Under the pieces are notes generated by a model, which made no database searches, was not told where the DNA came from, and worked only from the letters and a program-made list of their open reading frames with translations. DNA of 64,000 nt from Clostridia bacterium (GTDB lineage Bacteria; Bacillota; Clostridia; Oscillospirales; Acutalibacteraceae). A program made the translations under genes and the position numbers. The DNA lies in assembly GCA_017623615.1 (NCBI GenBank), contig JAGAOT010000024.1:33644-97643 (forward strand), read 5' to 3'. Of the stretch, positions 1-64,000 are shown in pieces (the first letter of the stretch is position 1; each line of letters starts with the position of its first letter).

Positions 1-2
1 CG

Positions 3-875
3 GGGGACATCGCTTCAATGGCTGTTCCCTACGGCATTTATATTGAGGATTACCGCACTCTTGAGCAGGAGGCTTGGGAGATAGCTCGAATCGACCTTAT
101 TGACGAAGAACTGCTTGCGAAGGACAGAAGCAAGGGCATCGTTCATATTTATATTTCGCCCGAAGAAAATCCCGCAGAGGCGGTTTCTTTCCTGACCGAA
201 AGATTGAGCGCGGAGGGCATTGAAAACGAGATTGATGAAACCCTCTGCAAAAACGCGGATTGGGAAAATAACTGGAAAAAGTATTTCAAGCCCATGCCCG
301 TCGGCGAAAGGCTGCTTATTCGCCCCATCTGGGAGGATGAATACGATGCGGGCGGCAGAGCCGTGCTTCATCTTGAGCCGGGTCTTGCATTCGGGTCGGG
401 AACTCACGACACAACAAGGCTCTGTCTTGAAACGCTTGAAAAATACGCTTATCCCGGCAAAACCGTGCTCGATGTCGGCTGCGGAAGCGGCATTCTTTCC
501 GTTGCTTCTCTTCTTCTCGGAGCGGACAGCGCTGTCGGCGTTGATATTGATGCTCTTGCGGTTAAAACCGCCAAGGAAAACGGCATAACCAACGGCTTTG
601 ACGAGCCGAAATTCACCGTTCTCAAAGGCTCAACCACCGACAAGGTAACGGGCAAATTCGATATAATCGCCGCCAATATAGTTGCGGATATTATCATCGG
701 TCTTTGCAAAAACGTTAAGGACTTTATGAATCCCGATGCCGTTTTCATCACCTCGGGCATTATTGTGCCGCGTGAGGATGATGTGCTTGCGGCGTTTGCC
801 GAAAACGGGCTGGAGGTCATTGCCCGCCACGAAAGCGGCGGCTGGCTCTGCTTTGAAGCAAAGGCGGCGAAATAA
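3..875 (+). CDS. prmA: Ribosomal protein L11 methyltransferase (5'-truncated by window edge)
   Basis: S-adenosylmethionine-dependent enzyme that trimethylates ribosomal protein L11 in the cytoplasm. The reading frame is open to the left edge (residues GDIAS precede the first Met), so the true start lies outside the window. The Met at position 18 is internal: PrmA proteins normally have an N-terminal domain before this point. The SAM-binding motif VLDVGCGSG is followed by an acidic GVDID strand end, and the catalytic-region motif ANIVADIIIGL is present. The 3' end overlaps the next gene by one base (TAATG), so translation of the two is likely coupled. Assignment by family motifs is strong. Confidence 0.93.
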   Translation, partial: GDIASMAVPYGIYIEDYRTLEQEAWEIARIDLIDEELLAKDRSKGIVHIYISPEENPAEAVSFLTERLSAEGIENEIDETLCKNADWENNWKKYFKPMPVGERLLIRPIWEDEYDAGGRAVLHLEPGLAFGSGTHDTTRLCLETLEKYAYPGKTVLDVGCGSGILSVASLLLGADSAVGVDIDALAVKTAKENGITNGFDEPKFTVLKGSTTDKVTGKFDIIAANIVADIIIGLCKNVKDFMNPDAVFITSGIIVPREDDVLAAFAENGLEVIARHESGGWLCFEAKAAK

Positions 876-1540
876 TGAGCATTCAGGAAGAGTTAAAAGC
901 ATTTTTGCTTGAAAAAGGTGTTGCCGATGTCGGCTTTTTCAAGGTCGAGGACGGCGAGGAGACTCTGCCTTACGGTGTGAGCATCGTTGCCCGCCTCTCC
1001 GAAAGCATAATTGAGGAGATTGAGGACGAGCCAACCCACACTTATTTTAATCACTACCGCAACGTAAATGCGTTTATCGACTCCATGCTTTTGCAGGCGG
1101 GCATGTTTTTGCAGCGCAAGGGCTATAAATACATAACCGTTGCCGCTTCGCAAAGCATCAACAAGGACGGCTGGAATTATGTTGCGCGTTATTCTCACAA
1201 AAAAGGCGCGTGCCTTGCGGGGCTTGGCTCAATCGGGCGCAATTCTCTGTTTCTTCACAATGAATACGGCAGCTTCGTGAGGCTTGGCACTCTTTTCACC
1301 GACTGCCCGTTTGACTGCAAAAACGAGCTTGCCGAAAGCGTATGCACGGGCTGTGACATCTGCGTCAAGGCATGCCCTGCTCATGCAATAAAGGGCGGCG
1401 ATTGGTCTGTGGGCACTCCGCGGGAAGAAATCTTTGACCCCGAGGCTTGCAGCGAATACATGAAAAAGCATTTTCAAAAAATCGGCAGAGGCTCCGTTTG
1501 CGGCATTTGCATGAGGGTCTGCCCCCAAAACCAAAAATAA
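875..1540 (+). CDS. QueG-like double [4Fe-4S] cluster protein
   Basis: An iron-sulfur oxidoreductase related to the C-terminal half of epoxyqueuosine reductase QueG. The stretch AGLGSIGRNSLFLHNEYGSF matches the QueG family. It is followed by two ferredoxin-type clusters: CTGCDICVKACP, and the Cys set in the last 25 residues (CGICMRVCP). At 221 aa it is clearly shorter than true QueG (300 aa or more) and lacks C-terminal HEAT-type repeats, so queuosine synthesis should not be assumed. Such short forms are common in Clostridia and their substrate is unknown. The start overlaps the prmA stop codon, implying coupled expression. Confidence 0.75.
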   Translation: MSIQEELKAFLLEKGVADVGFFKVEDGEETLPYGVSIVARLSESIIEEIEDEPTHTYFNHYRNVNAFIDSMLLQAGMFLQRKGYKYITVAASQSINKDGWNYVARYSHKKGACLAGLGSIGRNSLFLHNEYGSFVRLGTLFTDCPFDCKNELAESVCTGCDICVKACPAHAIKGGDWSVGTPREEIFDPEACSEYMKKHFQKIGRGSVCGICMRVCPQNQK

Positions 1541-1563
1541 CATCGAAAGGATGTATTTAAAAT

Positions 1564-4500
1564 ATGCTTACAGAAAAACAAATCCAGCGTATGCTCGGAA
1601 AGCTCAAAAGATTTGAGGATACGCTTGAACCTATGCTTTTTACCAAGGTTGCCGAAACAGACGTTTCGGCTTATGAAACCGCAGAAAGACTTTATGAAAT
1701 TCCCGCAGCTTCCCTTTTCAAGCCCGTTGACAAGGGCTGGACTTGGGGCGGTCCGAGGTCATTCTGCTGGTTCAAGAGCGAATTTACCGTTCCCGCAGAG
1801 CTTGACGGCAAAAACATTTTCATCAGACCCCATACTCAGGGTTATGAATCCCTGCTTTGGGTCAACGGTGAGCCGTTCGGCACATTTGCAACAAAAATCG
1901 TTTTCACAGGTCACGGCAACCACTACTGCGACCTGCTCAAAATGAATGTTAAAGCCGGCGAAAAGATTGATATAGCTCTTGAGGTTTATGCAGGTCATCC
2001 CTACAAGGGCTGCGACCCGCTTGAAAACCAGCCGCTTCTTGATTATGTTTACAAATTCAACGGCATGGATATCTGCGTTAAGGATTACGAAATTCAGGAG
2101 TTTTATTTTGACCTCAAGGTTATCAATGAGCTTACAGAAACCCTTGACGAATATTCCTTCCGCCGCGGCGAGCTTGTAAACGCTCTTTATGAAGTTCATA
2201 AGCGCGTGCTCTATTCATATGAGGATACAGACGAAGAATCCTTCCGCGAGGCAATAAGAGCCGCTCACCCCTTCCTCAAAGAGGCTCTTGCCGTTAAAAA
2301 CGGTCCCGAAGCTCCCTTTGCGGGCATTATCGGCCATTCACATATGGATACCGCATGGCTCTGGCCCGTTCCCGAAACTATCAAAAAGTGCGCAAGAACA
2401 TACGCAAACCAGCTTGCGCTCATGGAGCAATATCCCGAATATAAATTTGTTCAGAGCTCCGCATGCCATTCCGATATGCTTCTCAAGCACTATCCCTCAC
2501 TCTTCAAGAGAATACAGAAGAGTGTTGCCGACGGCAAATATGAGCCCAACGGCGGTGTATGGGTTGAGTGCGACTGTAACATAACCTCGGGCGAATCCAT
2601 GGTTCGTCAGTTCCTCTGGGGTCAGAGATTCACAAGGAAGCATTTCGGCTACACATCAAACTGCTTCTGGCTGCCCGATACCTTCGGCTACAGCGCAGCC
2701 ATTCCCCAGATTATGAAGGGCTGCTCGGTTGATTATTTCCTTACAACCAAGATTGACTGGAACGACACTAACACATTCCCCTATGACACATTCTATTGGC
2801 AGGGCATTGACGGCACAAAGGTGTTCACCCATTTCAACAAGACCCACATGTGGCCCGCTCCGAAGAATATGCATGATGTTATTGACAGCGTCGACGGTCA
2901 GTCAATTAAAGAAAGAAGCGTAACCAACAAGCGACTTATTGCCTATGGCTACGGTGACGGCGGCGGCGGACCGCAGTTTGAAATGGTTGAAACCTCAAGA
3001 CGTGTTGCCGACCTCAACGGCTGCTGCAAAACAGAGCACATGCTTGTCGGTGACTTCATGAAAGACCTTGAAGCAACCGCAAAGAATCCCGGCACCCATG
3101 TCGGCGAGCTTTATCTTGAGCTTCACAGAGGCACCCTCACAAACCAGCACAACATAAAGAGAAATAACAGAAAGGCAGAGCTTGCCCTGCGTGACCTTGA
3201 ATATTTCACCGTTAACAATGCAGTTAAGGCGGGCGAAGCCGCAAGCGACGAAAAAACACATCCTCTTTATGAAAAGCTTCTCATAAATCAGTTCCACGAT
3301 ATTCTGCCCGGCACATGCATCCCCGATGCTCATGTTCAGTCGCTTGAAGAAACGGGCTGGGTTATTGGAACCGCAAAAGAGCTTACAAAAGAAGCTGTAA
3401 GCGGCGATGGCGAAGCTGTAACCGTAACAAACACTCTTTCGTTTGACAGAAATGACCCCATATTCCTTGAATGCGAAGCGGGTCTTGTTGCGGATTGCGA
3501 CTGCAAGCAGCAGGCGTATACAAACCTTGACGGCAAGAATATTCTTATTATCAGCGGCATCACCGTGCCCGCATTCTCAACCGTTAAGATTAACCTTGTT
3601 AAGGGCACACCCGCGGCAGAAAGCGCAATCAAGCTTAACGGTAATAAAATGTCAACACCCTTCGCTGAGATTGAATTTGACGAAAAGGGCTATATGTCAT
3701 CGTTTATTGACAAGAGAATGAACAGACAGCTTTGCGGCGGCGGATATCCGCTCAACACCTTTATCATTGCCGAGGATTTGCCCGCACATTGGGATAACTG
3801 GGACGTTGATGCTGACCTTGAATGCAAGTTTGCCGACGATTCCGCGCTCATCAGCCGTGAGGTTGTTTCGCAGGGTGCGGCGACTGTTATCATAAGAAGC
3901 AAATACAGCATTTCAAAGAAATCAACAATCACTCAGGATGCAATCTATTTTGCGGACAGCGCGGAAATCCGCTTTGACACCCTTATGGATTGGCAGGATA
4001 ACCACCGCTTCCTCAAAACTGCATTCGACACAAGCATTCTCAGCGAATATGCTCGTTTTGAGATTCAGTACGGCAACGTTATCAGACCCACAACCCGCAA
4101 TAACTCCGTCGAAAAGGCAAAGTTTGAGGTTGTTAACCATAAGTATACCGACCTTTCCGAAACCCGCTGCGGCGTTGCAATTCTCAACGACAGCAAGTAT
4201 GCGATAAGCGTTGAGGGCGGCAACATGCATCTTTCGCTCCACAAGGGCGGCACAAGACCCGATTTCAACGGCGACAGAGGACTTCACAGAACGGTTTATT
4301 CATTCCTGCCCCATGCAGGCGGCTTCAGCGCAGAATCGGTTATCAAGCCCGCATATGAGCTGAATATGCCCGTTGTTGCAGGCAAGGGTGATTTTGAAGC
4401 AACTGCACTTGTTCTTCCCAAGGCGGATAACGTAATCGTTGAGGTTATCAAACCTTGTGAGGATTGCGAAAAGGCGTTCATTGCCCGTCTTTATGAGGCA

Positions 4501-4653
4501 GAGGGCACATACACAAGCTGCCCCGTTGAGTTCTTTGCGGGCGCAAAGAAGGTTGAAATCACCAACATGCTTGAAGAGGTTCAGGAAGAGCTTACCGCAA
4601 ATGAGCTTTCATTCAAGCCCTTTGAAATCAAAACACTCAAAATCAGTTATTAA
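1564..4653 (+). CDS. Alpha-mannosidase, glycoside hydrolase family 38
   Basis: Retaining, zinc-dependent exo-alpha-mannosidase of 1029 aa. The GH38 zinc motif GHSHMDTAWLW supplies ligands His260 and Asp262, and the catalytic nucleophile is Asp372 in WLPDTFGYS. A middle helical domain and C-terminal beta-sandwich follow, as in the family. There is no signal peptide, so it acts in the cytoplasm on imported mannosides. The SD GAAAGGATG lies about 9 nt before the ATG. It is followed by an esterase gene and a convergent carbohydrate ABC transporter. A second, diverged GH38 gene lies about 30 kb away. The linkage preference cannot be read from sequence. Confidence 0.93.
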   Translation: MLTEKQIQRMLGKLKRFEDTLEPMLFTKVAETDVSAYETAERLYEIPAASLFKPVDKGWTWGGPRSFCWFKSEFTVPAELDGKNIFIRPHTQGYESLLWVNGEPFGTFATKIVFTGHGNHYCDLLKMNVKAGEKIDIALEVYAGHPYKGCDPLENQPLLDYVYKFNGMDICVKDYEIQEFYFDLKVINELTETLDEYSFRRGELVNALYEVHKRVLYSYEDTDEESFREAIRAAHPFLKEALAVKNGPEAPFAGIIGHSHMDTAWLWPVPETIKKCARTYANQLALMEQYPEYKFVQSSACHSDMLLKHYPSLFKRIQKSVADGKYEPNGGVWVECDCNITSGESMVRQFLWGQRFTRKHFGYTSNCFWLPDTFGYSAAIPQIMKGCSVDYFLTTKIDWNDTNTFPYDTFYWQGIDGTKVFTHFNKTHMWPAPKNMHDVIDSVDGQSIKERSVTNKRLIAYGYGDGGGGPQFEMVETSRRVADLNGCCKTEHMLVGDFMKDLEATAKNPGTHVGELYLELHRGTLTNQHNIKRNNRKAELALRDLEYFTVNNAVKAGEAASDEKTHPLYEKLLINQFHDILPGTCIPDAHVQSLEETGWVIGTAKELTKEAVSGDGEAVTVTNTLSFDRNDPIFLECEAGLVADCDCKQQAYTNLDGKNILIISGITVPAFSTVKINLVKGTPAAESAIKLNGNKMSTPFAEIEFDEKGYMSSFIDKRMNRQLCGGGYPLNTFIIAEDLPAHWDNWDVDADLECKFADDSALISREVVSQGAATVIIRSKYSISKKSTITQDAIYFADSAEIRFDTLMDWQDNHRFLKTAFDTSILSEYARFEIQYGNVIRPTTRNNSVEKAKFEVVNHKYTDLSETRCGVAILNDSKYAISVEGGNMHLSLHKGGTRPDFNGDRGLHRTVYSFLPHAGGFSAESVIKPAYELNMPVVAGKGDFEATALVLPKADNVIVEVIKPCEDCEKAFIARLYEAEGTYTSCPVEFFAGAKKVEITNMLEEVQEELTANELSFKPFEIKTLKISY

Positions 4654-4659
4654 TCAGCC

Positions 4660-4684
4660 GTAGGAGCGATTCACGAATCGCCCG
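4660..4684 (+). repeat. GTAG-headed hairpin repeat, copy 1
   Basis: Short palindromic repeat in the gap between the mannosidase and the esterase. It begins GTAGG and then forms a GCGATTC/GAATCGC stem with a tiny loop, ending in CCCG. Four other copies in the window share the GTAG head and hairpin layout but have different stem sequences. Confidence 0.6.
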
Positions 4685-4702
4685 TGGAAACAGGTGAATA
4701 TA

Positions 4703-5431
4703 ATGAAAGTTTTTGAATTGAATCTTAAAAACAACGGCGTAACATTAACCGTTTATCTTCCCGATGCTTCAAACGAAATGCCATATAACAAAATAAAGCC
4801 CGGTGTCCTTGTTATACCGGGCGGCGGATACGGCATGTGTTCCGACCGTGAGGCAGAGCCCGTTGCGCTTGGCTTTCTTGCCAAGGGCTATGCGGCGTTC
4901 GTGCTTCGTTACACGGTTGGTAAAGGCAAAGATTTTTCAATGCCGTTTGCCGATGTTAACGAAGCAATGGCAATAATTCACGCCAATGCCGCCGAGTGGG
5001 GAGTGGATAAAGAGAAAATCGCCGCGATAGGCTTTTCAGCCGGCGGTCATCTCTGTGCCGCGCTTTCAACCATGGGCGATATCCGCCCGAATGCAAGCAT
5101 TTTGGTTTATCCCTGCATTCTTGAATCCATCAGCTCGATTTTGGCTTTCAATGTGCCGTCGCTTGAAGATAAGGTGGATAAAAATACTCCTCCAACCTTC
5201 ATCACCGCCGCGTGGGAGGATAACTGCGTTCCCATAAAGAATTCAATCGCCTATGCCGCTGCGCTGGAGGAAGCGGGTGTGCCGTTTGAAATCCATATTT
5301 ACGAAAAGGGCTATCACGGCTTCTCGCTTGCGGACAACACGGTTTATTCAAAGGCGGAGGCGGACTACTGTGCTCATATCAAGGGCTGGTTTGACCTTTG
5401 CGTTACTTGGCTTAAAAAGAGATTTGAATAA
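4703..5431 (+). CDS. Alpha/beta hydrolase, acetyl-esterase-like
   Basis: Cytoplasmic serine hydrolase (242 aa) of the alpha/beta fold, close to bacterial acetyl xylan/carbohydrate esterases. It has an oxyanion-hole segment GGGYGMCS, the nucleophile elbow GFSAGGHL, a candidate catalytic Asp in AAWEDNCVP and His in GYHGF. The ATG was chosen because AGGTGA sits 5 nt upstream. A GTG nine bases earlier overlaps that SD and is unlikely to be the start. Its position directly behind a mannosidase suggests removal of acyl groups from glycan fragments, which is inference. Confidence 0.8.
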   Translation: MKVFELNLKNNGVTLTVYLPDASNEMPYNKIKPGVLVIPGGGYGMCSDREAEPVALGFLAKGYAAFVLRYTVGKGKDFSMPFADVNEAMAIIHANAAEWGVDKEKIAAIGFSAGGHLCAALSTMGDIRPNASILVYPCILESISSILAFNVPSLEDKVDKNTPPTFITAAWEDNCVPIKNSIAYAAALEEAGVPFEIHIYEKGYHGFSLADNTVYSKAEADYCAHIKGWFDLCVTWLKKRFE

Positions 5432-5435
5432 AAAG

Positions 5436-5463
5436 ATGACCCTGCTTAGGCAGGGTCATTTTT
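5436..5463. terminator. Bidirectional intrinsic terminator
   Basis: A 10-bp perfect stem ATGACCCTGC/GCAGGGTCAT with a TTAG loop, flanked by A-runs and T-runs. It serves the convergent esterase and ABC ATPase genes. Confidence 0.85.
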
Positions 5464-6562
5464 ATATCGCCATTGTCGTTTCCTTATCAAAAAAATGCAC
5501 GGCTTCGGGGTCTATGAAAAGCCTTACGCTGTCGCCCGAACAGATTTTTTTCTCCGATTTTATTCTTGCAATATGCTTTTCGCCTGCAAGCTCAAAATAA
5601 ACATTGGTTTCGCTGCCCGTCATTTCTGCAAGCATGGCATTAACTGTTATTGCGTATTTGCCCTTGATGTCCGAATCTTCAACCGAAAGGAAATGCTCGG
5701 GTCGAATGCCCAAAATGATTTTTTTGCCGATATATTTTTCAAGCTTCTCGTTTTTAACTTTAGGAATATCAAGTGCATAGCTTGAAAATTTTGCTTTCAG
5801 CTTACCTGAATCCTTTATTATTTCCGAGTCTATAAAATTCATCTGCGGAGAGCCGATGAATCCCGCAACAAAGGTGTTTGCAGGCTCGCTGTAGAGCTTC
5901 TGCGGCGTGTCAAACTGCTGAATAACGCCCTTGTTCATAACCACTATTCTGTCCGCCATGGTCATTGCCTCGGTCTGGTCGTGGGTAACATAAACGAAGG
6001 TTGTCTGCAGCTTTTGGTGCAGCATGGTTATCTGGCTTCGCATCTCCGTGCGCAGCTTTGCATCAAGGTTTGAAAGCGGCTCATCAAGCAAAAATACCTT
6101 GGGGTTTCGTACCATTGCTCTGCCAAGCGCAACTCTTTGCCGCTGACCGCCCGAAAGAGCGCGCGGCTTGCGGTCAAGATAAGGCTCAATGTCCAGAATT
6201 TTTGCCGCCCACATAACCTTTTCATCAATTTCATTTTTAGGCATTTTTTTGAGTTTCAGGGCAAATGCCATGTTCTTATAAACCGTCATGTGCGGATAGA
6301 GAGCATAGCTTTGAAATACCATTGCAATGTCCCTGTCCTTTGGCGGTATTCCGTTAACTTTTTTGTTGTCTATATACAGCTCGCCGGAGGAAATATCTTC
6401 AAGCCCCGCAATCATTCGCAGGGTGGTTGATTTGCCGCAGCCGGACGGGCCGACCAAAACCACAAATTCTTTATCTTTGATTTCAAGCGAAAGGTCGGGT
6501 ATAACCGTTACCTTGCCGTTGTCAAAAGCTTTTGCAACATTTTTGAATTTTATTGTTGCCAT
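5462..6562 (-). CDS. Sugar ABC transporter ATP-binding protein (MsmK/UgpC type)
   Basis: ATPase subunit of a carbohydrate importer, 366 aa. Walker [10 protein letters not shown] is at residues 38–46, the signature LSGGQRQRV near 137, and Walker B VFLLDEP near 156. A C-terminal TOBE-like regulatory region follows, as in MalK/MsmK/UgpC. It is the last gene of a four-gene operon after two permeases and a binding protein. In Firmicutes such ATPases often serve several sugar importers, but this one is linked to a full set. Confidence 0.93.
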
Positions 6563-6568
6563 AGGGAG

Positions 6569-7405
6569 TTATCCTTTCACCGCGCCCGCCACAACGCCTC
6601 GTATAATATATTTCTGGCAGAAGAGATAAAAAATGATTATCGGCAGAATTGTCAGCACAAGCATCGCCATGAGCGCGCCCATGTCCTTATTGCCGTAGCC
6701 GCCCGTGAGAGCCATTTGAACTGCAACGGGCAGGGTTTTGTTTTCGCCCGACCCAAGCACAAGATAGGGCAGCAGATAGTCGTTCCATATCCACATTGCG
6801 TTGAGTATTGCAACAGTTATTGCCGTTGGCTTTAAGATAGGAAAAACAACCGAAAAGAATGTTCTTACGGGGCTGCAGCCGTCAATGGTTGCCGCCTCTT
6901 CAATTTCCGTGGGTATGCTTTTTATGAATCCGCTGAACATAAAAACAGAAAGCCCCGCGCCGAAGCCGAGATAGATAAAAACTATGCCGATGGGGTTGTT
7001 AAGATTGAACTCAAATGCGTAATAGGTCATGGTATACATAACCATTTGAAACGGAACAATCATGCTGAAAACAAAAAGATAGTAAATGATTTTTGTGAAT
7101 TTGTTCTTGACCCTGACGAGATACCATGCGGTCATCGAGGTGAGCAAAACTATGCCTGCAACCGAAAAAGCGGTTATGAATGCGGAGTTTGTGAATGAGC
7201 GCATGAAATCAGATTGAGTAAAGCCCTTTATAAAGTTATCAAAGCCCGCAAAGGTGTCGGCATTCGGGATTGAAAAGGGGGAGGAGGAAATATAAAAATT
7301 GCTTTTGAATGCATTGAACAAAATTATGATTATCGGAGCTAAAAACACAACCGCAATAAAGAATAAAAGTATATATATCAGCGATTTGCTTATTGATTTT
7401 TTCAT
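6569..7405 (-). CDS. Carbohydrate ABC transporter permease (MalG type)
   Basis: Inner-membrane permease of 278 aa with about six hydrophobic segments. The cytoplasmic EAA loop is readable as EEAATIDGCSPVRTFFSVV and docks the ATPase. The first segment lies at residues 8–30. Its start codon overlaps the stop of the upstream permease by one base (TGATG), a sign of coupled translation and 1:1 stoichiometry. The ATPase follows after 6 nt. Confidence 0.9.
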   Translation of the reverse strand: MKKSISKSLIYILLFFIAVVFLAPIIIILFNAFKSNFYISSSPFSIPNADTFAGFDNFIKGFTQSDFMRSFTNSAFITAFSVAGIVLLTSMTAWYLVRVKNKFTKIIYYLFVFSMIVPFQMVMYTMTYYAFEFNLNNPIGIVFIYLGFGAGLSVFMFSGFIKSIPTEIEEAATIDGCSPVRTFFSVVFPILKPTAITVAILNAMWIWNDYLLPYLVLGSGENKTLPVAVQMALTGGYGNKDMGALMAMLVLTILPIIIFYLFCQKYIIRGVVAGAVKG

Positions 7406-8259
7406 CAGTGTTCAACCTCCCTCTGTCTTGTTGCGCGAAGCTGGATAAACGCGATAACCGCAACCAGCAGAAAAAATATAACAGCCTTTGCCTGACCCAT
7501 ACCGTGCCATTGCGCAAGCTTAAGCCCCGTGTGGTCATAAAAAGTTTTATATATATCGAGCGCAAGCAGCGAGGTTTCGGGTGATTTGCCGTTAAGTGCA
7601 AGGTTTTGGTCAAACAGCTTGAATGAATTTGTAAGGGTCAGGAATGTGCAAATTGTGACCGACGGCATAACCATGGGTATCGTTATGTGAAAAAGCACCT
7701 GTGTGGGTGTTGCGCCGTCAATCGCCGCAGCTTCTCCGAGATAATCGGGGATGTTTTGTATGCCTGCAATATATATAATCATCATATATCCGATAAGCTG
7801 CCAGTTCATAAGAACAACCAGTCCCCAAAACCCGTACTCGGGATTATATGTGATATCAACGCCGAATATTCCCAAAATGCCGTTAATAATCAAGCTCCAT
7901 ATATGACCAAGGACAATGCCGCCTATTAAATTCGGCACAAAAAATACCGTTCTGAAAAGGTTGGTGCCTTTAAGTCCTTTGGTTAAAAGCAAAGCAAGCA
8001 AAAAGGCGATAATATTAACGGATATAACCGAAACAAAGGTGAATTTAACCGTCAGCCAAAGCGAATGCAGAAAGGTTTCGTCTGTTGTAAATATTTTGAT
8101 GTAGTTTGAAAGACCGACCCACTCGCTGCTGTTGACAACCTTAAATTCCGTAAATGAAAGATAAACGCCCATTGCAAACGGAACAACAAAAGAAACCGCA
8201 AAGGCGGCAAGGGTCGGAAGCGCGAATATCGGAAAATATTTTTTCAGCGTTTTCTGCAT
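7405..8259 (-). CDS. Carbohydrate ABC transporter permease (MalF type)
   Basis: First permease of the importer (284 aa), with about six membrane segments and the EAA motif GEAAAIDGATPTQVLFHI. It resembles MalF/UgpA-type permeases without the large MalF periplasmic loop. Preceded by the binding-protein gene, from which it is separated by 62 bp containing a hairpin repeat. That hairpin may stabilise the upstream mRNA or dampen downstream expression relative to the binding protein, which is inference. Confidence 0.9.
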   Translation of the reverse strand: MQKTLKKYFPIFALPTLAAFAVSFVVPFAMGVYLSFTEFKVVNSSEWVGLSNYIKIFTTDETFLHSLWLTVKFTFVSVISVNIIAFLLALLLTKGLKGTNLFRTVFFVPNLIGGIVLGHIWSLIINGILGIFGVDITYNPEYGFWGLVVLMNWQLIGYMMIIYIAGIQNIPDYLGEAAAIDGATPTQVLFHITIPMVMPSVTICTFLTLTNSFKLFDQNLALNGKSPETSLLALDIYKTFYDHTGLKLAQWHGMGQAKAVIFFLLVAVIAFIQLRATRQREVEH

Positions 8260-8283
8260 TTTATCAGCTCCGGGAAATTAATT

Positions 8284-8312
8284 GACGGGCGCACACAAAG
8301 GTGCGCCTCTAC
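8284..8312 (-). repeat. GTAG-headed hairpin repeat, copy 2
   Basis: On the minus strand it reads GTAGAGGCGCAC, a short loop, then GTGCGCCCG: a 7-bp perfect stem. It lies between the binding-protein stop and the first permease start, inside the operon and transcribed in the GTAG-first orientation. Confidence 0.6.
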
Positions 8313-8321
8313 TACAAAAAA

Positions 8322-9683
8322 TTATGCCCCGAATTCGCTTTTCCATTCATTGACCGCAAGGGTTTTAACTTGGTCCCATGTCATTGTGCCTTGTGCATAT
8401 TTAAGCAGGGCTGCTCCGAGATTATCCTTATAATGAATGCTGGGGAAAACCGTGAAATTCCACGGGATATTTGTGATATTATCCATATTCATCCAGCGCG
8501 TAACCTCTCTTGCAAGCGGGTCATCGGGCACTTCGGAGGCTTCAAAGGTGTCAAACGGAGCGATAAAGCCAAGCTTGTTAACAACAAAGTCCTTTCCCGT
8601 GTCGGAGCTGAAAAGCCAATAGAGGAAATCCTCTGCCGCCTTTTGCTCATTTTCGCTTGCCTTGGCATTAATGCAGATAAAGTTTTCCGTGCCGATGCAG
8701 ATACCGATGTTTTCTTCACCCTCAATGCCCATATAGACAGGCATGAATTTGATATCCTCCGCGGCAACCGTGTTGCCTGAAACACCGAGAATCTGCGACG
8801 CACCCCAGTTGCCGTTTTGCACCATTGCGCATTTGCCCAGAGCAAATTCCGCCATAGATGAGGTAACATCAAGTGTGCCGAGCTGTTTTTTGTCGGTTGT
8901 GGAGTTGCTTATATAAAGGTCAAAAATATTTTTAAAGTTTTCGGCGTAGGTGAAGTCAATCGTTTTGTAGCCGTCACCCGTTAAATCAATGCCTTTGTTC
9001 TCAAATTCAATCGAAAGGGGAATGTTCATCAAGTGGGTCTGCCAGCGCCAATCTTCGCCGGTTTTGAGCGAGGTTGCGGCAAAAACGCCGTCAATGCCGA
9101 GCTTATCCTTGTTTTTCTGCATGTCCTCAACAACCGCTTTGAGCGCCGCAAAGCTTTTGATGTCATCAACCGATGAATAATCCGTTGCCTTTTCGGGCAG
9201 GGCGAAGTATGCATCAAGGACTTTTGCGTTATAAATAATTCCGTAGCCTTCAACGACATAGGGTATGCCGTAAACATTGCCGTTTGCCGTTATTGCAAGA
9301 GATTTGTCGGTCAAGTGCTTGTAAAGCTCGGTGTATTTCAAATCTGCGCAGTATTCCGCCCATGAGGTGTAGCCTATCGGGCCGTTAATCTGGAAAATTG
9401 TGGGCGCATCGCTAGTTGCCATTCGCGCTGTCAGAGTTGATTCATATGTGCCCGATGCGGCGGTTTCAACAATAAGGCGCACACCCGTTTCCTCTTGATA
9501 TGCGGCTGAAATCTCGTCATAAACCTCTGCAATTTCGGGCTTGAAGTTGAGATAGCGTATTTCTTTTACCGTTGCATTGCCTGCGTTTCCCTGCGTTCCT
9601 GCATTTGTATTGCCGTTGCAGGCGGTGAAAATACATAATGCGGCGGTCAGGCATGAAACCACAGACAAAACTCTTTTTAACAT
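8322..9683 (-). CDS. Sugar-binding lipoprotein of ABC transporter (SBP family 1)
   Basis: Extracellular solute-binding protein of 453 aa that delivers a sugar or oligosaccharide to the two permeases. It has a lipoprotein signal peptide: Lys-Arg, a hydrophobic core, then the lipobox IFTAC with Cys22 as lipidation site, followed by an Asn/Gly-rich linker. The rest has the mixed alpha/beta layout of family 1 sugar-binding proteins. It is first in the operon, preceded by GGAGG about 9 nt before the ATG. The ligand is not deducible; the nearby mannosidase and esterase make a glycan-derived oligosaccharide plausible. Confidence 0.9.
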   Translation of the reverse strand: MLKRVLSVVSCLTAALCIFTACNGNTNAGTQGNAGNATVKEIRYLNFKPEIAEVYDEISAAYQEETGVRLIVETAASGTYESTLTARMATSDAPTIFQINGPIGYTSWAEYCADLKYTELYKHLTDKSLAITANGNVYGIPYVVEGYGIIYNAKVLDAYFALPEKATDYSSVDDIKSFAALKAVVEDMQKNKDKLGIDGVFAATSLKTGEDWRWQTHLMNIPLSIEFENKGIDLTGDGYKTIDFTYAENFKNIFDLYISNSTTDKKQLGTLDVTSSMAEFALGKCAMVQNGNWGASQILGVSGNTVAAEDIKFMPVYMGIEGEENIGICIGTENFICINAKASENEQKAAEDFLYWLFSSDTGKDFVVNKLGFIAPFDTFEASEVPDDPLAREVTRWMNMDNITNIPWNFTVFPSIHYKDNLGAALLKYAQGTMTWDQVKTLAVNEWKSEFGA

Positions 9684-9747
9684 AATAATTACCTCCGTTT
9701 AAAAAATCAGGCAATAGTATTATGCACACGGTTCAACATAAAATATG

Positions 9748-9785
9748 CGACCCCGACAGATGAAATTTTTCATCCGACGGGGTCG
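9748..9785 (-). terminator. Hairpin downstream of the M23 peptidase gene
   Basis: Outer stem CGACCCCG/CGGGGTCG with an inner GATGAAA/TTTCATC repeat. The T-tract on the minus strand is modest, so termination strength is uncertain. Confidence 0.6.
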
Positions 9786-9793
9786 TTCATTTT

Positions 9794-12001
9794 TTAATAA
9801 ATATAATTTGCAGGGTTCTTTGTTTCGCCGTTATAAATAACCTCAAAATGAAGGTGAGGTCCGGTGGAGTTGCCGGTTGAGCCGACCTTGCCGATAGTCT
9901 GCCCTGCTTCAACATAATCGCCGACAGAAACCGTTATTGAGCCTTTTATCATATGGGCATATCGTGTCTTGTAGCCGTCGCCGTGATTGATAAGCACCAT
10001 CTGACCGTAGCCCGAGTTGCTTCGCTGAACAACCTCAACGCGTCCGCTTCTTGAGGCGATAACGGGGGTGCCGCTTGCGCCGCCGCCGGATTTAACAAGG
10101 TCAATTCCGCTGTGCCAGCCTCTGCTTCGCCAGCCGTAAGGTGAGCTGACATAGCGGCAGCTCGGAGCAGGCCAGAGGAAGCCTTTTTTGGAAGCGGAGC
10201 CGATATAAACGCCGTTGTATGTGGTCTTTGTGCCGACGGTTACTATCTCGTCAACCGGTTCTTCGAGCGTTTCATAGTCATATTGAGTATCTTCAAGCAC
10301 TCCATCGATATAGATTTGAGTTTTGGTAACGCGCTCGGAGCCGTTAATGCCCTTTTGCGAAACGCGTCTGTAGCCGCTGTATTTTGTGGCATCGCGCCTC
10401 TTGACGGTTTCAAATTCTATCTCGCGGATTTCCGAAGTTGTAACAATCTTTTTGATGCTGACAAGCTTTTCGGAGCTTTTGATTTTAATTGAAGTGCCCT
10501 CTGTGAGATTTTCCCAATCGCAGTCGGGGTTAAGCTCTTTAAGAGTATCTTCATCAACCCCGTAAAGGAGCGAAATGCTTTCAAGCGTGTCGCCTGCAGC
10601 AGCCGAATGAGTTTTTGCGGAGCCGTTAAGCGCATCGGTAAGCCTTGCCGCATCCCACATGACAGCACCGTCCTCGCGGTAAAGCCCCTGGACATAGTCT
10701 ATCGTTTCCGCAAGGCTTACAACATAACCGCCGCTCTGCGCATCCGCTTCGTAGGGGGCAAGAATATTATCGAAAACGGTTTTTGCATCCGCTTCGTTTT
10801 TAACTGCGCAAACAAACTCGCCGTCAATGTAAATTCCGCAGGCGTGGGTAAGGTTGTCAACGGAATTTTCAATCATTTTGTCGGATATCGCCTGCGCATC
10901 GTTCAATTCGTCAAGCGAAACGAGTGAAAGAGAATAACGCGCGTTAAGATTAGAGGCGGGTGCAGCGGCAACCGTTGCCTCTATGTTTTCCGAGGTGTAT
11001 GCACCGGAACTTAAGCGGTCTTTAACAAGATTTTTTGCTTCAATATAAACCGATTCATCGCTGATATATCCTATGCTCTGGTCGTTATAAATTACCTCCA
11101 GCGCAAAGGTTACGCCGTTCCAGAAATTAACGGTTGCAATCAATATCATCAGCGAAACTATCGGTAATAATGTGTTGAACGCGGTTTTAAGCAGAGCTCC
11201 GTGGCGTGAAAACGCTTTTTTGAAATAATGGGAGATAATTGCGGGCAGAGCCTTCGGATTTTTCAGCGCACGCTTAATGACCTTTGTTCCGTGGCGGATT
11301 TCGCTTCTGAAATGCACAATTTCATTAACTGTTGAGCTGAAGCGTCTGCGGGCATTGAGCTTTGTGCTTTCCGTTGCGCTTGAAAGAGCGCGGAAAATTC
11401 TTGCAAACGGTGCTTTGATTATTTTGAATATAAAAACGAATGTGATTTTTAAAAATCTGCAAATGGCATCGCCGAAAAGATAAAAAACCGAGTAGAATGG
11501 ATTTGTTTGCGACAAGTCAACGGTTTTTTGTTCTTTTGGTTTTTTTACCATTGCCTTTTTTGCAGGCTTCATTTTCTTTTTGGGGGAAGTTTTTTCTTTT
11601 GCCGTATTCTCGCTGTTAATAATTTCATTAATGCGCTCAAGCTCTTCTCGCACCGCTTCGTGCACTTCAATTTCAGGCGTGGCTTCGGGCACGGGTTCCG
11701 GTTTTGCCGAGGGAGTTTTGCGCTTAATCTTTTTAACTTCAGGCTCAATTTTGCTTCTGGCATCCTCAAGCTGCAGGGAATATCTTCTTTCGATATCCTC
11801 CTTGATTGCCTGCATTTCAAGCTCGCGCCGTTTCTCGTCTTTAAGACGAAGCTCCTCTTCCCTTGTTTTGGGAGCTTCATTTTTTGGCGTGTCTGAATAA
11901 AGGCTGCTCAAATCATAAAAGCCGTCCATAATCTCGTCAAGTGCATTTGAACGGTTTTCGCCTTGATGAACGCTATTAACTTTTTTGTTTTCTTTATCCA
12001 T
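9794..12001 (-). CDS. Membrane-anchored M23 metallopeptidase with LysM and G5 domains
   Basis: Likely peptidoglycan endopeptidase of 735 aa. In order: a long Lys/Glu-rich cytoplasmic region with helical character (about 1–240), one transmembrane helix near 275–300, a linker, a LysM domain (GDTLESISLLYGVDEDTL…), a G5-like domain, and a C-terminal M23 domain. The M23 zinc site is visible as HSGIDL, the central AHM segment and HLHFE. The ATG was chosen because GGAG lies 9 nt upstream; a TTG 21 bases earlier lacks a good SD. The very large charged cytoplasmic N-terminus is unusual for M23 enzymes and may scaffold cytoplasmic partners, for example in sporulation or division. Confidence 0.88.
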   Translation of the reverse strand: MDKENKKVNSVHQGENRSNALDEIMDGFYDLSSLYSDTPKNEAPKTREEELRLKDEKRRELEMQAIKEDIERRYSLQLEDARSKIEPEVKKIKRKTPSAKPEPVPEATPEIEVHEAVREELERINEIINSENTAKEKTSPKKKMKPAKKAMVKKPKEQKTVDLSQTNPFYSVFYLFGDAICRFLKITFVFIFKIIKAPFARIFRALSSATESTKLNARRRFSSTVNEIVHFRSEIRHGTKVIKRALKNPKALPAIISHYFKKAFSRHGALLKTAFNTLLPIVSLMILIATVNFWNGVTFALEVIYNDQSIGYISDESVYIEAKNLVKDRLSSGAYTSENIEATVAAAPASNLNARYSLSLVSLDELNDAQAISDKMIENSVDNLTHACGIYIDGEFVCAVKNEADAKTVFDNILAPYEADAQSGGYVVSLAETIDYVQGLYREDGAVMWDAARLTDALNGSAKTHSAAAGDTLESISLLYGVDEDTLKELNPDCDWENLTEGTSIKIKSSEKLVSIKKIVTTSEIREIEFETVKRRDATKYSGYRRVSQKGINGSERVTKTQIYIDGVLEDTQYDYETLEEPVDEIVTVGTKTTYNGVYIGSASKKGFLWPAPSCRYVSSPYGWRSRGWHSGIDLVKSGGGASGTPVIASRSGRVEVVQRSNSGYGQMVLINHGDGYKTRYAHMIKGSITVSVGDYVEAGQTIGKVGSTGNSTGPHLHFEVIYNGETKNPANYIY

Positions 12002-12045
12002 TAACAGACGCTCCGTAAACAATATTTAGTCTATTATAATATAAA

Positions 12046-12083
12046 ATGCGCCGTATTACAAGAGTAAAAAATACAGCGCATCA
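12046..12083 (-). terminator. Probable terminator after rfbD-like gene
   Basis: Imperfect stem ATGCGC-GTATT/AATAC-GCGCAT with one mismatch. On the minus strand it is followed by T/A-rich sequence that also contains a TATAAT-like box for the M23 gene. Confidence 0.55.
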
Positions 12084-12098
12084 TTAATTTACAAATAA

Positions 12099-12935
12099 TT
12101 AAATTTTTAAAAATTCTTTAAGTGCATCCTGCCAATGGGGCAGGCGGTCAAAACCGTTTATATCAAGCGATTTTTTTGAAAGCCGTGAATTTGCGGGTCT
12201 TGCGGCAACGGATTTGTATTCGCTGCTTGAAATAGGAATTATTTTTGTCTGCGCACCCGAAAGCTCCATTATTTTTGCTGCAAATTCCGCCCAACTGCAA
12301 AAGCCCTCGTTGGTTGCGTGATATGTGCCGTATTTTTCGGTTGCCGCCATTTGACAAAGCAAAGCCGCAAGGTGCTTTGTGTAGGTGGGGGAGCCTGTCT
12401 GGTCGTTGACAACGGTAATTTCATCGCGTTCTTTTGAAAGACGAAGCATGGTTTTGACAAAGTTTTTGCCGTTTTCGCCGAATACCCATGAAATGCGTAT
12501 AATAAAATGCTTTTCGCAGTTTTCGGCAACCGCTTTTTCGCCCGCAAGCTTTGTTTCGCCGTAATAATTGCAAGGTAAAGTGGGGCTGTCGGTTTCAAAC
12601 GGAGTTTCGCCGTCACCGCCGAAAACATAGTCCGTGCTCAAATAAAGCAACTTCATACCGTGTTTTGCGCAGGCGCGGGCAATGTTTAAAGTGCCGTCAA
12701 CATTTATTCTTTTGCAGGTTTCTTTTTCTGTTTCGGCAATGTCAACATTTGTAAAGGCGGCGCAATGGATAACCGCATCGGCATTGTGCTTTTTTGTGAA
12801 ATTTTCAACTGCTTCGGCATCGGTTATGTCAAGCTCGGGTAAATCCGCGCCTACGGGCACCGCTCCGATTTTTTCAAGCTCTGCCATAACATCAGTGCCG
12901 AGCTGACCTTTTGAGCCGGTAACGATTACTTTCAT
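12099..12935 (-). CDS. rfbD: dTDP-4-dehydrorhamnose reductase family (RfbD-like)
   Basis: Short-chain dehydrogenase of the RmlD/RfbD type (278 aa), which reduces the 4-keto sugar nucleotide to dTDP-L-rhamnose with NAD(P)H. The nucleotide-binding motif is GSKGQLGTDV at the N-terminus; the catalytic YxxxK appears as YYGETK; the substrate region SWVFGENGKNFV and the ending HWQDALKEFL match the family. The SD GGGAGG lies 7 nt before the ATG. The rfbA, rfbB and rfbC partners are not in the window, so the gene may work with a distant cluster or in another NDP-sugar pathway. Confidence 0.85.
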   Translation of the reverse strand: MKVIVTGSKGQLGTDVMAELEKIGAVPVGADLPELDITDAEAVENFTKKHNADAVIHCAAFTNVDIAETEKETCKRINVDGTLNIARACAKHGMKLLYLSTDYVFGGDGETPFETDSPTLPCNYYGETKLAGEKAVAENCEKHFIIRISWVFGENGKNFVKTMLRLSKERDEITVVNDQTGSPTYTKHLAALLCQMAATEKYGTYHATNEGFCSWAEFAAKIMELSGAQTKIIPISSSEYKSVAARPANSRLSKKSLDINGFDRLPHWQDALKEFLKI

Positions 12936-13062
12936 GCTGTGCCTCCCATACTTTTTTTATATTTTATCATATTTTACGCATATAAACAATATTTTTTTGA
13001 TTTTATCTGTTCCAAATTCCAAAAAATGTGATATTATAAAGACGATAAAGGAGCGATGTGTC

Positions 13063-13881
13063 ATGGCTTTTAAAAATCTTATAGATTTGCATACTCATAC
13101 CGACAACTCATTTGACGGCCATCATTCAACAATGTTTCTTTGCGAAACGGCGTATATGAAGGGCCTGCGCGGTGTTGCATTCACCGACCATCTTGAAATG
13201 GATGCTTTTTTTCGCGACAGCTTCGACCGCACGGCGATACAGTCATTTTTTGAGGTTGCCAAGGCACGTTCCGCTTTTAACGGCAAGCTTATGGTTTGCG
13301 TGGGTGCGGAGCTCGGTCAGGCGGTCTATAACAAGCCCGTTTCCGAAAAACTGCTTGACACAATGAAATATGATTTTGTTATCGGCGCAATACATAATCT
13401 GCCCGAAATGCAGGATTTTTATTACATGGATTTCAGCGATGAGAGCATCGACTATATGGAGCTTTTAAGGCAGTATTTCGAATGGGAATTGAAGCTTGCG
13501 GAGTGGGCGAGATTTGACACGCTTGCACATCTTACATATCCTCTGCGCTATATCGTCGGCAAATACGGCAAGAGCGTTGATATGTCAAAGTTTTCGGAGA
13601 TAATTGAAGAAATTCTTGTAACCCTCATTAAAAATGAAAAGTCGCTTGAAATAAACACGGCGGGTCTGCGCCAGCCAATCGGCGTTACCTCGCCGGATGA
13701 AAGCATAGTTAAAAGATATAAAGAGCTTGGCGGCAGGCTGATAACAGTCGGCTCCGATGCGCATTATGCGGAGCATCTCGGTGCGGGCATTGAGCAGGGC
13801 TATGAGCTTGCTCTTAAATGCGGCTTTGACAGCGTTGCCGTTTATCAGAACAGAACACCCACTATGGTGCCCATTGAATGA
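13063..13881 (+). CDS. PHP-domain histidinol-phosphatase-like protein
   Basis: Metal-dependent phosphoesterase of the PHP family, 272 aa, closest in layout to HisK-type histidinol phosphatases. It has the first metal motif LHTHTDNSFDGHHS, a second at FTDHLE, and late SDAHYAEHLG. The ATG is preceded by AAAGGAG; an upstream extension of the frame has no SD and is AT-rich. No his genes are nearby, so histidine synthesis is a family-based suggestion only. It is followed by ispE after 14 bp. Confidence 0.8.
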   Translation: MAFKNLIDLHTHTDNSFDGHHSTMFLCETAYMKGLRGVAFTDHLEMDAFFRDSFDRTAIQSFFEVAKARSAFNGKLMVCVGAELGQAVYNKPVSEKLLDTMKYDFVIGAIHNLPEMQDFYYMDFSDESIDYMELLRQYFEWELKLAEWARFDTLAHLTYPLRYIVGKYGKSVDMSKFSEIIEEILVTLIKNEKSLEINTAGLRQPIGVTSPDESIVKRYKELGGRLITVGSDAHYAEHLGAGIEQGYELALKCGFDSVAVYQNRTPTMVPIE

Positions 13882-13895
13882 GAAAGGAGCATAAT

Positions 13896-14759
13896 ATGAA
13901 GCTGACTGTTAATGCCCCCGCAAAAATAAACCTTTTTCTTGATATTATCGGCAGGCTTGATAACGGATATCACAGCTTGTTTATGGTTATGCAGTCTGTC
14001 GGGCTTTCCGATACGGTGACTGTTGCAAAAAGCGAAAAAAACGGAATTTTTCTGACCTGCTCCGATGAAAGGCTTCCGAGCGACGAGAGCAACATTGCAT
14101 ATAAAGCGGCATCTGCTTTCTTTAAGAAAACGGGTATATCCCCGAATGCCAAAATAGGCATAGAAAAGTGCATTCCCTTTGCCGCAGGTCTTGCGGGCGG
14201 AAGTGCTGATGCGGCGGCTGTTATTGTTGGATTAAACGAGCTTTACAAAACGGATTTAAGCCAATCAGAGCTTTGCAAGATAGGGCTTTCGGTCGGCAGC
14301 GATGTTCCGTTCTGCATAGTCGGCGGCACATGCCTTTCACAGAATACCGGCGGAGTTCTTTCTCCGCTTGAGCCTCTGAAGGACTGCCATATCGTGCTTG
14401 CAAAGCCGGAGGCGGGAGTCTCAACCGCAGAGGCCTATGCCGCGGCGGACGGCACATATCTTTACCGCCCCGACAGCATGCGTATGCTTGATGCCTGCGA
14501 AAAAGGCGATTTCGAGGGTATATGCAAATATGCGGGCAACGTGTTTGAGCAGGTGATTGAGGTTGCTGACCGCGTTGAGTTTAAACGCATAATGCGCGAA
14601 AACGGCTGTTCACTTTGCCAAATGAGCGGAAGCGGACCCACGGTTTTTGCTTTGTTTGAAAATAAAGACAATGCAGAAAAATGTGCAGAGGAGCTAAAGA
14701 AAATCTGCCCGAATGTATTTTTAACAGTCCCCGTTTCGCACGGAGCAATAATTGAATAA
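13896..14759 (+). CDS. ispE: 4-diphosphocytidyl-2-C-methyl-D-erythritol kinase
   Basis: GHMP-family kinase (287 aa) that phosphorylates CDP-methylerythritol in the non-mevalonate isoprenoid pathway. The N-terminal PAKINLFLDI, the ATP-binding loop AAGLAGGSADAAAV and the C-terminal MSGSGPTVFAL are diagnostic. GAAAGGAG precedes the ATG; a Met six codons upstream overlaps the previous gene and is less likely. Shares a transcript with the PHP gene and ends at a bidirectional terminator. Confidence 0.93.
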   Translation: MKLTVNAPAKINLFLDIIGRLDNGYHSLFMVMQSVGLSDTVTVAKSEKNGIFLTCSDERLPSDESNIAYKAASAFFKKTGISPNAKIGIEKCIPFAAGLAGGSADAAAVIVGLNELYKTDLSQSELCKIGLSVGSDVPFCIVGGTCLSQNTGGVLSPLEPLKDCHIVLAKPEAGVSTAEAYAAADGTYLYRPDSMRMLDACEKGDFEGICKYAGNVFEQVIEVADRVEFKRIMRENGCSLCQMSGSGPTVFALFENKDNAEKCAEELKKICPNVFLTVPVSHGAIIE

Positions 14760-14764
14760 AAAAG

Positions 14765-14796
14765 AAGGGCTGACTTGAGTGTCAGCCCTTGATTTT
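14765..14796. terminator. Bidirectional intrinsic terminator
   Basis: A 10-bp perfect stem AAGGGCTGAC/GTCAGCCCTT with T-run, between convergent ispE and MATE genes. It overlaps the last codons of the MATE gene. Confidence 0.85.
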
Positions 14797-16119
14797 TTGC
14801 CTTTTGCGGCGGTAAAACATGTAAAAGCAAACGGACATAACCGTGCAGGTCAGCCAGCCTATCGGCCACGCCGCCCAAATGCCGTTTGTTCCGTAATCGG
14901 GTGAGAGAAGATAGGCGAAAATAACTCTCAAAATCAAATCCGCAAAGGTTGTTACCATGAACGCTTTCATTTTGCCCGTGCCTCGCAGAACGCCGTCGGC
15001 AAGAATTTTAAATGCTATGGGGCAGTAAAACGGTGAGGTGATTTTTAAAAAATCCATGCCCGTTTTCAGCGCATCGGCGTTTCCTTCTTCGAGAAAAAGC
15101 ATTATAAGCGGCTCGCCCGCAAAGAAATACGCAACGGAAAAGGGGATTGTGATAAACAGCGACATCAACAGCCCCGCGCCGAAGCCCGAATCAATCCTTG
15201 AAAGCTTCTTTGCGCCAACATTTTGGGCTGTGTAGCCTGAAATACCGTTGCCGAGGGTTGTGAGGCTTGTTATGCAAAAGGTGTTCAGCTTAATTGCTGC
15301 CGAATAGCCTGCAATAACCGATGAGCCGAAGCTGTTTATGAGCCTTTGAATGAACAGGTTGCCTACGGAAACAAAGCTCTGCTGCAAAATGCTGGGTATT
15401 GCAACAAGACATATTTCCCAAAGCGTTGAAAAAGAAAACTTCTTATATTTTTCGGTAATCTTTATTTCTTTGATTCTTATTGAAACGGTGATGAGTGCAA
15501 GTATGCATGCCGCACCCTGCGCAATAAAGGTTGCCCAAGCAACGCCCGCAACGCCCCAATTAAAGAATTTAACAAAAACATAGTCGAGAATGATGTTGCC
15601 CACCGAGGAGCAGATAAGAAAAAACAGAGGAGTTTTTGAATCGCCGACCGAAACGAAAACAGCCGTTGCAATATTATAAAGGAAAAGAAACGCAAAGCCG
15701 CCTATGTATATTTTGAGATATAGCGCAGAATCGTCAAAAATATTTTCGGGTGTGTTGAGAAGCCGCATAACGGGGGTGCATGCCGCAAGCCCCGCTGCAG
15801 TCAGACCGACGGAAGCAACGACAGCCGAAATAACCGTTGTTGATATTGCCGTGCGTGTATGCACATAATCGTGAGAGCCGAAAATCCGAGCGATAACAAC
15901 CGAGCAGCCGATATTGCAGCCGATTGCAACGGCGTTGAAAATCATCGTTACGGGGTATGATGCGCCGACTGCCGCTAACGCATCCTCGCCGGCAAATCTG
16001 CCCGCGATAACGGAATCCGCGATGTTATAAAGCTGCTGAAAAATAACGCTCAGAAACATTGGTATTGTGTAGCTTCGCAAAACCTTGGAAGGCTTGCCTG
16101 AAGTTAAATCCCTGACCAC
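14782..16119 (-). CDS. MATE family efflux transporter
   Basis: Polytopic membrane exporter (445 aa, about 12 hydrophobic segments) of the MATE/NorM type, using a cation gradient to expel drugs or metabolites. Family sequence features include the N-terminal SGKPSKVLRSYTIPM and QQLYNIADSVIAGRF. The start was set at a GTG with GGAGG 6 nt upstream. A longer frame would run far into the upstream gene. It overlaps the 3' end of the YgjV-like gene slightly by its leader, so both are probably co-transcribed. Substrate unknown. Confidence 0.9.
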   Translation of the reverse strand: MVRDLTSGKPSKVLRSYTIPMFLSVIFQQLYNIADSVIAGRFAGEDALAAVGASYPVTMIFNAVAIGCNIGCSVVIARIFGSHDYVHTRTAISTTVISAVVASVGLTAAGLAACTPVMRLLNTPENIFDDSALYLKIYIGGFAFLFLYNIATAVFVSVGDSKTPLFFLICSSVGNIILDYVFVKFFNWGVAGVAWATFIAQGAACILALITVSIRIKEIKITEKYKKFSFSTLWEICLVAIPSILQQSFVSVGNLFIQRLINSFGSSVIAGYSAAIKLNTFCITSLTTLGNGISGYTAQNVGAKKLSRIDSGFGAGLLMSLFITIPFSVAYFFAGEPLIMLFLEEGNADALKTGMDFLKITSPFYCPIAFKILADGVLRGTGKMKAFMVTTFADLILRVIFAYLLSPDYGTNGIWAAWPIGWLTCTVMSVCFYMFYRRKRQKIKG

Positions 16120-16133
16120 GTTAAACCTCCGAA

Positions 16134-16685
16134 TTATTTTGAGTTTTTCTTTGTTCTGAATCTGAAAAGCCCGATGAATATTGAGAGCAAACACAGAATT
16201 TCGGTAGCGGTTCCGGAATATGAGCCGCAGATTATGTTATAGATAAGCCACATGAGGGATGTGGGAATAGTCAGCGCGCGAAGCTCCTGTGTTTTGGGAT
16301 TCCACATAACAAAAGATGAAATAATCATTGCAGCCATCGGCAGAAGCGAAACCGGGCTTTCGTAGGTGACAGCTCCGCCTATGCCCGCAAGCACGGCAAA
16401 AACAATCGGGCACGCAATGCTGTCAACAAATTTGGATTTGCCTCTGAAGCAGAATGCAACGCTTCGTGAAAAGCCGACTATGTTGCCGACCATGCCTTCG
16501 TATGCGCCGAGCAGAAAATACTGCAGCGCAAAAAGCAGACCCGAACAAAACTGCATTGCAACGATTCGTCTGTGGGTGCGCTGCTGATATGAAAACAGAA
16601 GAAGTGCCGCGGCAACAAATCCGATGACCTGCGATATTATAAATGTTGTGTCTTTTCCCACAAAAAAACTTGTTATAAAATCCAT
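16134..16685 (-). CDS. YgjV-like integral membrane protein
   Basis: Small polytopic membrane protein (183 aa) with about six hydrophobic segments. The early QVIGFVAAALLLFSYQQRTH segment and the FCSGLLFALQYFLLG segment resemble the YgjV family, whose function is not established. It precedes the MATE exporter with 14 bp between its stop and that start. A basic tail (FRFRTKKNSK) is probably cytoplasmic. Confidence 0.7.
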   Translation of the reverse strand: MDFITSFFVGKDTTFIISQVIGFVAAALLLFSYQQRTHRRIVAMQFCSGLLFALQYFLLGAYEGMVGNIVGFSRSVAFCFRGKSKFVDSIACPIVFAVLAGIGGAVTYESPVSLLPMAAMIISSFVMWNPKTQELRALTIPTSLMWLIYNIICGSYSGTATEILCLLSIFIGLFRFRTKKNSK

Positions 16686-16756
16686 AAAAACCTCTGAATT
16701 TGTATTTTTGTTTATTATATCTTTTTTGTTCCGCTATAACAATGCCAAAAATGAAG

Positions 16757-16783
16757 AAATCCCCGCTCATTGAGCAGGGATTT
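16757..16783 (-). terminator. Intrinsic terminator
   Basis: Stem AAATCCC-GCTC/GAGC-GGGATTT with one mismatch, downstream of the phosphopantetheinyl transferase gene and upstream of the YgjV-like gene on the minus strand. Confidence 0.65.
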
Positions 16784-16858
16784 TTGTGTAAATTAATTGT
16801 TTGAGTCTTTTGTTTAACATATCTGTAACATTTTAAAAATAGCAAGCAAACAAAACGT

Positions 16859-17461
16859 TTATATATTATCTGTGATTTGTTCGCATACGGAGCAAACGTA
16901 ACCGTCGGCTATGCTTATAAACGAACACTCAAACCCGTTTTCGGAGCATACAACTCCGTTTTCGCTTATCTTAAATGAAACGCTTTTTATATTTGCTCCC
17001 AAGCCCGTGCCGATGCATTTAAAATACGCTTCTTTAAGAGTCCATATTTCAAAAAATCCCGTTTCGTTTGAGTGAATATAATCAAGCTCGTCGTCGCAGG
17101 CGAATTTTTCGGCGATTTTAGGGTTAATCGGGCGGATTTTTTCAATGTCAATTCCGATTTCTTTATCAGAAACGGCGCAGATAACATGGTCACCGCTGTG
17201 GCTGATGTTAAAACAAGCCCTACAGTTAACGGCAAAGGGCTTTCCGCTTGCCGACAGAGCAAATTCAATTTTCTCTTTTTCAATTCCGCAGAAATCGGAT
17301 AAAGCGGTGCGGCAAAGGTAATCCGCCGCAATTCTTGACTTTTGCTTTTTTGCATTTTGCAGGCGCAGAGTGCTTTCCTTGCGTTCGCTGCTCATTGCGT
17401 CAAAATAATTGCGAAACTCCGCTTCCGATATATCGTTTATGTTGCATGAATAAATCTTCAT
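16859..17461 (-). CDS. 4'-phosphopantetheinyl transferase (Sfp superfamily)
   Basis: Transfers the phosphopantetheine arm of CoA to carrier-protein serines (200 aa). Magnesium and CoA motifs are GIDIEKIRP and WTLKEAYFKCIGTGL; FNISHSGDHVICAVSD fits the family. No NRPS or PKS genes lie nearby, so targets may be an acyl carrier protein or distant clusters. At 200 aa it is slightly shorter than Sfp but has both catalytic motifs. Confidence 0.88.
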   Translation of the reverse strand: MKIYSCNINDISEAEFRNYFDAMSSERKESTLRLQNAKKQKSRIAADYLCRTALSDFCGIEKEKIEFALSASGKPFAVNCRACFNISHSGDHVICAVSDKEIGIDIEKIRPINPKIAEKFACDDELDYIHSNETGFFEIWTLKEAYFKCIGTGLGANIKSVSFKISENGVVCSENGFECSFISIADGYVCSVCEQITDNI

Positions 17462-17473
17462 ATTGCGCCTCTA

Positions 17474-17500
17474 AAACAAAAAGCCGCCGAATGGGCGGCA
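17474..17500 (-). terminator. Intrinsic terminator after YuiD-like gene
   Basis: Perfect 6-bp GC stem GCCGCC/GGCGGC with short loop, followed on the minus strand by a T-run. Confidence 0.75.
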
Positions 17501-17511
17501 GATTTTTGAAA

Positions 17512-17967
17512 TCAAAAAAGACCTGAGAATTTAACCATAATAATGCCTACGGTTGCGCCTACGATAAAACCGCCGATAATTTCGGGGATTGTGTGACCCT
17601 CAACCTTTTTAACATCTTTGGCTTCGCGTCCGCAAACCTTGCCTTGAAGTCTGTTGAAAGCATCGGTCAGCCTGCTGATGGGGAGCCTGACCTTGAATGC
17701 ATCAAACATAACAATGAATGCAAAAACGCCGCATGCGGCAAAAATATCCGAGTCAAAGCCGTTACGCAGACCGATGCAGGCGCAAAGAGCGATAACGGTT
17801 GCCGTGTGTGAGCTGGGCATGCCGCCGAGCTTAAAGAGGGTTTCGATTGTAACCTTGCCGACTGCAAGACCCTTTCTTTTTCCGTTATAGTATTTAACCG
17901 TATTTATAATCACTTTAATAAGCTGTGCAACAAACCAAGCGATAAGGCAAACAAAAAAAATTCTCAT
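17512..17967 (-). CDS. YuiD-like divergent PAP2-family membrane protein
   Basis: Small membrane protein (151 aa) of the divergent acid phosphatase/haloperoxidase-related family (DUF212). The residues GGMPSSHTATV correspond to the PAP2 SxxH motif, and the C-terminus GHTIPEIIGGFIVG carries a second conserved His. Probably acts on a lipid-linked phosphate, but no substrate has been proven for this family. Confidence 0.85.
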   Translation of the reverse strand: MRIFFVCLIAWFVAQLIKVIINTVKYYNGKRKGLAVGKVTIETLFKLGGMPSSHTATVIALCACIGLRNGFDSDIFAACGVFAFIVMFDAFKVRLPISRLTDAFNRLQGKVCGREAKDVKKVEGHTIPEIIGGFIVGATVGIIMVKFSGLF

Positions 17968-18042
17968 CGAGCTGAATTCTCCTTAAAAACACAATTCAGC
18001 TAATTGTACAATATTGACTGACAAAAAGCAAGACTTTTTTTC

Positions 18043-18071
18043 TTGAAAAACAGATAGAAATATGTTAAAAT
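18043..18071 (+). promoter_or_regulatory. Sigma-A promoter of acyl-CoA ligase gene
   Basis: TTGAAA, 17-bp spacer, TAAAAT, followed about 50 bp later by the ATG. Confidence 0.7.
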
Positions 18072-18123
18072 ATCGGCAAATAGGCTGAAATAATGAAAAA
18101 ATATAAAATTAACGGAGTGTAAC

Positions 18124-19758
18124 ATGAAAAAGAAAGTAAATGCGGCAAATGCAAATTCACCCACATACTCAACGGTTAAGGAAATTGTTGTTACCGGTGC
18201 CGCAAAGGGCGGCGACAAAAGACAGTTTGTTTTTCTTGACAAAAACAAAAAAGAATGCGAAAGAAGCTTTAATCAGACATGGGCGGAAATTAACGCTATC
18301 GGCACATTTTTCAGCGTTAAGGGTCTTAACGGTCAAAAGAAGATTGCCATTATCGGCGAAAACTGTTTCGAATGGATGATTGTTTATTATGCAACTCTCG
18401 TTGGCGGCAACATCACAGTCCCCATGGACTGCAAGCTCCCCGCCGATGACCTTGCCGACCAGCTTATCCGCTGCGACTGCGATGCGCTTGTTTACACAGG
18501 CAAATTTGTTGACATGGTTGAGGGCTTTAAGGCTGACCCCAACATGCCCGCAATGCAGTATTTCAATATCAGCGAGGATTACGAAGCCTTTATGGCAGAG
18601 GGCAATGCCGCTCTTGCCGCAGGCGACACATCCCTTGTTGATGCTGAAGTTAAACCCGATGACCTTGCATGCATTGCCTACACATCGGGCACAACCGCAA
18701 AGAGCAAGGGCGTTATGCTCACTCATAAAAACATTGCAAGCAACTGCTCGTCCGCTTGCCGCGCTCACACAGGCAGACATGCGATAGGATTTTTGCCCCT
18801 TAACCATACATACGCATGGGTAAGCGCACTTTTCTCATCATATATCCTTACCGAATGGGGCTACCTTTGCGACGGCATCGGCAACATTCAGGGTGACCTT
18901 AAAAAATATAAGCCCTATAACTTCTCGGGTGTTCCCCTTGTTGTTGAAACAATCTATGACCGTATCTGGAAAACCGCAAGAAAAACGGGCAGAGAAGATA
19001 TCCTTAAAAAGGGTCTTAAAATCAGCAAAACCCTCATGAAGCTCGGCATTGACAAAAGACGCAAGATTTTCAAAACTATCATCGATAATCTCGGCGGCAA
19101 CCTTAACATGATTGTTTGCGGCGGCGCAAACCTTGACCCCAAATATGAAGAAGGCATGCACGATTTCGGTATCGAAATCTATAACGGCTACGGCATGACC
19201 GAGTGCTCACCCGCAATCACCTGCAACAAGCCCGGCAAATTTAAGTTCGGCTCTGTAGGCACTCCGCTTGACTGCTGCGAGATTAAGATTAACAACCCCG
19301 ATGAAGACGGCGTTGGCGAAATCTATGTAAGAGGCGACAATGTTATGGTCGGCTATTATAATGACCCCGAAGCAACAGCCGCTGTTTTTGACGGTGAATG
19401 GCTCAAAACGGGCGACCACGGCAGAATAGATAAGGACGGCTTCCTCTTTATGGTTGGCAGAAAGAAAAATCTTATCTGCCTTTCCAACGGCAAAAACGTT
19501 TCTCCCGAGGAGCTTGAAGACAGACTTTCAAGAATTGACTATGTTAAGGAAGTTCTTGTTTATGCGGAGGATAACAAGATTATCGCCGAGTTCTTCCTCA
19601 ATGAAGAGGATTATCCCGATGCAAGAAGCAGAATTGATGCGGATGTTCAGAATTTCAACCGCAGTATGCCTCTTTTCAAAAATATCAACAAGGTAAGAGT
19701 GCGCGACGAGGAATTCCCCAAAACAACCACTCTCAAAATTGCAAGAAAATATAACTGA
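18124..19758 (+). CDS. AMP-binding long-chain acyl-CoA ligase
   Basis: Adenylate-forming enzyme (544 aa) that activates a fatty or other carboxylic acid as acyl-AMP and then a CoA thioester. The P-loop is AYTSGTTAKSKGVMLTH (Ala in place of the usual Gly-Pro region), the A5 motif is GYGMTECSPAI, the A7 motif TGDHGRID, and GRKKNLI precedes the C-terminal domain. It stands alone with its own promoter and terminator. Resembles FadD/FAA-type ligases. An aryl or dicarboxylic substrate cannot be excluded. Confidence 0.88.
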   Translation: MKKKVNAANANSPTYSTVKEIVVTGAAKGGDKRQFVFLDKNKKECERSFNQTWAEINAIGTFFSVKGLNGQKKIAIIGENCFEWMIVYYATLVGGNITVPMDCKLPADDLADQLIRCDCDALVYTGKFVDMVEGFKADPNMPAMQYFNISEDYEAFMAEGNAALAAGDTSLVDAEVKPDDLACIAYTSGTTAKSKGVMLTHKNIASNCSSACRAHTGRHAIGFLPLNHTYAWVSALFSSYILTEWGYLCDGIGNIQGDLKKYKPYNFSGVPLVVETIYDRIWKTARKTGREDILKKGLKISKTLMKLGIDKRRKIFKTIIDNLGGNLNMIVCGGANLDPKYEEGMHDFGIEIYNGYGMTECSPAITCNKPGKFKFGSVGTPLDCCEIKINNPDEDGVGEIYVRGDNVMVGYYNDPEATAAVFDGEWLKTGDHGRIDKDGFLFMVGRKKNLICLSNGKNVSPEELEDRLSRIDYVKEVLVYAEDNKIIAEFFLNEEDYPDARSRIDADVQNFNRSMPLFKNINKVRVRDEEFPKTTTLKIARKYN

Positions 19759-19773
19759 TTTGAATATAACAAG

Positions 19774-19803
19774 AAAACCGACTGTGTGCACAGTCGGTTT
19801 TTG
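19774..19803. terminator. Bidirectional intrinsic terminator
   Basis: A 12-bp perfect stem AAAACCGACTGT/ACAGTCGGTTTT with loop GTGC, between convergent acyl-CoA ligase and deacylase genes. Confidence 0.88.
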
Positions 19804-20313
19804 TTATATATTGATTATTTTCGGCTCAATGCCGAGCATCGGCAAAAGCTTTTTTGTTACATCGCTTGTCTTAATCTTTAATGTTGCCGTGTTGTCGCTC
19901 GGATGACAGCAGATATATTCCTCTTTGAGTATATCCGCATCAATCGCAAGGGCAACGCGTTTTTCTTTGTCAAAAACAAGGCTTGTAACGCTCAACGAGC
20001 CCGGTGAGGTGTTAAGCATATCCCGCATTGCTTCGGGCGGAGCAAATGAAAGGCGCGATGAGCCGAGCTTTTTTGAAACATCCTTGGTAACGAACTTTTT
20101 ACTGCCGTCAAGCATTAACAAATAGTATGCGCTGCCGGTGGTCGTTTGTAAAAACAGATTTTTGCATATCCTGCCGCCAATGAGATTTTCGACCTCAGCG
20201 CATTCTTCAATGGTGAACGCGGGTGCGTGGGTTACCAAAGAAAACTCAATTTCGGCATTCTCCAAATATGCGCATATTTCAGCCGCTGTTCGGCTTAAAT
20301 TTGTGTTATTCAT
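19804..20313 (-). CDS. YbaK/ProX-type aminoacyl-tRNA deacylase
   Basis: Free-standing editing protein (169 aa) of the YbaK/prolyl-tRNA-synthetase-associated domain family, expected to hydrolyse mischarged tRNA. The family pattern ICKNLFL…YYLLML…RLSFAPPEAM…SPGSLS is visible. The Met start lies 1 nt after the stop of the upstream lipoprotein gene (TGATATG), so translation is probably by re-initiation. Which tRNA is edited (Ala- or Cys-tRNA-Pro, or other) cannot be told. Confidence 0.82.
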   Translation of the reverse strand: MNNTNLSRTAAEICAYLENAEIEFSLVTHAPAFTIEECAEVENLIGGRICKNLFLQTTTGSAYYLLMLDGSKKFVTKDVSKKLGSSRLSFAPPEAMRDMLNTSPGSLSVTSLVFDKEKRVALAIDADILKEEYICCHPSDNTATLKIKTSDVTKKLLPMLGIEPKIINI

Positions 20314-20314
20314 A

Positions 20315-21166
20315 TCACGAATAGAACGCGGAGGCATATCCTTCCGCATCGATTTGAATGGATTTCCACGGACCGCTGCTGCATTCCTCATGGGTCTGAA
20401 TGCCGTTTTCAAAGGTGTGGATGTTAAGATACTGCGATTTGCCTCTTGAAAGCACCCAGCTTTTGCCAAGCGACTGCTCCGTTGAAGGAAAAATGCTTTC
20501 ATCAAGCGAAAACTGCTCGTTTCTCAATTCACCCGCGCAGAAAGCAACGATTTTATCTTTGGCATCAAATTCGATGAAACAGCGTGAGGTTTTGCTTTGC
20601 ATTATATATGCGCCGCTCGGAGTTTTGGCAAATTCAAGGAATTCTTCAATCTGCTCGCCGCTGCCGTTTTCCGTTTTGAAAACAAATCGGAAGCTGTCGG
20701 CTTTTTGATTGTATTCCGCAGAGTATTCCTCAATCAATTCTTCCGAAACGAATTTCAGAGAAAAGCTTGTTTTGCCGTCGGAACTGTAAACAACATCCAT
20801 TCCTCGGCTTTGGAGCTTATAAAAATCCTTTGCGGCTTCTTCTGTCATATCCGCCGTAAAGCCGTCGGTGATGCCCATGGAGTTAATCGGAAACGGCTCA
20901 AATGCAGTCAAAATATAGTCGCTTTCAAGAAAATATTCGTCAGGATTCTGAACTTTTATTGCTTTGTTGTGTTCTGTTTCGAGAATGCTGACCTTTGCTT
21001 TCATTGCCGAAATAACGCTCTCAAAGCGGTCAAGACAGCCTGCGAAGGTTTCATCCGTGTTGGTGATGTTAAGCATATCTGCGGTTATAAGTTTCTCGCC
21101 GCTGTCGTTTGAGCAAGAGCATAAAAGCAGCAGAAGCACCGCAAACAAAGAAAGAATTCTTTTCAT
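20315..21166 (-). CDS. Uncharacterised lipoprotein
   Basis: Secreted lipid-anchored protein of 283 aa. The signal peptide is MKRILSLFAVLLLLLCSC, with a lipobox ending at a Cys in the LLCSCS segment. The body is acidic with several EE/KD-rich helical stretches and beta-like segments; no family is recognised. It sits between nrdR and the deacylase with almost no gaps, so it is co-transcribed. The stop of nrdR lies 1–2 nt before its Met, and AGGA within the nrdR end may serve as SD. A function related to its neighbours is not apparent. Confidence 0.7.
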   Translation of the reverse strand: MKRILSLFAVLLLLLCSCSNDSGEKLITADMLNITNTDETFAGCLDRFESVISAMKAKVSILETEHNKAIKVQNPDEYFLESDYILTAFEPFPINSMGITDGFTADMTEEAAKDFYKLQSRGMDVVYSSDGKTSFSLKFVSEELIEEYSAEYNQKADSFRFVFKTENGSGEQIEEFLEFAKTPSGAYIMQSKTSRCFIEFDAKDKIVAFCAGELRNEQFSLDESIFPSTEQSLGKSWVLSRGKSQYLNIHTFENGIQTHEECSSGPWKSIQIDAEGYASAFYS

Positions 21167-21167
21167 T

Positions 21168-21623
21168 TTATTTTTCCTGAAGAAGCTTTGCAAGCTCGTC
21201 CATAAAGGTGTTGATATCCTTAAACTGTCTGTAAACCGAAGCAAAGCGGACATAAGCAACCTCGTCAAGGTCCTTGAGCTTATCCATTGCAAGCTCGCCT
21301 ATGTGAACGGAGGTTACCTCTCTGTCAAGTGAATTTTGAAGAGCAGCTTCGATTTCGTTAACCGCAGTTTCAATCTTTTCAAGAGAAACGGGTCTTTTTT
21401 CGCAGGCGCGGAGCATGCCGTTGAAAAGCTTGTTGCGGTCAAAAACTTCTCTTGACTTGTCTTTCTTAACTACAATTACGGGAACGGTTTCAATTATCTC
21501 ATATGTGGTGAAGCGCTTCTGGCAGCTTATGCATTCTCTGCGGCGGCGTATACGCTCGCCCTCGTCGGTGGGTCTTGAGTCAATAACCTTGCTTTCTTCG
21601 CAGCCGCAAAACGGACATTTCAT
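21168..21623 (-). CDS. nrdR: Transcriptional repressor NrdR
   Basis: ATP/dATP-sensing repressor of ribonucleotide reductase genes (151 aa). The N-terminal zinc ribbon has CPFCG and CISCQKRF, then RFTTYEIIE, then an ATP-cone domain ([18 protein letters not shown]). Length and order are exactly as in the family. No nrd genes are in the window. It lies in a minus-strand run with the racemase upstream and the lipoprotein downstream. Confidence 0.96.
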
Positions 21624-21626
21624 AGC

Positions 21627-22361
21627 TTAAACACTCCTTATGTTTTGTTTTATTTTTTTGCCGCAGAGCTCAATGCTCTTTTTGGCAAGAGTAACCAAAG
21701 AATCAACGATTGTTTCATCCGCGATGCTGTAGTCGCGATAGATTACCGAAAGCTCCGTGCAGCCCAAAACAACGCAGTCGCAGCCGCATCTTTTCAGGTT
21801 GTTGATAATCCTCCAGAAGCTTTCTATGTCAACGGTTTTACCCGCTTTGACCTGACCGTAGATTATTTCCATGAGCGCATCGGTATCCGCCTCATCGGGC
21901 ACGGCAAAATCAAGCCCGTGCTTTTGAAGCGTTTTTTGATATGAGCCGGAGGACAGTGTGCCCTTTGTGGCAAGTATACCAACCTTTTTGGCATCGGGAA
22001 CGGTATTTTTTATGTGCAAAACCGTTTCCTCAATTATGTTGATGATTTTAACATCAACCACACTTTGTATTTCATCATAGAAATAATGCGCCGTGTTGCA
22101 GGGAATAACGATATAATCCGAGCCTGCTTTTTGAAGCGTTTTTGCATCTTCCGCCATCTGCGGCAGGGGATTCGGCTCATTCGGGTCAAGGATATAGTTT
22201 GTGCGGTCATGGATTGCCGCGTGATTCAGGATAATCATTGAAACATGCTCCTGGTCAACGGCGGCATCTGTCAGCCTTATAACAAGCTCCGCAAAATAGA
22301 TTGTTGCAAGCGGACCGACCCCGCCAAGCACGCCGAGCTTTGTTTCTTTGTTTTCGCTCAT
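21627..22361 (-). CDS. racD: Aspartate/glutamate racemase family protein
   Basis: Cofactor-independent amino-acid racemase (244 aa). The N-terminal LGVLGGVGPLATIYF and two catalytic cysteines, in VIPCNTAHYF and VVLGCTELSV, identify the Asp/Glu racemase family, and the GGVGPLAT start is typical of aspartate racemase. The gene is separated by 7 bp from an upstream ATP-grasp ligase. That pairing parallels the racD plus D-aspartate ligase arrangement known from Enterococcus and Lactococcus, supporting D-Asp production for peptidoglycan. Confidence 0.85.
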   Translation of the reverse strand: MSENKETKLGVLGGVGPLATIYFAELVIRLTDAAVDQEHVSMIILNHAAIHDRTNYILDPNEPNPLPQMAEDAKTLQKAGSDYIVIPCNTAHYFYDEIQSVVDVKIINIIEETVLHIKNTVPDAKKVGILATKGTLSSGSYQKTLQKHGLDFAVPDEADTDALMEIIYGQVKAGKTVDIESFWRIINNLKRCGCDCVVLGCTELSVIYRDYSIADETIVDSLVTLAKKSIELCGKKIKQNIRSV

Positions 22362-22368
22362 TTAATCA

Positions 22369-23580
22369 CTATCCGTAAATTTTGTATTTCCTGATTTGAT
22401 TATAGAAAACTGCGTTGGTGTAGAAAATTCTTTTCGGGTTTTTATCTGCCTTGTATTTAATCGGGAAAGTCCAGCGACCCTCTTTCATAAGCTTCAAGGC
22501 TCTGCTTTTGAGTTCTTCGTCGTGAACATAATTCTTTATAACATATTTGGGCACGAGCGAGAAAAGATGCTCCTTATCTGCAACGGTATATTCAAGCTCT
22601 TTTTCATAAATCAAATCGTCAACAATCCATTTAACGGTGTTAAAGCCGCTGGCAGTAACATAAAAATTGCTTCTGCCAAGGCGCACGTTAATCTCAAAAA
22701 ACTTGAATTTACCGTCTCTTGTGTCATATTTAATGTCAAAGTTTGCAAATCCGGTATATCCGATATGCTCAAGGAATTTTGTGGCGGCGGCAACAATTTG
22801 GTCATTCACTTCGTTGATGATAACAACGGGGTTGCCTATAGCCGATGGGGTGTGGTCCTCCAGCAAAACATGGCCGAGCGAAGCGAACTTCACCTTTGCG
22901 TTTCTGTCGCAGTAGCAGGTGAGCACTCTCATATATGTATCGTCGCCGGGGATGCAGTCCTGAATGAGGAACTTGTAGTTATAATCGGTTTTCTCGAGCT
23001 TTGCGAGCATGTCGTCAAGCTCCTGCCTTGTTTTGAATCTGAAAACCTTGCGCTTGCCGTCAAATTTCGCGTAGTGATACATTGCGCTGTTGGCGGGCTT
23101 TGCAATAATCGGATATTCAAAATCAAAGTCCATTGCGTTTTCTTCGCCGCAATTATAAACATAGGTTCTCGGGTAGTCAATGCCGAGCTCCTCGCAAATT
23201 TCATAGAATTTATCCTTAAGAACAATTTTATTGAGCAAATCCTCATCAATATAGGGGATAACATAATATTCGCTCAAGAGGGGCTTGTTTTCAATCAAAA
23301 TTCTGACATACCAGTCGCCGCAGCCCATAACAATCAGCTTCTTTTTGCCCATGAATTCCTTGCCGACTTCTATAAGAGTGTTGACAAGAGTTTCCTTGTT
23401 TTCAAGACCGGGAAAAACGCGGTTTTCGATAATGTCGCTGTTTGCGATATATTCGCATTTTTTCATGCTTAAAACGAGCGACTTGATTTTATATTCCTCG
23501 TGAAAGCTTCGCGCAAGGCTGTATGCCGTAAAATCCGCGCCGAGGATGACGGGCAAAAATTCTTTTTCCTCAAATTCCAT
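22369..23580 (-). CDS. ATP-grasp ligase, probable D-aspartate ligase
   Basis: ATP-dependent carboxylate–amine ligase (403 aa). An N-terminal pre-ATP-grasp domain (VILGADFTAYSLARSF) is followed by the ATP-grasp core with PIIAKPANS, the KFLIQDCIPGDD segment, and the metal-binding FFEINVRLGRSN. Length and layout fit the Aslfm-type D-aspartate ligase, which adds D-Asp to the lysine side chain of peptidoglycan precursors. The adjacent aspartate racemase would supply the substrate. Other ATP-grasp enzymes with this domain order exist, so the substrate is inferred from context. Confidence 0.72.
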   Translation of the reverse strand: MEFEEKEFLPVILGADFTAYSLARSFHEEYKIKSLVLSMKKCEYIANSDIIENRVFPGLENKETLVNTLIEVGKEFMGKKKLIVMGCGDWYVRILIENKPLLSEYYVIPYIDEDLLNKIVLKDKFYEICEELGIDYPRTYVYNCGEENAMDFDFEYPIIAKPANSAMYHYAKFDGKRKVFRFKTRQELDDMLAKLEKTDYNYKFLIQDCIPGDDTYMRVLTCYCDRNAKVKFASLGHVLLEDHTPSAIGNPVVIINEVNDQIVAAATKFLEHIGYTGFANFDIKYDTRDGKFKFFEINVRLGRSNFYVTASGFNTVKWIVDDLIYEKELEYTVADKEHLFSLVPKYVIKNYVHDEELKSRALKLMKEGRWTFPIKYKADKNPKRIFYTNAVFYNQIRKYKIYG

Positions 23581-23646
23581 TATCTACAACTCCAAACGGT
23601 AAACTTAAAATTATTATATTACATCTGAATTTTATTTGCAAGCGGT

Positions 23647-24420
23647 TTACAAATTTTCCAGATAAGTCAAGGCTTTTTTCAGGTCTGAAACATCTCCGAA
23701 GCCCGCGCGGTAAAGCTCGATTATATAATCGCCTGCATAATTTACGGAGTTCATAACCGAGAACAGCTCTTTGAAATCAAAATTGCCGAGGGCGGGGGGC
23801 ATGCAGTCGTGCTCAGCGTTATGGTCGCTCAAATGAATGTGGATAATATCCTTTTTAAATTCTTTTGCAAATTCAATGGGTGAATATCCCGCACGCACCG
23901 CCTGCTTAACATCAAAAACAAGCTTAAAATCATTGCCGAGAGCTGCCTTCATGCGCTTGAGAAAATCGGGATTTTCGCTGAAATGGCGGTTAACGTTTTC
24001 CTGCGCAACGGTAACTCCGAAGGCTTTTCCTGCATTCACAAGCTTCATGAAACGCTCAAAATATTCGTTTTCCGGAATTTTTGAGGGCAGTAAGGAGCCG
24101 TGAATAACCGAAATTTCCGCACCAACCGCCGCCGTTACCTCAAATGCGCGCTTGTAAAATTCAAGCATATCATCAAAACGCCTTTGATATTCGCTGAAAA
24201 GCATATAGGTTTCAGCAAAAGACGAGAAGGGGTGAACGGAAACAATTTTTATTCCGCGTTCTGCCGATATTTCGTTAAGAATTTTCGCAAAATCTATGGT
24301 TGTTTCGCTCGGAGAATTAAGGAACACCTCGCAGGTTTTAACTCCGAGGTCTGCAAGCTGTATGAGCGATTTTTCTGTTTCCTGCGGGTAAAGGCAGGAA
24401 GTGGAAATGCCGAATGCCAT
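23647..24420 (-). CDS. Sugar phosphate isomerase/epimerase-like TIM barrel protein
   Basis: A 257-aa protein of the xylose-isomerase-like TIM barrel family (AP endonuclease 2 superfamily). Metal-binding landmarks are visible: ISVIHGSL, VAQENVNRH, FKLVFDVKQAVRAG and IIHIHLSDHNAEHD, followed by DYIIELYR near the end. It may act on a sugar or inositol derivative. It is upstream of, and in line with, the ATP-grasp gene, but a 66-bp gap leaves co-transcription uncertain. Confidence 0.8.
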   Translation of the reverse strand: MAFGISTSCLYPQETEKSLIQLADLGVKTCEVFLNSPSETTIDFAKILNEISAERGIKIVSVHPFSSFAETYMLFSEYQRRFDDMLEFYKRAFEVTAAVGAEISVIHGSLLPSKIPENEYFERFMKLVNAGKAFGVTVAQENVNRHFSENPDFLKRMKAALGNDFKLVFDVKQAVRAGYSPIEFAKEFKKDIIHIHLSDHNAEHDCMPPALGNFDFKELFSVMNSVNYAGDYIIELYRAGFGDVSDLKKALTYLENL

Positions 24421-24453
24421 TTTGTTCAGTCCTTGTTTGGTAATATTTTAGGT

Positions 24454-24482
24454 TTGAAACGATGCTGCCGATGAAGTATAAT
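24454..24482 (+). promoter_or_regulatory. Strong sigma-A promoter of small membrane protein gene
   Basis: TTGAAA, 17-bp spacer, TATAAT, followed by GGAGG and the ATG of the small gene. Confidence 0.75.
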
Positions 24483-24499
24483 TTCATTGGAGGTACGAT

Positions 24500-24751
24500 A
24501 TGAGAAAGATTTTTAAAGAGATTCACACTCCTGCGCGCAGGGCGTTTGTTATCGGATGGATTGTTATAGCTGCCGTTGTTGCCGCTTCAGCTGTTCTTTA
24601 CATAGGGGCGGGCAGGGTGTTCGATTATTATTCTTCTGTTGAAATGAGCGAAAAGCTGCTTGCAAGCGCAAGACCCGCATCAATCGGGGTGTGTGCATGC
24701 TCGCTCGGCTTGGAATACCGCGCGATACACAAGAAAAATTCTTCAAATTAA
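24500..24751 (+). CDS. Small membrane protein of unknown function
   Basis: An 83-aa protein with one clear transmembrane helix (about residues 16–40, VIGWIVIAAVVAASAVLYIGAG), a basic N-terminus and a cytoplasmic or external tail containing CAC. No family recognised. It has a near-consensus promoter, a GGAGG SD and its own terminator hairpin, so it looks like a real, well expressed unit rather than a chance frame. Confidence 0.65.
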   Translation: MRKIFKEIHTPARRAFVIGWIVIAAVVAASAVLYIGAGRVFDYYSSVEMSEKLLASARPASIGVCACSLGLEYRAIHKKNSSN

Positions 24752-24754
24752 ATT

Positions 24755-24850
24755 ATAACACATTAAAACCTAAAGGTCGAGAAAATCATCAAATTTTTTC
24801 GACCTTATTTTTTATTATTTTTTCTCGACTTTTTCACTTTAATGTGTTAT
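24755..24850. repeat. 13-bp inverted repeat flanking nested hairpins
   Basis: ATAACACATTAAA at the left end and its exact reverse complement TTTAATGTGTTAT at the right end enclose a terminator hairpin. The right arm overlaps the -10 box of the downstream promoter, so it could be an operator half-site or part of a mobile miniature element. Confidence 0.6.
24773..24825 (+). terminator. Terminator with alternative pairing partner
   Basis: AAGGTCGA pairs with TCGACCTT and is followed by T-rich sequence. The same 5' strand (GTCGAGAAAA) can instead pair with TTTTCTCGAC further on, so two exclusive structures are possible. Confidence 0.65.
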
Positions 24851-24853
24851 GAT
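24825..24853 (+). promoter_or_regulatory. Candidate promoter of the Gfo–PHP–GPH operon
   Basis: TCGACT, 17-bp spacer, TATGAT. The -10 box overlaps the right arm of the 13-bp inverted repeat. A second small palindrome, ATACGGC/GCCGTAT, lies between this promoter and the SD. Confidence 0.5.
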
Positions 24854-24895
24854 ACCCTTGTATTAATACGGCTGTGCCGTATATCGGAGGAATGA

Positions 24896-25894
24896 ATGAT
24901 GCTTAAAGTTGCAATGCTTTCAAAATGGCATGTTCACGCAGAGGGTTATGCCCGCGATTTTTTAAAGACCGGCAAGGCGGAAATTACCGCAGTCTGGGAC
25001 GAAAAGCCCGAAAGGGGAATGCCTTGGGCTGAAGCGCTCGGCTGTGATTTTGAGGCAGACTTGGATGCGCTTCTTGCAAGGAACGATGTTGATGCGGTTT
25101 GCTGCTGCGCTCCCACCACCATGCACAAGGATGTTTTAATCCGTGCCGCAAAAGCGGGCAAGCATATTTTTACGGAAAAGACTCTTGCATGCACGGTTGA
25201 GGAATGCCGTGAAATTGCAAAGGCTGTTGAAGAAAACGGCGTAACCTTTACCATTTCGTTCCCCCACAAGGCGTGGCCTGCAGTCAGATTTGCGAAAAAA
25301 CATATAGAAAACGGCGATTTCGGCAGAGTGACCAATGTCAGAATCCGCAACGCTCACAACGGCGTCAGCGGCAAATGGCTGCCCGAATATTGGTTTGTTA
25401 AAGAGGACTGCGCGGGCGGCGCAATGATGGATTTGGGCTGCCATCCGATGTATCTTTTAGCTTATCTTTGCGGAAAGCCCAAAAAGATAACGGGCATAGC
25501 CAATTCCGTGCTCGGCACTCCCGTTGACGAGAACGCAATTTCAGTTATTGAATTTGAAAACGGCGCAATCGGCGTTTCCGAAACCTCTTTTCTCGCATTT
25601 TCCTCGCCCTACACAATCGAGGTTCACGGCACGGAGGGCATTTTCCTCTGGCGCGGAAACAATGACATGAAGTATAAAACCGTTGAAACCGCAAAGCTCA
25701 ACAAGGACTTCATAACCCCCGATGTTATGCCCGAGGACGGCGGCTATCCTATAAACCTTTTTGTTGATGCATGCATCAACGGCACGGGCTCGCCCGACGG
25801 ACTCGGCATGGAGGATGCCATTGAGCTTGCTTGCCTGCTTGAAAATTCATATATTTCGTATGAAACCGGCAAAACGGTTGAAATAAAGGAGTAA
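24896..25894 (+). CDS. Gfo/Idh/MocA family oxidoreductase
   Basis: NAD(P)-dependent sugar or inositol dehydrogenase (332 aa). The N-terminal Rossmann domain is visible (KVAMLSKWHVHAEGYARDF, with an AEITAVWD strand), followed by the family catalytic-region motif EKTLACTVEE (EKP variant, with Thr for Pro) and the C-terminal beta-sheet domain containing GGAMMDLGCHPMYLL. Two adjacent ATGs lie 5 and 8 nt after GGAGG; either may be used. First gene of a three-gene operon with a PHP hydrolase and a sugar symporter. Confidence 0.87.
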   Translation: MMLKVAMLSKWHVHAEGYARDFLKTGKAEITAVWDEKPERGMPWAEALGCDFEADLDALLARNDVDAVCCCAPTTMHKDVLIRAAKAGKHIFTEKTLACTVEECREIAKAVEENGVTFTISFPHKAWPAVRFAKKHIENGDFGRVTNVRIRNAHNGVSGKWLPEYWFVKEDCAGGAMMDLGCHPMYLLAYLCGKPKKITGIANSVLGTPVDENAISVIEFENGAIGVSETSFLAFSSPYTIEVHGTEGIFLWRGNNDMKYKTVETAKLNKDFITPDVMPEDGGYPINLFVDACINGTGSPDGLGMEDAIELACLLENSYISYETGKTVEIKE

Positions 25895-25900
25895 ATAAAA

Positions 25901-27280
25901 ATGAGAATGAGAACAACTTTGCATTATTACGATATCTTTCCCAAGGTTTTCCCTGCGGGGAAAGAAATTGAAATTACAATAAAGCCCCTCGGCTGTCACG
26001 CGGTAACAAAAAAGCCCGAGGAAATCTATCTTGCAATCTACGGGCTTGATGACGGCAATCCCCGCGACTATCCCTACAGAGAAAACGGCAAAAAGGTTGA
26101 CTTTGTGTTTGACGGCGAGCTTAAATTCAAATATACCTTCCCCCGCGAACAGCAGTATTATGTCAGAATTTTTGACAAAGAAACAAACAAAAGACTTCTC
26201 CAGTTGAGCGTTTATGCTCTTGACGAGGATTTGTGCGGCAGATACCCGCTTATCGGTGATTTGCATATGCATACCTGCCGTTCAGACGGCAGGCAGTGCC
26301 CCGCAATCGTGAGCGCAAACTACAGAAAGCACGGCTACGATTTCTTTGCAATTACCGACCATCACCGTTATTATCCCTCGCTTGAAGCGATTGAGGCATA
26401 TAAGGATGTTCCCATTGAGTTCAACATTATCCCCGGCGAAGAAGTTCACCTTCCCGACCTTGCTCCCGACCATATAAACGATGTTCATATCGTTAATTTC
26501 GGCGGAAAATATTCCGTGAACGCAATTCTCAAAGATGAATATGCAGAAGAATACGGCAACGATATCGAAAAACGCCGATTTGAAGGCTTCCCTTGCCCTG
26601 AACAGATTGACGAGGAAGGCTACAGAGCGGAGGTTGATGCTCTTGCCGCAACTCTTGATATTCCCGAAGGCATCGAGCCTTTCACATACGCAAGCTGTGT
26701 TTGGGTGTTCAACCACATCAAAAAGGCGGAGGGCCTCGGCATTTTCTGCCATCCCTACTGGCTTTCAAATGTTCATCAGGTGCCCGAAAACTTAACTGAT
26801 TACATGCTCAAAACTCATCCGTTTGATGCGTTTGAAGTTCTCGGCGGTGAAAACTATTATGAGCATAACGGCTTCCAGACCCATAAGTACTATGAGGTGC
26901 TTGCAAAGGGATATGATAAATTCCCCATTGTCGGCAGCACGGACAGCCACAGCTCCGTTAACAACGAAAACGCATATGTTGCATCAACAATGGTTTTCTC
27001 GCCCGCAAACGAAAGAACTGCGATTATCGATTCAATCAAGAATTTTTATTCAATCGCGATTGACGGCATCAGCAAGGAGTTCCGCCTTGTGGGCGATTTC
27101 AGGCTTGCACGTTATGCAACCTTCCTTTTGCAGGATTATTTCCCGCTTCATGATGACCTTTGCTATGAAGAGGGCAGAGCGATGAAAGATTATGCCTGCG
27201 GAATTGATGGCGCAAAGGAAACACTTGAATTTATCAGCGGCAGAGTTCAGAAGCAGCGCGAAAAATACTTTGCTTTTTAA
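25901..27280 (+). CDS. PHP-domain metal-dependent hydrolase
   Basis: A 459-aa protein with an N-terminal beta-rich domain (about 1–110) and a PHP domain. Metal motifs are LHMHTCRSDGRQ, FAITDHHRYY, PGEEVHLP, FCHPYW and GSTDSHSSVN. Cytoplasmic. PHP proteins hydrolyse phosphate esters or other bonds; here the company of a Gfo/Idh oxidoreductase and a sugar symporter suggests action on a sugar derivative. SD AAGGAG precedes the ATG. The N-terminal accessory domain was not recognised. Confidence 0.82.
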   Translation: MRMRTTLHYYDIFPKVFPAGKEIEITIKPLGCHAVTKKPEEIYLAIYGLDDGNPRDYPYRENGKKVDFVFDGELKFKYTFPREQQYYVRIFDKETNKRLLQLSVYALDEDLCGRYPLIGDLHMHTCRSDGRQCPAIVSANYRKHGYDFFAITDHHRYYPSLEAIEAYKDVPIEFNIIPGEEVHLPDLAPDHINDVHIVNFGGKYSVNAILKDEYAEEYGNDIEKRRFEGFPCPEQIDEEGYRAEVDALAATLDIPEGIEPFTYASCVWVFNHIKKAEGLGIFCHPYWLSNVHQVPENLTDYMLKTHPFDAFEVLGGENYYEHNGFQTHKYYEVLAKGYDKFPIVGSTDSHSSVNNENAYVASTMVFSPANERTAIIDSIKNFYSIAIDGISKEFRLVGDFRLARYATFLLQDYFPLHDDLCYEEGRAMKDYACGIDGAKETLEFISGRVQKQREKYFAF

Positions 27281-27298
27281 ACAAAAGGAGGTTGTATT

Positions 27299-28753
27299 GT
27301 GGAAAAACAGCGTTCACTCGAAAATGAGTTTGTGCATCCCAATAAAATAGGCTTTAAGGACGGCCTTGGCTATGCATTCGGTGATGCGGCTAACTTGTTT
27401 GTTCTTACTTATGTTTCATCATATCTTAAGGTGTTTTTCACCGATATTCTCAAGGTTGCGGAAAGCAAGATAACAACCCTTTTGCTTATCGCAAGGCTTT
27501 GGGATGCAATTAATGACCCGCTTTGGGGCAATATCGTTGCAAAGAAAAGACCCAATAAAGACGGCAAATACAGACCCTATATTAAGTGGTTCGCAATTCC
27601 TCTGGGCATTATGGCGATGCTCTGCTTTGTAAATTTCAGAGAATTTACAACCAGCGAAACCGTTGTTGTTGCTCTTATGTATGTTACCTATATCGGCTTC
27701 GGTATGATGTATACAACAATCAACATTCCCTACGGCTCGCTTGCTTCGGTTATTACCGATGACCCCGAGGGCAGAACTCTGCTTTCAACCTTCCGTTCAA
27801 TCGGCGCAGGTCTCGGCGGCGCGGTGCCTCTGCTTATCGGCCCCATGATTATTTACACCGTAACAGGCACGAACAGTCAGGGTGTTGCCGTTAAGGCTGC
27901 AGATGCGGGCGGAATGCTCAAATTCGGCATTATCATGGGACTTCTCTCCATTATCTTCTTCTTCCTATGCTTTAAGAACACAAAAGAAAGAGTTGCTTCC
28001 GAGGAAGAACCCAAGGTTGATATCAAGGGTATGTATATCGGCATGCTCAAGAGCAGACCCTTCATTGTTGCCGCTCTTTCGGGCATTCTTATCAGCGGTC
28101 AGCTTCAGTTTGCATCACTCAACCAATATCTTTATAAGAACTATTTTGAAAACACCGACCTTTCAATCATCGGCACAATCGCTAACTATCTGCCCATGGC
28201 TGTTATGATTTTCTTTATGCCCAAGCTTGTAAAGAAATTCGGCAAGCAGGAGCTTTGCAGCTTCGGAACACTTTTTTCGGCAGTTGCCGCTGTTCTTATG
28301 TTCTTCATTGTTCCTCATTGTGACAGAACAGGCAGCGCACCTGTTGTGTTTATGCTATTTACATTCGTTGTCGGCTTCGGCTATTCGTTTGTCAGCATCA
28401 CAAACTGGGCAATTATTACCGATGTTATCGATTATCAGGAATACAAAACGGGTATCCGCAGCGAAAGCGCGGTTTATGCGGTTTATACCTTCTGCCGCAA
28501 CCTCGGTCAGACAATCGCGGATGTCGGCGGCATGAAGCTTCTCGGCAGCGTTGCGGGCTATGACGGCGCAATTCACGGCTCGGCAGGTTATGTTGAGGGC
28601 GTAGGCGAGGGAATCCTCTTTGTCTGCACGGTTATTCCTGCAGTTGTTTATACTCTTGTATTTATCCTTTTCAAATTCGGTTATCCGCTCACAAAACCCA
28701 AGCTTGAAACCATGTATGCAAGCCTTCGCGAAACACGAAGCGCAGCAGAATAA
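27299..28753 (+). CDS. Glycoside/pentoside/hexuronide:cation symporter (GPH, MFS fold)
   Basis: Twelve-segment membrane symporter (484 aa). GPH family features are the N-terminal GYAFGDAANLF, the LARLWDAINDPLWG motif, and GKYRPYIKW between helices 2 and 3. It starts with GTG, supported by AAAGGAGG 7 nt upstream. The third gene of the operon and closed by a strong terminator. Substrate probably a sugar, glycoside or uronide processed by the two upstream enzymes. Confidence 0.9.
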   Translation: MEKQRSLENEFVHPNKIGFKDGLGYAFGDAANLFVLTYVSSYLKVFFTDILKVAESKITTLLLIARLWDAINDPLWGNIVAKKRPNKDGKYRPYIKWFAIPLGIMAMLCFVNFREFTTSETVVVALMYVTYIGFGMMYTTINIPYGSLASVITDDPEGRTLLSTFRSIGAGLGGAVPLLIGPMIIYTVTGTNSQGVAVKAADAGGMLKFGIIMGLLSIIFFFLCFKNTKERVASEEEPKVDIKGMYIGMLKSRPFIVAALSGILISGQLQFASLNQYLYKNYFENTDLSIIGTIANYLPMAVMIFFMPKLVKKFGKQELCSFGTLFSAVAAVLMFFIVPHCDRTGSAPVVFMLFTFVVGFGYSFVSITNWAIITDVIDYQEYKTGIRSESAVYAVYTFCRNLGQTIADVGGMKLLGSVAGYDGAIHGSAGYVEGVGEGILFVCTVIPAVVYTLVFILFKFGYPLTKPKLETMYASLRETRSAAE

Positions 28754-28758
28754 AATTT

Positions 28759-28796
28759 GAGGGAGGCTGCAACAAGCCTCCCTTAAAAATTTTTGC
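28759..28796 (+). terminator. Intrinsic terminator
   Basis: GGGAGGC/GCCTCCC stem (7 bp, extendable) followed by TTAAAAATTTTT. Confidence 0.8.
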
Positions 28797-28803
28797 TTTT
28801 CAC

Positions 28804-28832
28804 TTGATTTAAACAAAATAGTGATATATAAT
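28804..28832 (+). promoter_or_regulatory. Sigma-A promoter of DUF1846 gene
   Basis: TTGATT, 17-bp spacer, TATAAT, about 60 bp before the start codon. Confidence 0.75.
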
Positions 28833-28892
28833 ATATTAGTTAGTTTTACAAAATCCGCGGTTTAGCGACTTTGCGGTGAAGGGGTGTTGAAA

Positions 28893-30380
28893 TTGAAGAA
28901 AATCGGTTTTGACAATGCGGCTTATATAAGCAAACAGTCCGAGCAGATAAGCAAGCGCATAAATGAATTCGGCGGCAAGCTTTATCTTGAGTTCGGCGGC
29001 AAGCTTTTTGATGATTTCCATGCTTCAAGGGTTTTGCCGGGCTTTGCTCCCGACCGCAAGCTTCAAATGCTCAAAAGCATTGCCGATGATGTTGAGGTAG
29101 TAATTGTTATCAACTCTGCCGACATCGAAAGCAACAAGATACGCCGCGACCTCGGAATAACATATGATGCCGATGTGCTTCGCCTTATTGATGCTTACAG
29201 AGGTGCAGGTCTTTTTGTGGGCAGCGTTGTGCTTGCTCAATTTAAAGAACAGCCTGCAGCGCAGTCGTTCAAGGTTAAGCTTGAGCAGCTCGGTGTCAAG
29301 GTTTTCATTCACCGCAGCATAGAGGGCTATCCCTATAATGTTTCTCACATCGTCAGCGATGAGGGCTTCGGCAAAAACGAGTTTATCGAAACCGAAAGAC
29401 CTCTTGTCGTTATCACCGCGCCCGGCCCCGGAAGCGGAAAAATGGCAACCTGCCTTTCACAGCTTTATCACGAAAATCAGCGCGGCAACAAGGCGGGCTA
29501 TGCGAAGTTTGAAACCTTCCCAATATGGAATCTCCCCTTAAAGCATCCCGTTAACCTCGCCTATGAGGCGGCAACGGCTGACCTTAACGACGTTAACATG
29601 ATTGATCCCTATCATCTTGATGCTTACGGTGTGACAACCGTTAACTACAACAGAGATGTTGAGGTTTTCCCCGTTTTAAATGCTATATTTGAAAGAATTG
29701 AGGGCGTAAGCCCCTATAAATCACCCACCGATATGGGTGTTAATATGGCAGGCTATGCCATTTGCGATGACGAAGCAACAAGAGAAGCTTCAAAGCAGGA
29801 AATTATCCGCCGTTATTTCAACGCCATGTGCGATTTGAAAATGGGCAGAGGTAAGCAGGAGGCTGTTGATAAAATTGTCAGCCTCATGAATCAGGCGGGC
29901 ATCAGCGTTGATGACAGAAAGGTTATCAAGGCGGCTATAGACAGAAGCAACGAAACCGAGGGTCAGCCCGCGGTTGCTATTGAATTGCCGGACGGCAGGA
30001 TTGTTACCGGCAAAACCTCCAATCTTCTCGGCGCATCAAGTGCCGCGCTTCTTAATGCATCAAAGCATCTTGCGGGTCTGCCCGATGATTTGCTGATGAT
30101 TGCGCCGTCGATAATCGAACCTATCCAAAAGCTCAAAACAGGTCTGCTCAAGGGTCATAACCCGAGACTCCATTCCGACGAAACGCTTATCGCTCTTTCA
30201 ATGAGCGCAAACACCAACCCCGTTGCAAACAAGGCGCTTGAAGCCATCGAGGGTCTTAAGGGCTGTGAGGCTCATTCAACGGTTATTCTTTCGCAGGTTG
30301 ACCAGGATGTTTACAGAAAGCTCGGTATTAACCTTACCTGCGAGCCGAGATATCAGACCAAAAAACTTTATCACAAATAA
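28893..30380 (+). CDS. DUF1846 family protein
   Basis: Conserved cytoplasmic protein of 495 aa, common in Firmicutes and Actinobacteria; structures are known but not the function. The start was placed at a TTG giving MKKIGFDNAAYI, 8 nt after AAGGGG, because this matches how the family begins. A GTG and another TTG just upstream are too close to the SD. A nucleotide-binding-like loop TAPGPGSGKMATCLSQLYHE is visible near residue 170. It is a single-gene unit with its own promoter and terminator. Confidence 0.85.
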   Translation: MKKIGFDNAAYISKQSEQISKRINEFGGKLYLEFGGKLFDDFHASRVLPGFAPDRKLQMLKSIADDVEVVIVINSADIESNKIRRDLGITYDADVLRLIDAYRGAGLFVGSVVLAQFKEQPAAQSFKVKLEQLGVKVFIHRSIEGYPYNVSHIVSDEGFGKNEFIETERPLVVITAPGPGSGKMATCLSQLYHENQRGNKAGYAKFETFPIWNLPLKHPVNLAYEAATADLNDVNMIDPYHLDAYGVTTVNYNRDVEVFPVLNAIFERIEGVSPYKSPTDMGVNMAGYAICDDEATREASKQEIIRRYFNAMCDLKMGRGKQEAVDKIVSLMNQAGISVDDRKVIKAAIDRSNETEGQPAVAIELPDGRIVTGKTSNLLGASSAALLNASKHLAGLPDDLLMIAPSIIEPIQKLKTGLLKGHNPRLHSDETLIALSMSANTNPVANKALEAIEGLKGCEAHSTVILSQVDQDVYRKLGINLTCEPRYQTKKLYHK

Positions 30381-30382
30381 TT

Positions 30383-30412
30383 AAAGTGGCTGTGAAAAAC
30401 AGCCACTTTTTC
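30383..30412 (+). terminator. Intrinsic terminator
   Basis: An 11-bp perfect stem AAAGTGGCTGT/ACAGCCACTTT with an A-rich loop and T-tail. Confidence 0.85.
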
Positions 30413-30429
30413 TATATTGTATATATATG

Positions 30430-30469
30430 TGTTACATTTGTAACATTGATATTGTTTTTATAATATAAT
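30430..30469 (+). promoter_or_regulatory. Palindromic operator candidate and -10 box
   Basis: TGTTACATTTGTAACA is a perfect 6-bp inverted repeat with 4-bp centre, just upstream of overlapping TATAAT boxes. There is no good -35 box, so the palindrome sits where an activator or repressor would bind. Confidence 0.5.
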
Positions 30470-30510
30470 AAAATAAAAGAGAACAAAATTCCTTGAAAGG
30501 ATATAAACAC

Positions 30511-31830
30511 ATGGGTAAAAAGATAATTGTTGCGGGTCTCGGTCACGGCGGTATAGCCGCCGCCGCTCTTATTGCCAAGGCGGGCTTTGATGTTACCGTT
30601 TATGAGCAAAAGTCGGAAGGCACTCTCGGCTATGACTGGACTGATATTTTCGCACCGGGAGCGCTCAAAATTGCGGGCATGGATATGCCGCCCGCTGATA
30701 AATTTGAATATAAAGAGGATATGACCTTCTTCGGTCCTTCAATGACAAAGGGCCTGCGCCAGCATGTGCCCGAAGAAAAGCTTGAAATTAAAATGGAGCG
30801 CAGAGATATTTATGAGCATTTTATAAATCATGCGCTTGAATGCGGTGTCAAAATTGTCTATGACTGCAAGGTTGAGGCTCCGATTATTCTCGGCAACAGA
30901 GTTGTCGGCATAAAGACAAGTCAGGGCGATGTTTACGGCGATATGGTAATAGATTCCTGCGGTATGAATTCGCCCGTGCGCCGCAATTTGCCCGAATCTT
31001 TCGGAATAGAAAAGGAAGTCGGCAGAAAAGAAAAAATTTCAATTTACAGAGCTTTTTATAATATCGCCGAGGACGTTGAGGTTGAAGCAAAGTTCAAGGT
31101 TTTGCTTTTTGCGGGAGGTAAGCTCGGAATAAGCTGGATTGCATCTGAAAGCACCCACACAGATTTGCTTATCGGCAGATTTGACGATTTTGATATGGAG
31201 GAAGTTGAAGGTTTTTCCGATTTCCTGCGCGAAACCAATCCGAGGCTCGGCAAAGAGGTGCTTCGCGGCGGTCATTTTGTTGAAATCCCCGTGCGCCAGC
31301 CGCTTTCAATTTTGGTTGCCGACGGCTATGCGGCGATAGGCGACAGCGCGTTTATGACAGTGCCCCTTATCGGCTCCGGCATCGCCAACAGCTTGAAGGC
31401 TGCAAGAATTCTTGCCGATACGGTTATCAACGATAAGAATGGTCAGTTCACCGCCGAAACGCTCTGGAAATATCAGATGGGCTACTATAAAGAACTCGGT
31501 GCAGGTCTTGCTCCGCTTGCGTGCGGCAAGCTTCTTTTGCTCAGCCTTACCCCCGAAGAAGTTGACTATGTGTTTGAAAAGGGCATCATGACCGAGGATA
31601 TGATGACCATTGGTGCCGATTTCACGGGTCTTGCAAATGTCAATATTGATCCGCGAGCCTTGATAAATCAGGCAAAACAGGTTTGCGGCGACCCTGAGTT
31701 GCTCAAAAAGATTGTTACCTGCGGTGTCAGCATGGGTAAAGCCATGGCGGCATGTGCAATGATGCCCAAAAAGTGGAACGAAAAGAGAGTTCGCTCATGG
31801 GCAAAGGTTTATGAGTTTGTTTTTAAATAA
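30511..31830 (+). CDS. FAD-dependent oxidoreductase (geranylgeranyl-reductase/FixC-like)
   Basis: Flavoprotein of 439 aa. The N-terminal dinucleotide-binding motif is GLGHGGIAAAAL with VTVYEQ ending the second strand, and the second FAD motif YAAIGDSAFM near residue 275 is typical of the aromatic hydroxylase/geranylgeranyl reductase fold. The ATG follows GAAAGGA; a TTG six codons earlier lies inside that SD. Substrate unknown. Transcribed alone from a promoter with a palindromic element. Confidence 0.82.
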   Translation: MGKKIIVAGLGHGGIAAAALIAKAGFDVTVYEQKSEGTLGYDWTDIFAPGALKIAGMDMPPADKFEYKEDMTFFGPSMTKGLRQHVPEEKLEIKMERRDIYEHFINHALECGVKIVYDCKVEAPIILGNRVVGIKTSQGDVYGDMVIDSCGMNSPVRRNLPESFGIEKEVGRKEKISIYRAFYNIAEDVEVEAKFKVLLFAGGKLGISWIASESTHTDLLIGRFDDFDMEEVEGFSDFLRETNPRLGKEVLRGGHFVEIPVRQPLSILVADGYAAIGDSAFMTVPLIGSGIANSLKAARILADTVINDKNGQFTAETLWKYQMGYYKELGAGLAPLACGKLLLLSLTPEEVDYVFEKGIMTEDMMTIGADFTGLANVNIDPRALINQAKQVCGDPELLKKIVTCGVSMGKAMAACAMMPKKWNEKRVRSWAKVYEFVFK

Positions 31831-31832
31831 GA

Positions 31833-32044
31833 GGGGCTGCCTCACGAAGCGAAGAACAAAAGAAACTGGATAAATAATAAAAGCGGCTTGAAGAGGATTT
31901 TATACCTTAACAAGTCGCTTCTTATTTGGTGTGAAACAAGATTTGCTTTTAATGTTTCTTTTTAGCCGTTTTTTCCGACTCAACGTACCTTTGTACGCCT
32001 GTCGTCGGAAGAAAACGTCTTCTTCATCTCCGTGAGACAGCCCC
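31833..32044. mobile_element. 212-bp MITE-like inverted-repeat element
   Basis: Terminal inverted repeats GGGGCTGCCTCACG and CGTGAGACAGCCCC match at 13 of 14 positions and continue as GAAGAA/TTCTTC. Inside are two further hairpins, AAGCGGCTTG/CAAGTCGCTT and TTCCGAC…CGTAC/GTACG…GTCGGAA. No coding frame. It fills the gap between two convergent genes and may also terminate both. No clear target-site duplication seen. Confidence 0.55.
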
Positions 32045-32050
32045 TTGAAC

Positions 32051-35000
32051 TTACACAACTCTGAAGGTTTTAACCTCAAACGGCTTTATTTCAAATTCAA
32101 AGCCGTTGTCGGCGCATTCAATCTCGTGCTTATCTTCCTCAATCATGTTGCATTCATAAACTCTTTCAAAGCCGAAGCCGAGCTTGACGGAATGCTTGCC
32201 GCGCTTTTGCTCTTCTTCAACAAAGCGGATGATATATCCTCTGCCGTCCTGCGCCTTTTTAACCGCGTCAACGGCAAGGTTTTTGTCCGCGCCCTCAACG
32301 AGCTTAATTTCGTCGGATGCGATGCCGTCAATCTTTTCTGCATTGTAAACCGCAACGGGCGGAACGTTGAACGCAATGGCTTTTTGCACGGTTTCGTTTC
32401 GCCAATCCTCCGCATGAGGATAGAACGCATATTTGAATGTGTTTATGCCGTGGTCACCCGTTCTGTCGGGGCAGGTGGGTGCGCGCATAAGAGTTATTCT
32501 CATGTGGCTGTTGTGGATATCGTAGCCGTATTTGCAGTCGTTTATGATGCTGCAGCCGTAGCCGCCCTCGGAAAGGTCTGCCCATTTATGGGCGGCAACC
32601 TCGAAACGGGTCAGGTCATAGGCGGTGTTCCAATGTGTCGGGCGTTTTGCCGCGCCGTGAGCGATGTCGTATGTTGCATCGGTATCGATAACCGCAACGT
32701 CAAAGCCTGCTTTGAGCACCTTGTCGCTCTCGTGCCAGTCAACGGTTGTGTCAAAAACAACGGTTTCGCCGTTCTGATAAAGAATAACATCCTGCGAAAT
32801 TGTTGATTTGTTGAACGTGTAATGAACTCTCAAAACGCCTCTGACAGCGTTGCTTTCGACAACCTCGATGCTGTCCGCTTTGAGTTTCCACATCTTCTTT
32901 TGATAGTTGAGCTCAAGATTCCATGCAGTTTCATGAACGCATTTGTCAAGCGAGATTGTGAGAATGTTGCCCCTGCCGTCAAGAGCCTCTCTCTCGTTAA
33001 TCTTATCATAGATGCTTGTGATAATTCCGTTTTCGTCAAGCTCAACGCGCAGATTTGCATTTTCGAGCAGGTTTGTTTCGGCATCAACGGGCGCATAGAT
33101 GCATTCGCCCTCAATAAGCTTGAATGTCTTGCAGCTCATGGGCTCAAGGCAGTCGGGCAGGAACACGAATCTGTCGCCGATATATGCGCAGGGGAGTGAA
33201 AGCCCGTCTGCGGTTGCGGCATACATGCCCGCGGGCACACCCTCAACCTCAATCGGCTCATAGCTTTTTGCGTTTGTAAGGTTCCAAACGGTGATGCTGT
33301 TTTTATCCGCCGTTACCGCGCCCGAAAGAGCCTTTAATGCGCCGTTGTAGATATCCTCGCCGATTTTGTTCATAACGGCGTAATCTCTGCGGCAATCCTC
33401 GAAAACCTCGTGGATTGATGAGCCGGGAAGAATGTCATGGAACTGGTTGGTCATCAGAATGCGCCAGCCCTTTTCAATCTCTTCCTTGGGGTATTCCTTG
33501 CCGAGAAGCTTTTCGGCAAGAACGCAGAGCATTTCGGCTCTTGTGAAAAGATATTCGCCCTTGCGGTTGTTCTTTTTAACAAAAGCCTGGCTGGTGAAAG
33601 TTCCACGGTGATTTTCATAGAACATTTCGCCGTTCCATACGGGAAGCTCATCTTCATGACCCTTGTATGTTTCAAAGAAATCGTCAACATGACCGATTTC
33701 GGTTTTGGGCAGACCGGGGAAATTCTGCAGTCTGCGGCCTCTTTCAAGCATGTTGCGGGTCGGTCCGCCGCCGCCGTCGCCGTAGCCATACATGCTCATG
33801 GCGGTGTTCAAATCGCTCTTGTTGTTGCATTCCTTGTCGGCGGTCATTATCTCCTCAACATTATAATGGCAGTTGTAGGACGGGCGCATAAGATGGGCAT
33901 AAACCTTGTCGCCGTTATTGCCCTGCCACATGAACATGTTATAGGGGAATTTTGTTGTGTCGTTATATGAAAGCTTTGATGTTATGAAATTCTGCATGCC
34001 GCAGCCGTTGATGATTTGGGGCAATGCCCATGTAAAGCCGAAGCAGTCGGGCAGCCAATAGGTTTTGGAAACCTTGCCGAATTCCTTTTTGAAGAACTCC
34101 GTGCCGTAAAGCACCTGACGGATAAGAGCCTCGCCCGATGCGATGTTGGTGTCTGCCTCAACCCAAACGTTGCCGCAGATATCCCATTGACCCGCCGCAA
34201 CCTTTTCTTTGATTTTTTCGTATATGTCGGGGTAGTGGTCCTTCATCATCTGATAAAGAACAGCCTGACTCTGCCCGAAGGTCATTTCGGGGTAATCATC
34301 CATGAGCGAAGTGACGTTTGAAAACGTTCTTGCGCTCTTTCTGATGCTTTCCTGAATTCTCCAAAGCCAAGCAACGTCGATATGGCTGTGACCCGTGAGC
34401 ATAACGCGGCTTTGCGCGCTCCATTCGATGGCGGCAATTCTTTCAAGATAAAGCTTGCGTGCCCTTGCAATGGATTCTCTGACAACAGGCTCGTCAAAGT
34501 CATAGTCAACCGTATGCATGCTGTCGTCAACAGCGGCATAAACCTTGCTGTGAATATGCTCATCCTTTATGTAATTGAGCGCATCAAAAGCAACCTCAAG
34601 GTCAATATAATAGCCCTCGCACTCCTTATCCGCAACAAAAATGCAGGTTTCGCCGAAACGGAATTCCGCGAATTTTGCGCCGTCCATTGCCGCGTCGCAG
34701 AAATCCATAGAGTCAATCGTTGCTTCAATTTCAAAATTCAGCACCTCGCCCGCCTTGTGAACGCCGAGGGCAACCTCTGTTCTGTCGGGGATGGTGAATC
34801 TTGAAGTGCAGCCCGAAATGTATTTGCCGTTGCATTTAACAAGAGCCTCGCCGCCGACGGAAAAATTGGCGCGCAGCTCGAGCCCGTCCATTTCTTCGGG
34901 AACGGTTATGCTTGCCTTAAAGAAATGAGCCGAATCATAGCCGGCGTACCAGATGTCACCGGTTTTTATTTCATCCTTGAAATCTTCCATTTCATATCTG

Positions 35001-35122
35001 TCACCGAGGAACATTCCGCGGGTGTGTTCCCAAACGGGTATCTCTTTTTTGAAAAGAATGCAGTATTGCTTTAACTGCTTGAACATGTCATCTCTGAGCA
35101 CATGCGGTTTTATGGTGTGCAT
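32051..35122 (-). CDS. Alpha-mannosidase, glycoside hydrolase family 38 (second copy)
   Basis: A second GH38 enzyme, 1023 aa, clearly diverged from the one at the left end. Zinc motif GHSHIDVAWLW with His247 and Asp249; nucleophile Asp359 in WLPDCFGFTW. No signal peptide. AAAGGAG lies upstream of the ATG. Transcribed alone. Two divergent cytoplasmic GH38 enzymes suggest different alpha-mannoside linkages or substrates. Confidence 0.93.
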   Translation of the reverse strand: MHTIKPHVLRDDMFKQLKQYCILFKKEIPVWEHTRGMFLGDRYEMEDFKDEIKTGDIWYAGYDSAHFFKASITVPEEMDGLELRANFSVGGEALVKCNGKYISGCTSRFTIPDRTEVALGVHKAGEVLNFEIEATIDSMDFCDAAMDGAKFAEFRFGETCIFVADKECEGYYIDLEVAFDALNYIKDEHIHSKVYAAVDDSMHTVDYDFDEPVVRESIARARKLYLERIAAIEWSAQSRVMLTGHSHIDVAWLWRIQESIRKSARTFSNVTSLMDDYPEMTFGQSQAVLYQMMKDHYPDIYEKIKEKVAAGQWDICGNVWVEADTNIASGEALIRQVLYGTEFFKKEFGKVSKTYWLPDCFGFTWALPQIINGCGMQNFITSKLSYNDTTKFPYNMFMWQGNNGDKVYAHLMRPSYNCHYNVEEIMTADKECNNKSDLNTAMSMYGYGDGGGGPTRNMLERGRRLQNFPGLPKTEIGHVDDFFETYKGHEDELPVWNGEMFYENHRGTFTSQAFVKKNNRKGEYLFTRAEMLCVLAEKLLGKEYPKEEIEKGWRILMTNQFHDILPGSSIHEVFEDCRRDYAVMNKIGEDIYNGALKALSGAVTADKNSITVWNLTNAKSYEPIEVEGVPAGMYAATADGLSLPCAYIGDRFVFLPDCLEPMSCKTFKLIEGECIYAPVDAETNLLENANLRVELDENGIITSIYDKINEREALDGRGNILTISLDKCVHETAWNLELNYQKKMWKLKADSIEVVESNAVRGVLRVHYTFNKSTISQDVILYQNGETVVFDTTVDWHESDKVLKAGFDVAVIDTDATYDIAHGAAKRPTHWNTAYDLTRFEVAAHKWADLSEGGYGCSIINDCKYGYDIHNSHMRITLMRAPTCPDRTGDHGINTFKYAFYPHAEDWRNETVQKAIAFNVPPVAVYNAEKIDGIASDEIKLVEGADKNLAVDAVKKAQDGRGYIIRFVEEEQKRGKHSVKLGFGFERVYECNMIEEDKHEIECADNGFEFEIKPFEVKTFRVV

Positions 35123-35182
35123 ATCAACACTCCTTTATATCAGATAGTTTTATAATAGCAGATGCCGTTGTAAAAAGCAACA

Positions 35183-35210
35183 AAAAACCGCCTGGAAACA
35201 GACGGTTTTT
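35183..35210 (-). terminator. Intrinsic terminator after anti-sigma gene
   Basis: AAAAACCG-CTG/CAG-CGGTTTTT stem with one mismatch and an A-rich loop. Confidence 0.8.
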
Positions 35211-35217
35211 ATAAATG

Positions 35218-36582
35218 TTATTCAAAAATCAGGATATCGTTTTTGGCAAGCATAACCTCTTCAAGCATGGTTGCGGTTTCTACCACGGTGTGGTTGCCGC
35301 AAAGGGTTCCCGTGTGGGTAATCCTCACAAGCTGACCTTTCTTCAAAAATCCGCTTATGATATAGCGTTTAATGCGCATATCGTTTGCCATAACCGTGAA
35401 TTCGATTCCGTCATCGGGGTTTTTCATCATGATTGAATCGTCAACCTTGATGTAATCCTCTCCGATTTCGGTAACATTGCCTACTATATATTGCGTGTTA
35501 TCCGCGATTTCGCCCGCTTTATGCCCCAGCGCGTATTTAACGATTTCATCAACGGCATCTTTACCGATATAATATCTGTAGCCATAGCTGTCGATGTTTG
35601 TTACGATATAGCCGTTGTCATACAGCGCCCATGAGAGATTATCCGAGCCGAGTTCTTCCGAAACAATCACAAAAGTGAGCTTCTTTTTGCCGCTTGGAAT
35701 ATTCTCTGTTTCAAGCGTTTGGGCATCGGCGTGCTTCGAGAACATGCCCCACAGCGCATCGCTGTCGGTCTCGGTTAAGCCGTATTCCTTGGAGTTGTAA
35801 TAAATTGTTGTCAGCGGGAATGTTTCGGTCAGATTCAATGCCGTAATCAAATCGCCCAAAGTGGCGGGCGGGTCGTAATAATGGCGCATGTTGAAAACAT
35901 AATATCCGTCATGCCCTTGGTATTTGACGGCGATAAATCTTGACGAATCAATGCCCCTGATTTCATATATTCCGCATGTTGTTGTGTGAGTTTTGTCCTC
36001 ATATATGTCATATCCCCGCATTGATGCCGTGCCGAGCTTTTTGCCCACCTTATCCTTTGAAAGCGTGTTACGTGAACGGATTGTATATGTTCTGCCATTA
36101 TATTCAACAAAGGTGAATTGCTCAAATACCTCTTTGCAGTTCCACGGCCATTCTCTTGCACTCATGGGTATATTAATACTTTTGCTCTTATCGCGTTCTC
36201 TTAAGTCCGCCCACCGGCAGAAGTGATGAGTTACAGACGGAATTTCGGTTGCAGGCTCCGTTGAAGAGCCTTTGTTTGTTGTGTTTTCCGCGGTTTCCGA
36301 AGCAGTCGGCGGAGTAATTGCAATGTTTGTGTTTTCGCATGTTGTTTGAGCCGAAGTGCACGCAGTTGTTGATGGGTCGGACAAAGTGACATCGGTACCG
36401 ATTTTAATGAGATTCTTCATGTTGCTCAAACCGAACACGCATGCGGCAGCAACGCAAAGGCATGCCGCCAAAGATGCGGCGGTTACCCAAATTCTTTTGT
36501 CGGTTTTCGGCTTTGACCTTGCATCCTTTATGCATTCGTCGTCAACCTGACCGATTGCATCCAAAAGTTCATTCGGTTTCAT
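35218..36582 (-). CDS. Membrane-anchored probable anti-sigma factor
   Basis: A 454-aa single-pass protein: short cytoplasmic N-terminus (about 1–28), transmembrane helix at about 31–52 (VTAASLAACLCVAAACVFGL), a Ser/Thr-rich linker, and a large external domain. Its start overlaps the stop of the ECF sigma gene (ATGA), the standard arrangement of a sigma/anti-sigma pair. The external domain was not recognised; it could sense an envelope signal. No zinc-binding HxxxCxxC is visible in the N-terminus, so it is not a ZAS-type anti-sigma. Confidence 0.65.
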   Translation of the reverse strand: MKPNELLDAIGQVDDECIKDARSKPKTDKRIWVTAASLAACLCVAAACVFGLSNMKNLIKIGTDVTLSDPSTTACTSAQTTCENTNIAITPPTASETAENTTNKGSSTEPATEIPSVTHHFCRWADLRERDKSKSINIPMSAREWPWNCKEVFEQFTFVEYNGRTYTIRSRNTLSKDKVGKKLGTASMRGYDIYEDKTHTTTCGIYEIRGIDSSRFIAVKYQGHDGYYVFNMRHYYDPPATLGDLITALNLTETFPLTTIYYNSKEYGLTETDSDALWGMFSKHADAQTLETENIPSGKKKLTFVIVSEELGSDNLSWALYDNGYIVTNIDSYGYRYYIGKDAVDEIVKYALGHKAGEIADNTQYIVGNVTEIGEDYIKVDDSIMMKNPDDGIEFTVMANDMRIKRYIISGFLKKGQLVRITHTGTLCGNHTVVETATMLEEVMLAKNDILIFE

Positions 36583-37136
36583 TCTAAACCCTCCTTTTCC
36601 AATCGGGTGCGCAGCTTTTGGCGGGTTCTGTAAAGCATGGATTTAACCTTGCTCTGCGAATATCCGAAGCGGGCGGCTATCGACTCAACCGAATCCAAAT
36701 AAAAATAACGGCATAAGAACACATGGCGGTCTTTATCCGACAAACCCTTGACAAATGAATTTATAACATTGGCAAGAATCTGTGCATCAACCGCATGCTC
36801 AACGCTGTTTTTATCGGGTATGCATTCGGAAAGCTCGTCCAAAACAACCGCGGGTTGCCCGCCGCCGCGCTTTTCCGCGCCGCTTTTTCTCCATTTGTCA
36901 ATGGATATGCGCCGAGTGATTTTTCCGAGAAATGTTGAAAGGACAGACGGACGGTGCGGCGGTATGCTGTTCCATGCGCTCAAATATGTATCGTTAACGC
37001 ATTCTTCGGCATCAGCATGGTTATTGAGAATGTTGTCGGCAACGGAGTAGCAGTACCCGCCGTATTTTGCGGCAGTTTCGGTTATAGCTTTTTCGTTGCG
37101 CTCCCAATATAAATCCACAATTTGCTTGTCATCCAT
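36579..37136 (-). CDS. ECF-type RNA polymerase sigma factor
   Basis: Extracytoplasmic-function sigma factor (185 aa). Region 2 shows ADAEECVNDTYLSAWNSIPP and the -10-binding IDKWRK stretch; region 4 shows FLCRYFYLDSVESIAARFGYSQSKVKSMLYRTR, a helix-turn-helix. AAAGGAGG precedes the ATG; a longer frame has no support. Co-transcribed with the overlapping membrane protein gene, which probably restrains it until a signal arrives. Confidence 0.9.
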   Translation of the reverse strand: MDDKQIVDLYWERNEKAITETAAKYGGYCYSVADNILNNHADAEECVNDTYLSAWNSIPPHRPSVLSTFLGKITRRISIDKWRKSGAEKRGGGQPAVVLDELSECIPDKNSVEHAVDAQILANVINSFVKGLSDKDRHVFLCRYFYLDSVESIAARFGYSQSKVKSMLYRTRQKLRTRLEKEGLE

Positions 37137-37223
37137 CCGAAACACCTCCTTTAAGTGGAACAAAGAGCTCTTCACCCATATACTCGGATTTTTGAGGAAA
37201 AGGTTGCATGTTTTTTGGTAAAA

Positions 37224-37252
37224 TTTAAGAGCCGAAAAAATCGGCTCTTAAA
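37224..37252 (-). terminator. Intrinsic terminator after M28 peptidase
   Basis: A 12-bp perfect stem TTTAAGAGCCGA/TCGGCTCTTAAA. Confidence 0.8.
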
Positions 37253-37259
37253 AGTGCTT

Positions 37260-38513
37260 TTATTCTGTGGGAAGCCCCTCTTTGTCATACATGCATACGG
37301 TTTCAAGCATGATTTCAATGCCCGCCGCGATTGCCTCTTCTCTGAGGTTGTCTGCATTGTCAAGTCTTGTGTGATAATATCTCGGGGGAGTGGGGTCCAT
37401 TGCGGCAAAGCCCGTTGCGGGGATGCCTCTCTGTGTGAATGCCGCCGCATCGCATGCGCCGAGATAAATTGATTCAAACTTAAGGTCAAAGCCGCAGTTT
37501 TCGCCGGCGTTCTTAACAAGGTGCTTTGCGCCCCAGTGGTGCTTAACCGTGCCGCTCAAATCTCTGTCATAAACAGCCATTGTTTCAAGGTCGCGGAACG
37601 TGTCAAGACCGATAACGCAGGTTTCAACATCCTTCAGTTCTTTTTCGTGAGCCTTGGCATATGCCTTTGCGCCGCGGAGACCTGCTTCCTCGGAGCCTGA
37701 GCAGATAACAACCAGCTCTGTGTTTTCAAATCTTGTGTCTGTTTCTTCCATAGCCTTTGCAACCGCCATGCCTACATAGCAGCCGGTGAGGTTATCGTTT
37801 GCGCCGGGAACGCTCTTGAACGGATTCTGGAAAAGCAGAAAAGCAAGCTGGAACGGAATGAAAACACAGCCTACAACAAAGCCGAGAATCATGAGCCAGC
37901 GGGGCTCTGCGGCTTCGAGTGCACCGCCCGTGCCCGCGCAGATGATGCCGATGATTGAAACGATAAGGTCAGCAACAAGACCGACAACTGCGGGGATAAG
38001 CACAAGCTTCATGCCGACACCGCCAAGCAAATAGTTAAGAGTCCATTCAAACTGGCTGTCCGCATGGCCGACAAGGATAATGCGCTTTTTAACTTCGCCT
38101 TTGGGTGCTCTTTTTGCAATAACATTGTGGCTGGGCAGGGAGGGGAAAAGAGGGTCAATGAATTGCTTATACATAAGAAATTCGAGAATCAGGGGTATAA
38201 AACCGAGAATAACAAGGATAAGCGAAATTATCGGAGTTGCAAATGCATATGTAAATACGCTTGCGATTGCGCATGCAACGGTGAAGGGAATAAAGCCCAT
38301 GAATGCCTGGCGGTGAACTTTAAATTCTTCAATAGTTACATCGTCGCAGGATTTTTTCAAATCCTTTGCCATAAGCTCCTGCGCCTTAAGCTCTTCGGGC
38401 GAGCCGGGCTTGCGGGGACCGATTTCGTTGCAGATTCTTGTGATGCCTTTAACGGCGTAGCGCGAAAGTTTTTTGATATCAAAAGCGTTGCTGTATTCAA
38501 GTGCTGTTTTCAT
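37260..38513 (-). CDS. Membrane-embedded M28 family zinc peptidase
   Basis: Aminopeptidase-like protein of 417 aa. The M28 zinc site is complete: His150 and Asp152 (GHADS), Asp240 (PGANDNLTG), Glu275/Glu276 (SGSEEAG), Asp304 (IGLDTF) and His381 (YYHTRLDN). Hydrophobic segments lie at about 73–114, and, unusually, between the first two zinc ligands at about 168–193 and 206–228. In soluble M28 enzymes those ligands are close together in sequence. No signal peptide. Possibly a membrane-associated peptidase acting on lipid-linked or membrane-near peptides. Confidence 0.82.
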   Translation of the reverse strand: MKTALEYSNAFDIKKLSRYAVKGITRICNEIGPRKPGSPEELKAQELMAKDLKKSCDDVTIEEFKVHRQAFMGFIPFTVACAIASVFTYAFATPIISLILVILGFIPLILEFLMYKQFIDPLFPSLPSHNVIAKRAPKGEVKKRIILVGHADSQFEWTLNYLLGGVGMKLVLIPAVVGLVADLIVSIIGIICAGTGGALEAAEPRWLMILGFVVGCVFIPFQLAFLLFQNPFKSVPGANDNLTGCYVGMAVAKAMEETDTRFENTELVVICSGSEEAGLRGAKAYAKAHEKELKDVETCVIGLDTFRDLETMAVYDRDLSGTVKHHWGAKHLVKNAGENCGFDLKFESIYLGACDAAAFTQRGIPATGFAAMDPTPPRYYHTRLDNADNLREEAIAAGIEIMLETVCMYDKEGLPTE

Positions 38514-38584
38514 TGGTATACCTCCGATTTTTTATTACTTTAATAGAATAACATGCCAAAGTGAAAAAATCAATACGGATAAAT

Positions 38585-38616
38585 AAAAAAAGAACCCGAA
38601 TTTTTCGGGCTCTCGA
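38585..38616 (-). terminator. Intrinsic terminator
   Basis: AGA-CCCGAA/TTCGGG-TCT stem followed by a T-run on the minus strand. Confidence 0.8.
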
Positions 38617-38620
38617 AGAT

Positions 38621-39292
38621 TTATAAACTGTAAACGCCGGACTGCATAACCGCGTATTCAACGTCCTTAACTCTGAAATATTTGAAAACAGGCTCGTTAA
38701 AAACGTAATAATCGGAAACATTGTAGTTATCAAGCCCGATTGTGCGTATCTTATATGAATATGCGTTGCAGATAAACAGCTTGTTGTCATAAAATGAAAT
38801 ATCTGTGGGGTGGCAAAAAGCTTTTTCCTTGGGGCTGCCGATGCGAAGCTCAATGCGGCTGTGCTTGACAGAATAATTGATAATCGCGTTTGAATCGGGC
38901 ACAACAAACCAAAGGCTTGCGCCGTTTACCGCGGGTGAACACGCGGGGTTGTCAAGATATTCAACCCTTGACTCAGAAAGAATTTCTCCCGATGTGCTCA
39001 AAATCTTTATATCGCCGTTTTGATATGAAGCAACAAGAGTTGCGGACGAAATCGGGACAATGTCGCAGGTCACAAAATCGCCGAGCGCCTTGGCAATGTG
39101 AATGCCGTTTTCACCGAATTTTGCGTTTATGTAGGTGGGCACGGGGATTTTTTCAAAAATATCTATTTCTTGGTTATAAATATAGAAAGCAACCGCCTCG
39201 TCACCCTCGGGAAGGGTTTCTTTGCAGGCATAAATAAAGCCCCTTTCAACGGGGAAAATGTCAAGTAAATCCGCATTAAAAAGCTTTTGCAA
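38621..39292 (-). CDS. Unknown cytoplasmic protein, beta-propeller-like
   Basis: A 223-aa protein with regularly spaced short beta-strand motifs (VAFYIYNQE, LVASYQNGDIKILS, SLWFVVPDSNAIINYS, KLFICNAYSYKIRTI) that look like blades of a small propeller. No family recognised and no signal peptide. Start choice: a TTG 8 nt after GGAGG is favoured; an ATG five codons earlier overlaps that SD and has none of its own. It begins about 25 nt after the predicted 3' end of 6S RNA, so it may be read from the same transcript. Confidence 0.6.
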   Translation of the reverse strand: MQKLFNADLLDIFPVERGFIYACKETLPEGDEAVAFYIYNQEIDIFEKIPVPTYINAKFGENGIHIAKALGDFVTCDIVPISSATLVASYQNGDIKILSTSGEILSESRVEYLDNPACSPAVNGASLWFVVPDSNAIINYSVKHSRIELRIGSPKEKAFCHPTDISFYDNKLFICNAYSYKIRTIGLDNYNVSDYYVFNEPVFKYFRVKDVEYAVMQSGVYSL

Positions 39293-39315
39293 CGTTGGTT
39301 CCTCCATGGAAAATA

Positions 39316-39507
39316 AGCCCCGCCAAGCCGTATGCAGCCGATTGTAACCTGCTCTTTCAGCAGGTGGGTGCCGCCCGATGCTTTCACGCTCCCTTCGTCC
39401 GCTCAAAAACCGAGCGGGAGGTCTGCAATCCGCCACCGGAGCAAGGCTCCCTATTAATGTGTGTTGGGTTACATATAGACTGCAATGTTTCGCACAAGGC
39501 AGGGTGT
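39316..39507 (-). ncRNA. ssrS: 6S RNA
   Basis: About 190-nt RNA that binds RNA polymerase holoenzyme as an open-promoter mimic. The ends pair as a closing stem, CCCTGCC with GGCGGGG, and the interior contains the long irregular rod with a large central bubble expected of 6S. Inner features are the GGGAGCC/GGCTCCC-type arm around TTGCTCC, the CCGCTC…GAGCGG hairpin and the CCTGCT…AGCAGG hairpin. Boundaries are approximate. The identification is from remembered resemblance to clostridial 6S sequences and from the structure; a covariance search would settle it. Confidence 0.75.
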
Positions 39508-39568
39508 GTATTAAATGATATTCACCTGCGGCGAGTTATCGGTTATATTTTTATTGAATAACTTTAAA

Positions 39569-39868
39569 TTATTCTTCCTCGAAATCAAACATTTCGGAAA
39601 GTCTTTCTTCAAATGCCTGACCGACCTCGTTGAACTCCGCATCATCCTCGATGGGGCAGAGATAGGTTTCGCCGTTTTCTTCCTCAACCTTAAGAATGAT
39701 AAGCTCGTTGTCATCCTCGGTTATCTTGTCGGGAGTTTCGGGCAGGGGAAGCAGGGCAACATAGCGGCCTTTATCAGTTTCGATTCTGTCAAGCTCTTCA
39801 AAAATATGCTCTTTGCCGTCTTCGTCAACTATGCTGACGATATCGGGGGTATATTCTTCGTTGTTCAT
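39569..39868 (-). CDS. DUF1292 (YrzB-like) protein
   Basis: Small, very acidic protein of 99 aa with the DUF1292 layout: IVSIVDEDGKEHIFEELDRIE, YVALLP, ELIILKVEEENGE and a Glu/Asp-rich end. Function unknown. AAAGGAA precedes the ATG; a longer in-frame extension is not supported. In other Firmicutes such proteins sit near the ruvX/yrzL genes, which are absent here. The 6S RNA starts about 60 nt downstream on the same strand. Confidence 0.82.
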   Translation of the reverse strand: MNNEEYTPDIVSIVDEDGKEHIFEELDRIETDKGRYVALLPLPETPDKITEDDNELIILKVEEENGETYLCPIEDDAEFNEVGQAFEERLSEMFDFEEE

Positions 39869-39991
39869 CGGATTAAATTCCTTTCTTTGTCCATGTGTAA
39901 TATATTTTAACTCCAAAATTGCTTGTAGTCAATAGGAAATCCCGATAAGTTTATTATGCACAAAAGTTTTCAACTTTTTCTGAAAAAACTA

Positions 39992-40020
39992 TTGACAAAC
40001 GCCAAAAAGCATGCTATATT
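39992..40020 (+). promoter_or_regulatory. Consensus sigma-A promoter of the unassigned RNA
   Basis: A perfect -35 TTGACA, 17-bp spacer and TATATT. Among the strongest-looking promoters in the window, with no protein gene directly behind it. Confidence 0.8.
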
Positions 40021-40187
40021 ATAGACGAGGAAAGGAACAAGAGAAAACAAAAAATCCGAAATAATAATTGGTAATTTGTAATTAAAGATTTAATTCGGAA
40101 AGAAAAATCTTGTCAGTTCCTCTTGACCATAGATAGAAGTCACAGGTCAAAACACTAACCGAAAATAAGGAAAGGCGGCGATACCCG

Positions 40188-40235
40188 ATGTACCTTGCAG
40201 AACATCAGCTCGCAGCCGCAGCAACCGAAAGATAA
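40188..40235 (+). CDS. Possible 15-residue peptide within the unassigned RNA
   Basis: ATG preceded by AAGGAAAGGCGG, encoding MYLAEHQLAAAATER and then TAA. Whether it is translated is unknown; the SD-like run could also be part of RNA structure. If real, it could be a leader peptide or a dual-function RNA product. Confidence 0.3.
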   Translation: MYLAEHQLAAAATER

Positions 40236-40383
40236 TTTAAGCAGTTTTTGAAAGTGAACTCGGATAAAAACGAGATTTATCCGCAAAGAGCTTGTCAAAC
40301 TGCAATCAAAACAGATTGGCTGTTAAAAGTTTCGGCAAGCGGCTGTGAGCGGAAAATAAAACTGAATAACTATAAAATATCAG

Positions 40384-40412
40384 GACCGTACCAAGAGGTG
40401 CGGTCTTTTTGC
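40384..40412 (+). terminator. Intrinsic terminator of the unassigned RNA
   Basis: GACCGTACC/GGTGCGGTC stem (9 bp with one G·U) and loop AAGA, followed by TTTTTGCTTTT. Confidence 0.88.
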
Positions 40413-40440
40413 TTTTGTAAAAATAAAATAATATAAAATC

Positions 40441-40469
40441 TTGCATTCTCGATATATAACTGTTATAAT
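40441..40469 (+). promoter_or_regulatory. Sigma-A promoter of the recJ–relA operon
   Basis: TTGCAT, 17-bp spacer, TATAAT, 28 bp before the recJ start. Confidence 0.78.
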
Positions 40470-40497
40470 ATTAGGATATTGAAAGGATGATTATATT

Positions 40498-42534
40498 TTG
40501 AGACGCAAGAAATGGCTGGTATCAAAAGGCAGCAAGGATTTGGCGGCGCAGATAGCTCAGGAATTGAGCGTTGACCCCTTTGCAGCCCTGCTTGTTACTT
40601 CCAGAGGCTTTGACAATATAGATGAAATAAACGATTTTTTTGATGCGGATGCCCCTCTTTCTCTTTCTCCGCTCTCTATTGCCGATATGGGCAAGGCGGC
40701 AGAAAGAATTAACAGAGCGATTGACGATTTTGAATTGATTTGCGTTTTCGGTGATTACGATGCCGACGGCGTAACCGCAACAGCTCTGCTTTATTCATAT
40801 CTTGAAACAAGGGGAGCAAATGTTATCCGCTACATACCCGACAGGCTTACAGAGGGCTACGGTCTTAATGTCGGCGCTGTCGAGGAGCTTGCCGATAGGG
40901 GCGTTAAACTTATCGTAACCGTTGACAACGGCGTTTCCGCCATAGAGGAAGCAGTCAGAGTCAAGGAACTCGGCATGGAGCTTATTGTTACCGACCACCA
41001 CAAGGTCGGCGACGTTCTGCCCGATGCATATGCTGTTGTTGACCCTCACCGTGCGGACTGCCGCAGCGTGTTCAAGGAAATGTCGGGTGTTGGTGTTGCG
41101 TTCAAGCTTGTTTGTGCTCTTGAAGGCGATGACGGCGACATTCTTATTGAGGAATACGGCGATTTGGTTGCTTTGGGAACCATCGGTGACGTTGTTTCGC
41201 TCACGGGCGAAAACCGCGTAATGGTGCGCAGAGGTCTGCGTCTTATGAATGACTGCCCCAGACCGGGCATATGTGCCCTTATGGAAGCTGCCGGAGTGGG
41301 CGACAAGCTTTTTTCGGCTTCAACCGCCGCATTCACGATTTGCCCCAGAATTAATGCCGCAGGCAGAATGGGCTCCGCGGAAAAGGCGCTTGAGCTTCTG
41401 CTTTGTGAGGACGATGAAACGGCAGAGCTTCTTGCCGACGAAATAAATGCAATGAATGCTTTGAGGCAAAAAACCGAAACCGATATTTTTGCAAGTGCGG
41501 TTTCAATGCTTGCAAGCGGCTCGGATTTGTCAAACGACAGGGTTATTGTTGTTGACGGTGAGGGCTGGCATCAGGGCGTTATCGGTATAGTTGCCGCAAG
41601 GATAACCGAAAAATACGGCAGACCCAGCGTTGTTATTTCGCGAGACGGCGAATTTGCCAAAGGCTCATGCCGCAGCATAGACGGGTTTTCCATTTACGAT
41701 GCCATCGAGTCCGTGTCGGACTGCCTTGACCATTTCGGCGGGCATACCCTTGCCGCAGGTCTCGGGCTGAAATCATCCAAAATTGCGGAATTTCGCCGCA
41801 GGATAAACGAATATGCCGCCGATAAGGAAATGCCCTTTGCGGTGCAAAAGATTGACTGCCGTCTGCTGCCGAATTCAATCAGCCTTGACATGCTTTCCTC
41901 GTTGAGCCTGCTTGAGCCATTCGGCGCGGGCAATCCGCAGCCCTGCTTCGGTCTTTTCGGTGTTCGTATCGAAGAAACCGCGGCTGTTTCAGACGGCAAG
42001 CACATAAGAATGATTGTTTCCAAAAACGGAGCAAGAACGGGTGTTGTTTTCTTCGGAATGCCCGAGAAGCGTTTTCCGTTTGAAAAGGGTGACACGGTTG
42101 ACCTTGCCGTTAACCTTGACAGAAATGTTTATAACGGCGAGGAGCGCGTTTCCGTTATTGTCAGAGGTATCAGACCCTCATTGACAGACGAGGAAAAGGT
42201 GCTTTCCTCCGTAAGGCTTTTTGAAAAGTTTTCAAGGGGCGAAAAGCTGACAAGCGACGAAGCGCAGAAACTTCTGCCCGACAGACAGCTTGAGGTCAGC
42301 GTGTTTAAAAGCATAAAAGCAAAGCCTCTTAAAGATAAATATTGCGAGGTGCTGTGCATGCGACTTGGCGATGACGGTGAAAACCTTGCAAGAATAACCG
42401 CGGTTGTTGAAATAATGCTTGAAATGGGCATTCTCACCGCGGACGAAAATGACACGGTCCGTGTTCCCGAAAATCCGCCCAAAGTAAATCTTGAGGATTC
42501 GGAAATAATGAAGAATATAAAAAGTTTCTTTTGA
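40498..42534 (+). CDS. recJ: Single-stranded-DNA-specific exonuclease RecJ
   Basis: 5'-3' exonuclease for recombination and mismatch repair (678 aa). DHH-domain motifs FGDYDADGVTATALL, TVDNGVSA, VTDHHKVG and the DHHA1 motif GGHTLAAGLGL are present, followed by an OB-like domain and a C-terminal extension. It starts with TTG, with GAAAGGATG about 10 nt upstream; no ATG fits. First of a probable six-gene operon. In many Firmicutes recJ is likewise close to relA. Confidence 0.93.
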   Translation: MRRKKWLVSKGSKDLAAQIAQELSVDPFAALLVTSRGFDNIDEINDFFDADAPLSLSPLSIADMGKAAERINRAIDDFELICVFGDYDADGVTATALLYSYLETRGANVIRYIPDRLTEGYGLNVGAVEELADRGVKLIVTVDNGVSAIEEAVRVKELGMELIVTDHHKVGDVLPDAYAVVDPHRADCRSVFKEMSGVGVAFKLVCALEGDDGDILIEEYGDLVALGTIGDVVSLTGENRVMVRRGLRLMNDCPRPGICALMEAAGVGDKLFSASTAAFTICPRINAAGRMGSAEKALELLLCEDDETAELLADEINAMNALRQKTETDIFASAVSMLASGSDLSNDRVIVVDGEGWHQGVIGIVAARITEKYGRPSVVISRDGEFAKGSCRSIDGFSIYDAIESVSDCLDHFGGHTLAAGLGLKSSKIAEFRRRINEYAADKEMPFAVQKIDCRLLPNSISLDMLSSLSLLEPFGAGNPQPCFGLFGVRIEETAAVSDGKHIRMIVSKNGARTGVVFFGMPEKRFPFEKGDTVDLAVNLDRNVYNGEERVSVIVRGIRPSLTDEEKVLSSVRLFEKFSRGEKLTSDEAQKLLPDRQLEVSVFKSIKAKPLKDKYCEVLCMRLGDDGENLARITAVVEIMLEMGILTADENDTVRVPENPPKVNLEDSEIMKNIKSFF

Positions 42535-42548
42535 ATTGAGTTGAGGTT

Positions 42549-44759
42549 ATGAAAGATATTTTAAAATCAACCAACCGCACTTTTGAAACCCCCGAGGAGT
42601 GCATGCAGGAAATAGTTAAGCTTATCGGCAGCGACTGCTCCGAAAAAGAAATCTGCTATGTCAGAAAGGCTTATGAAATTGCCGCTTCCGCTCATGAGGG
42701 TCAAAAGCGTCTTTCGGGCGAGCCTTATATTATGCATCCGCTCAGCGTTGCGCTTATCCTCGCCTCTCTCGGCATGGATGAGGCTTCCATAATTGCGGCA
42801 ATTCTTCATGACACGGTTGAGGATACTGCGCTCACGAATGAGCAGGTCAGAAAAGAATTCGGCGAAACAATAGCGGAATTGGTTGACGGCGTTACCAAAA
42901 TCGGCAAGGTGCCTCTGCAGACAAAAGAGGAGCAGCAGGCGGAAAATATCCGCAAAATGCTTATCGCAATGTCGAGGGATATCCGCGTTATCATCATTAA
43001 GCTTGCCGACAGACTTCATAACATGAGAACGCTTGATTTCAAGCCCGAGCCCAGGCGCAGAGAAATTGCGCGCGAAACGATAGAAATTTATGCGCCCATT
43101 GCGCACCGCCTCGGTATCCGACCCATCAAAGAGGAGCTTGAAGACCTTTCAATCAGCTATCTTGACCCCGTTGCTTATCACGAGATTGAGCAGTCGCTTG
43201 AGAAACAGAGCAAAACAAGACATGAGTTCCTTGCCGATATACAGTCGAGGATTGATGAAAGAGTTAAAGAGGTTGTTTCAAATGCGCAGGTGAGCGGCAG
43301 AATCAAATCCGTTCACGGCATATACCGAAAGATGTATATGCAAAACAAAAACTTCGACCAAATCTATGATATATATGCCGTGAGAATAATCGTTGACACG
43401 GTTATTGATTGTTATAACTGCCTCGGAATTATCCACGACATGTTCAACTCCATTCCGGGCAGATTCAAAGACTATATTTCAACCCCCAAGCCCAACATGT
43501 ATCAGTCGTTCCACACAACCGTTCTCGGAAAAGAGGGCATCCCGTTTGAAGTTCAGATTAGAACATGGGATATGCACCACACGGCGGAATACGGTATCGC
43601 GGCGCACTGGAAATACAAGCTCGGCATGAGCGGCACGGCAAAGTTTGAGGAGCGTCTGTCATGGATTAGACAGCTTCTCGAAAGCCAAAGCGAAACCGAG
43701 GATGTTGAAGATATCGTAACAACCATCAAGAGTGACCTTGTTCCCGAAGAAGTGTTTGTTTTCACTCCCAAGGGCGATGTTTTCAGCCTGCCGTCGGGTG
43801 CAACTGTTGTTGACTTTGCTTATGCCATTCACTCTGCCGTCGGCAATAAAATGGTCGGCGCAAAGGTGGACGGCAGAATTGTGCCGCTTGATTATAACGT
43901 CAAGACGGGTGAAATTGTTGAAATTATGACCTCGTCGCAGCAGGGCAAGGGTCCGAGCCGCGATTGGCTGAATATTGTTAAAACAAGCCAGGCGAGAAGC
44001 AAAATCCGCCAATGGTTTAAAAAAGAGCGCAGAGAAGAAAACATCATCGAGGGCAAGGCTCAGGTGGAGCGCGAGTTCAAGCGCAATTACATCCGCCTTT
44101 CCGAAGCCGATTTCAACGAGTTCATTCTTAAAATTGCGGAAAGACAGCATTGCAAAGATGTTGAAGATTTCTATGCCGCAATCGGCTACGGCGGAATTTC
44201 GCTTATGCGCCTTATGCCGAGAATAAAAGACGATTACGGCAAGCTCTACAAAGCAGAGGAGCCGGTTATCACCGTTGCTCCCGTTAAAAAGAAAACAAAG
44301 AGCAAAGAGGGCGTTATTGTCGAGGGCATCGACAACTGCCTTATCAAATTCTCCCGCTGCTGCAACCCGCTTCCGGGTGACAGCATTATCGGCTTTATTA
44401 CCCGCGGCCACGGTGTTTCCATTCATACAAAGAGCTGTACCAACGTGCCCAAGGACATTGCCGATGCAGATGAGCCCGAGCGCTGGATTGAAGCTTATTG
44501 GGACAGCGGAGTGCGAGAGGATTTCAAGTGTACCCTCCAGCTTTATTGCCTTAACAGAATCGGCTTGCTTGCGGATGTTTCAAGCATGCTTGCAAATATG
44601 AGAATTATGATTAATGATATCAGCACCCGCAGCACAAGGGACGGCAGAGCAATAGTAATGGTTACAGTTTCCGTCAACGGTGTTGAGCATCTCAATTCGC
44701 TTGTTTCCAAGATTGAAAAAATAGACGGCGTTTTGAGCATTGAGCGTTCGGGAATATAA
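42549..44759 (+). CDS. relA: Bifunctional (p)ppGpp synthetase/hydrolase (RelA/SpoT)
   Basis: Stringent-response enzyme (736 aa). N-terminal HD hydrolase domain with AYEIAASAHEGQKRLSGEPY and ILHDTVEDT; synthetase domain with the FKDYISTPKPNMYQSFHTTV region; TGS domain (VFVFTPKGDVFSLPSGATVVDFAYAIHS); C-terminal zinc-finger and ACT domains (CCNPLPGD, RNRIGLLADVSS-like). The intact HD indicates both synthesis and hydrolysis. It begins 14 bp after recJ. Confidence 0.96.
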   Translation: MKDILKSTNRTFETPEECMQEIVKLIGSDCSEKEICYVRKAYEIAASAHEGQKRLSGEPYIMHPLSVALILASLGMDEASIIAAILHDTVEDTALTNEQVRKEFGETIAELVDGVTKIGKVPLQTKEEQQAENIRKMLIAMSRDIRVIIIKLADRLHNMRTLDFKPEPRRREIARETIEIYAPIAHRLGIRPIKEELEDLSISYLDPVAYHEIEQSLEKQSKTRHEFLADIQSRIDERVKEVVSNAQVSGRIKSVHGIYRKMYMQNKNFDQIYDIYAVRIIVDTVIDCYNCLGIIHDMFNSIPGRFKDYISTPKPNMYQSFHTTVLGKEGIPFEVQIRTWDMHHTAEYGIAAHWKYKLGMSGTAKFEERLSWIRQLLESQSETEDVEDIVTTIKSDLVPEEVFVFTPKGDVFSLPSGATVVDFAYAIHSAVGNKMVGAKVDGRIVPLDYNVKTGEIVEIMTSSQQGKGPSRDWLNIVKTSQARSKIRQWFKKERREENIIEGKAQVEREFKRNYIRLSEADFNEFILKIAERQHCKDVEDFYAAIGYGGISLMRLMPRIKDDYGKLYKAEEPVITVAPVKKKTKSKEGVIVEGIDNCLIKFSRCCNPLPGDSIIGFITRGHGVSIHTKSCTNVPKDIADADEPERWIEAYWDSGVREDFKCTLQLYCLNRIGLLADVSSMLANMRIMINDISTRSTRDGRAIVMVTVSVNGVEHLNSLVSKIEKIDGVLSIERSGI

Positions 44760-44776
44760 TATAGACAGGTGAAAAA

Positions 44777-45235
44777 ATGAGAGCGGTTATTCAACGAGTT
44801 AACAAATCCTCCGTCAGCGTTGACGGCGAAATAAAAGGCGCGGTAGGCAAGGGCTTTAATGTTCTCCTCGGGGTTATGGACGGCGACACCGATTCGCAGG
44901 CGGAATTGCTTGCGGGCAAGGTTGCAAGGCTGCGTGTTTTCGAGGATGAAAACGAGAAAATGAACAAAAGCGTAACTGATATTGACGGCGAAATTCTTGT
45001 TATTTCGCAGTTTACGCTCTGTGCGGATATCAAAAAGGGCAACCGCCCGTCTTTTACAGACTCCGCACCGCCTGCGGAAGCCAACAGACTTTATGAATAT
45101 TTCTGCTCAAAACTCCTTGAAAACGGCGTTCGTAAGGTTGAAAAAGGCGTTTTTGCCGCCGACATGAAGGTTGAAATTGAAAATGACGGGCCCGTAACAA
45201 TCGTTATGGATACCGATATCTGGGACAAAAGGTGA
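44777..45235 (+). CDS. dtd: D-aminoacyl-tRNA deacylase
   Basis: Removes D-amino acids from tRNA (152 aa). Diagnostic SQFTLCAD and the C-terminal [11 protein letters not shown] motif with the cross-subunit Gly-Pro are present. Length is typical. Relevant context: the window also encodes a racemase likely to make D-aspartate, so a D-aminoacyl-tRNA editing activity is useful. Co-transcribed with relA, as in many Firmicutes. Confidence 0.95.
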
Positions 45236-45241
45236 GAGAAA

Positions 45242-45883
45242 ATGAAAATTACTCAAATACAGCTTGAGCACGAGATTTTCGCCAACTGTTATCTGCTTGT
45301 TGACGAAGCAACAAACCAAGCGGCAATCGTTGACCCCGGTTGGTACGGCGATATAATCAAAGATGTGCTTGCGAAAAAAAACATAAATTTGCACTATATT
45401 TTGCTCACTCACGGTCATTTTGACCATGTCAGCGGTGTTTACGGACTGCAAAAGGATACGGGAGCTGCGGTTGTTATTCATAATTGTGACAGAGAGCATC
45501 TGCTTGACCCCAAAAAGAGCCTTGCAGAGGGCAATTTCCCCGAGCCGCATCAGCCGGTTTCTGCGGATATTATTGTAGAAGATGGCGACATTATTATGCT
45601 CGGAGAAACGGAAATCAAGGTTATGAGCACTCCGGGTCACACAAACGGAAGCGTCTGTTATATTGTTGAAAAAGACAGAGTTATTTTCAGCGGCGACACG
45701 CTGTTTTGCATGACCGCGGGAAGAACGGATTTCTTTGACGGCAGCGAAGAAAAAATGATAAATTCGCTCAAAAAGCTCGTCGCGCTTGACGGTGATTACA
45801 GAGTTCTTCCCGGTCACAACCGCGAAACAACACTTGAAAGAGAAAGAACGCGTAATTGGTATATCAGAAGGATGGTTAAATAA
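45242..45883 (+). CDS. MBL-fold metallo-hydrolase (glyoxalase II-like)
   Basis: Zinc hydrolase of 213 aa with the metallo-beta-lactamase signature LTHGHFDHVSG, the GHTNGSVCY His, the GDTLFCMTAGRTDF Asp, and a final PGHNRETT His. Length and motif spacing fit YcbL/glyoxalase-II-like hydrolases, which cleave thioesters. Cytoplasmic. It lies 6 bp after dtd and abuts hemZ. Confidence 0.9.
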   Translation: MKITQIQLEHEIFANCYLLVDEATNQAAIVDPGWYGDIIKDVLAKKNINLHYILLTHGHFDHVSGVYGLQKDTGAAVVIHNCDREHLLDPKKSLAEGNFPEPHQPVSADIIVEDGDIIMLGETEIKVMSTPGHTNGSVCYIVEKDRVIFSGDTLFCMTAGRTDFFDGSEEKMINSLKKLVALDGDYRVLPGHNRETTLERERTRNWYIRRMVK

Positions 45884-47353
45884 GTGATATTAAGAATTTT
45901 CGGGCACGATTTCCATTATGAATGCGAAAATCTGTGCAGGGTATGGTTCCCCAACGAAAAAATTAATATAGTTTACGGCAGCGACGGCGAGGACGAAAAA
46001 ACCGTTGTTACCAAGTGCAGCCCCGCAGGCGAGGGTAATCTTATTGAAGTTGAGGCTGTGATTGACGGTGCTTCGCGCTCCGCATGCGCAGAGGTTGCGG
46101 CATCGCCCGATGAGCTTCGCGACAAAAGCGAGCTTAAAACCGCACAGCTTATTTTTGATTTGCTTTCGGAAATAACGGGCTATATTCCGCCGTGGGGAGT
46201 GCTTACGGGTGTGCGTCCCTCAAAGCTGATGCTTCGCCTGATTGACCAAATGGGCGCAGACGGCGCAAAGGATTATTTTATGAGGGATTTGCTTGTCAGC
46301 GAAGAAAAAACAAGCCTTGCCCAAACCGTTGCGGCGGCAGAGGAAAAAATCGTTGCGCTGTCAAAGGATAATTCCTTCAGCTTGTATGTTTCAATTCCGT
46401 TTTGCCCGACACGTTGCAGCTATTGCTCGTTTGTTTCGCATTCAATAGCCAATGCAAATGCGCGCAAGCTTTTGCCCGAATATCTTGAAAAGCTTGCCGA
46501 GGAAATAGCGATAACGGGTGAAATTGCAAATGAGCTCGGTCTGCGGCTTGAAAGCGTTTATTTCGGCGGAGGCACACCGGGTGTGCTCGAAGCCCCGCAG
46601 ATGGACAGGCTTCTCGGCGCGATAGAAAAAAGCTTTGACCTTTCAACCGTCAGGGAATACACCGTTGAAGTCGGCAGACCCGATACGGTAACGCCCGAAA
46701 AGCTGCGCATTTTAAGGCTTCACAATGTCGGCAGGATAAGCATAAATCCTCAAACCTTCAACCAAAAAACACTGGAGCTTATCGGCAGAAATCACAGCGT
46801 TGAGCAGGCGATAAAAGCTTACCAGCTTGCAAAAGCATACGGCTTTGATGCGATAAACATGGATTTGATTGCGGGCTTGCCCGACGAAACATATGCGGAT
46901 TTCTGCTCAAGCATCGACACGGCGGTTTCGCTTGCCCCCGAAAACATAACCGTTCACACTCTTGCGCTTAAACGCTCGTCGGAGCTTAACGCATCGGGTG
47001 CGGGTGTTGCGGGCGGAAACGAAGCAAAGAAAATGCTTGAATATGCATCCGAAAGGCTTTACGGCGCGGGTTATGCCCCTTATTATATGTATAGGCAGAG
47101 CAAATGCGTCGGCAACCTTGAAAATGTCGGCTGGCACAAAAACTCAACCGAATGCCTCTATAACGTTTTTATGATGGAAGAATGCCACACGGTGCTTGCC
47201 GTCGGTGCGGGCGGGGTAACAAAGCTCTGCGAGCCGGGTACAAACAACGTTGAACGCATTTTTAACTATAAATATCCATATGAATATATTTCCGGCTTTG
47301 ATAAAATAACAGAACGCAAAAACGGAATAAAGAGTTTTTATTTGTCATACTAA
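45884..47353 (+). CDS. hemZ: Coproporphyrinogen dehydrogenase HemZ (radical SAM)
   Basis: Radical SAM enzyme (489 aa) of the HemN/HemZ family, acting in anaerobic heme synthesis or, in related proteins, heme handling. The [4Fe-4S]/SAM cluster motif is Cys174, Cys178, Cys181 (FCPTRCSYCSF), with the SAM-site VYFGGGTPGVL downstream. The GTG start directly follows the upstream stop codon (TAAGTG). The N-terminal 150-residue extension is characteristic of HemZ. No other heme genes are nearby. Confidence 0.9.
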   Translation: MILRIFGHDFHYECENLCRVWFPNEKINIVYGSDGEDEKTVVTKCSPAGEGNLIEVEAVIDGASRSACAEVAASPDELRDKSELKTAQLIFDLLSEITGYIPPWGVLTGVRPSKLMLRLIDQMGADGAKDYFMRDLLVSEEKTSLAQTVAAAEEKIVALSKDNSFSLYVSIPFCPTRCSYCSFVSHSIANANARKLLPEYLEKLAEEIAITGEIANELGLRLESVYFGGGTPGVLEAPQMDRLLGAIEKSFDLSTVREYTVEVGRPDTVTPEKLRILRLHNVGRISINPQTFNQKTLELIGRNHSVEQAIKAYQLAKAYGFDAINMDLIAGLPDETYADFCSSIDTAVSLAPENITVHTLALKRSSELNASGAGVAGGNEAKKMLEYASERLYGAGYAPYYMYRQSKCVGNLENVGWHKNSTECLYNVFMMEECHTVLAVGAGGVTKLCEPGTNNVERIFNYKYPYEYISGFDKITERKNGIKSFYLSY

Positions 47354-47371
47354 ATTCATAAGAGGTGATGA

Positions 47372-48292
47372 CAAACGGAAGCAATATATACCTACAGCAA
47401 AATAAACAATCTTGCGCTTGAGCCGAAAGAATTTCTTGAAGCCAGCTCAAAAGAATATCACGCAAAGGTTGCTCGGGTTGCAAGAGAAATTTTTGACGAT
47501 TCAAGCAAAAAAATAGTTATGCTTGCGGGCCCCTCGTCCTCGGGTAAAACAACAACAGCCGCTTTGCTTTCAAAAGGAATTGAGTTTATGGGCGGCAGAG
47601 CATACACCGTTTCGCTTGACGATTTTTATTTGCCGCGAAGTGTCGGCTATCCGCTTGACGAAAACGGCAAGCCCGATTACGAATGCGTTGAAGCGCTTGA
47701 TGTTGAGCTTATTCATCTTTGCCTCGGTGAGCTTTTGCGCAAAGGCAAAAGCAGTCTGCCCGTGTTCGATTTTCCGAGCGGCGAAAGAATGAATAACGCA
47801 AAAAACATTGAGCTTAAAGAAAACGATGTTATAATTGTTGAGGGGCTTCACGCGCTCAATCCCGTTATTACGGACACGCTCGACAGCAGCAATCTTTATA
47901 AAATATATGTCAGCGTTTCTTCAAGAGTTTATGAAAATGACGGAAGTGTTCTGCTTTCAAAGCGTGATTTGCGCTTCGTGCGCCGAATGGTAAGGGATTT
48001 CAGCTTCCGCTCCACCTCGGTTGAAAAAACCTTTGAGGTGTGGGAAAGTGTTATGAGGGGCGAGGATAAATATCTTTTTCCGTTTGAGTATCAGGCGGAT
48101 GTCAGACTCAACTCGTTTCATCCATGTGAGCCGTGTGTTCTTTCCGAAAGAGCGGTTGAACTGCTCAAGACAGCTTTAAACGGCGAATATGCCGAAAAAG
48201 CAAGCCTTATGATAAATAAGCTGAATCTTTTTAAAAATATAGATTATTCCTGCTTGCCGCAGGATTCGCTGCTTCGCGAATTTACAGGTTAA
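47372..48292 (+). CDS. Uridine-kinase-like nucleoside kinase, start codon unclear
   Basis: P-loop kinase (about 306 aa) of the uridine/phosphoribulokinase family. Walker A GPSSSGKTTTA, the DDFYLPR substrate motif, and VIIVEGLHALNP are visible. The first in-frame ATG lies right on the Walker A loop and would delete a conserved N-terminus (KINNLALEPKEFL…). Upstream, the frame is open back to a TGA but contains no ATG, GTG or TTG. A good SD (AGAGGTG) precedes a GTG-ATG in another frame, so a one-base shift, sequencing error or non-canonical start is likely. The coordinates given are the open frame. Confidence 0.75.
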   Translation, partial: QTEAIYTYSKINNLALEPKEFLEASSKEYHAKVARVAREIFDDSSKKIVMLAGPSSSGKTTTAALLSKGIEFMGGRAYTVSLDDFYLPRSVGYPLDENGKPDYECVEALDVELIHLCLGELLRKGKSSLPVFDFPSGERMNNAKNIELKENDVIIVEGLHALNPVITDTLDSSNLYKIYVSVSSRVYENDGSVLLSKRDLRFVRRMVRDFSFRSTSVEKTFEVWESVMRGEDKYLFPFEYQADVRLNSFHPCEPCVLSERAVELLKTALNGEYAEKASLMINKLNLFKNIDYSCLPQDSLLREFTG

Positions 48293-48319
48293 ATCGGACT
48301 TCAAAGGAGTGTGAGCCGC

Positions 48320-50143
48320 TTGGCTACAGAAAAAAAACAGTCGGTTTTAAACGGCGCAATGATGCTGATGGTTGCCGTTGTGCTTGTTAAAGTTATCGGT
48401 CTTTTGTTTAAAATACCGCTGACAGACATGATAGGTGCCGCGGGCAGAGGATATTTCAACTCTGCTTATGAAATCTATACCCCCATTTTTGCAATTTCAA
48501 TGGCGGGTCTGCCGGTTGCTGTTTCAAGAATGGTTGCCGAAAACATTGCGCTGGGGAATTACAGAGAACCCAGAATGATTCGCAAGGTTTCACAGCGTCT
48601 TTTCATCCTTGTCGGTATTGTCGGAACGCTCATTTTGCTTGCGCTTGCTTATCCGTATGCAAGATTTGTTGCCGATGAGCGCAGTTTGCCCGCCGTTTTG
48701 TGCGTTGCACCCTCAATCTTCTTCTGCTGTTATATGTCAACCTACCGCGGATATTATGAGGGCTTGCGCTACATGACTCCGACTGCAATTTCGCAGGTTG
48801 TTGAGGCACTCGGCAAGCTTGTTGTGGGTCTGCTTCTTGCAAAGGTTGTTATGACCGTCGGTATGAATCAGTATGACAGCGGTATGCTTGCCTCGGGCAA
48901 TGTTTCCGCCGTTGTTTTCGGCAATGAAGTAACAAGCCTTGCGGAGGCAAACAGCGTTATAAGACCTTGGGCCGCCGCGGGTGCCGTTATGGGTGTTACC
49001 GTCGGCTCGGTTGCCGCTGCCGCATTCCTCACGATATATCACAAAATCAAGGGTGACGGCTTCACGAGAACACAGCTTGTCAATTCTCCAAAGTCTGCTC
49101 CCTCGGATGTGCTTGCAAAGGAAATGGTAAAAATAGCCATTCCCATGGTTGTCAGCGCGCTTATTCTCAACATAACGAATCTTGTTGACACCGTAACAAT
49201 TCAGTCGCGCCTTGCCCATGCAATCGAAACGGATTCAACAACCGTTTTGCAGATGCATTCCGCGGCAATCAACGAGGCGGTCAGCCTTTCAAGACTTAAT
49301 ATCAACGACTCCGCCGAGATTGTTAAATATCTCTGGGGCTCCTACGGTATGGCGCTTGACTTCAGAAACCTTATCCCCAACCTTACTCTCCAGCTCGGAA
49401 TAAGTGCTCTTCCCGCACTTGCCGCCGCATGGGCAGTTAAGGACAGAAAGAACATCAAATCAACGATAGAAATGGTTTTGCGAATCTGCATGCTTATCGG
49501 TCTGCCCGCAGGTTTCGGCATGGCTGCTCTTGCAAAGCCGCTTCTTACCCTTATCTACGGCAGGGGACTGAGCTCCGATGCCATTCCCGTTGTTGCTCCC
49601 ATCATGGTAGTTTACGGCATTGCTACCGCTCTTATGGCGGTTTCAACTCCCATAACCAACATGCTCCAGGCAATAGGCAGAACGGATATCCCCGTCAAAT
49701 CCGTTGTTGTGGGCGCAATCTGCAAAATTGTTTGCAACTATATCCTTGTAGGAAACCCCAAGATAAATGTTTACGGCGCGGTTGCGGGCACGGTTCTTTT
49801 CTATGTTGTTATCGTCACATGCAACCTCACATCGCTTTTGAAATTTTCAAAGGTTAAAATAAATTGGGGAGCCATTGCTCTCAAACCGCTGATAAGTGCG
49901 GCTCTCTGCGGCGTTACCGCATATGCGGCATACGGACTCCTTTCGAGAATCTTCCCCGTTGAAGCATCCGAAAGCATTCTTAACATGGGTACGGTGTCAA
50001 CGGTAATCGCAGTCGGTCTGGCGGTTGTTGTTTATGTTATTTCCCTTCTTCTTCTGAAAGGCGTCGCACGCGAAGATATATCCGTTTTGCCAAAAGGAGA
50101 AAAAATTGCAAAAAAGCTTGAAAAATACGGACTTTTAGGTTAG
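48320..50143 (+). CDS. Polysaccharide/lipid flippase, SpoVB/YabM-like (MOP superfamily)
   Basis: Integral membrane protein (607 aa, about 14 segments) of the MVF/SpoVB branch. The N-terminal KVIGLLFKIPLTDMIGAAGRGYFN motif is typical. Such proteins flip undecaprenyl-linked cell-wall precursors; the neighbours (mazG, hup, rqcP, yabP, yabQ) match the Bacillus yabM region. Start: TTG 10 nt after AAAGGAG is preferred to a GTG directly touching the SD. Whether it works in vegetative or spore cortex synthesis is not decided. Confidence 0.88.
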   Translation: MATEKKQSVLNGAMMLMVAVVLVKVIGLLFKIPLTDMIGAAGRGYFNSAYEIYTPIFAISMAGLPVAVSRMVAENIALGNYREPRMIRKVSQRLFILVGIVGTLILLALAYPYARFVADERSLPAVLCVAPSIFFCCYMSTYRGYYEGLRYMTPTAISQVVEALGKLVVGLLLAKVVMTVGMNQYDSGMLASGNVSAVVFGNEVTSLAEANSVIRPWAAAGAVMGVTVGSVAAAAFLTIYHKIKGDGFTRTQLVNSPKSAPSDVLAKEMVKIAIPMVVSALILNITNLVDTVTIQSRLAHAIETDSTTVLQMHSAAINEAVSLSRLNINDSAEIVKYLWGSYGMALDFRNLIPNLTLQLGISALPALAAAWAVKDRKNIKSTIEMVLRICMLIGLPAGFGMAALAKPLLTLIYGRGLSSDAIPVVAPIMVVYGIATALMAVSTPITNMLQAIGRTDIPVKSVVVGAICKIVCNYILVGNPKINVYGAVAGTVLFYVVIVTCNLTSLLKFSKVKINWGAIALKPLISAALCGVTAYAAYGLLSRIFPVEASESILNMGTVSTVIAVGLAVVVYVISLLLLKGVAREDISVLPKGEKIAKKLEKYGLLG

Positions 50144-50176
50144 AATAGTAATTGCTTAAATTTGGAAGTGAGAAAA

Positions 50177-50971
50177 ATGGTTGACTTTGAGCAGAAAAAC
50201 AGTTATACTGTGCAAGACCTTGTTGAAATAATGCGTTTGCTTCGCGAGCCGGGCGGCTGCCCGTGGGATGCCGAGCAAACACACGAAAGCATAAAGAAAA
50301 ATCTTATAGAAGAAACCTATGAGGTTATAGAGGCTATCAACAAGGGCGACAAGGCTCTGCTTTGCGAAGAGCTCGGCGACTTGCTTATGCAGGTTGTTTT
50401 TCATGCACAAATGGAAAAAGAAATCGGTGAGTTCGATTTTGATGCCGTTTCTGACGGCGTGTGCAAAAAGCTGATAGAGCGTCATCCCCATGTTTTCGGT
50501 GAGGTTGCCGTTTCGGGCGTTGACGATGTTTTGACAAATTGGGACGATATCAAGCGCAAATCCAAGGGTCAAAAAACAACAACTCAATCCATGTTAAGCG
50601 TTCCGCGCGAGCTGCCCGCATTAATGAGGGCAACAAAGCTCCAGAAAAAAGCGGCAGATGTCGGCTTTGATTGGAGCGATGTTTCGGGCGCGCTCGACAA
50701 GCTTGAGGAAGAAATCGGTGAGCTTCGAGCGGCGATTGATAACAATGATGCAGAAAATATGACCGAAGAGCTCGGCGATGTTTTGTTTTCAGCGGTCAAT
50801 GTGTCAAGATTTATCAAGTCCGATGCCGAGGAGGCTTTGACCGCCGCAAGCGACAAGTTTCTTGCAAGGTTCACAAAGGTCGAAGCTCTTGCAAACGAAC
50901 GCGGAATTGATATGAATGCTTCAACTCTCGAAGAGCTTGACAGGCTTTGGGATGAGGCAAAAGCTAAATAG
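50177..50971 (+). CDS. mazG: Nucleoside triphosphate pyrophosphohydrolase MazG
   Basis: House-cleaning NTP pyrophosphatase (264 aa) with two MazG domains. EETYEV…EELGDLLMQVVFHA and EEIGELRAAI…EELGDVLFSAVNVSR carry the ExxE and ExxD metal ligands. The ATG follows GGAAGTGAG; an earlier TTG overlaps the SD. The Bacillus equivalent YabN has an additional N-terminal tetrapyrrole-methylase-like domain, absent here. Confidence 0.92.
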   Translation: MVDFEQKNSYTVQDLVEIMRLLREPGGCPWDAEQTHESIKKNLIEETYEVIEAINKGDKALLCEELGDLLMQVVFHAQMEKEIGEFDFDAVSDGVCKKLIERHPHVFGEVAVSGVDDVLTNWDDIKRKSKGQKTTTQSMLSVPRELPALMRATKLQKKAADVGFDWSDVSGALDKLEEEIGELRAAIDNNDAENMTEELGDVLFSAVNVSRFIKSDAEEALTAASDKFLARFTKVEALANERGIDMNASTLEELDRLWDEAKAK

Positions 50972-51028
50972 TATATGAATACTTAGGGTATTTCATAATA
51001 GAAAACAAAAAAGATTGGAGTAAGAAAA

Positions 51029-51304
51029 ATGAATAAGACAGAACTCGTAAATGCTATTGCTAAGAACGAAGGCATCGAAAAGAAGTGTGCAGAAAAGGCA
51101 GTTAACGCTGTTGTTGCAGCTATTGCCGATGCTCTTGCAGCAGGTGAGAAGGTTCAGCTCATCGGTTTCGGTACATTTGAGGTTCGTGAGCGCGCAGCAA
51201 AGCAGGCTCGTAACCCCAGAACAGGCGAAACAATCACTGTTGAAGCTACCAAGGCTCCCGTTTTCAAGGCAGGCGCAGCTCTCAAGGCAAAGGTTGCAAA
51301 ATAA
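51029..51304 (+). CDS. hup: HU-family nucleoid protein
   Basis: Histone-like DNA-bending protein of 91 aa. The hallmark IGFGTFEVRERAAKQARNPRTGE spans the beta-arm with the RNP tip. It sits in the yab cluster between mazG and rqcP, a position seen in many Clostridia. It is followed by a strong terminator, so its mRNA probably exists as a short, abundant species. Confidence 0.96.
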   Translation: MNKTELVNAIAKNEGIEKKCAEKAVNAVVAAIADALAAGEKVQLIGFGTFEVRERAAKQARNPRTGETITVEATKAPVFKAGAALKAKVAK

Positions 51305-51315
51305 GTTTTCAATAA

Positions 51316-51345
51316 AAAGGTCGCCTTTTGGCGACCTTTGTTTTT
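51316..51345 (+). terminator. Intrinsic terminator after hup
   Basis: AAAGGTCGCC/GGCGACCTTT stem of 10 bp, loop TTTT, then T-rich tail. The rqcP SD lies just beyond, so some read-through is needed for downstream genes unless there is another promoter. Confidence 0.85.
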
Positions 51346-51358
51346 CCAAGGTGATAAA

Positions 51359-51598
51359 ATGAGACTTGATAAATATTTGAAGGTATCCAGAATTATCAAA
51401 AGAAGAACTGTTGCCAATGATGCATGCGATGCAAAGCATGTTACGGTTAACGGCAAGGTTGCCCGTGCGTCATATGACGTTAAGGTCGGCGATATAATCG
51501 AAATTACTTTCGGCTCAAACACAAGCCGATTTGAGGTTTTGAATGTTTCGGAGCATGCCACAAAGGAAACCGCGGCAATGATGTTCAAGCCGCTTTAA
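51359..51598 (+). CDS. rqcP: S4-domain RNA-binding protein RqcP
   Basis: Small S4-domain protein (79 aa) that assists RqcH in poly-alanine tailing of peptides on stalled 50S subunits. MRLDKYLKVSRIIKRRTVAN and VNGKVARASYDVKVGD are typical (Hsp15/YabO). It is 4–5 residues shorter than most. The ATG follows AAGGTG. Confidence 0.9.
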   Translation: MRLDKYLKVSRIIKRRTVANDACDAKHVTVNGKVARASYDVKVGDIIEITFGSNTSRFEVLNVSEHATKETAAMMFKPL

Positions 51599-51610
51599 AG
51601 AATAAACAAG

Positions 51611-51668
51611 CCTCCCTGTGCATATCATTGAATGATTGTTGAAATCAAGATTTGCAGGGAGGTTTTTT
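51611..51668 (+). promoter_or_regulatory. Hairpin enclosing the yabP SD (terminator/attenuator-like)
   Basis: CCTCCCTG pairs exactly with CAGGGAGG, with inner ATCATT/AATGAT. The 3' strand contains the yabP SD (GGGAGG) and is followed by TTTTTTAT, so the structure could both terminate rqcP transcription and hide the SD. Confidence 0.65.
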
Positions 51669-51670
51669 AT

Positions 51671-51949
51671 ATGGCAGAAGAAAGAAAAGTGTCAATGCCC
51701 CACAACATGGTTTTGGAGGACAGACGGATTCTGACCGTTTCGGGTGTTGCCGATGTTGACAGCTTTGATGAGGAAACCGTAACCGTGTTTACGGATTTCG
51801 GCGAGCTGACCATACGGGGGAGCAACCTTCATATCAACCGCCTTTCCGTTGAAACGGGCGATTTGACGGTTGAGGGCAATATTTCCGCGCTTATTTATTC
51901 GGATGAAGCACCAAAGAGCGGGGGCTTTTTCAGCAAGGTATTCAGATAA
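51671..51949 (+). CDS. yabP: Sporulation protein YabP
   Basis: Small protein (92 aa) made in sporulation. The family pattern is visible: an N-terminal HNMVLEDRRILTVSGVADVDSFDEE, then beta-rich FGELTIRGSNLHINRLSVETGDLTVEG. GGGAGG SD in a hairpin, 8 nt upstream of the ATG. YabP and YabQ are needed for cortex formation in Bacillus. Confidence 0.92.
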   Translation: MAEERKVSMPHNMVLEDRRILTVSGVADVDSFDEETVTVFTDFGELTIRGSNLHINRLSVETGDLTVEGNISALIYSDEAPKSGGFFSKVFR

Positions 51950-52477
51950 ATGGAATATATTCAAGGGCTGACTGCCCAAACACAGATTTTTTTATATTCC
52001 CTCGGCTTCGGTTTTTTGCTCGGAATTCTTTATGACGTTTTTCGCACTCTTCGCACGGTTATTTCGAATTCGCGCGGCTTCGTGCTTTTTATGGATTTGC
52101 TTTATTTCGCGGTTTGCGCGTTTTTGATTTTCTGCTTCAACATGGTTGTGGCAGGGGGGCAAATAAGAATTTACATTGCGCTTGGCGAGTTGCTCGGTTG
52201 GCTTATCTATTATTTCTCTTTCGGCGCAATAGCTATAAAAGCCTGCAATGCCGTTTCCGCCTTCGTTAAACGCTTTTTTGGCATAATTTTTAAGCCTGTA
52301 AAGATGATTATTCGAAAAATCGGGCAAAAAACGAGACGTTTTGCAAATTTTAATAAAAAAATAATAAGAAAAAATGATAAAAAAGCAAAATATATCTTGC
52401 AAAAGTATAAAGGTATAGTGTATAATCTAATAGGTTATACTGAAAATATTGTTTTGAAAAACAGAAGGAACAGATAA
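51950..52477 (+). CDS. yabQ: Spore cortex biosynthesis protein YabQ
   Basis: Membrane protein (175 aa) with about four hydrophobic segments in the first 100 residues and a highly basic C-terminus. LGFGFLLGILYDVFRTLR is the family motif. It starts directly after the yabP stop, and its own stop overlaps the next ATG (TAATG). Role in spore cortex assembly is known for the family, its mechanism is not. Confidence 0.9.
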   Translation: MEYIQGLTAQTQIFLYSLGFGFLLGILYDVFRTLRTVISNSRGFVLFMDLLYFAVCAFLIFCFNMVVAGGQIRIYIALGELLGWLIYYFSFGAIAIKACNAVSAFVKRFFGIIFKPVKMIIRKIGQKTRRFANFNKKIIRKNDKKAKYILQKYKGIVYNLIGYTENIVLKNRRNR

Positions 52478-52773
52478 TGGCAGCAGTTAAGGTTAAAAAC
52501 AGAAAACACAGCGTCATACTGGCGGTGCTTTTTTGCGCGCTGGTGTGCTACTTTGTTGCAACCTTAATCAGCCTCCAAAGCAAGGTTCGCGCGCAGGAAA
52601 ATGCGGTTGCCGAGCTGAGCAATCAATATGAGCAGCAGCTTGCGGATAACGCGGCATTGAATGCGGTTATTGAAAACGGCGGCGAAGCGGATTATATTGA
52701 GCGCATTGCAAGAGAGCAATATGGCTATGCCAAGCCCGAGGAAAGGGTTTATTACGATTCATCGGTATATTAA
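52477..52773 (+). CDS. divIC: Septum formation initiator DivIC/FtsB-like
   Basis: Bitopic division protein (98 aa): basic N-terminus, one transmembrane helix (about 13–33), then a coiled coil (KVRAQENAVAELSNQYEQQLADNAALNAVIENG) and a short C-terminal IERIAREQYGYAKPEERVYY segment typical of DivIC. Overlaps yabQ by one base. Confidence 0.88.
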   Translation: MAAVKVKNRKHSVILAVLFCALVCYFVATLISLQSKVRAQENAVAELSNQYEQQLADNAALNAVIENGGEADYIERIAREQYGYAKPEERVYYDSSVY

Positions 52774-52822
52774 ACTGTTTACAGTTCTTATAAATCTTAT
52801 TATGGAAGGATACTTTTAACGT

Positions 52823-53293
52823 ATGCAATTTGAAGAAGGCGCAATCGTAAGCGGCAAGGTTACGGGGTTAACCGATTTCGGAGCTTTTCTTGAGCTTGAG
52901 GGCGGAAAGACAGGCATGATACATATTTCCGAGGTTGCCTCTAACTATGTTAAGGACATCAGGGAGCATATCTCCGTCGGTCAGGAGGTTAAGGCGAAAA
53001 TAATTTCCGTTTCTCCCGAGGGCAAGATAAGCCTTTCAATAAGAAAGCTTAATGACCAGCCCAAAGAAAAGGAGCAGCGCCCCCAAAGACCTCAAAAGCC
53101 CAGAAGCGAAAGACGCCCCGCCAATGTTTGGAACGGTCAGAAGAGCAGCGCTCCCCCCGCAGGCGAAAAGCAGTCCTTCGAGGATATGATGGCAAGGTTT
53201 AAGCAGGTCAGCGACGAAAAGATGACCGACCTCAAGCGCGCAAGCGACTCAAAGAGAGGCAGCGCAGGATATTCCCGCAGAGGTGCGAAATAA
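52823..53293 (+). CDS. yabR: S1-domain RNA-binding protein YabR
   Basis: One S1 domain (residues 1–75, GAIVSGKVTGLTDFGAFLEL…GMIHISEVA…KISLSIRKL) followed by a low-complexity basic, Pro/Arg-rich tail. It completes the yabM–mazG–hup–rqcP–yabP–yabQ–divIC–yabR order. Precise role unknown; general stress or ribosome-related functions are reported for the family. Confidence 0.92.
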   Translation: MQFEEGAIVSGKVTGLTDFGAFLELEGGKTGMIHISEVASNYVKDIREHISVGQEVKAKIISVSPEGKISLSIRKLNDQPKEKEQRPQRPQKPRSERRPANVWNGQKSSAPPAGEKQSFEDMMARFKQVSDEKMTDLKRASDSKRGSAGYSRRGAK

Positions 53294-53308
53294 CCTAATA
53301 ACTATCGT

Positions 53309-53335
53309 AACGGGGGCTTTGCCTCCGTTTTGTTT
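53309..53335 (+). terminator. Probable intrinsic terminator after yabR
   Basis: AACGG-GGC/GCC-CCGTT stem with one mismatch and a TTTTGTTTT tail. Confidence 0.7.
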
Positions 53336-53346
53336 TATGGTGAATT

Positions 53347-54189
53347 ATGCGTAAAGTAGATGTAAGCTTAATCGAGCAGGCTGTGCGTGACATGTGCATT
53401 CTTGCAAACAAGCGCCTGCCCGAGGATTTAACAGAAAAAATCAAGCTCTGCTCCCGCTGTGAGTGCGATGAGCTGCCCGCAAGCATAATGAAATCGCTTG
53501 AGGAGAATATCGAGGCAGCAAAGGCTCTTGATATTCCCGTTTGCCAGGATACAGGCATGGCGGTTGTTTTTGCCGAGATAGGGCAGGAGGTGTTGCTCGT
53601 CGGCGGCGGCTTTGAGGATGCAGTTAACAAGGGTGTTGCAAGGGGCTACACAGAAGGCTTCCTTCGCTGCTCCGTTGTTAAAGACCCTCTGCGCAGAGTT
53701 AACACAGGCAACAACACCCCCGCCGTTATACACACCCGCATTGTTGACGGCGACAGGGTTAAAATAACCGTTGCTCCCAAAGGCTTCGGAAGCGAGAATA
53801 TGAGCAGCCTCAAAATGCTCACTCCGTCCGCAACACGGGAGGATATAATCGATTATGTTGTTGAAACCGTCAGGCAGGCGGGGAGCAATCCGTGCCCGCC
53901 GATGGTTCTCGGTGTCGGCATAGGCGGCACGTTTGAGCAATGCGCTCTGCTTGCCAAAACTGCTCTTTGCAGAAGTGTCAGTGAGCCGAATGCCGATGAA
54001 TACTACGCTTCGATGGAAAAGGAAATTCTCGAAAAGGTCAATGCTCTCAATATCGGCCCCCAGGGCTTCGGCGGCAAAACCACCGCCTTGAGCGTTGCAA
54101 TCGAAGCACGCCCCACTCATATCGCAGGCTTGCCCGTTGCGGTCAATGTCGGATGCCACGTTACCCGCCATACAAGCATGGTTATCTGA
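53347..54189 (+). CDS. Class I fumarate hydratase/tartrate dehydratase alpha subunit
   Basis: Fe-S hydro-lyase subunit of 280 aa. The three expected cysteines lie in ICQDTGM-like (VCQDTGMAVVFAEIG), PCPPMVLGVGIGGTFE, and the ARPTHIAGLPVAVNVGCH region. It needs a beta subunit with the rest of the active site, normally encoded right downstream, but the next gene is hpf. Either the beta subunit is elsewhere or this family member works with another partner. AAAGTAG or weak SD only. Confidence 0.85.
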   Translation: MRKVDVSLIEQAVRDMCILANKRLPEDLTEKIKLCSRCECDELPASIMKSLEENIEAAKALDIPVCQDTGMAVVFAEIGQEVLLVGGGFEDAVNKGVARGYTEGFLRCSVVKDPLRRVNTGNNTPAVIHTRIVDGDRVKITVAPKGFGSENMSSLKMLTPSATREDIIDYVVETVRQAGSNPCPPMVLGVGIGGTFEQCALLAKTALCRSVSEPNADEYYASMEKEILEKVNALNIGPQGFGGKTTALSVAIEARPTHIAGLPVAVNVGCHVTRHTSMVI

Positions 54190-54235
54190 GAATTGTGAAT
54201 TTTTTATATATTTTATAAAAATTTTTTAAAACCCC

Positions 54236-54265
54236 TTTACATTTTTTGTGCACTTGTGCTACAAT
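54236..54265 (+). promoter_or_regulatory. Sigma-A promoter of hpf
   Basis: TTTACA, 18-bp spacer, TACAAT, about 46 bp before the ATG. Confidence 0.65.
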
Positions 54266-54311
54266 ATAGTTGAAGTTAAACACTTCAATAGCAAAAAAAG
54301 GGGATGACTAT

Positions 54312-54839
54312 ATGAAAATCACAATCACAGGTCGCAAGTGCTCACCCAGAGACTCTTTCAGAGAGCATGCAGAAAAGAAGCTCGCCAAAATTGAGCGCTT
54401 TTTCGGCTCCGATGTGGAGGCGAAAGTAACGGCAACTGTAGAAAAGTCATCACAAACGGTTGAAATCACCGTTAACAACAACGGCATGATTTTCAGAGCT
54501 CAGGAGAGAGCCGAAAACATGAACGAGGCTCTCGACAAATGTGTTGACACCCTTGTAAGACAAATCAGAAAAAACAAGACCCGCAGTGAGAAAAAAATGC
54601 GCTCCGCAAGCTTTGATGTTTTTGCGGATGAAGCAGATATTGCGGAAGAGGTTGATTTTGAGCTTGTCAGAAAGAAGAGCGTGAGCCTTAAGCCCCAGTC
54701 GGTTGAAGAAGCAATTCTTCAGATGAATCTTGTTGACCACAGCTTCTATGTGTTCATTGAAGAATCAATCGGCGAGGTCTGCGTTGTTTATAAGCGCAAT
54801 GACGGCGGCTACGGTCTTATCACACCTGAGATTGAGTAA
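54312..54839 (+). CDS. hpf: Ribosome hibernation-promoting factor, long form
   Basis: A 175-aa long-form HPF: N-terminal domain (MKITITGRKCSPRDSFREHAEKK…AENMNEALDKCVDTLVRQIRKNK) that occupies the ribosome decoding region, and a C-terminal dimerisation domain (SVEEAILQMNLVDHSFYVFI…YKRNDGGYGLITP). Dimerises 70S ribosomes into 100S. AAAGGGGATG SD supports this start; an in-frame upstream Met has none. Confidence 0.95.
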   Translation: MKITITGRKCSPRDSFREHAEKKLAKIERFFGSDVEAKVTATVEKSSQTVEITVNNNGMIFRAQERAENMNEALDKCVDTLVRQIRKNKTRSEKKMRSASFDVFADEADIAEEVDFELVRKKSVSLKPQSVEEAILQMNLVDHSFYVFIEESIGEVCVVYKRNDGGYGLITPEIE

Positions 54840-54873
54840 AATCAGCGTTTGATTAAATAATAAAGTGAATTTT

Positions 54874-54908
54874 GGCGGGAATCAATTTTATGGTTCCCGC
54901 CTGTTTTT
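54874..54908 (+). terminator. Intrinsic terminator after hpf
   Basis: GGCGGGAA/TTCCCGCC stem (8 bp) followed by TGTTTTTT. Confidence 0.82.
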
Positions 54909-54936
54909 TGGTAATACAATAATCAGGAGATTTATA

Positions 54937-56052
54937 ATGAAGATTGATTTTGTAATTCCTTGCCTTTTGGGCATGGAGTCGCTTATTGCAAACGAGCTGA
55001 AAGAATTCGGAGCGGAGAATGTTGCCGCTGAAAACGGCAGAGTGCTTTTCAGCGGGGATGAGAATATGCTTGCCCGCGTCAACATCTGCTCACGCTTTGC
55101 AGAAAGAGTACAGATTCTTGTCGGCTCTTTTGAAGCAAGAAGCTTTGAGGAGCTTTTTCAGGGCACAAAGGCTCTTGCTTGGGAAGAGTGGATTGGCTCG
55201 CTTGACGCGTTCCCCGTAAAAGGCTATTCAATCAATTCCGCGCTTTTCAGCACGCGAGACTGCCAGGCGATAATCAAAAAGGCGGTTGTTGAAAGACTTA
55301 AATCAAAATATAAAATTGAATGGTTTGAGGAAACGGGGCCCGTTCATCAAATTCAATTTTCCATTATGAAGGACAAGGTGTCCCTGCTTATCGATACGTC
55401 AGGCTACGGGCTTCACAAACGAGGCTACAGACTTGATGCAAACGATGCGCCGATTAAAGAAACACTTGCCGCCGCGCTCTGCAGTTTATCGCATTTAAGA
55501 CCCTATCACAAGCTTTATGACCCCATGTGCGGCTCGGGAACAATTCTTATTGAGGGAGCCATGATGGCGGCAAACATCGCCCCCGGCATTAACCGCAGCT
55601 TTTCCGCCGAGCGTTTCGGAGTTGTTCCGAGAAGCGTTTGGGAGCAGGAGAGAGAAAGAGCAAAAAGCCTTGTCAGACCTTGCGATGATTTTATGGCGTA
55701 CGGCTCTGATTTGGATGCAAAAGCTATAGAAATTGCCAAGGTTAACGCACAAAGAGCAGGTGTCGGCGATAAGATAGAGTTCAAGGTTGCCGATGTCGCC
55801 AAGTTTTCGCCCTCAACCGATAGGGGAACGGTTATCTGCAACCCGCCCTACGGAGAAAGGCTTCTCGACCTTTCGGAGTGCGAAGCGATATATAAGTCAA
55901 TGGGCAAGGTGTTTGAGCAGAAAAAAGGCTGGTCTTACAGCATCATCAGCCCCGACGAAGAATTTGAAAAGGCTTTCGGCAGAAAAGCGGATAAAAGAAG
56001 AAAATTATACAACGGCATGATAAAATGCCAGTTGTTCATGTATTTCAAGTAA
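54937..56052 (+). CDS. THUMP-domain class I SAM RNA methyltransferase (RlmL/YpsC-like)
   Basis: rRNA base methyltransferase of 371 aa. THUMP domain in the N-terminal half, then a Rossmann fold with YDPMCGSGTILIEGAMMAANIAPG and the catalytic CNPPYGERL (NPPY motif for N-methylation of exocyclic amines). Fits the YpsC/RlmL N-terminal-domain family, probably a guanosine N2-methyltransferase of 23S rRNA. CAGGAGA SD precedes the ATG. Confidence 0.9.
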   Translation: MKIDFVIPCLLGMESLIANELKEFGAENVAAENGRVLFSGDENMLARVNICSRFAERVQILVGSFEARSFEELFQGTKALAWEEWIGSLDAFPVKGYSINSALFSTRDCQAIIKKAVVERLKSKYKIEWFEETGPVHQIQFSIMKDKVSLLIDTSGYGLHKRGYRLDANDAPIKETLAAALCSLSHLRPYHKLYDPMCGSGTILIEGAMMAANIAPGINRSFSAERFGVVPRSVWEQERERAKSLVRPCDDFMAYGSDLDAKAIEIAKVNAQRAGVGDKIEFKVADVAKFSPSTDRGTVICNPPYGERLLDLSECEAIYKSMGKVFEQKKGWSYSIISPDEEFEKAFGRKADKRRKLYNGMIKCQLFMYFK

Positions 56053-56073
56053 AAATGAGAGGGAAGATTGGTT

Positions 56074-57012
56074 ATGAAACACGTATTTGTTATTAATCCC
56101 GCGGCAGGTCAGGGAAAGTCACTTGATTTTATTAAGGCAAAAATCGAAGCTGTTGCAAAGAAATATTCTCTTGATTATGAAACCTATATCACAGAGAAAA
56201 AGGGTGACGGCATTGAGTTTGTTGAGGAAAGAGCAAAAAGCGGCGAGGAGCTTCGCTTTTATGCATGCGGCGGTGACGGTACTCTTTATGACGTTGTAAA
56301 CGGCGCATACGGCTACAAAAATGTTCAGGTTGCCGTGGTTCCTCTCGGTTCGGGAAATGACTTTATCCGCCTTTTCGGTACGCAGGAAGAATTTCTTGAG
56401 CTTGAGGACCAGATTGAGGGCGTGCCCGTTGAGCTTGACCTTATCAAGTGCGGCACTGAAATCGCAATCAACCAGTGCTCAATGGGTATGGATGCCGAGG
56501 TTTGCGCAATGCAGGGCAAAATCAAAAAGTTCCCGCTTGTAACGGGTGAAGGCGCATATTATATCGGCTGCCTTTATGCCATTGCACGCAAATTCCATAA
56601 CAAATTCACAATAACAATCGACGATGAAGAGGTTGTTTCAAAGGACTGTCTTTTCTGCTTCTGCGGCAATTCAAGATGGTACGGCGGAGGCTTCATGGCG
56701 GCGCCTCTCGCTCAACCCGATGACGGACTTCTTGATTTCGTTATTGTTGAAGCAAAGGTCAGCAGAGCCAAGCTTGTTACTCTGCTCAACAAATATAAGC
56801 GCGGTGAGCACCTTGATTGGGACATAACCACCTTCAAGCGCGGCAAAAAGCTCACAATTCACAGCGACAGTCCCGCAGCGGTTAATGTTGACGGCGAATG
56901 CAAGTTCATTACAGACACCTCATTTGAGCTTATTGAAAAGGGCATGACCTTTGTTGTGCCCAAAAAATCACAGTTTCTTATCGATAGAGAAAAGAGAATG
57001 GCTGCAAAATGA
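56074..57012 (+). CDS. Diacylglycerol/lipid kinase family protein
   Basis: DAGK-catalytic-domain kinase (312 aa). NPAAGQGKS, the nucleotide-binding GGDGTLYDVVNG and PLGSGNDF are present; the C-terminal domain is beta-rich. Similar to DgkB/YegS, recycling diacylglycerol or phosphorylating another lipid. Ends with ATGA overlap into the next gene, so both are co-translated. AGAGGGAAG SD with ATG preferred over a TTG two codons upstream. Confidence 0.9.
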   Translation: MKHVFVINPAAGQGKSLDFIKAKIEAVAKKYSLDYETYITEKKGDGIEFVEERAKSGEELRFYACGGDGTLYDVVNGAYGYKNVQVAVVPLGSGNDFIRLFGTQEEFLELEDQIEGVPVELDLIKCGTEIAINQCSMGMDAEVCAMQGKIKKFPLVTGEGAYYIGCLYAIARKFHNKFTITIDDEEVVSKDCLFCFCGNSRWYGGGFMAAPLAQPDDGLLDFVIVEAKVSRAKLVTLLNKYKRGEHLDWDITTFKRGKKLTIHSDSPAAVNVDGECKFITDTSFELIEKGMTFVVPKKSQFLIDREKRMAAK

Positions 57013-58145
57013 AAAACACAAATGCAATAAAATTCAATTCTGCGGGCAAGCTTATCATAATGCAGGTCAGCGACCCGCAGGATATGAAATATGTCCGCAA
57101 GGCAATGGTCAAAATGCTTGACAACGCCTACGACCTTTTAAAGCCCGACCTTGTTCTTTTCACGGGCGATAACATTCTGGGCAATCACTTGCTTGATGCA
57201 CGCTTCGGCAGCCGCCAAATTGCAAACGGCAAGGCGGCAACCTTGCAGATAATGAAAGACTCCATTCACCATATCTGTGCGCCGCTTGAAAAGCGCAAAA
57301 TTCCTTTTGCAATGATTTACGGCAACCACGACGACATGAATCTTGTCACAAAGGATGAGCAGGCGGATATTTACCGCAGCTATTCCATGTGTCTGCCCAT
57401 GAATAACCGCAACGGCAAGGTGGACTGCGACACATACAATATCCCGATTTATTCAAAAGACGGTGAAAAGCTGCTTTTCAATCTGTGGATGCTTGACAGC
57501 GCGTGGTATGACCGCAAAGAAGACAAGTGCTACCAGGCAATAAAGCCCGAAACGGTTGAATGGTATAAAGAAACAGCCGCAGAGCTTAAAAAGCAAAACG
57601 GCGGTGAGGCTGTGCCTTCGCTTATGTTTGCGCACATTCCTCTGCCTGAAATAACAAACCTCATCGAGCAGTGCGGTCCCGATGATGTCGGTGCGGTTTT
57701 AACTCACCAAAAAGGTTGGTGCAGATTGAAGCCCGATGCTGCAAGGGGCACTCTTATGGAATATCCCAGCATTCTGCCCGAAGCTTCGGGGCTGTTTGAT
57801 GCCGCACTTGAATGCGGCGATGTTAAAGGCATTGTTTCGGGGCATGACCACGTTAACTGCTTTGAGGGTAAGTATAAAGGGATTGAATTTATTCAAACCT
57901 CTTGCGCTTCCTTCCGTTGCTACGGCGGAGATATGCGCGGAGTGCGCATTTTTGAAATTGACGAAAGAGACCCGGCGGCATACACAACCTATTTCTTCAA
58001 TTATGCCGACCTTTGCGGCAGGGGAGTTGCTTCAAAGCTTCGCTATTTCTGGGATGCGGATGAAATGGAGAAAACAAAAACCGCTGTTCTTGCAGGCACG
58101 GCAGTTGCGGCAGGCATCGTCGGAGCGATAATAAAAAAGAAATGA
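57009..58145 (+). CDS. Calcineurin-like metallophosphoesterase
   Basis: Dimetal phosphoesterase of 378 aa. Motifs: QVSDPQDM (the usual DxH is altered here to DPQD), FTGDNILGN, YGNHDD, MFAHIPLPE and GHDHVN. The last 20 residues form a hydrophobic segment followed by a Lys-rich end (TAVLAGTAVAAGIVGAIIKKK), so it may be anchored with the active domain on the cytoplasmic side. No signal peptide. Overlaps the lipid kinase by 4 bp. Confidence 0.82.
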   Translation: MKNTNAIKFNSAGKLIIMQVSDPQDMKYVRKAMVKMLDNAYDLLKPDLVLFTGDNILGNHLLDARFGSRQIANGKAATLQIMKDSIHHICAPLEKRKIPFAMIYGNHDDMNLVTKDEQADIYRSYSMCLPMNNRNGKVDCDTYNIPIYSKDGEKLLFNLWMLDSAWYDRKEDKCYQAIKPETVEWYKETAAELKKQNGGEAVPSLMFAHIPLPEITNLIEQCGPDDVGAVLTHQKGWCRLKPDAARGTLMEYPSILPEASGLFDAALECGDVKGIVSGHDHVNCFEGKYKGIEFIQTSCASFRCYGGDMRGVRIFEIDERDPAAYTTYFFNYADLCGRGVASKLRYFWDADEMEKTKTAVLAGTAVAAGIVGAIIKKK

Positions 58146-58154
58146 GTGTTTAAT

Positions 58155-58913
58155 ATGAAAAAGATTACTGCAGTTCTTGTTGCAATTATAATGGTTTTCA
58201 GCGTTCCTTCCGTTGCGTTTGCAACAGAAGATGTTGAGCAGACAAGCGTTGTTTCGGAAGAAAATAACCAATCCTCAGAGGGAAACATTCCTCCGAGCGA
58301 AGAAACTACTCCTCCGACTGAAGAACCGGATGCTCCGGAAGTTGGCGAGGAATCAAGCAGCAATGACGGAGTTGTTGCAACGCTTTCGCTTTGCAGCGCA
58401 ATATATGTGTGGCCGGTTTCGGGACACACGTGGATTTATGTTCACAACAATTCGGATGAGCCGATAACAGTCGGCCATTACGAAGTGCCCGTCGGTCAGG
58501 GTGTGTCTGTCGGCGTGTTTTCTTTTTCCGTTGATGACGGATGGGGAATTTACTACAACATCGAAGCATATAAAGAAAACACCAAAAACCGCATGGATAA
58601 GGTTTGGTCAAAATCAGAGGAGCTGGATGCCGATGAGCTTGAAACCCTCCACAACAGGCTTTTGAATTATCCCAACTATTGGGGCTTTGGCGGAAACTGC
58701 GCAACCTTTGCTTTTTCAATGTGGAATTCCGTTACTCATGACGGATACTTTTCGCTTCTGATTCCTGCAATAACGCAGTTTATGATTATGGTCAGCGGCG
58801 GTCAGAAGGGTGTGCTTGAAATGTATTGTCCGCCCAGAGAGCATGTTTACCGTCTTAAAGGAAACGGCGAAAATGCATATCTCACCGGTGTGAGCGATTA
58901 TACCGCAAACTGA
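58155..58913 (+). CDS. Secreted protein with Pro/Glu linker and His…NC motif
   Basis: A 252-aa exported protein: signal peptide (about 1–24, ending AFA|TED), an acidic Pro/Ser/Thr/Glu-rich linker (30–70), then a globular domain. His91 in SGHTWIYVHNN precedes Asn181-Cys182 in GGNCATFAF, the residue order seen in permuted NlpC/P60-type (LRAT/YaeF-like) cysteine hydrolases. No family could be named. The SD is weak. Followed 15 bp later by a small DUF6440 gene. Confidence 0.68.
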   Translation: MKKITAVLVAIIMVFSVPSVAFATEDVEQTSVVSEENNQSSEGNIPPSEETTPPTEEPDAPEVGEESSSNDGVVATLSLCSAIYVWPVSGHTWIYVHNNSDEPITVGHYEVPVGQGVSVGVFSFSVDDGWGIYYNIEAYKENTKNRMDKVWSKSEELDADELETLHNRLLNYPNYWGFGGNCATFAFSMWNSVTHDGYFSLLIPAITQFMIMVSGGQKGVLEMYCPPREHVYRLKGNGENAYLTGVSDYTAN

Positions 58914-58928
58914 CAAGAGGTGACTTGT

Positions 58929-59108
58929 ATGGCAAAAGAAAAAAGATTTGAAAAAACATATTCGCAGGATTTGGGTACAGTCAGCATTATTGTTGACAAG
59001 CAAACAGGTATCAATTATCTCTTTTGCCAAAGCGGATATGCAGGCGGCTTAACCCCGCTTCTTGACCGTGACGGCAAGCCCGTTATAACACCTGTAATTA
59101 ACAAATAA
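58929..59108 (+). CDS. Small DUF6440-like protein
   Basis: A 59-aa protein resembling the DUF6440 family: KRFEKTYSQDLGT, IIVDKQTGINYLF, GYAGGLTPLLDRDGKPVI. Function unknown. The ATG follows AGAGGTGA at good spacing. It probably shares a transcript with the secreted NC-motif protein upstream. Confidence 0.75.
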   Translation: MAKEKRFEKTYSQDLGTVSIIVDKQTGINYLFCQSGYAGGLTPLLDRDGKPVITPVINK

Positions 59109-59112
59109 ATCA

Positions 59113-59144
59113 AAACCCCCGAAGATTAATTTCTTCGGGGGTTT
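59113..59144. terminator. Bidirectional intrinsic terminator
   Basis: A 13-bp perfect stem AAACCCCCGAAGA/TCTTCGGGGGTTT, between convergent genes. Confidence 0.9.
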
Positions 59145-59166
59145 GCTATAATTATATTACATTATA

Positions 59167-60330
59167 TTAAAGAGTTGTGAGGGTTTCCATAACATAGTTG
59201 CCGAAATCCTCGCAGGTTGCGCCGTCTGCGCGTCCTGTAATCTTGAGCTTCTTTTCCTCATACATGCAGATATCAAGAGCTCTTTCAAGCTTGTCAGCCT
59301 CTTCCTGCTTGCCGATATGTGAAAGGAGCATAACTGCAGCGCGAAGCATTGAGCAGGGGTCTGCATACTGTCCGCGACCCTCTCTCATCATTCTGGGTGC
59401 AGAGCCGTGGATAGCCTCAAACATTGCATATTTCTTGCCGATGTTTGCGCTGCCTGCCGTGCCTACGCCGCCCTGGAATTCAGCAGCTTCGTCGGTGATG
59501 ATGTCGCCGTAAAGGTTGGGAAGAACAAAAACCTTAAAGTCTGTCCTTCTCTTCTTGTCAATAAGCTTTGCGGTTGTAATGTCGATATACCATTCGTCGG
59601 TTGTGATTTCGGGATAATCCTTGCCAATCTCTTTGCAGAGGTTGAGGAATTTGCCGTCTGTTGTCTTGATAACATTGGCTTTCTGAATGATGGAAACTCT
59701 GTCCTTCTTATTTCTTCTCGCATAGTCATATGCAAGCTTTGCAATTCTCTTTGTGCCCTCTGTGGTGGTAACAACAAAATCCATTGCAAGGTCATCTGTA
59801 ACGTTAATGCCCTTTGAGCCGACTGCATATGCACCCTCGGTGTTTTCGCGGAAGAATGTCCAGTCAATGCCTTCTTCGGGAACTTTAACGGGGCGAAGGT
59901 TTGCAAAAAGGTCAAGTGCTTTTCGCATTGCAACGTTTGCGCTTTCGATGTTGGGCCACGGGTCGCCCGCCTGGGGAGTTGTTGTGGGTCCTTTAAGAAT
60001 AACGGGGCATTTCTTGAGTTCTTCAAGAACATCGTCGGGGATTGCCTTGTTAACGGCAACACGGTTTTCAATCGTCAATCCGTCAATGGTCTTGAATTCA
60101 ATCTTGCCTGCATCAACATCTTCTTTAAGAAGAAATTCAAGAACTCTTGCCGCCTCGTTTGTGATGATGGGGCCGATGCCGTCGCCGCCGCAAACGCCTA
60201 TTGTGAGCTTGTCAAGCTTTGAATAATCAACAAAATCGCCCTGCTGCTTAATGGCTTCGCTTCTTGCGTCCTGCTCTCTGATAAGTGCTTCAAATTTTTC
60301 AACAGCAGCCTTAATCTGTACTTCAGTCAT
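59167..60330 (-). CDS. Isocitrate/isopropylmalate dehydrogenase family protein (probable isocitrate dehydrogenase)
   Basis: Beta-decarboxylating dehydrogenase (387 aa). GVCGGDGIGPIIT, FANLRPVKV, FRENTEGAYAVG, VLPNLYGDIITD and FEAIHGSAPRM are family hallmarks. The Ser at the substrate loop is in a position seen in NAD-dependent isocitrate dehydrogenases; the aconitase immediately upstream makes isocitrate the most likely substrate rather than isopropylmalate. The N-terminus (about 40 residues) is longer than in LeuB. Confidence 0.85.
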   Translation of the reverse strand: MTEVQIKAAVEKFEALIREQDARSEAIKQQGDFVDYSKLDKLTIGVCGGDGIGPIITNEAARVLEFLLKEDVDAGKIEFKTIDGLTIENRVAVNKAIPDDVLEELKKCPVILKGPTTTPQAGDPWPNIESANVAMRKALDLFANLRPVKVPEEGIDWTFFRENTEGAYAVGSKGINVTDDLAMDFVVTTTEGTKRIAKLAYDYARRNKKDRVSIIQKANVIKTTDGKFLNLCKEIGKDYPEITTDEWYIDITTAKLIDKKRRTDFKVFVLPNLYGDIITDEAAEFQGGVGTAGSANIGKKYAMFEAIHGSAPRMMREGRGQYADPCSMLRAAVMLLSHIGKQEEADKLERALDICMYEEKKLKITGRADGATCEDFGNYVMETLTTL

Positions 60331-60354
60331 GTTAGTTTCTCCTTGTTATCAAGT

Positions 60355-60379
60355 GTAGGGCGGGGGCTTGCTCCCGCCG
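60355..60379 (+). repeat. GTAG-headed hairpin repeat, copy 3
   Basis: GTAGGGCGGGGGCTTGCTCCCGCCG: a 9-bp stem with one G·T, in the gap between aconitase and isocitrate dehydrogenase genes. Confidence 0.6.
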
Positions 60380-60383
60380 TAAA

Positions 60384-62318
60384 TTATTTACCGATATTTT
60401 TAGTGTAGTTCAACAGTCCGCCGTCAAGAATCATTGCGGTCTGTCTGTCGGAATAATCATAGTTAAGCTCGTATTTTTCACCCTTTGTGAGGTTTTCAAG
60501 AACAACCTTTGCGCCGTTCTTGATGTTTTCTCTGATGCCGTTCAATGCGAGCATATCGTCTGTGTCAATCTTGTCATAGTCGTCGGGATTTGCGAATGTG
60601 AAAGGCATAATGCCTGCGTTTATAAGGTTAGCGCAATGGATTCTTGCAAATGATTTTGCGATAACCGCCTTGATGCCGAGATAAAGAGGAACAAGTGCGG
60701 CATGCTCTCTCGATGAGCCCTGACCGTAGTTTGCGCCGCCGATAATGAAGCCCTTTCCTGCCGCTTTGCAGCGCTCTGCAAAGTGTTCGTCACACTGTTT
60801 GAAGCAGAAGTTTGAAAGGAACGGAATGTTTGAACGGTAGGGGAGAATCTTTGCGCCTGCAGGCATGATGTGGTCGGTTGTGATGTTGTCGCCGACCTTG
60901 AGAATTGCGGGTGCTTCGATATCTTCAGGCAACTCAACACTTGTGGGGAACGGCTTTATGTTGGGTCCGTATTTAATTTCAACGCTGTCAGCTTCTTCAA
61001 CAGAAGCGGGAAGCTCAATCATGTTATCGTTGATAATGAATCTTTCGGGCATTGTGATTTCGGGCATCTCGCCGAGTGTTCTCGGGTCTGTGAGATAGCC
61101 CGTGATTGCGGAAGCTGCCGCAACCTCGGGGCTGACAAGGTAAATGCCCGCATCTGCAGTACCTGAACGTCCCTCAAAGTTTCTGTTGAATGTACGCAGC
61201 GAAACGCCCTTTGACTGCGGTGACTGACCCATGCCGATGCAGGGGCCGCAGGAGCATTCAAGAAGCCTTGCGCCGGCGCAGAGAATATCGGAAAGAGCGC
61301 CGTTGAGTGAAAGCATGTTAAGAACCTGCATTGAGCCCGGAGATATTGTGAGGCTTACGTTGGGGGCAACCTTTTTACCCTTAAGTATAGCCGCAACCTT
61401 TAAAAGGTCAAGCAAGGATGAGTTTGTGCATGAACCGATGCAAACCTGGCTGATTTCAATGTTGCCAATCTCTTCAACGGTTTTAACGTTGTCGGGCATG
61501 TGGGGCATTGCCGCCATCGGAGCAAGCTTGCAAAGGTCAATATCGATAATTTCGTCATACTGTGCATCTGCATCCGGCAGAAGCTCTGACCAGTCATCCT
61601 CTCTTCCCTGCGCTTTGAGGAATGCCTTGGTTATTTCGTCGGAGGGGAAAACAGAGGTTGTTGCGCCAAGCTCTGCGCCCATGTTGGTGATTGTTGCTCT
61701 TTCGGGAACGGAAAGAGTCTTAACGCCCTCGCCGCCGTATTCAATAATCTTGCCAACGCCGCCCTTAACGCTCATAATGCGGAGCACTTCAAGGATAATA
61801 TCCTTTGCGCCAACCCAGGGAGAAAGTTTGCCCGAAAGGCGCACAAGTGTCATCTTGGGCATGGTTGTGTAGTATGTGCCGCCGCCCATCGCAACCGCAA
61901 CGTCAAGACCGCCCGCACCGATTGCAAGCATGCCTATGCCGCCGCCCGTGGGAGTGTGGCTGTCAGAACCGATGAGCGTTTTGCCGGGCTTGTCGAAGCG
62001 TTCAAGATGAAGCTGGTGGCAGATGCCGTTGCCGGGCTTCGAGAAAAGAAGACCTCTTTTCTTTGCAACGCTCTGAATAAATCTGTGGTCATCTGCGTTT
62101 TCAAAACCGTTTTGCAGAGTGTTGTGGTCGATATATGAAACAGAAAGCTCCGTGCGTACTCTCTCAACGCCCATTGCCTCAAATTCAAGATATGCCATTG
62201 TGCCCGTTGCATCTTGTGTGAGTGTCTGGTCAATTTTAAGACCGATTTCGGTGCCGGGCACCATTTCGCCGCTGACAAGATGGCTCTTAATCAGCTTTTG
62301 ACCTATAGTAAGTCCCAT
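60384..62318 (-). CDS. acnA: Aconitate hydratase
   Basis: Iron-sulfur hydratase converting citrate to isocitrate (644 aa). Cluster cysteines lie in GSCTNSS and CSCGPCIGMG; GSDSHTPTGGGIGML and the C-terminal swivel domain with GGANYGQGSSREHAAL are present. It resembles the compact aconitase form rather than the 900-aa AcnA. Start at an ATG 6 nt after AGGAGG; a Met two codons upstream touches the SD. Co-transcribed with the downstream isocitrate dehydrogenase. Confidence 0.93.
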   Translation of the reverse strand: MGLTIGQKLIKSHLVSGEMVPGTEIGLKIDQTLTQDATGTMAYLEFEAMGVERVRTELSVSYIDHNTLQNGFENADDHRFIQSVAKKRGLLFSKPGNGICHQLHLERFDKPGKTLIGSDSHTPTGGGIGMLAIGAGGLDVAVAMGGGTYYTTMPKMTLVRLSGKLSPWVGAKDIILEVLRIMSVKGGVGKIIEYGGEGVKTLSVPERATITNMGAELGATTSVFPSDEITKAFLKAQGREDDWSELLPDADAQYDEIIDIDLCKLAPMAAMPHMPDNVKTVEEIGNIEISQVCIGSCTNSSLLDLLKVAAILKGKKVAPNVSLTISPGSMQVLNMLSLNGALSDILCAGARLLECSCGPCIGMGQSPQSKGVSLRTFNRNFEGRSGTADAGIYLVSPEVAAASAITGYLTDPRTLGEMPEITMPERFIINDNMIELPASVEEADSVEIKYGPNIKPFPTSVELPEDIEAPAILKVGDNITTDHIMPAGAKILPYRSNIPFLSNFCFKQCDEHFAERCKAAGKGFIIGGANYGQGSSREHAALVPLYLGIKAVIAKSFARIHCANLINAGIMPFTFANPDDYDKIDTDDMLALNGIRENIKNGAKVVLENLTKGEKYELNYDYSDRQTAMILDGGLLNYTKNIGK

Positions 62319-62448
62319 ATACATCCTCCTGTGCGATAAAATCGATGATATTCAATTATATTGCAATTCGGTGTCGGAAGTCAAGGGTAAAAACGACATA
62401 ATATAATGTTTTTTATGTATAAATATTGGTTTTATATACAACATTGTA

Positions 62449-62477
62449 TTTACAAATTTTAAAATCTGTAGTATAAT
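62449..62477 (+). promoter_or_regulatory. Promoter of the attenuator-controlled methyltransferase
   Basis: TTTACA, 17-bp spacer, TATAAT, about 30 bp before a leader-peptide ATG. Confidence 0.8.
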
Positions 62478-62508
62478 CAGTTAAATTCTTGAATCGGAGG
62501 AAATCGGT

Positions 62509-62544
62509 ATGTTCTTTATCTCTGTTCGACGCAGACGAATATAG
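62509..62544 (+). CDS. Candidate leader peptide
   Basis: ATG 8 nt after GGAGG, encoding MFFISVRRRRI and then TAG. The run of arginines matches the positively charged Arg/Lys-x-Arg/Lys stalling motif known for macrolide-induced ribosome arrest. It precedes paired segments, a terminator and a methyltransferase gene. Confidence 0.6.
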   Translation: MFFISVRRRRI

Positions 62545-62621
62545 CTTGTATCTTGTATTGGGTACAGGCTCGAAATGCTGTGTGCCTGACAGAGTGACAG
62601 AGAAAAGTTTACCTTTTGTAT

Positions 62622-62662
62622 TACTGTTAACGGCATATAGCTGTTAACAGTATTTTTATTTT
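62622..62662 (+). terminator. Leader terminator (attenuator)
   Basis: A 10-bp perfect stem TACTGTTAAC/GTTAACAGTA followed by TTTTTATTTT, between the leader peptide and the methyltransferase. The leader's TCTCTGT can pair with ACAGAGA before the terminator, and CAGGC with GCCTG, giving candidate alternative structures. Confidence 0.8.
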
Positions 62663-62676
62663 GGAGGTTATATAAA

Positions 62677-63423
62677 ATGAGCAACAATAAATTTTTGTCA
62701 TTAAATAAAGCTGTTTTTGAACAAATAAAATTACCCGATAATGCAATAGTTGCGGACTTAGGCTGCCGCGATGCGGGTTTTCTTGTAGGATTACAACAAG
62801 CATTTCCTTATAAAATACATCAAGCTATAGGTGTTGATATTACCGATAAATGGTTTAACGATGTGAAATACCAAAGCCCCATTAAACTCAAAACAATGGA
62901 TTGCTCAAAGAAACTTGAGTTTGAGGACAATACATTTGATTTTATATTCTCTGCCGATATGTTTGAATGTGTGTCAAATAAAGATTTATTGGTAAGTGAA
63001 ATCCACAGGATTTTAAAACCGGGCGGAGTGATAATTTGCGTAAACTGTGATTGGGATAGCGTTGTATATAATGGCGGAAATAAAGAATTGATTTCAAAAG
63101 AAATTCATGCATATGCCGTAACAAAACAGCCTTGGATGGATGACATTGACAGTTGGATTGGCAGAAGGATGTACGGGATTTTCAACAAGAGCAAATTATT
63201 CGAAAGTTCTGTATCTGTCCATAACGTTGTTGAAACAGAATATAAAGAAGGCACTTTCGGTTATGATTTAAGTTTAGATATAGCTTGGCTGTATAAAGAA
63301 AATACAGGAGCATTAACCAAGGAAGAATATGATGGTTTTATTGACAATCTGAAATCAGCACAGCAAGACGGAAGTTATATCTTCTCAAAACCGTATTACA
63401 TTTATAAAGGCATAAAATTATAA
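62677..63423 (+). CDS. Class I SAM-dependent methyltransferase (substrate unknown)
   Basis: A 248-aa methyltransferase: motif I VADLGCRDAGF, an acidic VDI end of strand 2, FDFIFSADMFECV, and the HRILKPGGVIICVN loop typical of UbiE/COQ5-like enzymes. The gene is visibly more AT-rich in its third codon positions than its neighbours, suggesting transfer. TTGGAGG SD and ATG directly after an attenuator. The regulation suggests antibiotic-induced rRNA or other protective methylation, but the substrate cannot be read from the protein. Confidence 0.8.
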   Translation: MSNNKFLSLNKAVFEQIKLPDNAIVADLGCRDAGFLVGLQQAFPYKIHQAIGVDITDKWFNDVKYQSPIKLKTMDCSKKLEFEDNTFDFIFSADMFECVSNKDLLVSEIHRILKPGGVIICVNCDWDSVVYNGGNKELISKEIHAYAVTKQPWMDDIDSWIGRRMYGIFNKSKLFESSVSVHNVVETEYKEGTFGYDLSLDIAWLYKENTGALTKEEYDGFIDNLKSAQQDGSYIFSKPYYIYKGIKL

Positions 63424-63436
63424 AGAATATTTCTAA

Positions 63437-63479
63437 TTTTGCGGTTGTATCGCTGGGTGCTCTGTGAACACCCGCAAAA
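63437..63479 (+). repeat. Nested hairpin downstream of the methyltransferase
   Basis: TTTTGCGG/CCGCAAAA (8 bp) enclosing GGGTG-TC/GA-CACCC. Not followed by a T-run, so not a classical terminator. Confidence 0.5.
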
Positions 63480-63502
63480 CCAGCTAAACAAGCAATCTTA
63501 TT

Positions 63503-63528
63503 GTAGGGGACGATGCCGACATCGACCC
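63503..63528 (+). repeat. GTAG-headed hairpin repeat, copy 4
   Basis: GTAGGGGACGATGCCGACATCGACCC: GGG-CGATG/CATCG-CCC stem with one A·A mismatch. Confidence 0.55.
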
Positions 63529-63591
63529 AATGAATGTTTAGAGAATAGAGAATATTGAATAGATAATAGATAATAATTTTTCGGCAACACC

Positions 63592-63618
63592 GTAGGGAAC
63601 AGCCTCTGCGCCGTCCCG
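63592..63618 (+). repeat. GTAG-headed hairpin repeat, copy 5 (decayed)
   Basis: GTAGGGA…TCCCG, with an imperfect stem that looks like a decayed member of the same family. Confidence 0.4.
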
Positions 63619-63634
63619 ATTGTGCCGCAGGCGC

Positions 63635-63800
63635 AAAAACAAACCAACCCCAACCCAAACTAAACTAACCAAACCCAAAAGAAAACGAATTAATATAAAA
63701 CCCCATCCACCCCAAAAACAAACAAAAATGATAAAAGAAACAGAAAAACCAAAAGAAAATCCTGAAAACCCGCAAAAAACCCAAGAAAAAGAGATGAAAA
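63635..63800. other. A/C-rich, G- and T-depleted tract without genes
   Basis: A roughly 165-bp run of A and C on the plus strand (repeated CAAACC, CCCAAA, AAAACC words) with unusually few G and T. It sits between the decayed repeats and the rRNA-type promoter. No convincing coding frame; the long minus-strand open frame here arises from the skewed composition. Confidence 0.6.
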
Positions 63801-63923
63801 ACCGAACATTGTAAAACGAATAAAACGGCGAAACCCGTTGAAATACAAGGGGGAGAAGAGGCAGGGCGACTTGAAACGCACGGAGCGGTTGAGAAGAAGG
63901 GTAAAAAAGATTGAAAAAAGGTG

Positions 63924-63952
63924 TTGACAAAAGGGTTGGGATTTGGTAATAT
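63924..63952 (+). promoter_or_regulatory. Strong promoter, probably of a ribosomal RNA operon
   Basis: TTGACA, 17-bp spacer, TAATAT. Confidence 0.75.
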
Positions 63953-64000
63953 AGTCGAGCACTCCGCAAGAGAGCGGAGCGCGACGCACCTTGAAAATTA
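63953..64000 (+). ncRNA. Start of probable rRNA operon leader (cut by window edge)
   Basis: A CTCCGC/GCGGAG hairpin followed by GCACCTTGAAAATTA at the window edge. The CCTTGAAAA string closely resembles the sequence just before 16S rRNA in many Firmicutes. The 16S gene itself is outside the window. Confidence 0.6.

What the first reader, a model, noticed from the sequence alone, without database searches (positions are those of the whole stretch)
62449..63423. Attenuator with an arginine-rich leader peptide controlling a methyltransferase
A near-consensus promoter, an SD-led peptide (MFFISVRRRRI), possible alternative pairings (TCTCTGT/ACAGAGA; CAGGC/GCCTG), a 10-bp terminator, then an SD and a methyltransferase in AT-richer DNA. 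This is the layout of ribosome-arrest attenuators for antibiotic-resistance genes. The RRR run fits the Arg/Lys-x-Arg/Lys rule for macrolide-dependent stalling. The methyltransferase is not a recognisable Erm and may be a new inducible resistance or stress enzyme.
Basis: partly seen in the sequence, partly recalled or inferred. Interest (0 to 1): 0.72.

Follow-up and report, generated by a model that had tools for sequence, protein, structure and literature searches.

The report
Arginine-sensing switch before likely resistance genes
A short arginine-rich peptide gene in Clostridia appears to switch on the gene behind it when the cell runs short of charged arginine tRNA, and because the same switch sits before a methyltransferase, a spare arginine-tRNA enzyme and an acetyltransferase, it may reveal an inducible defence against an unknown inhibitor of arginine-tRNA charging.

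Summary
In detail: a promoter, an SD-led leader ORF (62509-62544, MFFISVRRRRI), a 13-bp terminator and a class I methyltransferase. I found 36 distinct leaders of this kind in Clostridia, before the same methyltransferase (32), an arginyl-tRNA synthetase (3) or a GNAT acetyltransferase (1). Rfam has no match. In equilibrium fold models a ribosome at the first Arg codon raises the antiterminator to a mean of 0.44 (28 of 36 leaders respond); no ribosome, or one at the stop codon, gives 0.00. The first Arg codon is kept in 36/36 (CGA, AGA or CGG); later ones vary. Macrolide arrest is not supported: +X+ is absent from 2/36, its arrest site falls where the model gives 0.01, and the switch controls synthetases. 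Best reading: a ribosome-mediated transcription attenuator sensing arginyl-tRNA shortage. The leader-bearing synthetases form a clade about 30% identical to other ArgRS, so inducible resistance to an ArgRS inhibitor is plausible but inferred. The methyltransferase's substrate is unknown; its model resembles small-molecule methyltransferases. Nothing was tested by experiment.

The parts
62449..62477 (+). sigma-70 type promoter TTTACA-17-TATAAT
   Evidence: a promoter in this position in 34 of 36 leaders
62496..62500 (+). Shine-Dalgarno GGAGG of the leader ORF
   Evidence: read in the sequence
62509..62544 (+). leader ORF MFFISVRRRRI, TAG stop
   Evidence: relatives in 35 further loci
62527..62538 (+). 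Arg box CGA CGC AGA CGA (segment 0); bases 62529-62534 can pair with 62578-62583
   Evidence: first codon Arg in 36/36; 0:3 helix 91.2% of cells paired, but no two-sided change
62543..62552 (+). segment 1, 5' arm of the 1:2 hairpin; overlaps the stop codon
   Evidence: 1:2 helix 98.6% of cells paired, 3 pairs changed on both sides
62561..62570 (+). segment 2; pairs with segment 1, or with segment 3 as anti-antiterminator (12-pair hairpin 62558-62589 with one bulge)
62577..62586 (+). segment 3, GCTGTGTGCC, antiterminator strand
   Evidence: 3:4 duplex of 9-11 bp in 36/36; 95.3% of cells paired against 22-55% when slid
62632..62641 (+). segment 4, GGCATATAGC, end of the terminator's 5' arm plus loop and first bases of the 3' arm; partner of segment 3
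62622..62662 (+). intrinsic terminator (arms 62622-62634 and 62640-62652) and T tract
   Evidence: 96.5% of cells paired with covariation
62663..62667 (+). Shine-Dalgarno GGAGG of the methyltransferase
   Evidence: read in the sequence
62677..63423 (+). class I SAM-dependent methyltransferase, 248 aa
   Evidence: Pfam Methyltransf_11; model pLDDT 85 and Foldseek matches

Best explanation
A ribosome-mediated transcription attenuator that senses shortage of arginyl-tRNA. With no ribosome on the leader, segment 3 is held by the Arg box and the terminator forms. When arginyl-tRNA is plentiful the ribosome runs to the stop codon, covers segment 1 and frees segment 2, which captures segment 3, so the terminator forms. 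When arginyl-tRNA is short the ribosome waits at the first or second Arg codon: the Arg box is covered, segments 1 and 2 can pair with each other, and segment 3 is free to pair with segment 4 in the terminator, so RNA polymerase reads on into the gene. Shown by sequence comparison: the parts, the alternative helices, and the switch's use before three gene families. Shown only in an equilibrium fold model: the effect of ribosome position. Inferred: that arginyl-tRNA is the signal, and, less securely (about 0.45), that the genes behind the switch defend against an agent blocking arginine-tRNA charging, through a replacement synthetase, acetylation (GNAT) or methylation (this gene).
For: 36 distinct leaders share the architecture. 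Arg-box codon 1 is Arg in 36/36 although the codon changes (CGA 33, AGA 2, CGG 1); codons 2-4 are Arg in 32, 32 and 33 of 36. The 3:4 antiterminator is 9-11 bp in 36/36, with 19 different versions of segment 4; on A8 its covariation score and share of paired cells were reached by 0/500 shuffles. Terminator and 1:2 hairpin covary. With ribosome masks the mean antiterminator probability is 0.00 free, 0.44 at the first Arg, 0.00 at stop; terminator 0.96, 0.53, 0.94; 28 of 36 leaders rise by more than 0.02, 19 reach 0.3. Stall scan: 0.44 and 0.42 at the first two Arg-box codons, then 0.01 and 0.00; flat for mask ends +10 to +16 nt, falling at +17 to +18. The leader precedes argS in 3 loci: in G321 and G435 it is a second copy beside another argS without it; G1007 is the third. 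The three leader-bearing ArgRS form one clade (FastTree support 1.0), 30-32% identical to the nearest ArgRS outside their clade, and one of them sits in the window's family, whose other sampled ArgRS fall elsewhere in the tree. RimL/MccE-type GNATs are reported to inactivate a broad range of aminoacyl adenylates (PMC3817062, passages).
Against: No experiment. In the fold model 8 of 36 leaders do not respond to a stall at the first Arg (0.015 or less: L035, L071, L237, L238, L239, L249, L251, L252), among them 2 of the 3 argS leaders. The model is equilibrium only; in the partial transcript ending at segment 4, 3:4 already forms without a ribosome (mean 0.67) and with one at the stop codon (0.79), against 0.98 when stalled, so kinetics matter. 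In the stalled state 2:3 still competes (0.42 against 0.56 for 1:2). Stalls one or two codons before the first Arg give 0.40 and 0.34, so the position is sharp on the 3' side only. For 3:4 only 1 pair has changes on both sides, no more than shuffles give (1.1), and the smaller 14-leader set gave no support above shuffles at the usual level. Two of 36 leaders have only one Arg codon (L250, L252), though L252 precedes an ArgRS. Part of the Arg codons' conservation is explained by RNA pairing of the Arg box. G1007 has only the leader-bearing argS, in an 87% complete MAG, so there it may be the sole copy. A second divergent ArgRS copy without the leader exists (L107). I recall no natural ArgRS inhibitor, and the listings showed none.
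Confidence: 0.72

Rival explanations
1. Drug-dependent ribosome arrest (macrolide or other tunnel binder) at the Arg-rich peptide induces a resistance methyltransferase, as at erm genes; the first reader's view.
For: 34 of 36 peptides contain R/K-x-R/K; peptide length and the position of the first Arg (codon 7 in 32 of 36) resemble short erm leaders (recalled); the genes look like resistance genes; stalls just before the first Arg also antiterminate in the model.
Against: Same leader before ArgRS genes; +X+ missing in 2 of 36 while the first Arg stays; arrest with the third Arg-box codon in the A site gives a modelled antitermination of 0.01; the methyltransferase matches small-molecule methyltransferases best, and none of the 50 Foldseek rows shown (of 1872 matches) is named an rRNA methyltransferase.
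Confidence: 0.13
2. Arginine-nutrition attenuator without any resistance role: low arginyl-tRNA raises a synthetase, and the methyltransferase and acetyltransferase serve arginine metabolism or the starvation response.
For: Synthetase genes are classical targets of such control; an extra argS under a T-box is reported for B. cereus (PMC2494555, passage); His-codon leaders before hisS paralogues are reported in bacilli (PMC2965389, passages). In G1007 the leader-bearing argS is the only one found.
Against: The leader-bearing ArgRS is a divergent clade, a second copy in 2 of 3 genomes; the gene directly behind each of the 36 leaders is never one of arginine synthesis or transport; the methyltransferase is patchy (6 of 60 relatives including the window) and its neighbours mostly differ (by eye).
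Confidence: 0.3
3. The signal is damage to tRNA-Arg (a tRNase toxin such as a colicin-D-like protein) rather than blocked charging.
For: Would also stall ribosomes at Arg codons (recalled); the methyltransferase could in principle protect or repair tRNA.
Against: A replacement ArgRS or a GNAT would not obviously help; Pfam shows only methyltransferase domains, no RNA-binding one.
Confidence: 0.1

Closest known systems
Amino-acid leader-peptide attenuators (trp, his type; recalled), including the His-codon leaders before hisS/hisZ paralogues in bacilli (PMC2965389, passages seen)
   Same: Short ORF with codons of the sensed amino acid, mutually exclusive hairpins, intrinsic terminator; also used for an extra synthetase copy in Firmicutes
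   Different: Codons are Arg; a separate anti-antiterminator (2:3) and an antiterminator that takes the terminator's loop and the bases beside it; the switch is shared with a methyltransferase and a GNAT gene
Ribosome-arrest attenuators of antibiotic resistance genes (ermC/ermD type; recalled)
   Same: Short peptide, +X+ motif in 34 of 36 leaders, resistance-like downstream gene
   Different: Downstream genes include ArgRS; the first Arg codon, not +X+, is the constant; modelled switch position fits hungry-codon stalling
T-box control of an extra argS copy (B. cereus, PMC2494555, passage seen)
   Same: tRNA-charging sensor before an additional argS
   Different: No Rfam match at all, T-box included, in 62400-62720 at E<=1; here a translated leader would do the sensing
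Microcin C resistance (MccE/RimL acetylation; PMC3817062, passages seen)
   Same: A Rim-type GNAT as defence against an aminoacyl-adenylate mimic that blocks a synthetase; logic parallel to the GNAT behind one leader
   Different: Target there is AspRS; no attenuator known to me; the GNAT here matches RimL only weakly (22.4 bits, cut-off 184)
Arginine-responsive leader of Salmonella speF (PMC6386406, listing and start of abstract only; its Arg-codon ORF is recalled)
   Same: Leader RNA whose conformations respond to arginine
   Different: Controls polyamine synthesis; no sequence relation was tested

Membership tests
Leader-peptide transcription attenuator | Short ORF with SD, conserved in relatives | tested here: met
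   36 leaders with peptides of 10-13 residues; translation itself not shown
Leader-peptide transcription attenuator | Conserved intrinsic terminator before the gene | tested here: met
Leader-peptide transcription attenuator | Mutually exclusive antiterminator | tested here: met
   3:4 in 36/36, slid controls 22-55%; two-sided changes no more than shuffles
Leader-peptide transcription attenuator | Run of codons for the sensed amino acid, kept despite synonymous change | tested here: met
   first codon Arg in 36/36, three different codons; two leaders have only one Arg
Leader-peptide transcription attenuator | Stalling position decides termination | tested here: inconclusive
   fold model only: mean 0.44 at the first Arg against 0.00 free and at stop, but 8 of 36 leaders do not respond
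Leader-peptide transcription attenuator | Induction by starvation for that amino acid | not testable with these tools
   needs a reporter or RNA-seq
Macrolide-dependent arrest attenuator | R/K-x-R/K in the leader peptide | tested here: inconclusive
   34 of 36 have it, the window's own included; L250 and L252 do not
Macrolide-dependent arrest attenuator | Downstream gene is an erm, ABC-F or macrolide efflux or inactivation gene | tested here: not met
   methyltransferase, ArgRS or GNAT; a macrolide-inactivating role of the methyltransferase is not excluded
Macrolide-dependent arrest attenuator | Induction by macrolides | not testable with these tools
   needs experiment
T-box riboswitch | Match to the Rfam T-box model | tested here: not met
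   no Rfam match at E<=1 in 62400-62720
Erm 23S rRNA methyltransferase | Erm/KsgA family profile | tested here: not met
   10 Pfam rows and 25 of 31 NCBIfam rows shown, none of Erm or RrnaAD

The most novel reading that the evidence does not exclude
A portable arginyl-tRNA-charging attenuator forms, with interchangeable cargo (replacement ArgRS, GNAT acetyltransferase, SAM methyltransferase), an inducible resistance system of gut Clostridia against an undescribed natural inhibitor of arginyl-tRNA synthetase; the methyltransferase inactivates that inhibitor.
Probability: 0.38. Interest if true: 0.85.

Novelty: new variant of a known kind. Interest (0 to 1): 0.63.

Why it matters
An Arg-codon leader before argS, and one attenuator shared by synthetase, methyltransferase and acetyltransferase genes, did not appear in the literature listings I looked at (open-licence PMC papers, at most 20 rows shown per search, so this is no proof of absence). 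If the reading holds, the leader is a genomic signpost: genes behind it would be candidates for defence against inhibitors of arginine-tRNA charging, which would imply that such compounds exist where these bacteria live. It also shows how a run of Arg codons can be mistaken for a macrolide arrest motif.

Tried and rejected
Macrolide +X+ arrest: see rivals. Rfam: no family at E<=1. Plasmids and phages: no DNA match to the leader; no methyltransferase relative in plasmids at 1e-10 or among the 32 pattern matches in viral contigs. The same pattern over 391 genomes of the class found only the window's own. Model R2 over 371 genomes of the class found the window and L254; L254 and L253 look to me like hairpins without a leader ORF in the sequence shown, and both were dropped before the count of 36. 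L242 lies whole inside L034 and was dropped; L002, L003, L004 and L005 are the same loci as L029, L030, L031 and L033. An alignment of 14 leaders gave no covariation of 3:4 above shuffles at the usual level (51/500); 36 leaders did better. In A8 the short row L252 is poorly aligned in the terminator, so its cells are unreliable; one search treats it separately. Of 40 argS loci searched with R3, 3 have the leader (L105, L106, L258). Weak further hits: L083 (E 0.033, downstream of the gene), L073 (0.67, other strand), L258 (0.011, other strand of its own leader) and L105 (0.033, same strand, upstream of its leader; not followed up). R1 found none in the 30 argS loci L072-L101 at E<=1. A search for short Arg-run ORFs upstream of those 30 gave only scattered chance-like ORFs. 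Whether the methyltransferase acts on RNA is not settled by fold. I first took the G1007 argS for a second copy; one search found no other in that MAG.

Arithmetic of the 36: 32 methyltransferase (window, L006, L029-L037, L068, L230-L241, L243-L249, L251), 3 argS (L070, L071, L252), 1 GNAT (L250). L234's gene is cut by the contig end.

Full report
What is there. The end of the window (also the end of contig C4 of a 64% complete MAG) carries a promoter at 62449-62477, a leader ORF at 62509-62544 coding for MFFISVRRRRI, a 13-bp terminator at 62622-62652 and a 248-aa methyltransferase at 62677-63423. The leader RNA folds better than shuffled sequence (-59 kcal/mol, z -4.9). No Rfam family matches it.

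Relatives. Protein searches found nine loci at 55-92% identity in Clostridia MAGs, six of them by title from goat, sheep or deer gut; 6 of 60 relatives including the window have a full-length match. Their upstream regions carry the same leader (mean column identity 82% over 11 leaders). A Paenibacillus protein at 30% identity shows no leader in the 211 bases held upstream. Covariance models of the leader found it in 7 of 45 genomes of the genus, 3 of 394 of the order including the window, 2 of 63 of the second family, 11 of 200 and 26 of 398 of the window's family (one of the 26, L253, judged false), and 2 of 371 of the class (one is the window, the other, L254, judged false). These searches scored only a few candidates per genome, so weak leaders may be missed. 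After removing duplicates and the two false hits there are 36 distinct leaders.

What it controls. Thirty-two precede the methyltransferase. Three precede an arginyl-tRNA synthetase (L070, L071, L252; Pfam tRNA-synt_1d), and one a GNAT acetyltransferase (L250; Acetyltransf_3, 2e-30). In G321 and G435 the leader-bearing argS is a second copy and the other copy has no leader. In G1007 it is the only argS found, in an MAG rated 87% complete. In a tree of 40 ArgRS the three leader-bearing proteins form a clade (support 1.0), joined by a leaderless second copy (L107, 1.0); they are 30-32% identical to the nearest ArgRS outside this clade and lie apart from the other sampled ArgRS of the window's family. 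So the G1007 enzyme looks foreign to its family, and a housekeeping gene may lie in the missing part of that MAG (inference).

The switch. Segment 3 (GCUGUGUGCC, 62577-62586) can pair with the Arg box (0:3), with segment 2 (2:3; in the window a 12-pair hairpin with one bulge, -12.7 kcal/mol) or with segment 4 (GGCAUAUAGC, 62632-62641) inside the terminator (3:4). The 3:4 duplex has 9-11 bp in 36/36 leaders, although segment 4 occurs in 19 versions. On A8 it has 95.3% of cells paired against 22-55% when slid; its paired share and covariation score are above all 500 shuffles, but only one pair has changes on both sides (5 cells), which shuffles match for pairs (1.1) and rarely for cells (19/500). 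The terminator stem (25 cells changed on both sides against 5.9) and the 1:2 hairpin covary more plainly, the 0:3 helix has no two-sided change. The outer helix between early leader codons and the stretch after segment 3 also covaries, on an alignment fitted to the model and on a free one.

Ribosome position. I removed the bases a ribosome would cover (up to 13 nt from the first base of the A-site codon) and computed pair probabilities for each of the 36 leaders. Mean antiterminator probability was 0.00 with no ribosome, 0.44 at the first Arg codon and 0.00 at the stop codon; terminator 0.96, 0.53 and 0.94. Twenty-eight of 36 leaders rise by more than 0.02 and 19 reach 0.3; 8 stay at 0.015 or less, among them the argS leaders L071 and L252, while argS leader L070 gives 0.96 and GNAT leader L250 0.99. 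Codon by codon the effect peaks at the first and second Arg-box codons (0.44, 0.42) and is 0.01 or less from the third to the sixth; stalls before the first Arg give 0.40, 0.34, 0.22, 0.11 and 0.14 at one to five codons. Base by base it is flat for edges +10 to +16 and falls at +17 to +18, so the 3' limit does not hang on the exact footprint. In the stop state 2:3 holds 0.95 of segment 2; in the stalled state 1:2 holds 0.56 and 2:3 0.42; in the free state 1:2 holds 0.90 and 0:3 0.56. In a transcript that ends at segment 4, 3:4 forms in all three states (0.67 free, 0.98 stalled, 0.79 stop). This is equilibrium folding, not kinetics.

Why arginine. Arg-box codon 1 is Arg in 36/36 and uses CGA (33), AGA (2) and CGG (1); codons 2-4 are Arg in 32, 32 and 33. 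The presence of argS behind the same switch is the strongest single argument. The +X+ macrolide motif is present in 34 of 36 but missing from L250 and L252. As I recall the erm work, arrest occurs with the last residue of +X+ in the A site, here the third Arg-box codon, where the model gives 0.01.

What the genes may do. The methyltransferase model (pLDDT 85) matches an uncharacterised Methanosarcina enzyme, a RiPP methyltransferase, phosphoethanolamine and natural-product methyltransferases best (50 rows of 1872 shown); these are mostly small-molecule types, although the common fold alone proves little. In the 11 methyltransferase loci whose neighbours I listed, the flanking genes mostly differ by eye; L030 and L034 share three genes downstream, and L032 seems to have part of that set upstream (no family search of the neighbours). 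MccE/RimL acetyltransferases are reported to inactivate a broad range of aminoacyl adenylates (PMC3817062, passages); the GNAT here scores far below cut-off against its best NCBIfam rows (TlmB 22.8 of 625 bits, L7/L12 acetyltransferase 22.4 of 184). A divergent extra ArgRS, a GNAT and a methyltransferase behind one apparent Arg-tRNA sensor suggest three ways to meet one threat, an ArgRS inhibitor. This step is inference; the nutrition rival remains open.

Literature. I saw passages of PMC3817062, PMC2494555 and PMC2965389 and only listings of the rest. PMC2965389 reports His-codon leader peptides before hisS paralogues in bacilli, and PMC2494555 an extra argS under a T-box, so amino-acid leaders and tRNA sensors before extra synthetase copies in Firmicutes are precedented. 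I saw no report of this leader in the listings.

Noticed in passing
window 39313-39508 (-): 6S RNA, the only Rfam match of the window at gathering score (53.7 bits).
   Followed up: no
window 63924-64000 (+): TTGACA-17-TAATAT promoter at the contig end; perhaps the start of an rRNA operon at which the MAG assembly broke (guess from the sequence, not tested).
   Followed up: no
L031 about 1290-1365, L033 about 868-945, L241 after the terminator: An inserted element of roughly 70 bases with inverted repeats sits between the terminator and the SD of the methyltransferase in three loci; not seen in the other leaders printed.
   Followed up: no
L107 (G231): A second, divergent ArgRS gene of the same clade as the leader-bearing ones, without the leader.
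   Followed up: partly
L030 3840-6518, L034 2082-4685: The methyltransferase is followed by the same three genes in these two loci; the second looks like a phosphotransferase-type kinase (by eye). L032 seems to have part of the set upstream.
   Followed up: no
window 59167-62324 (-): ORFs that look like isocitrate dehydrogenase (59167-60330) and aconitase (60384-62324) on the other strand beside the leader (by eye, no family search).
   Followed up: no
window 63640-63800: Strand-asymmetric A/C-rich stretch between the methyltransferase and the contig end.
   Followed up: no
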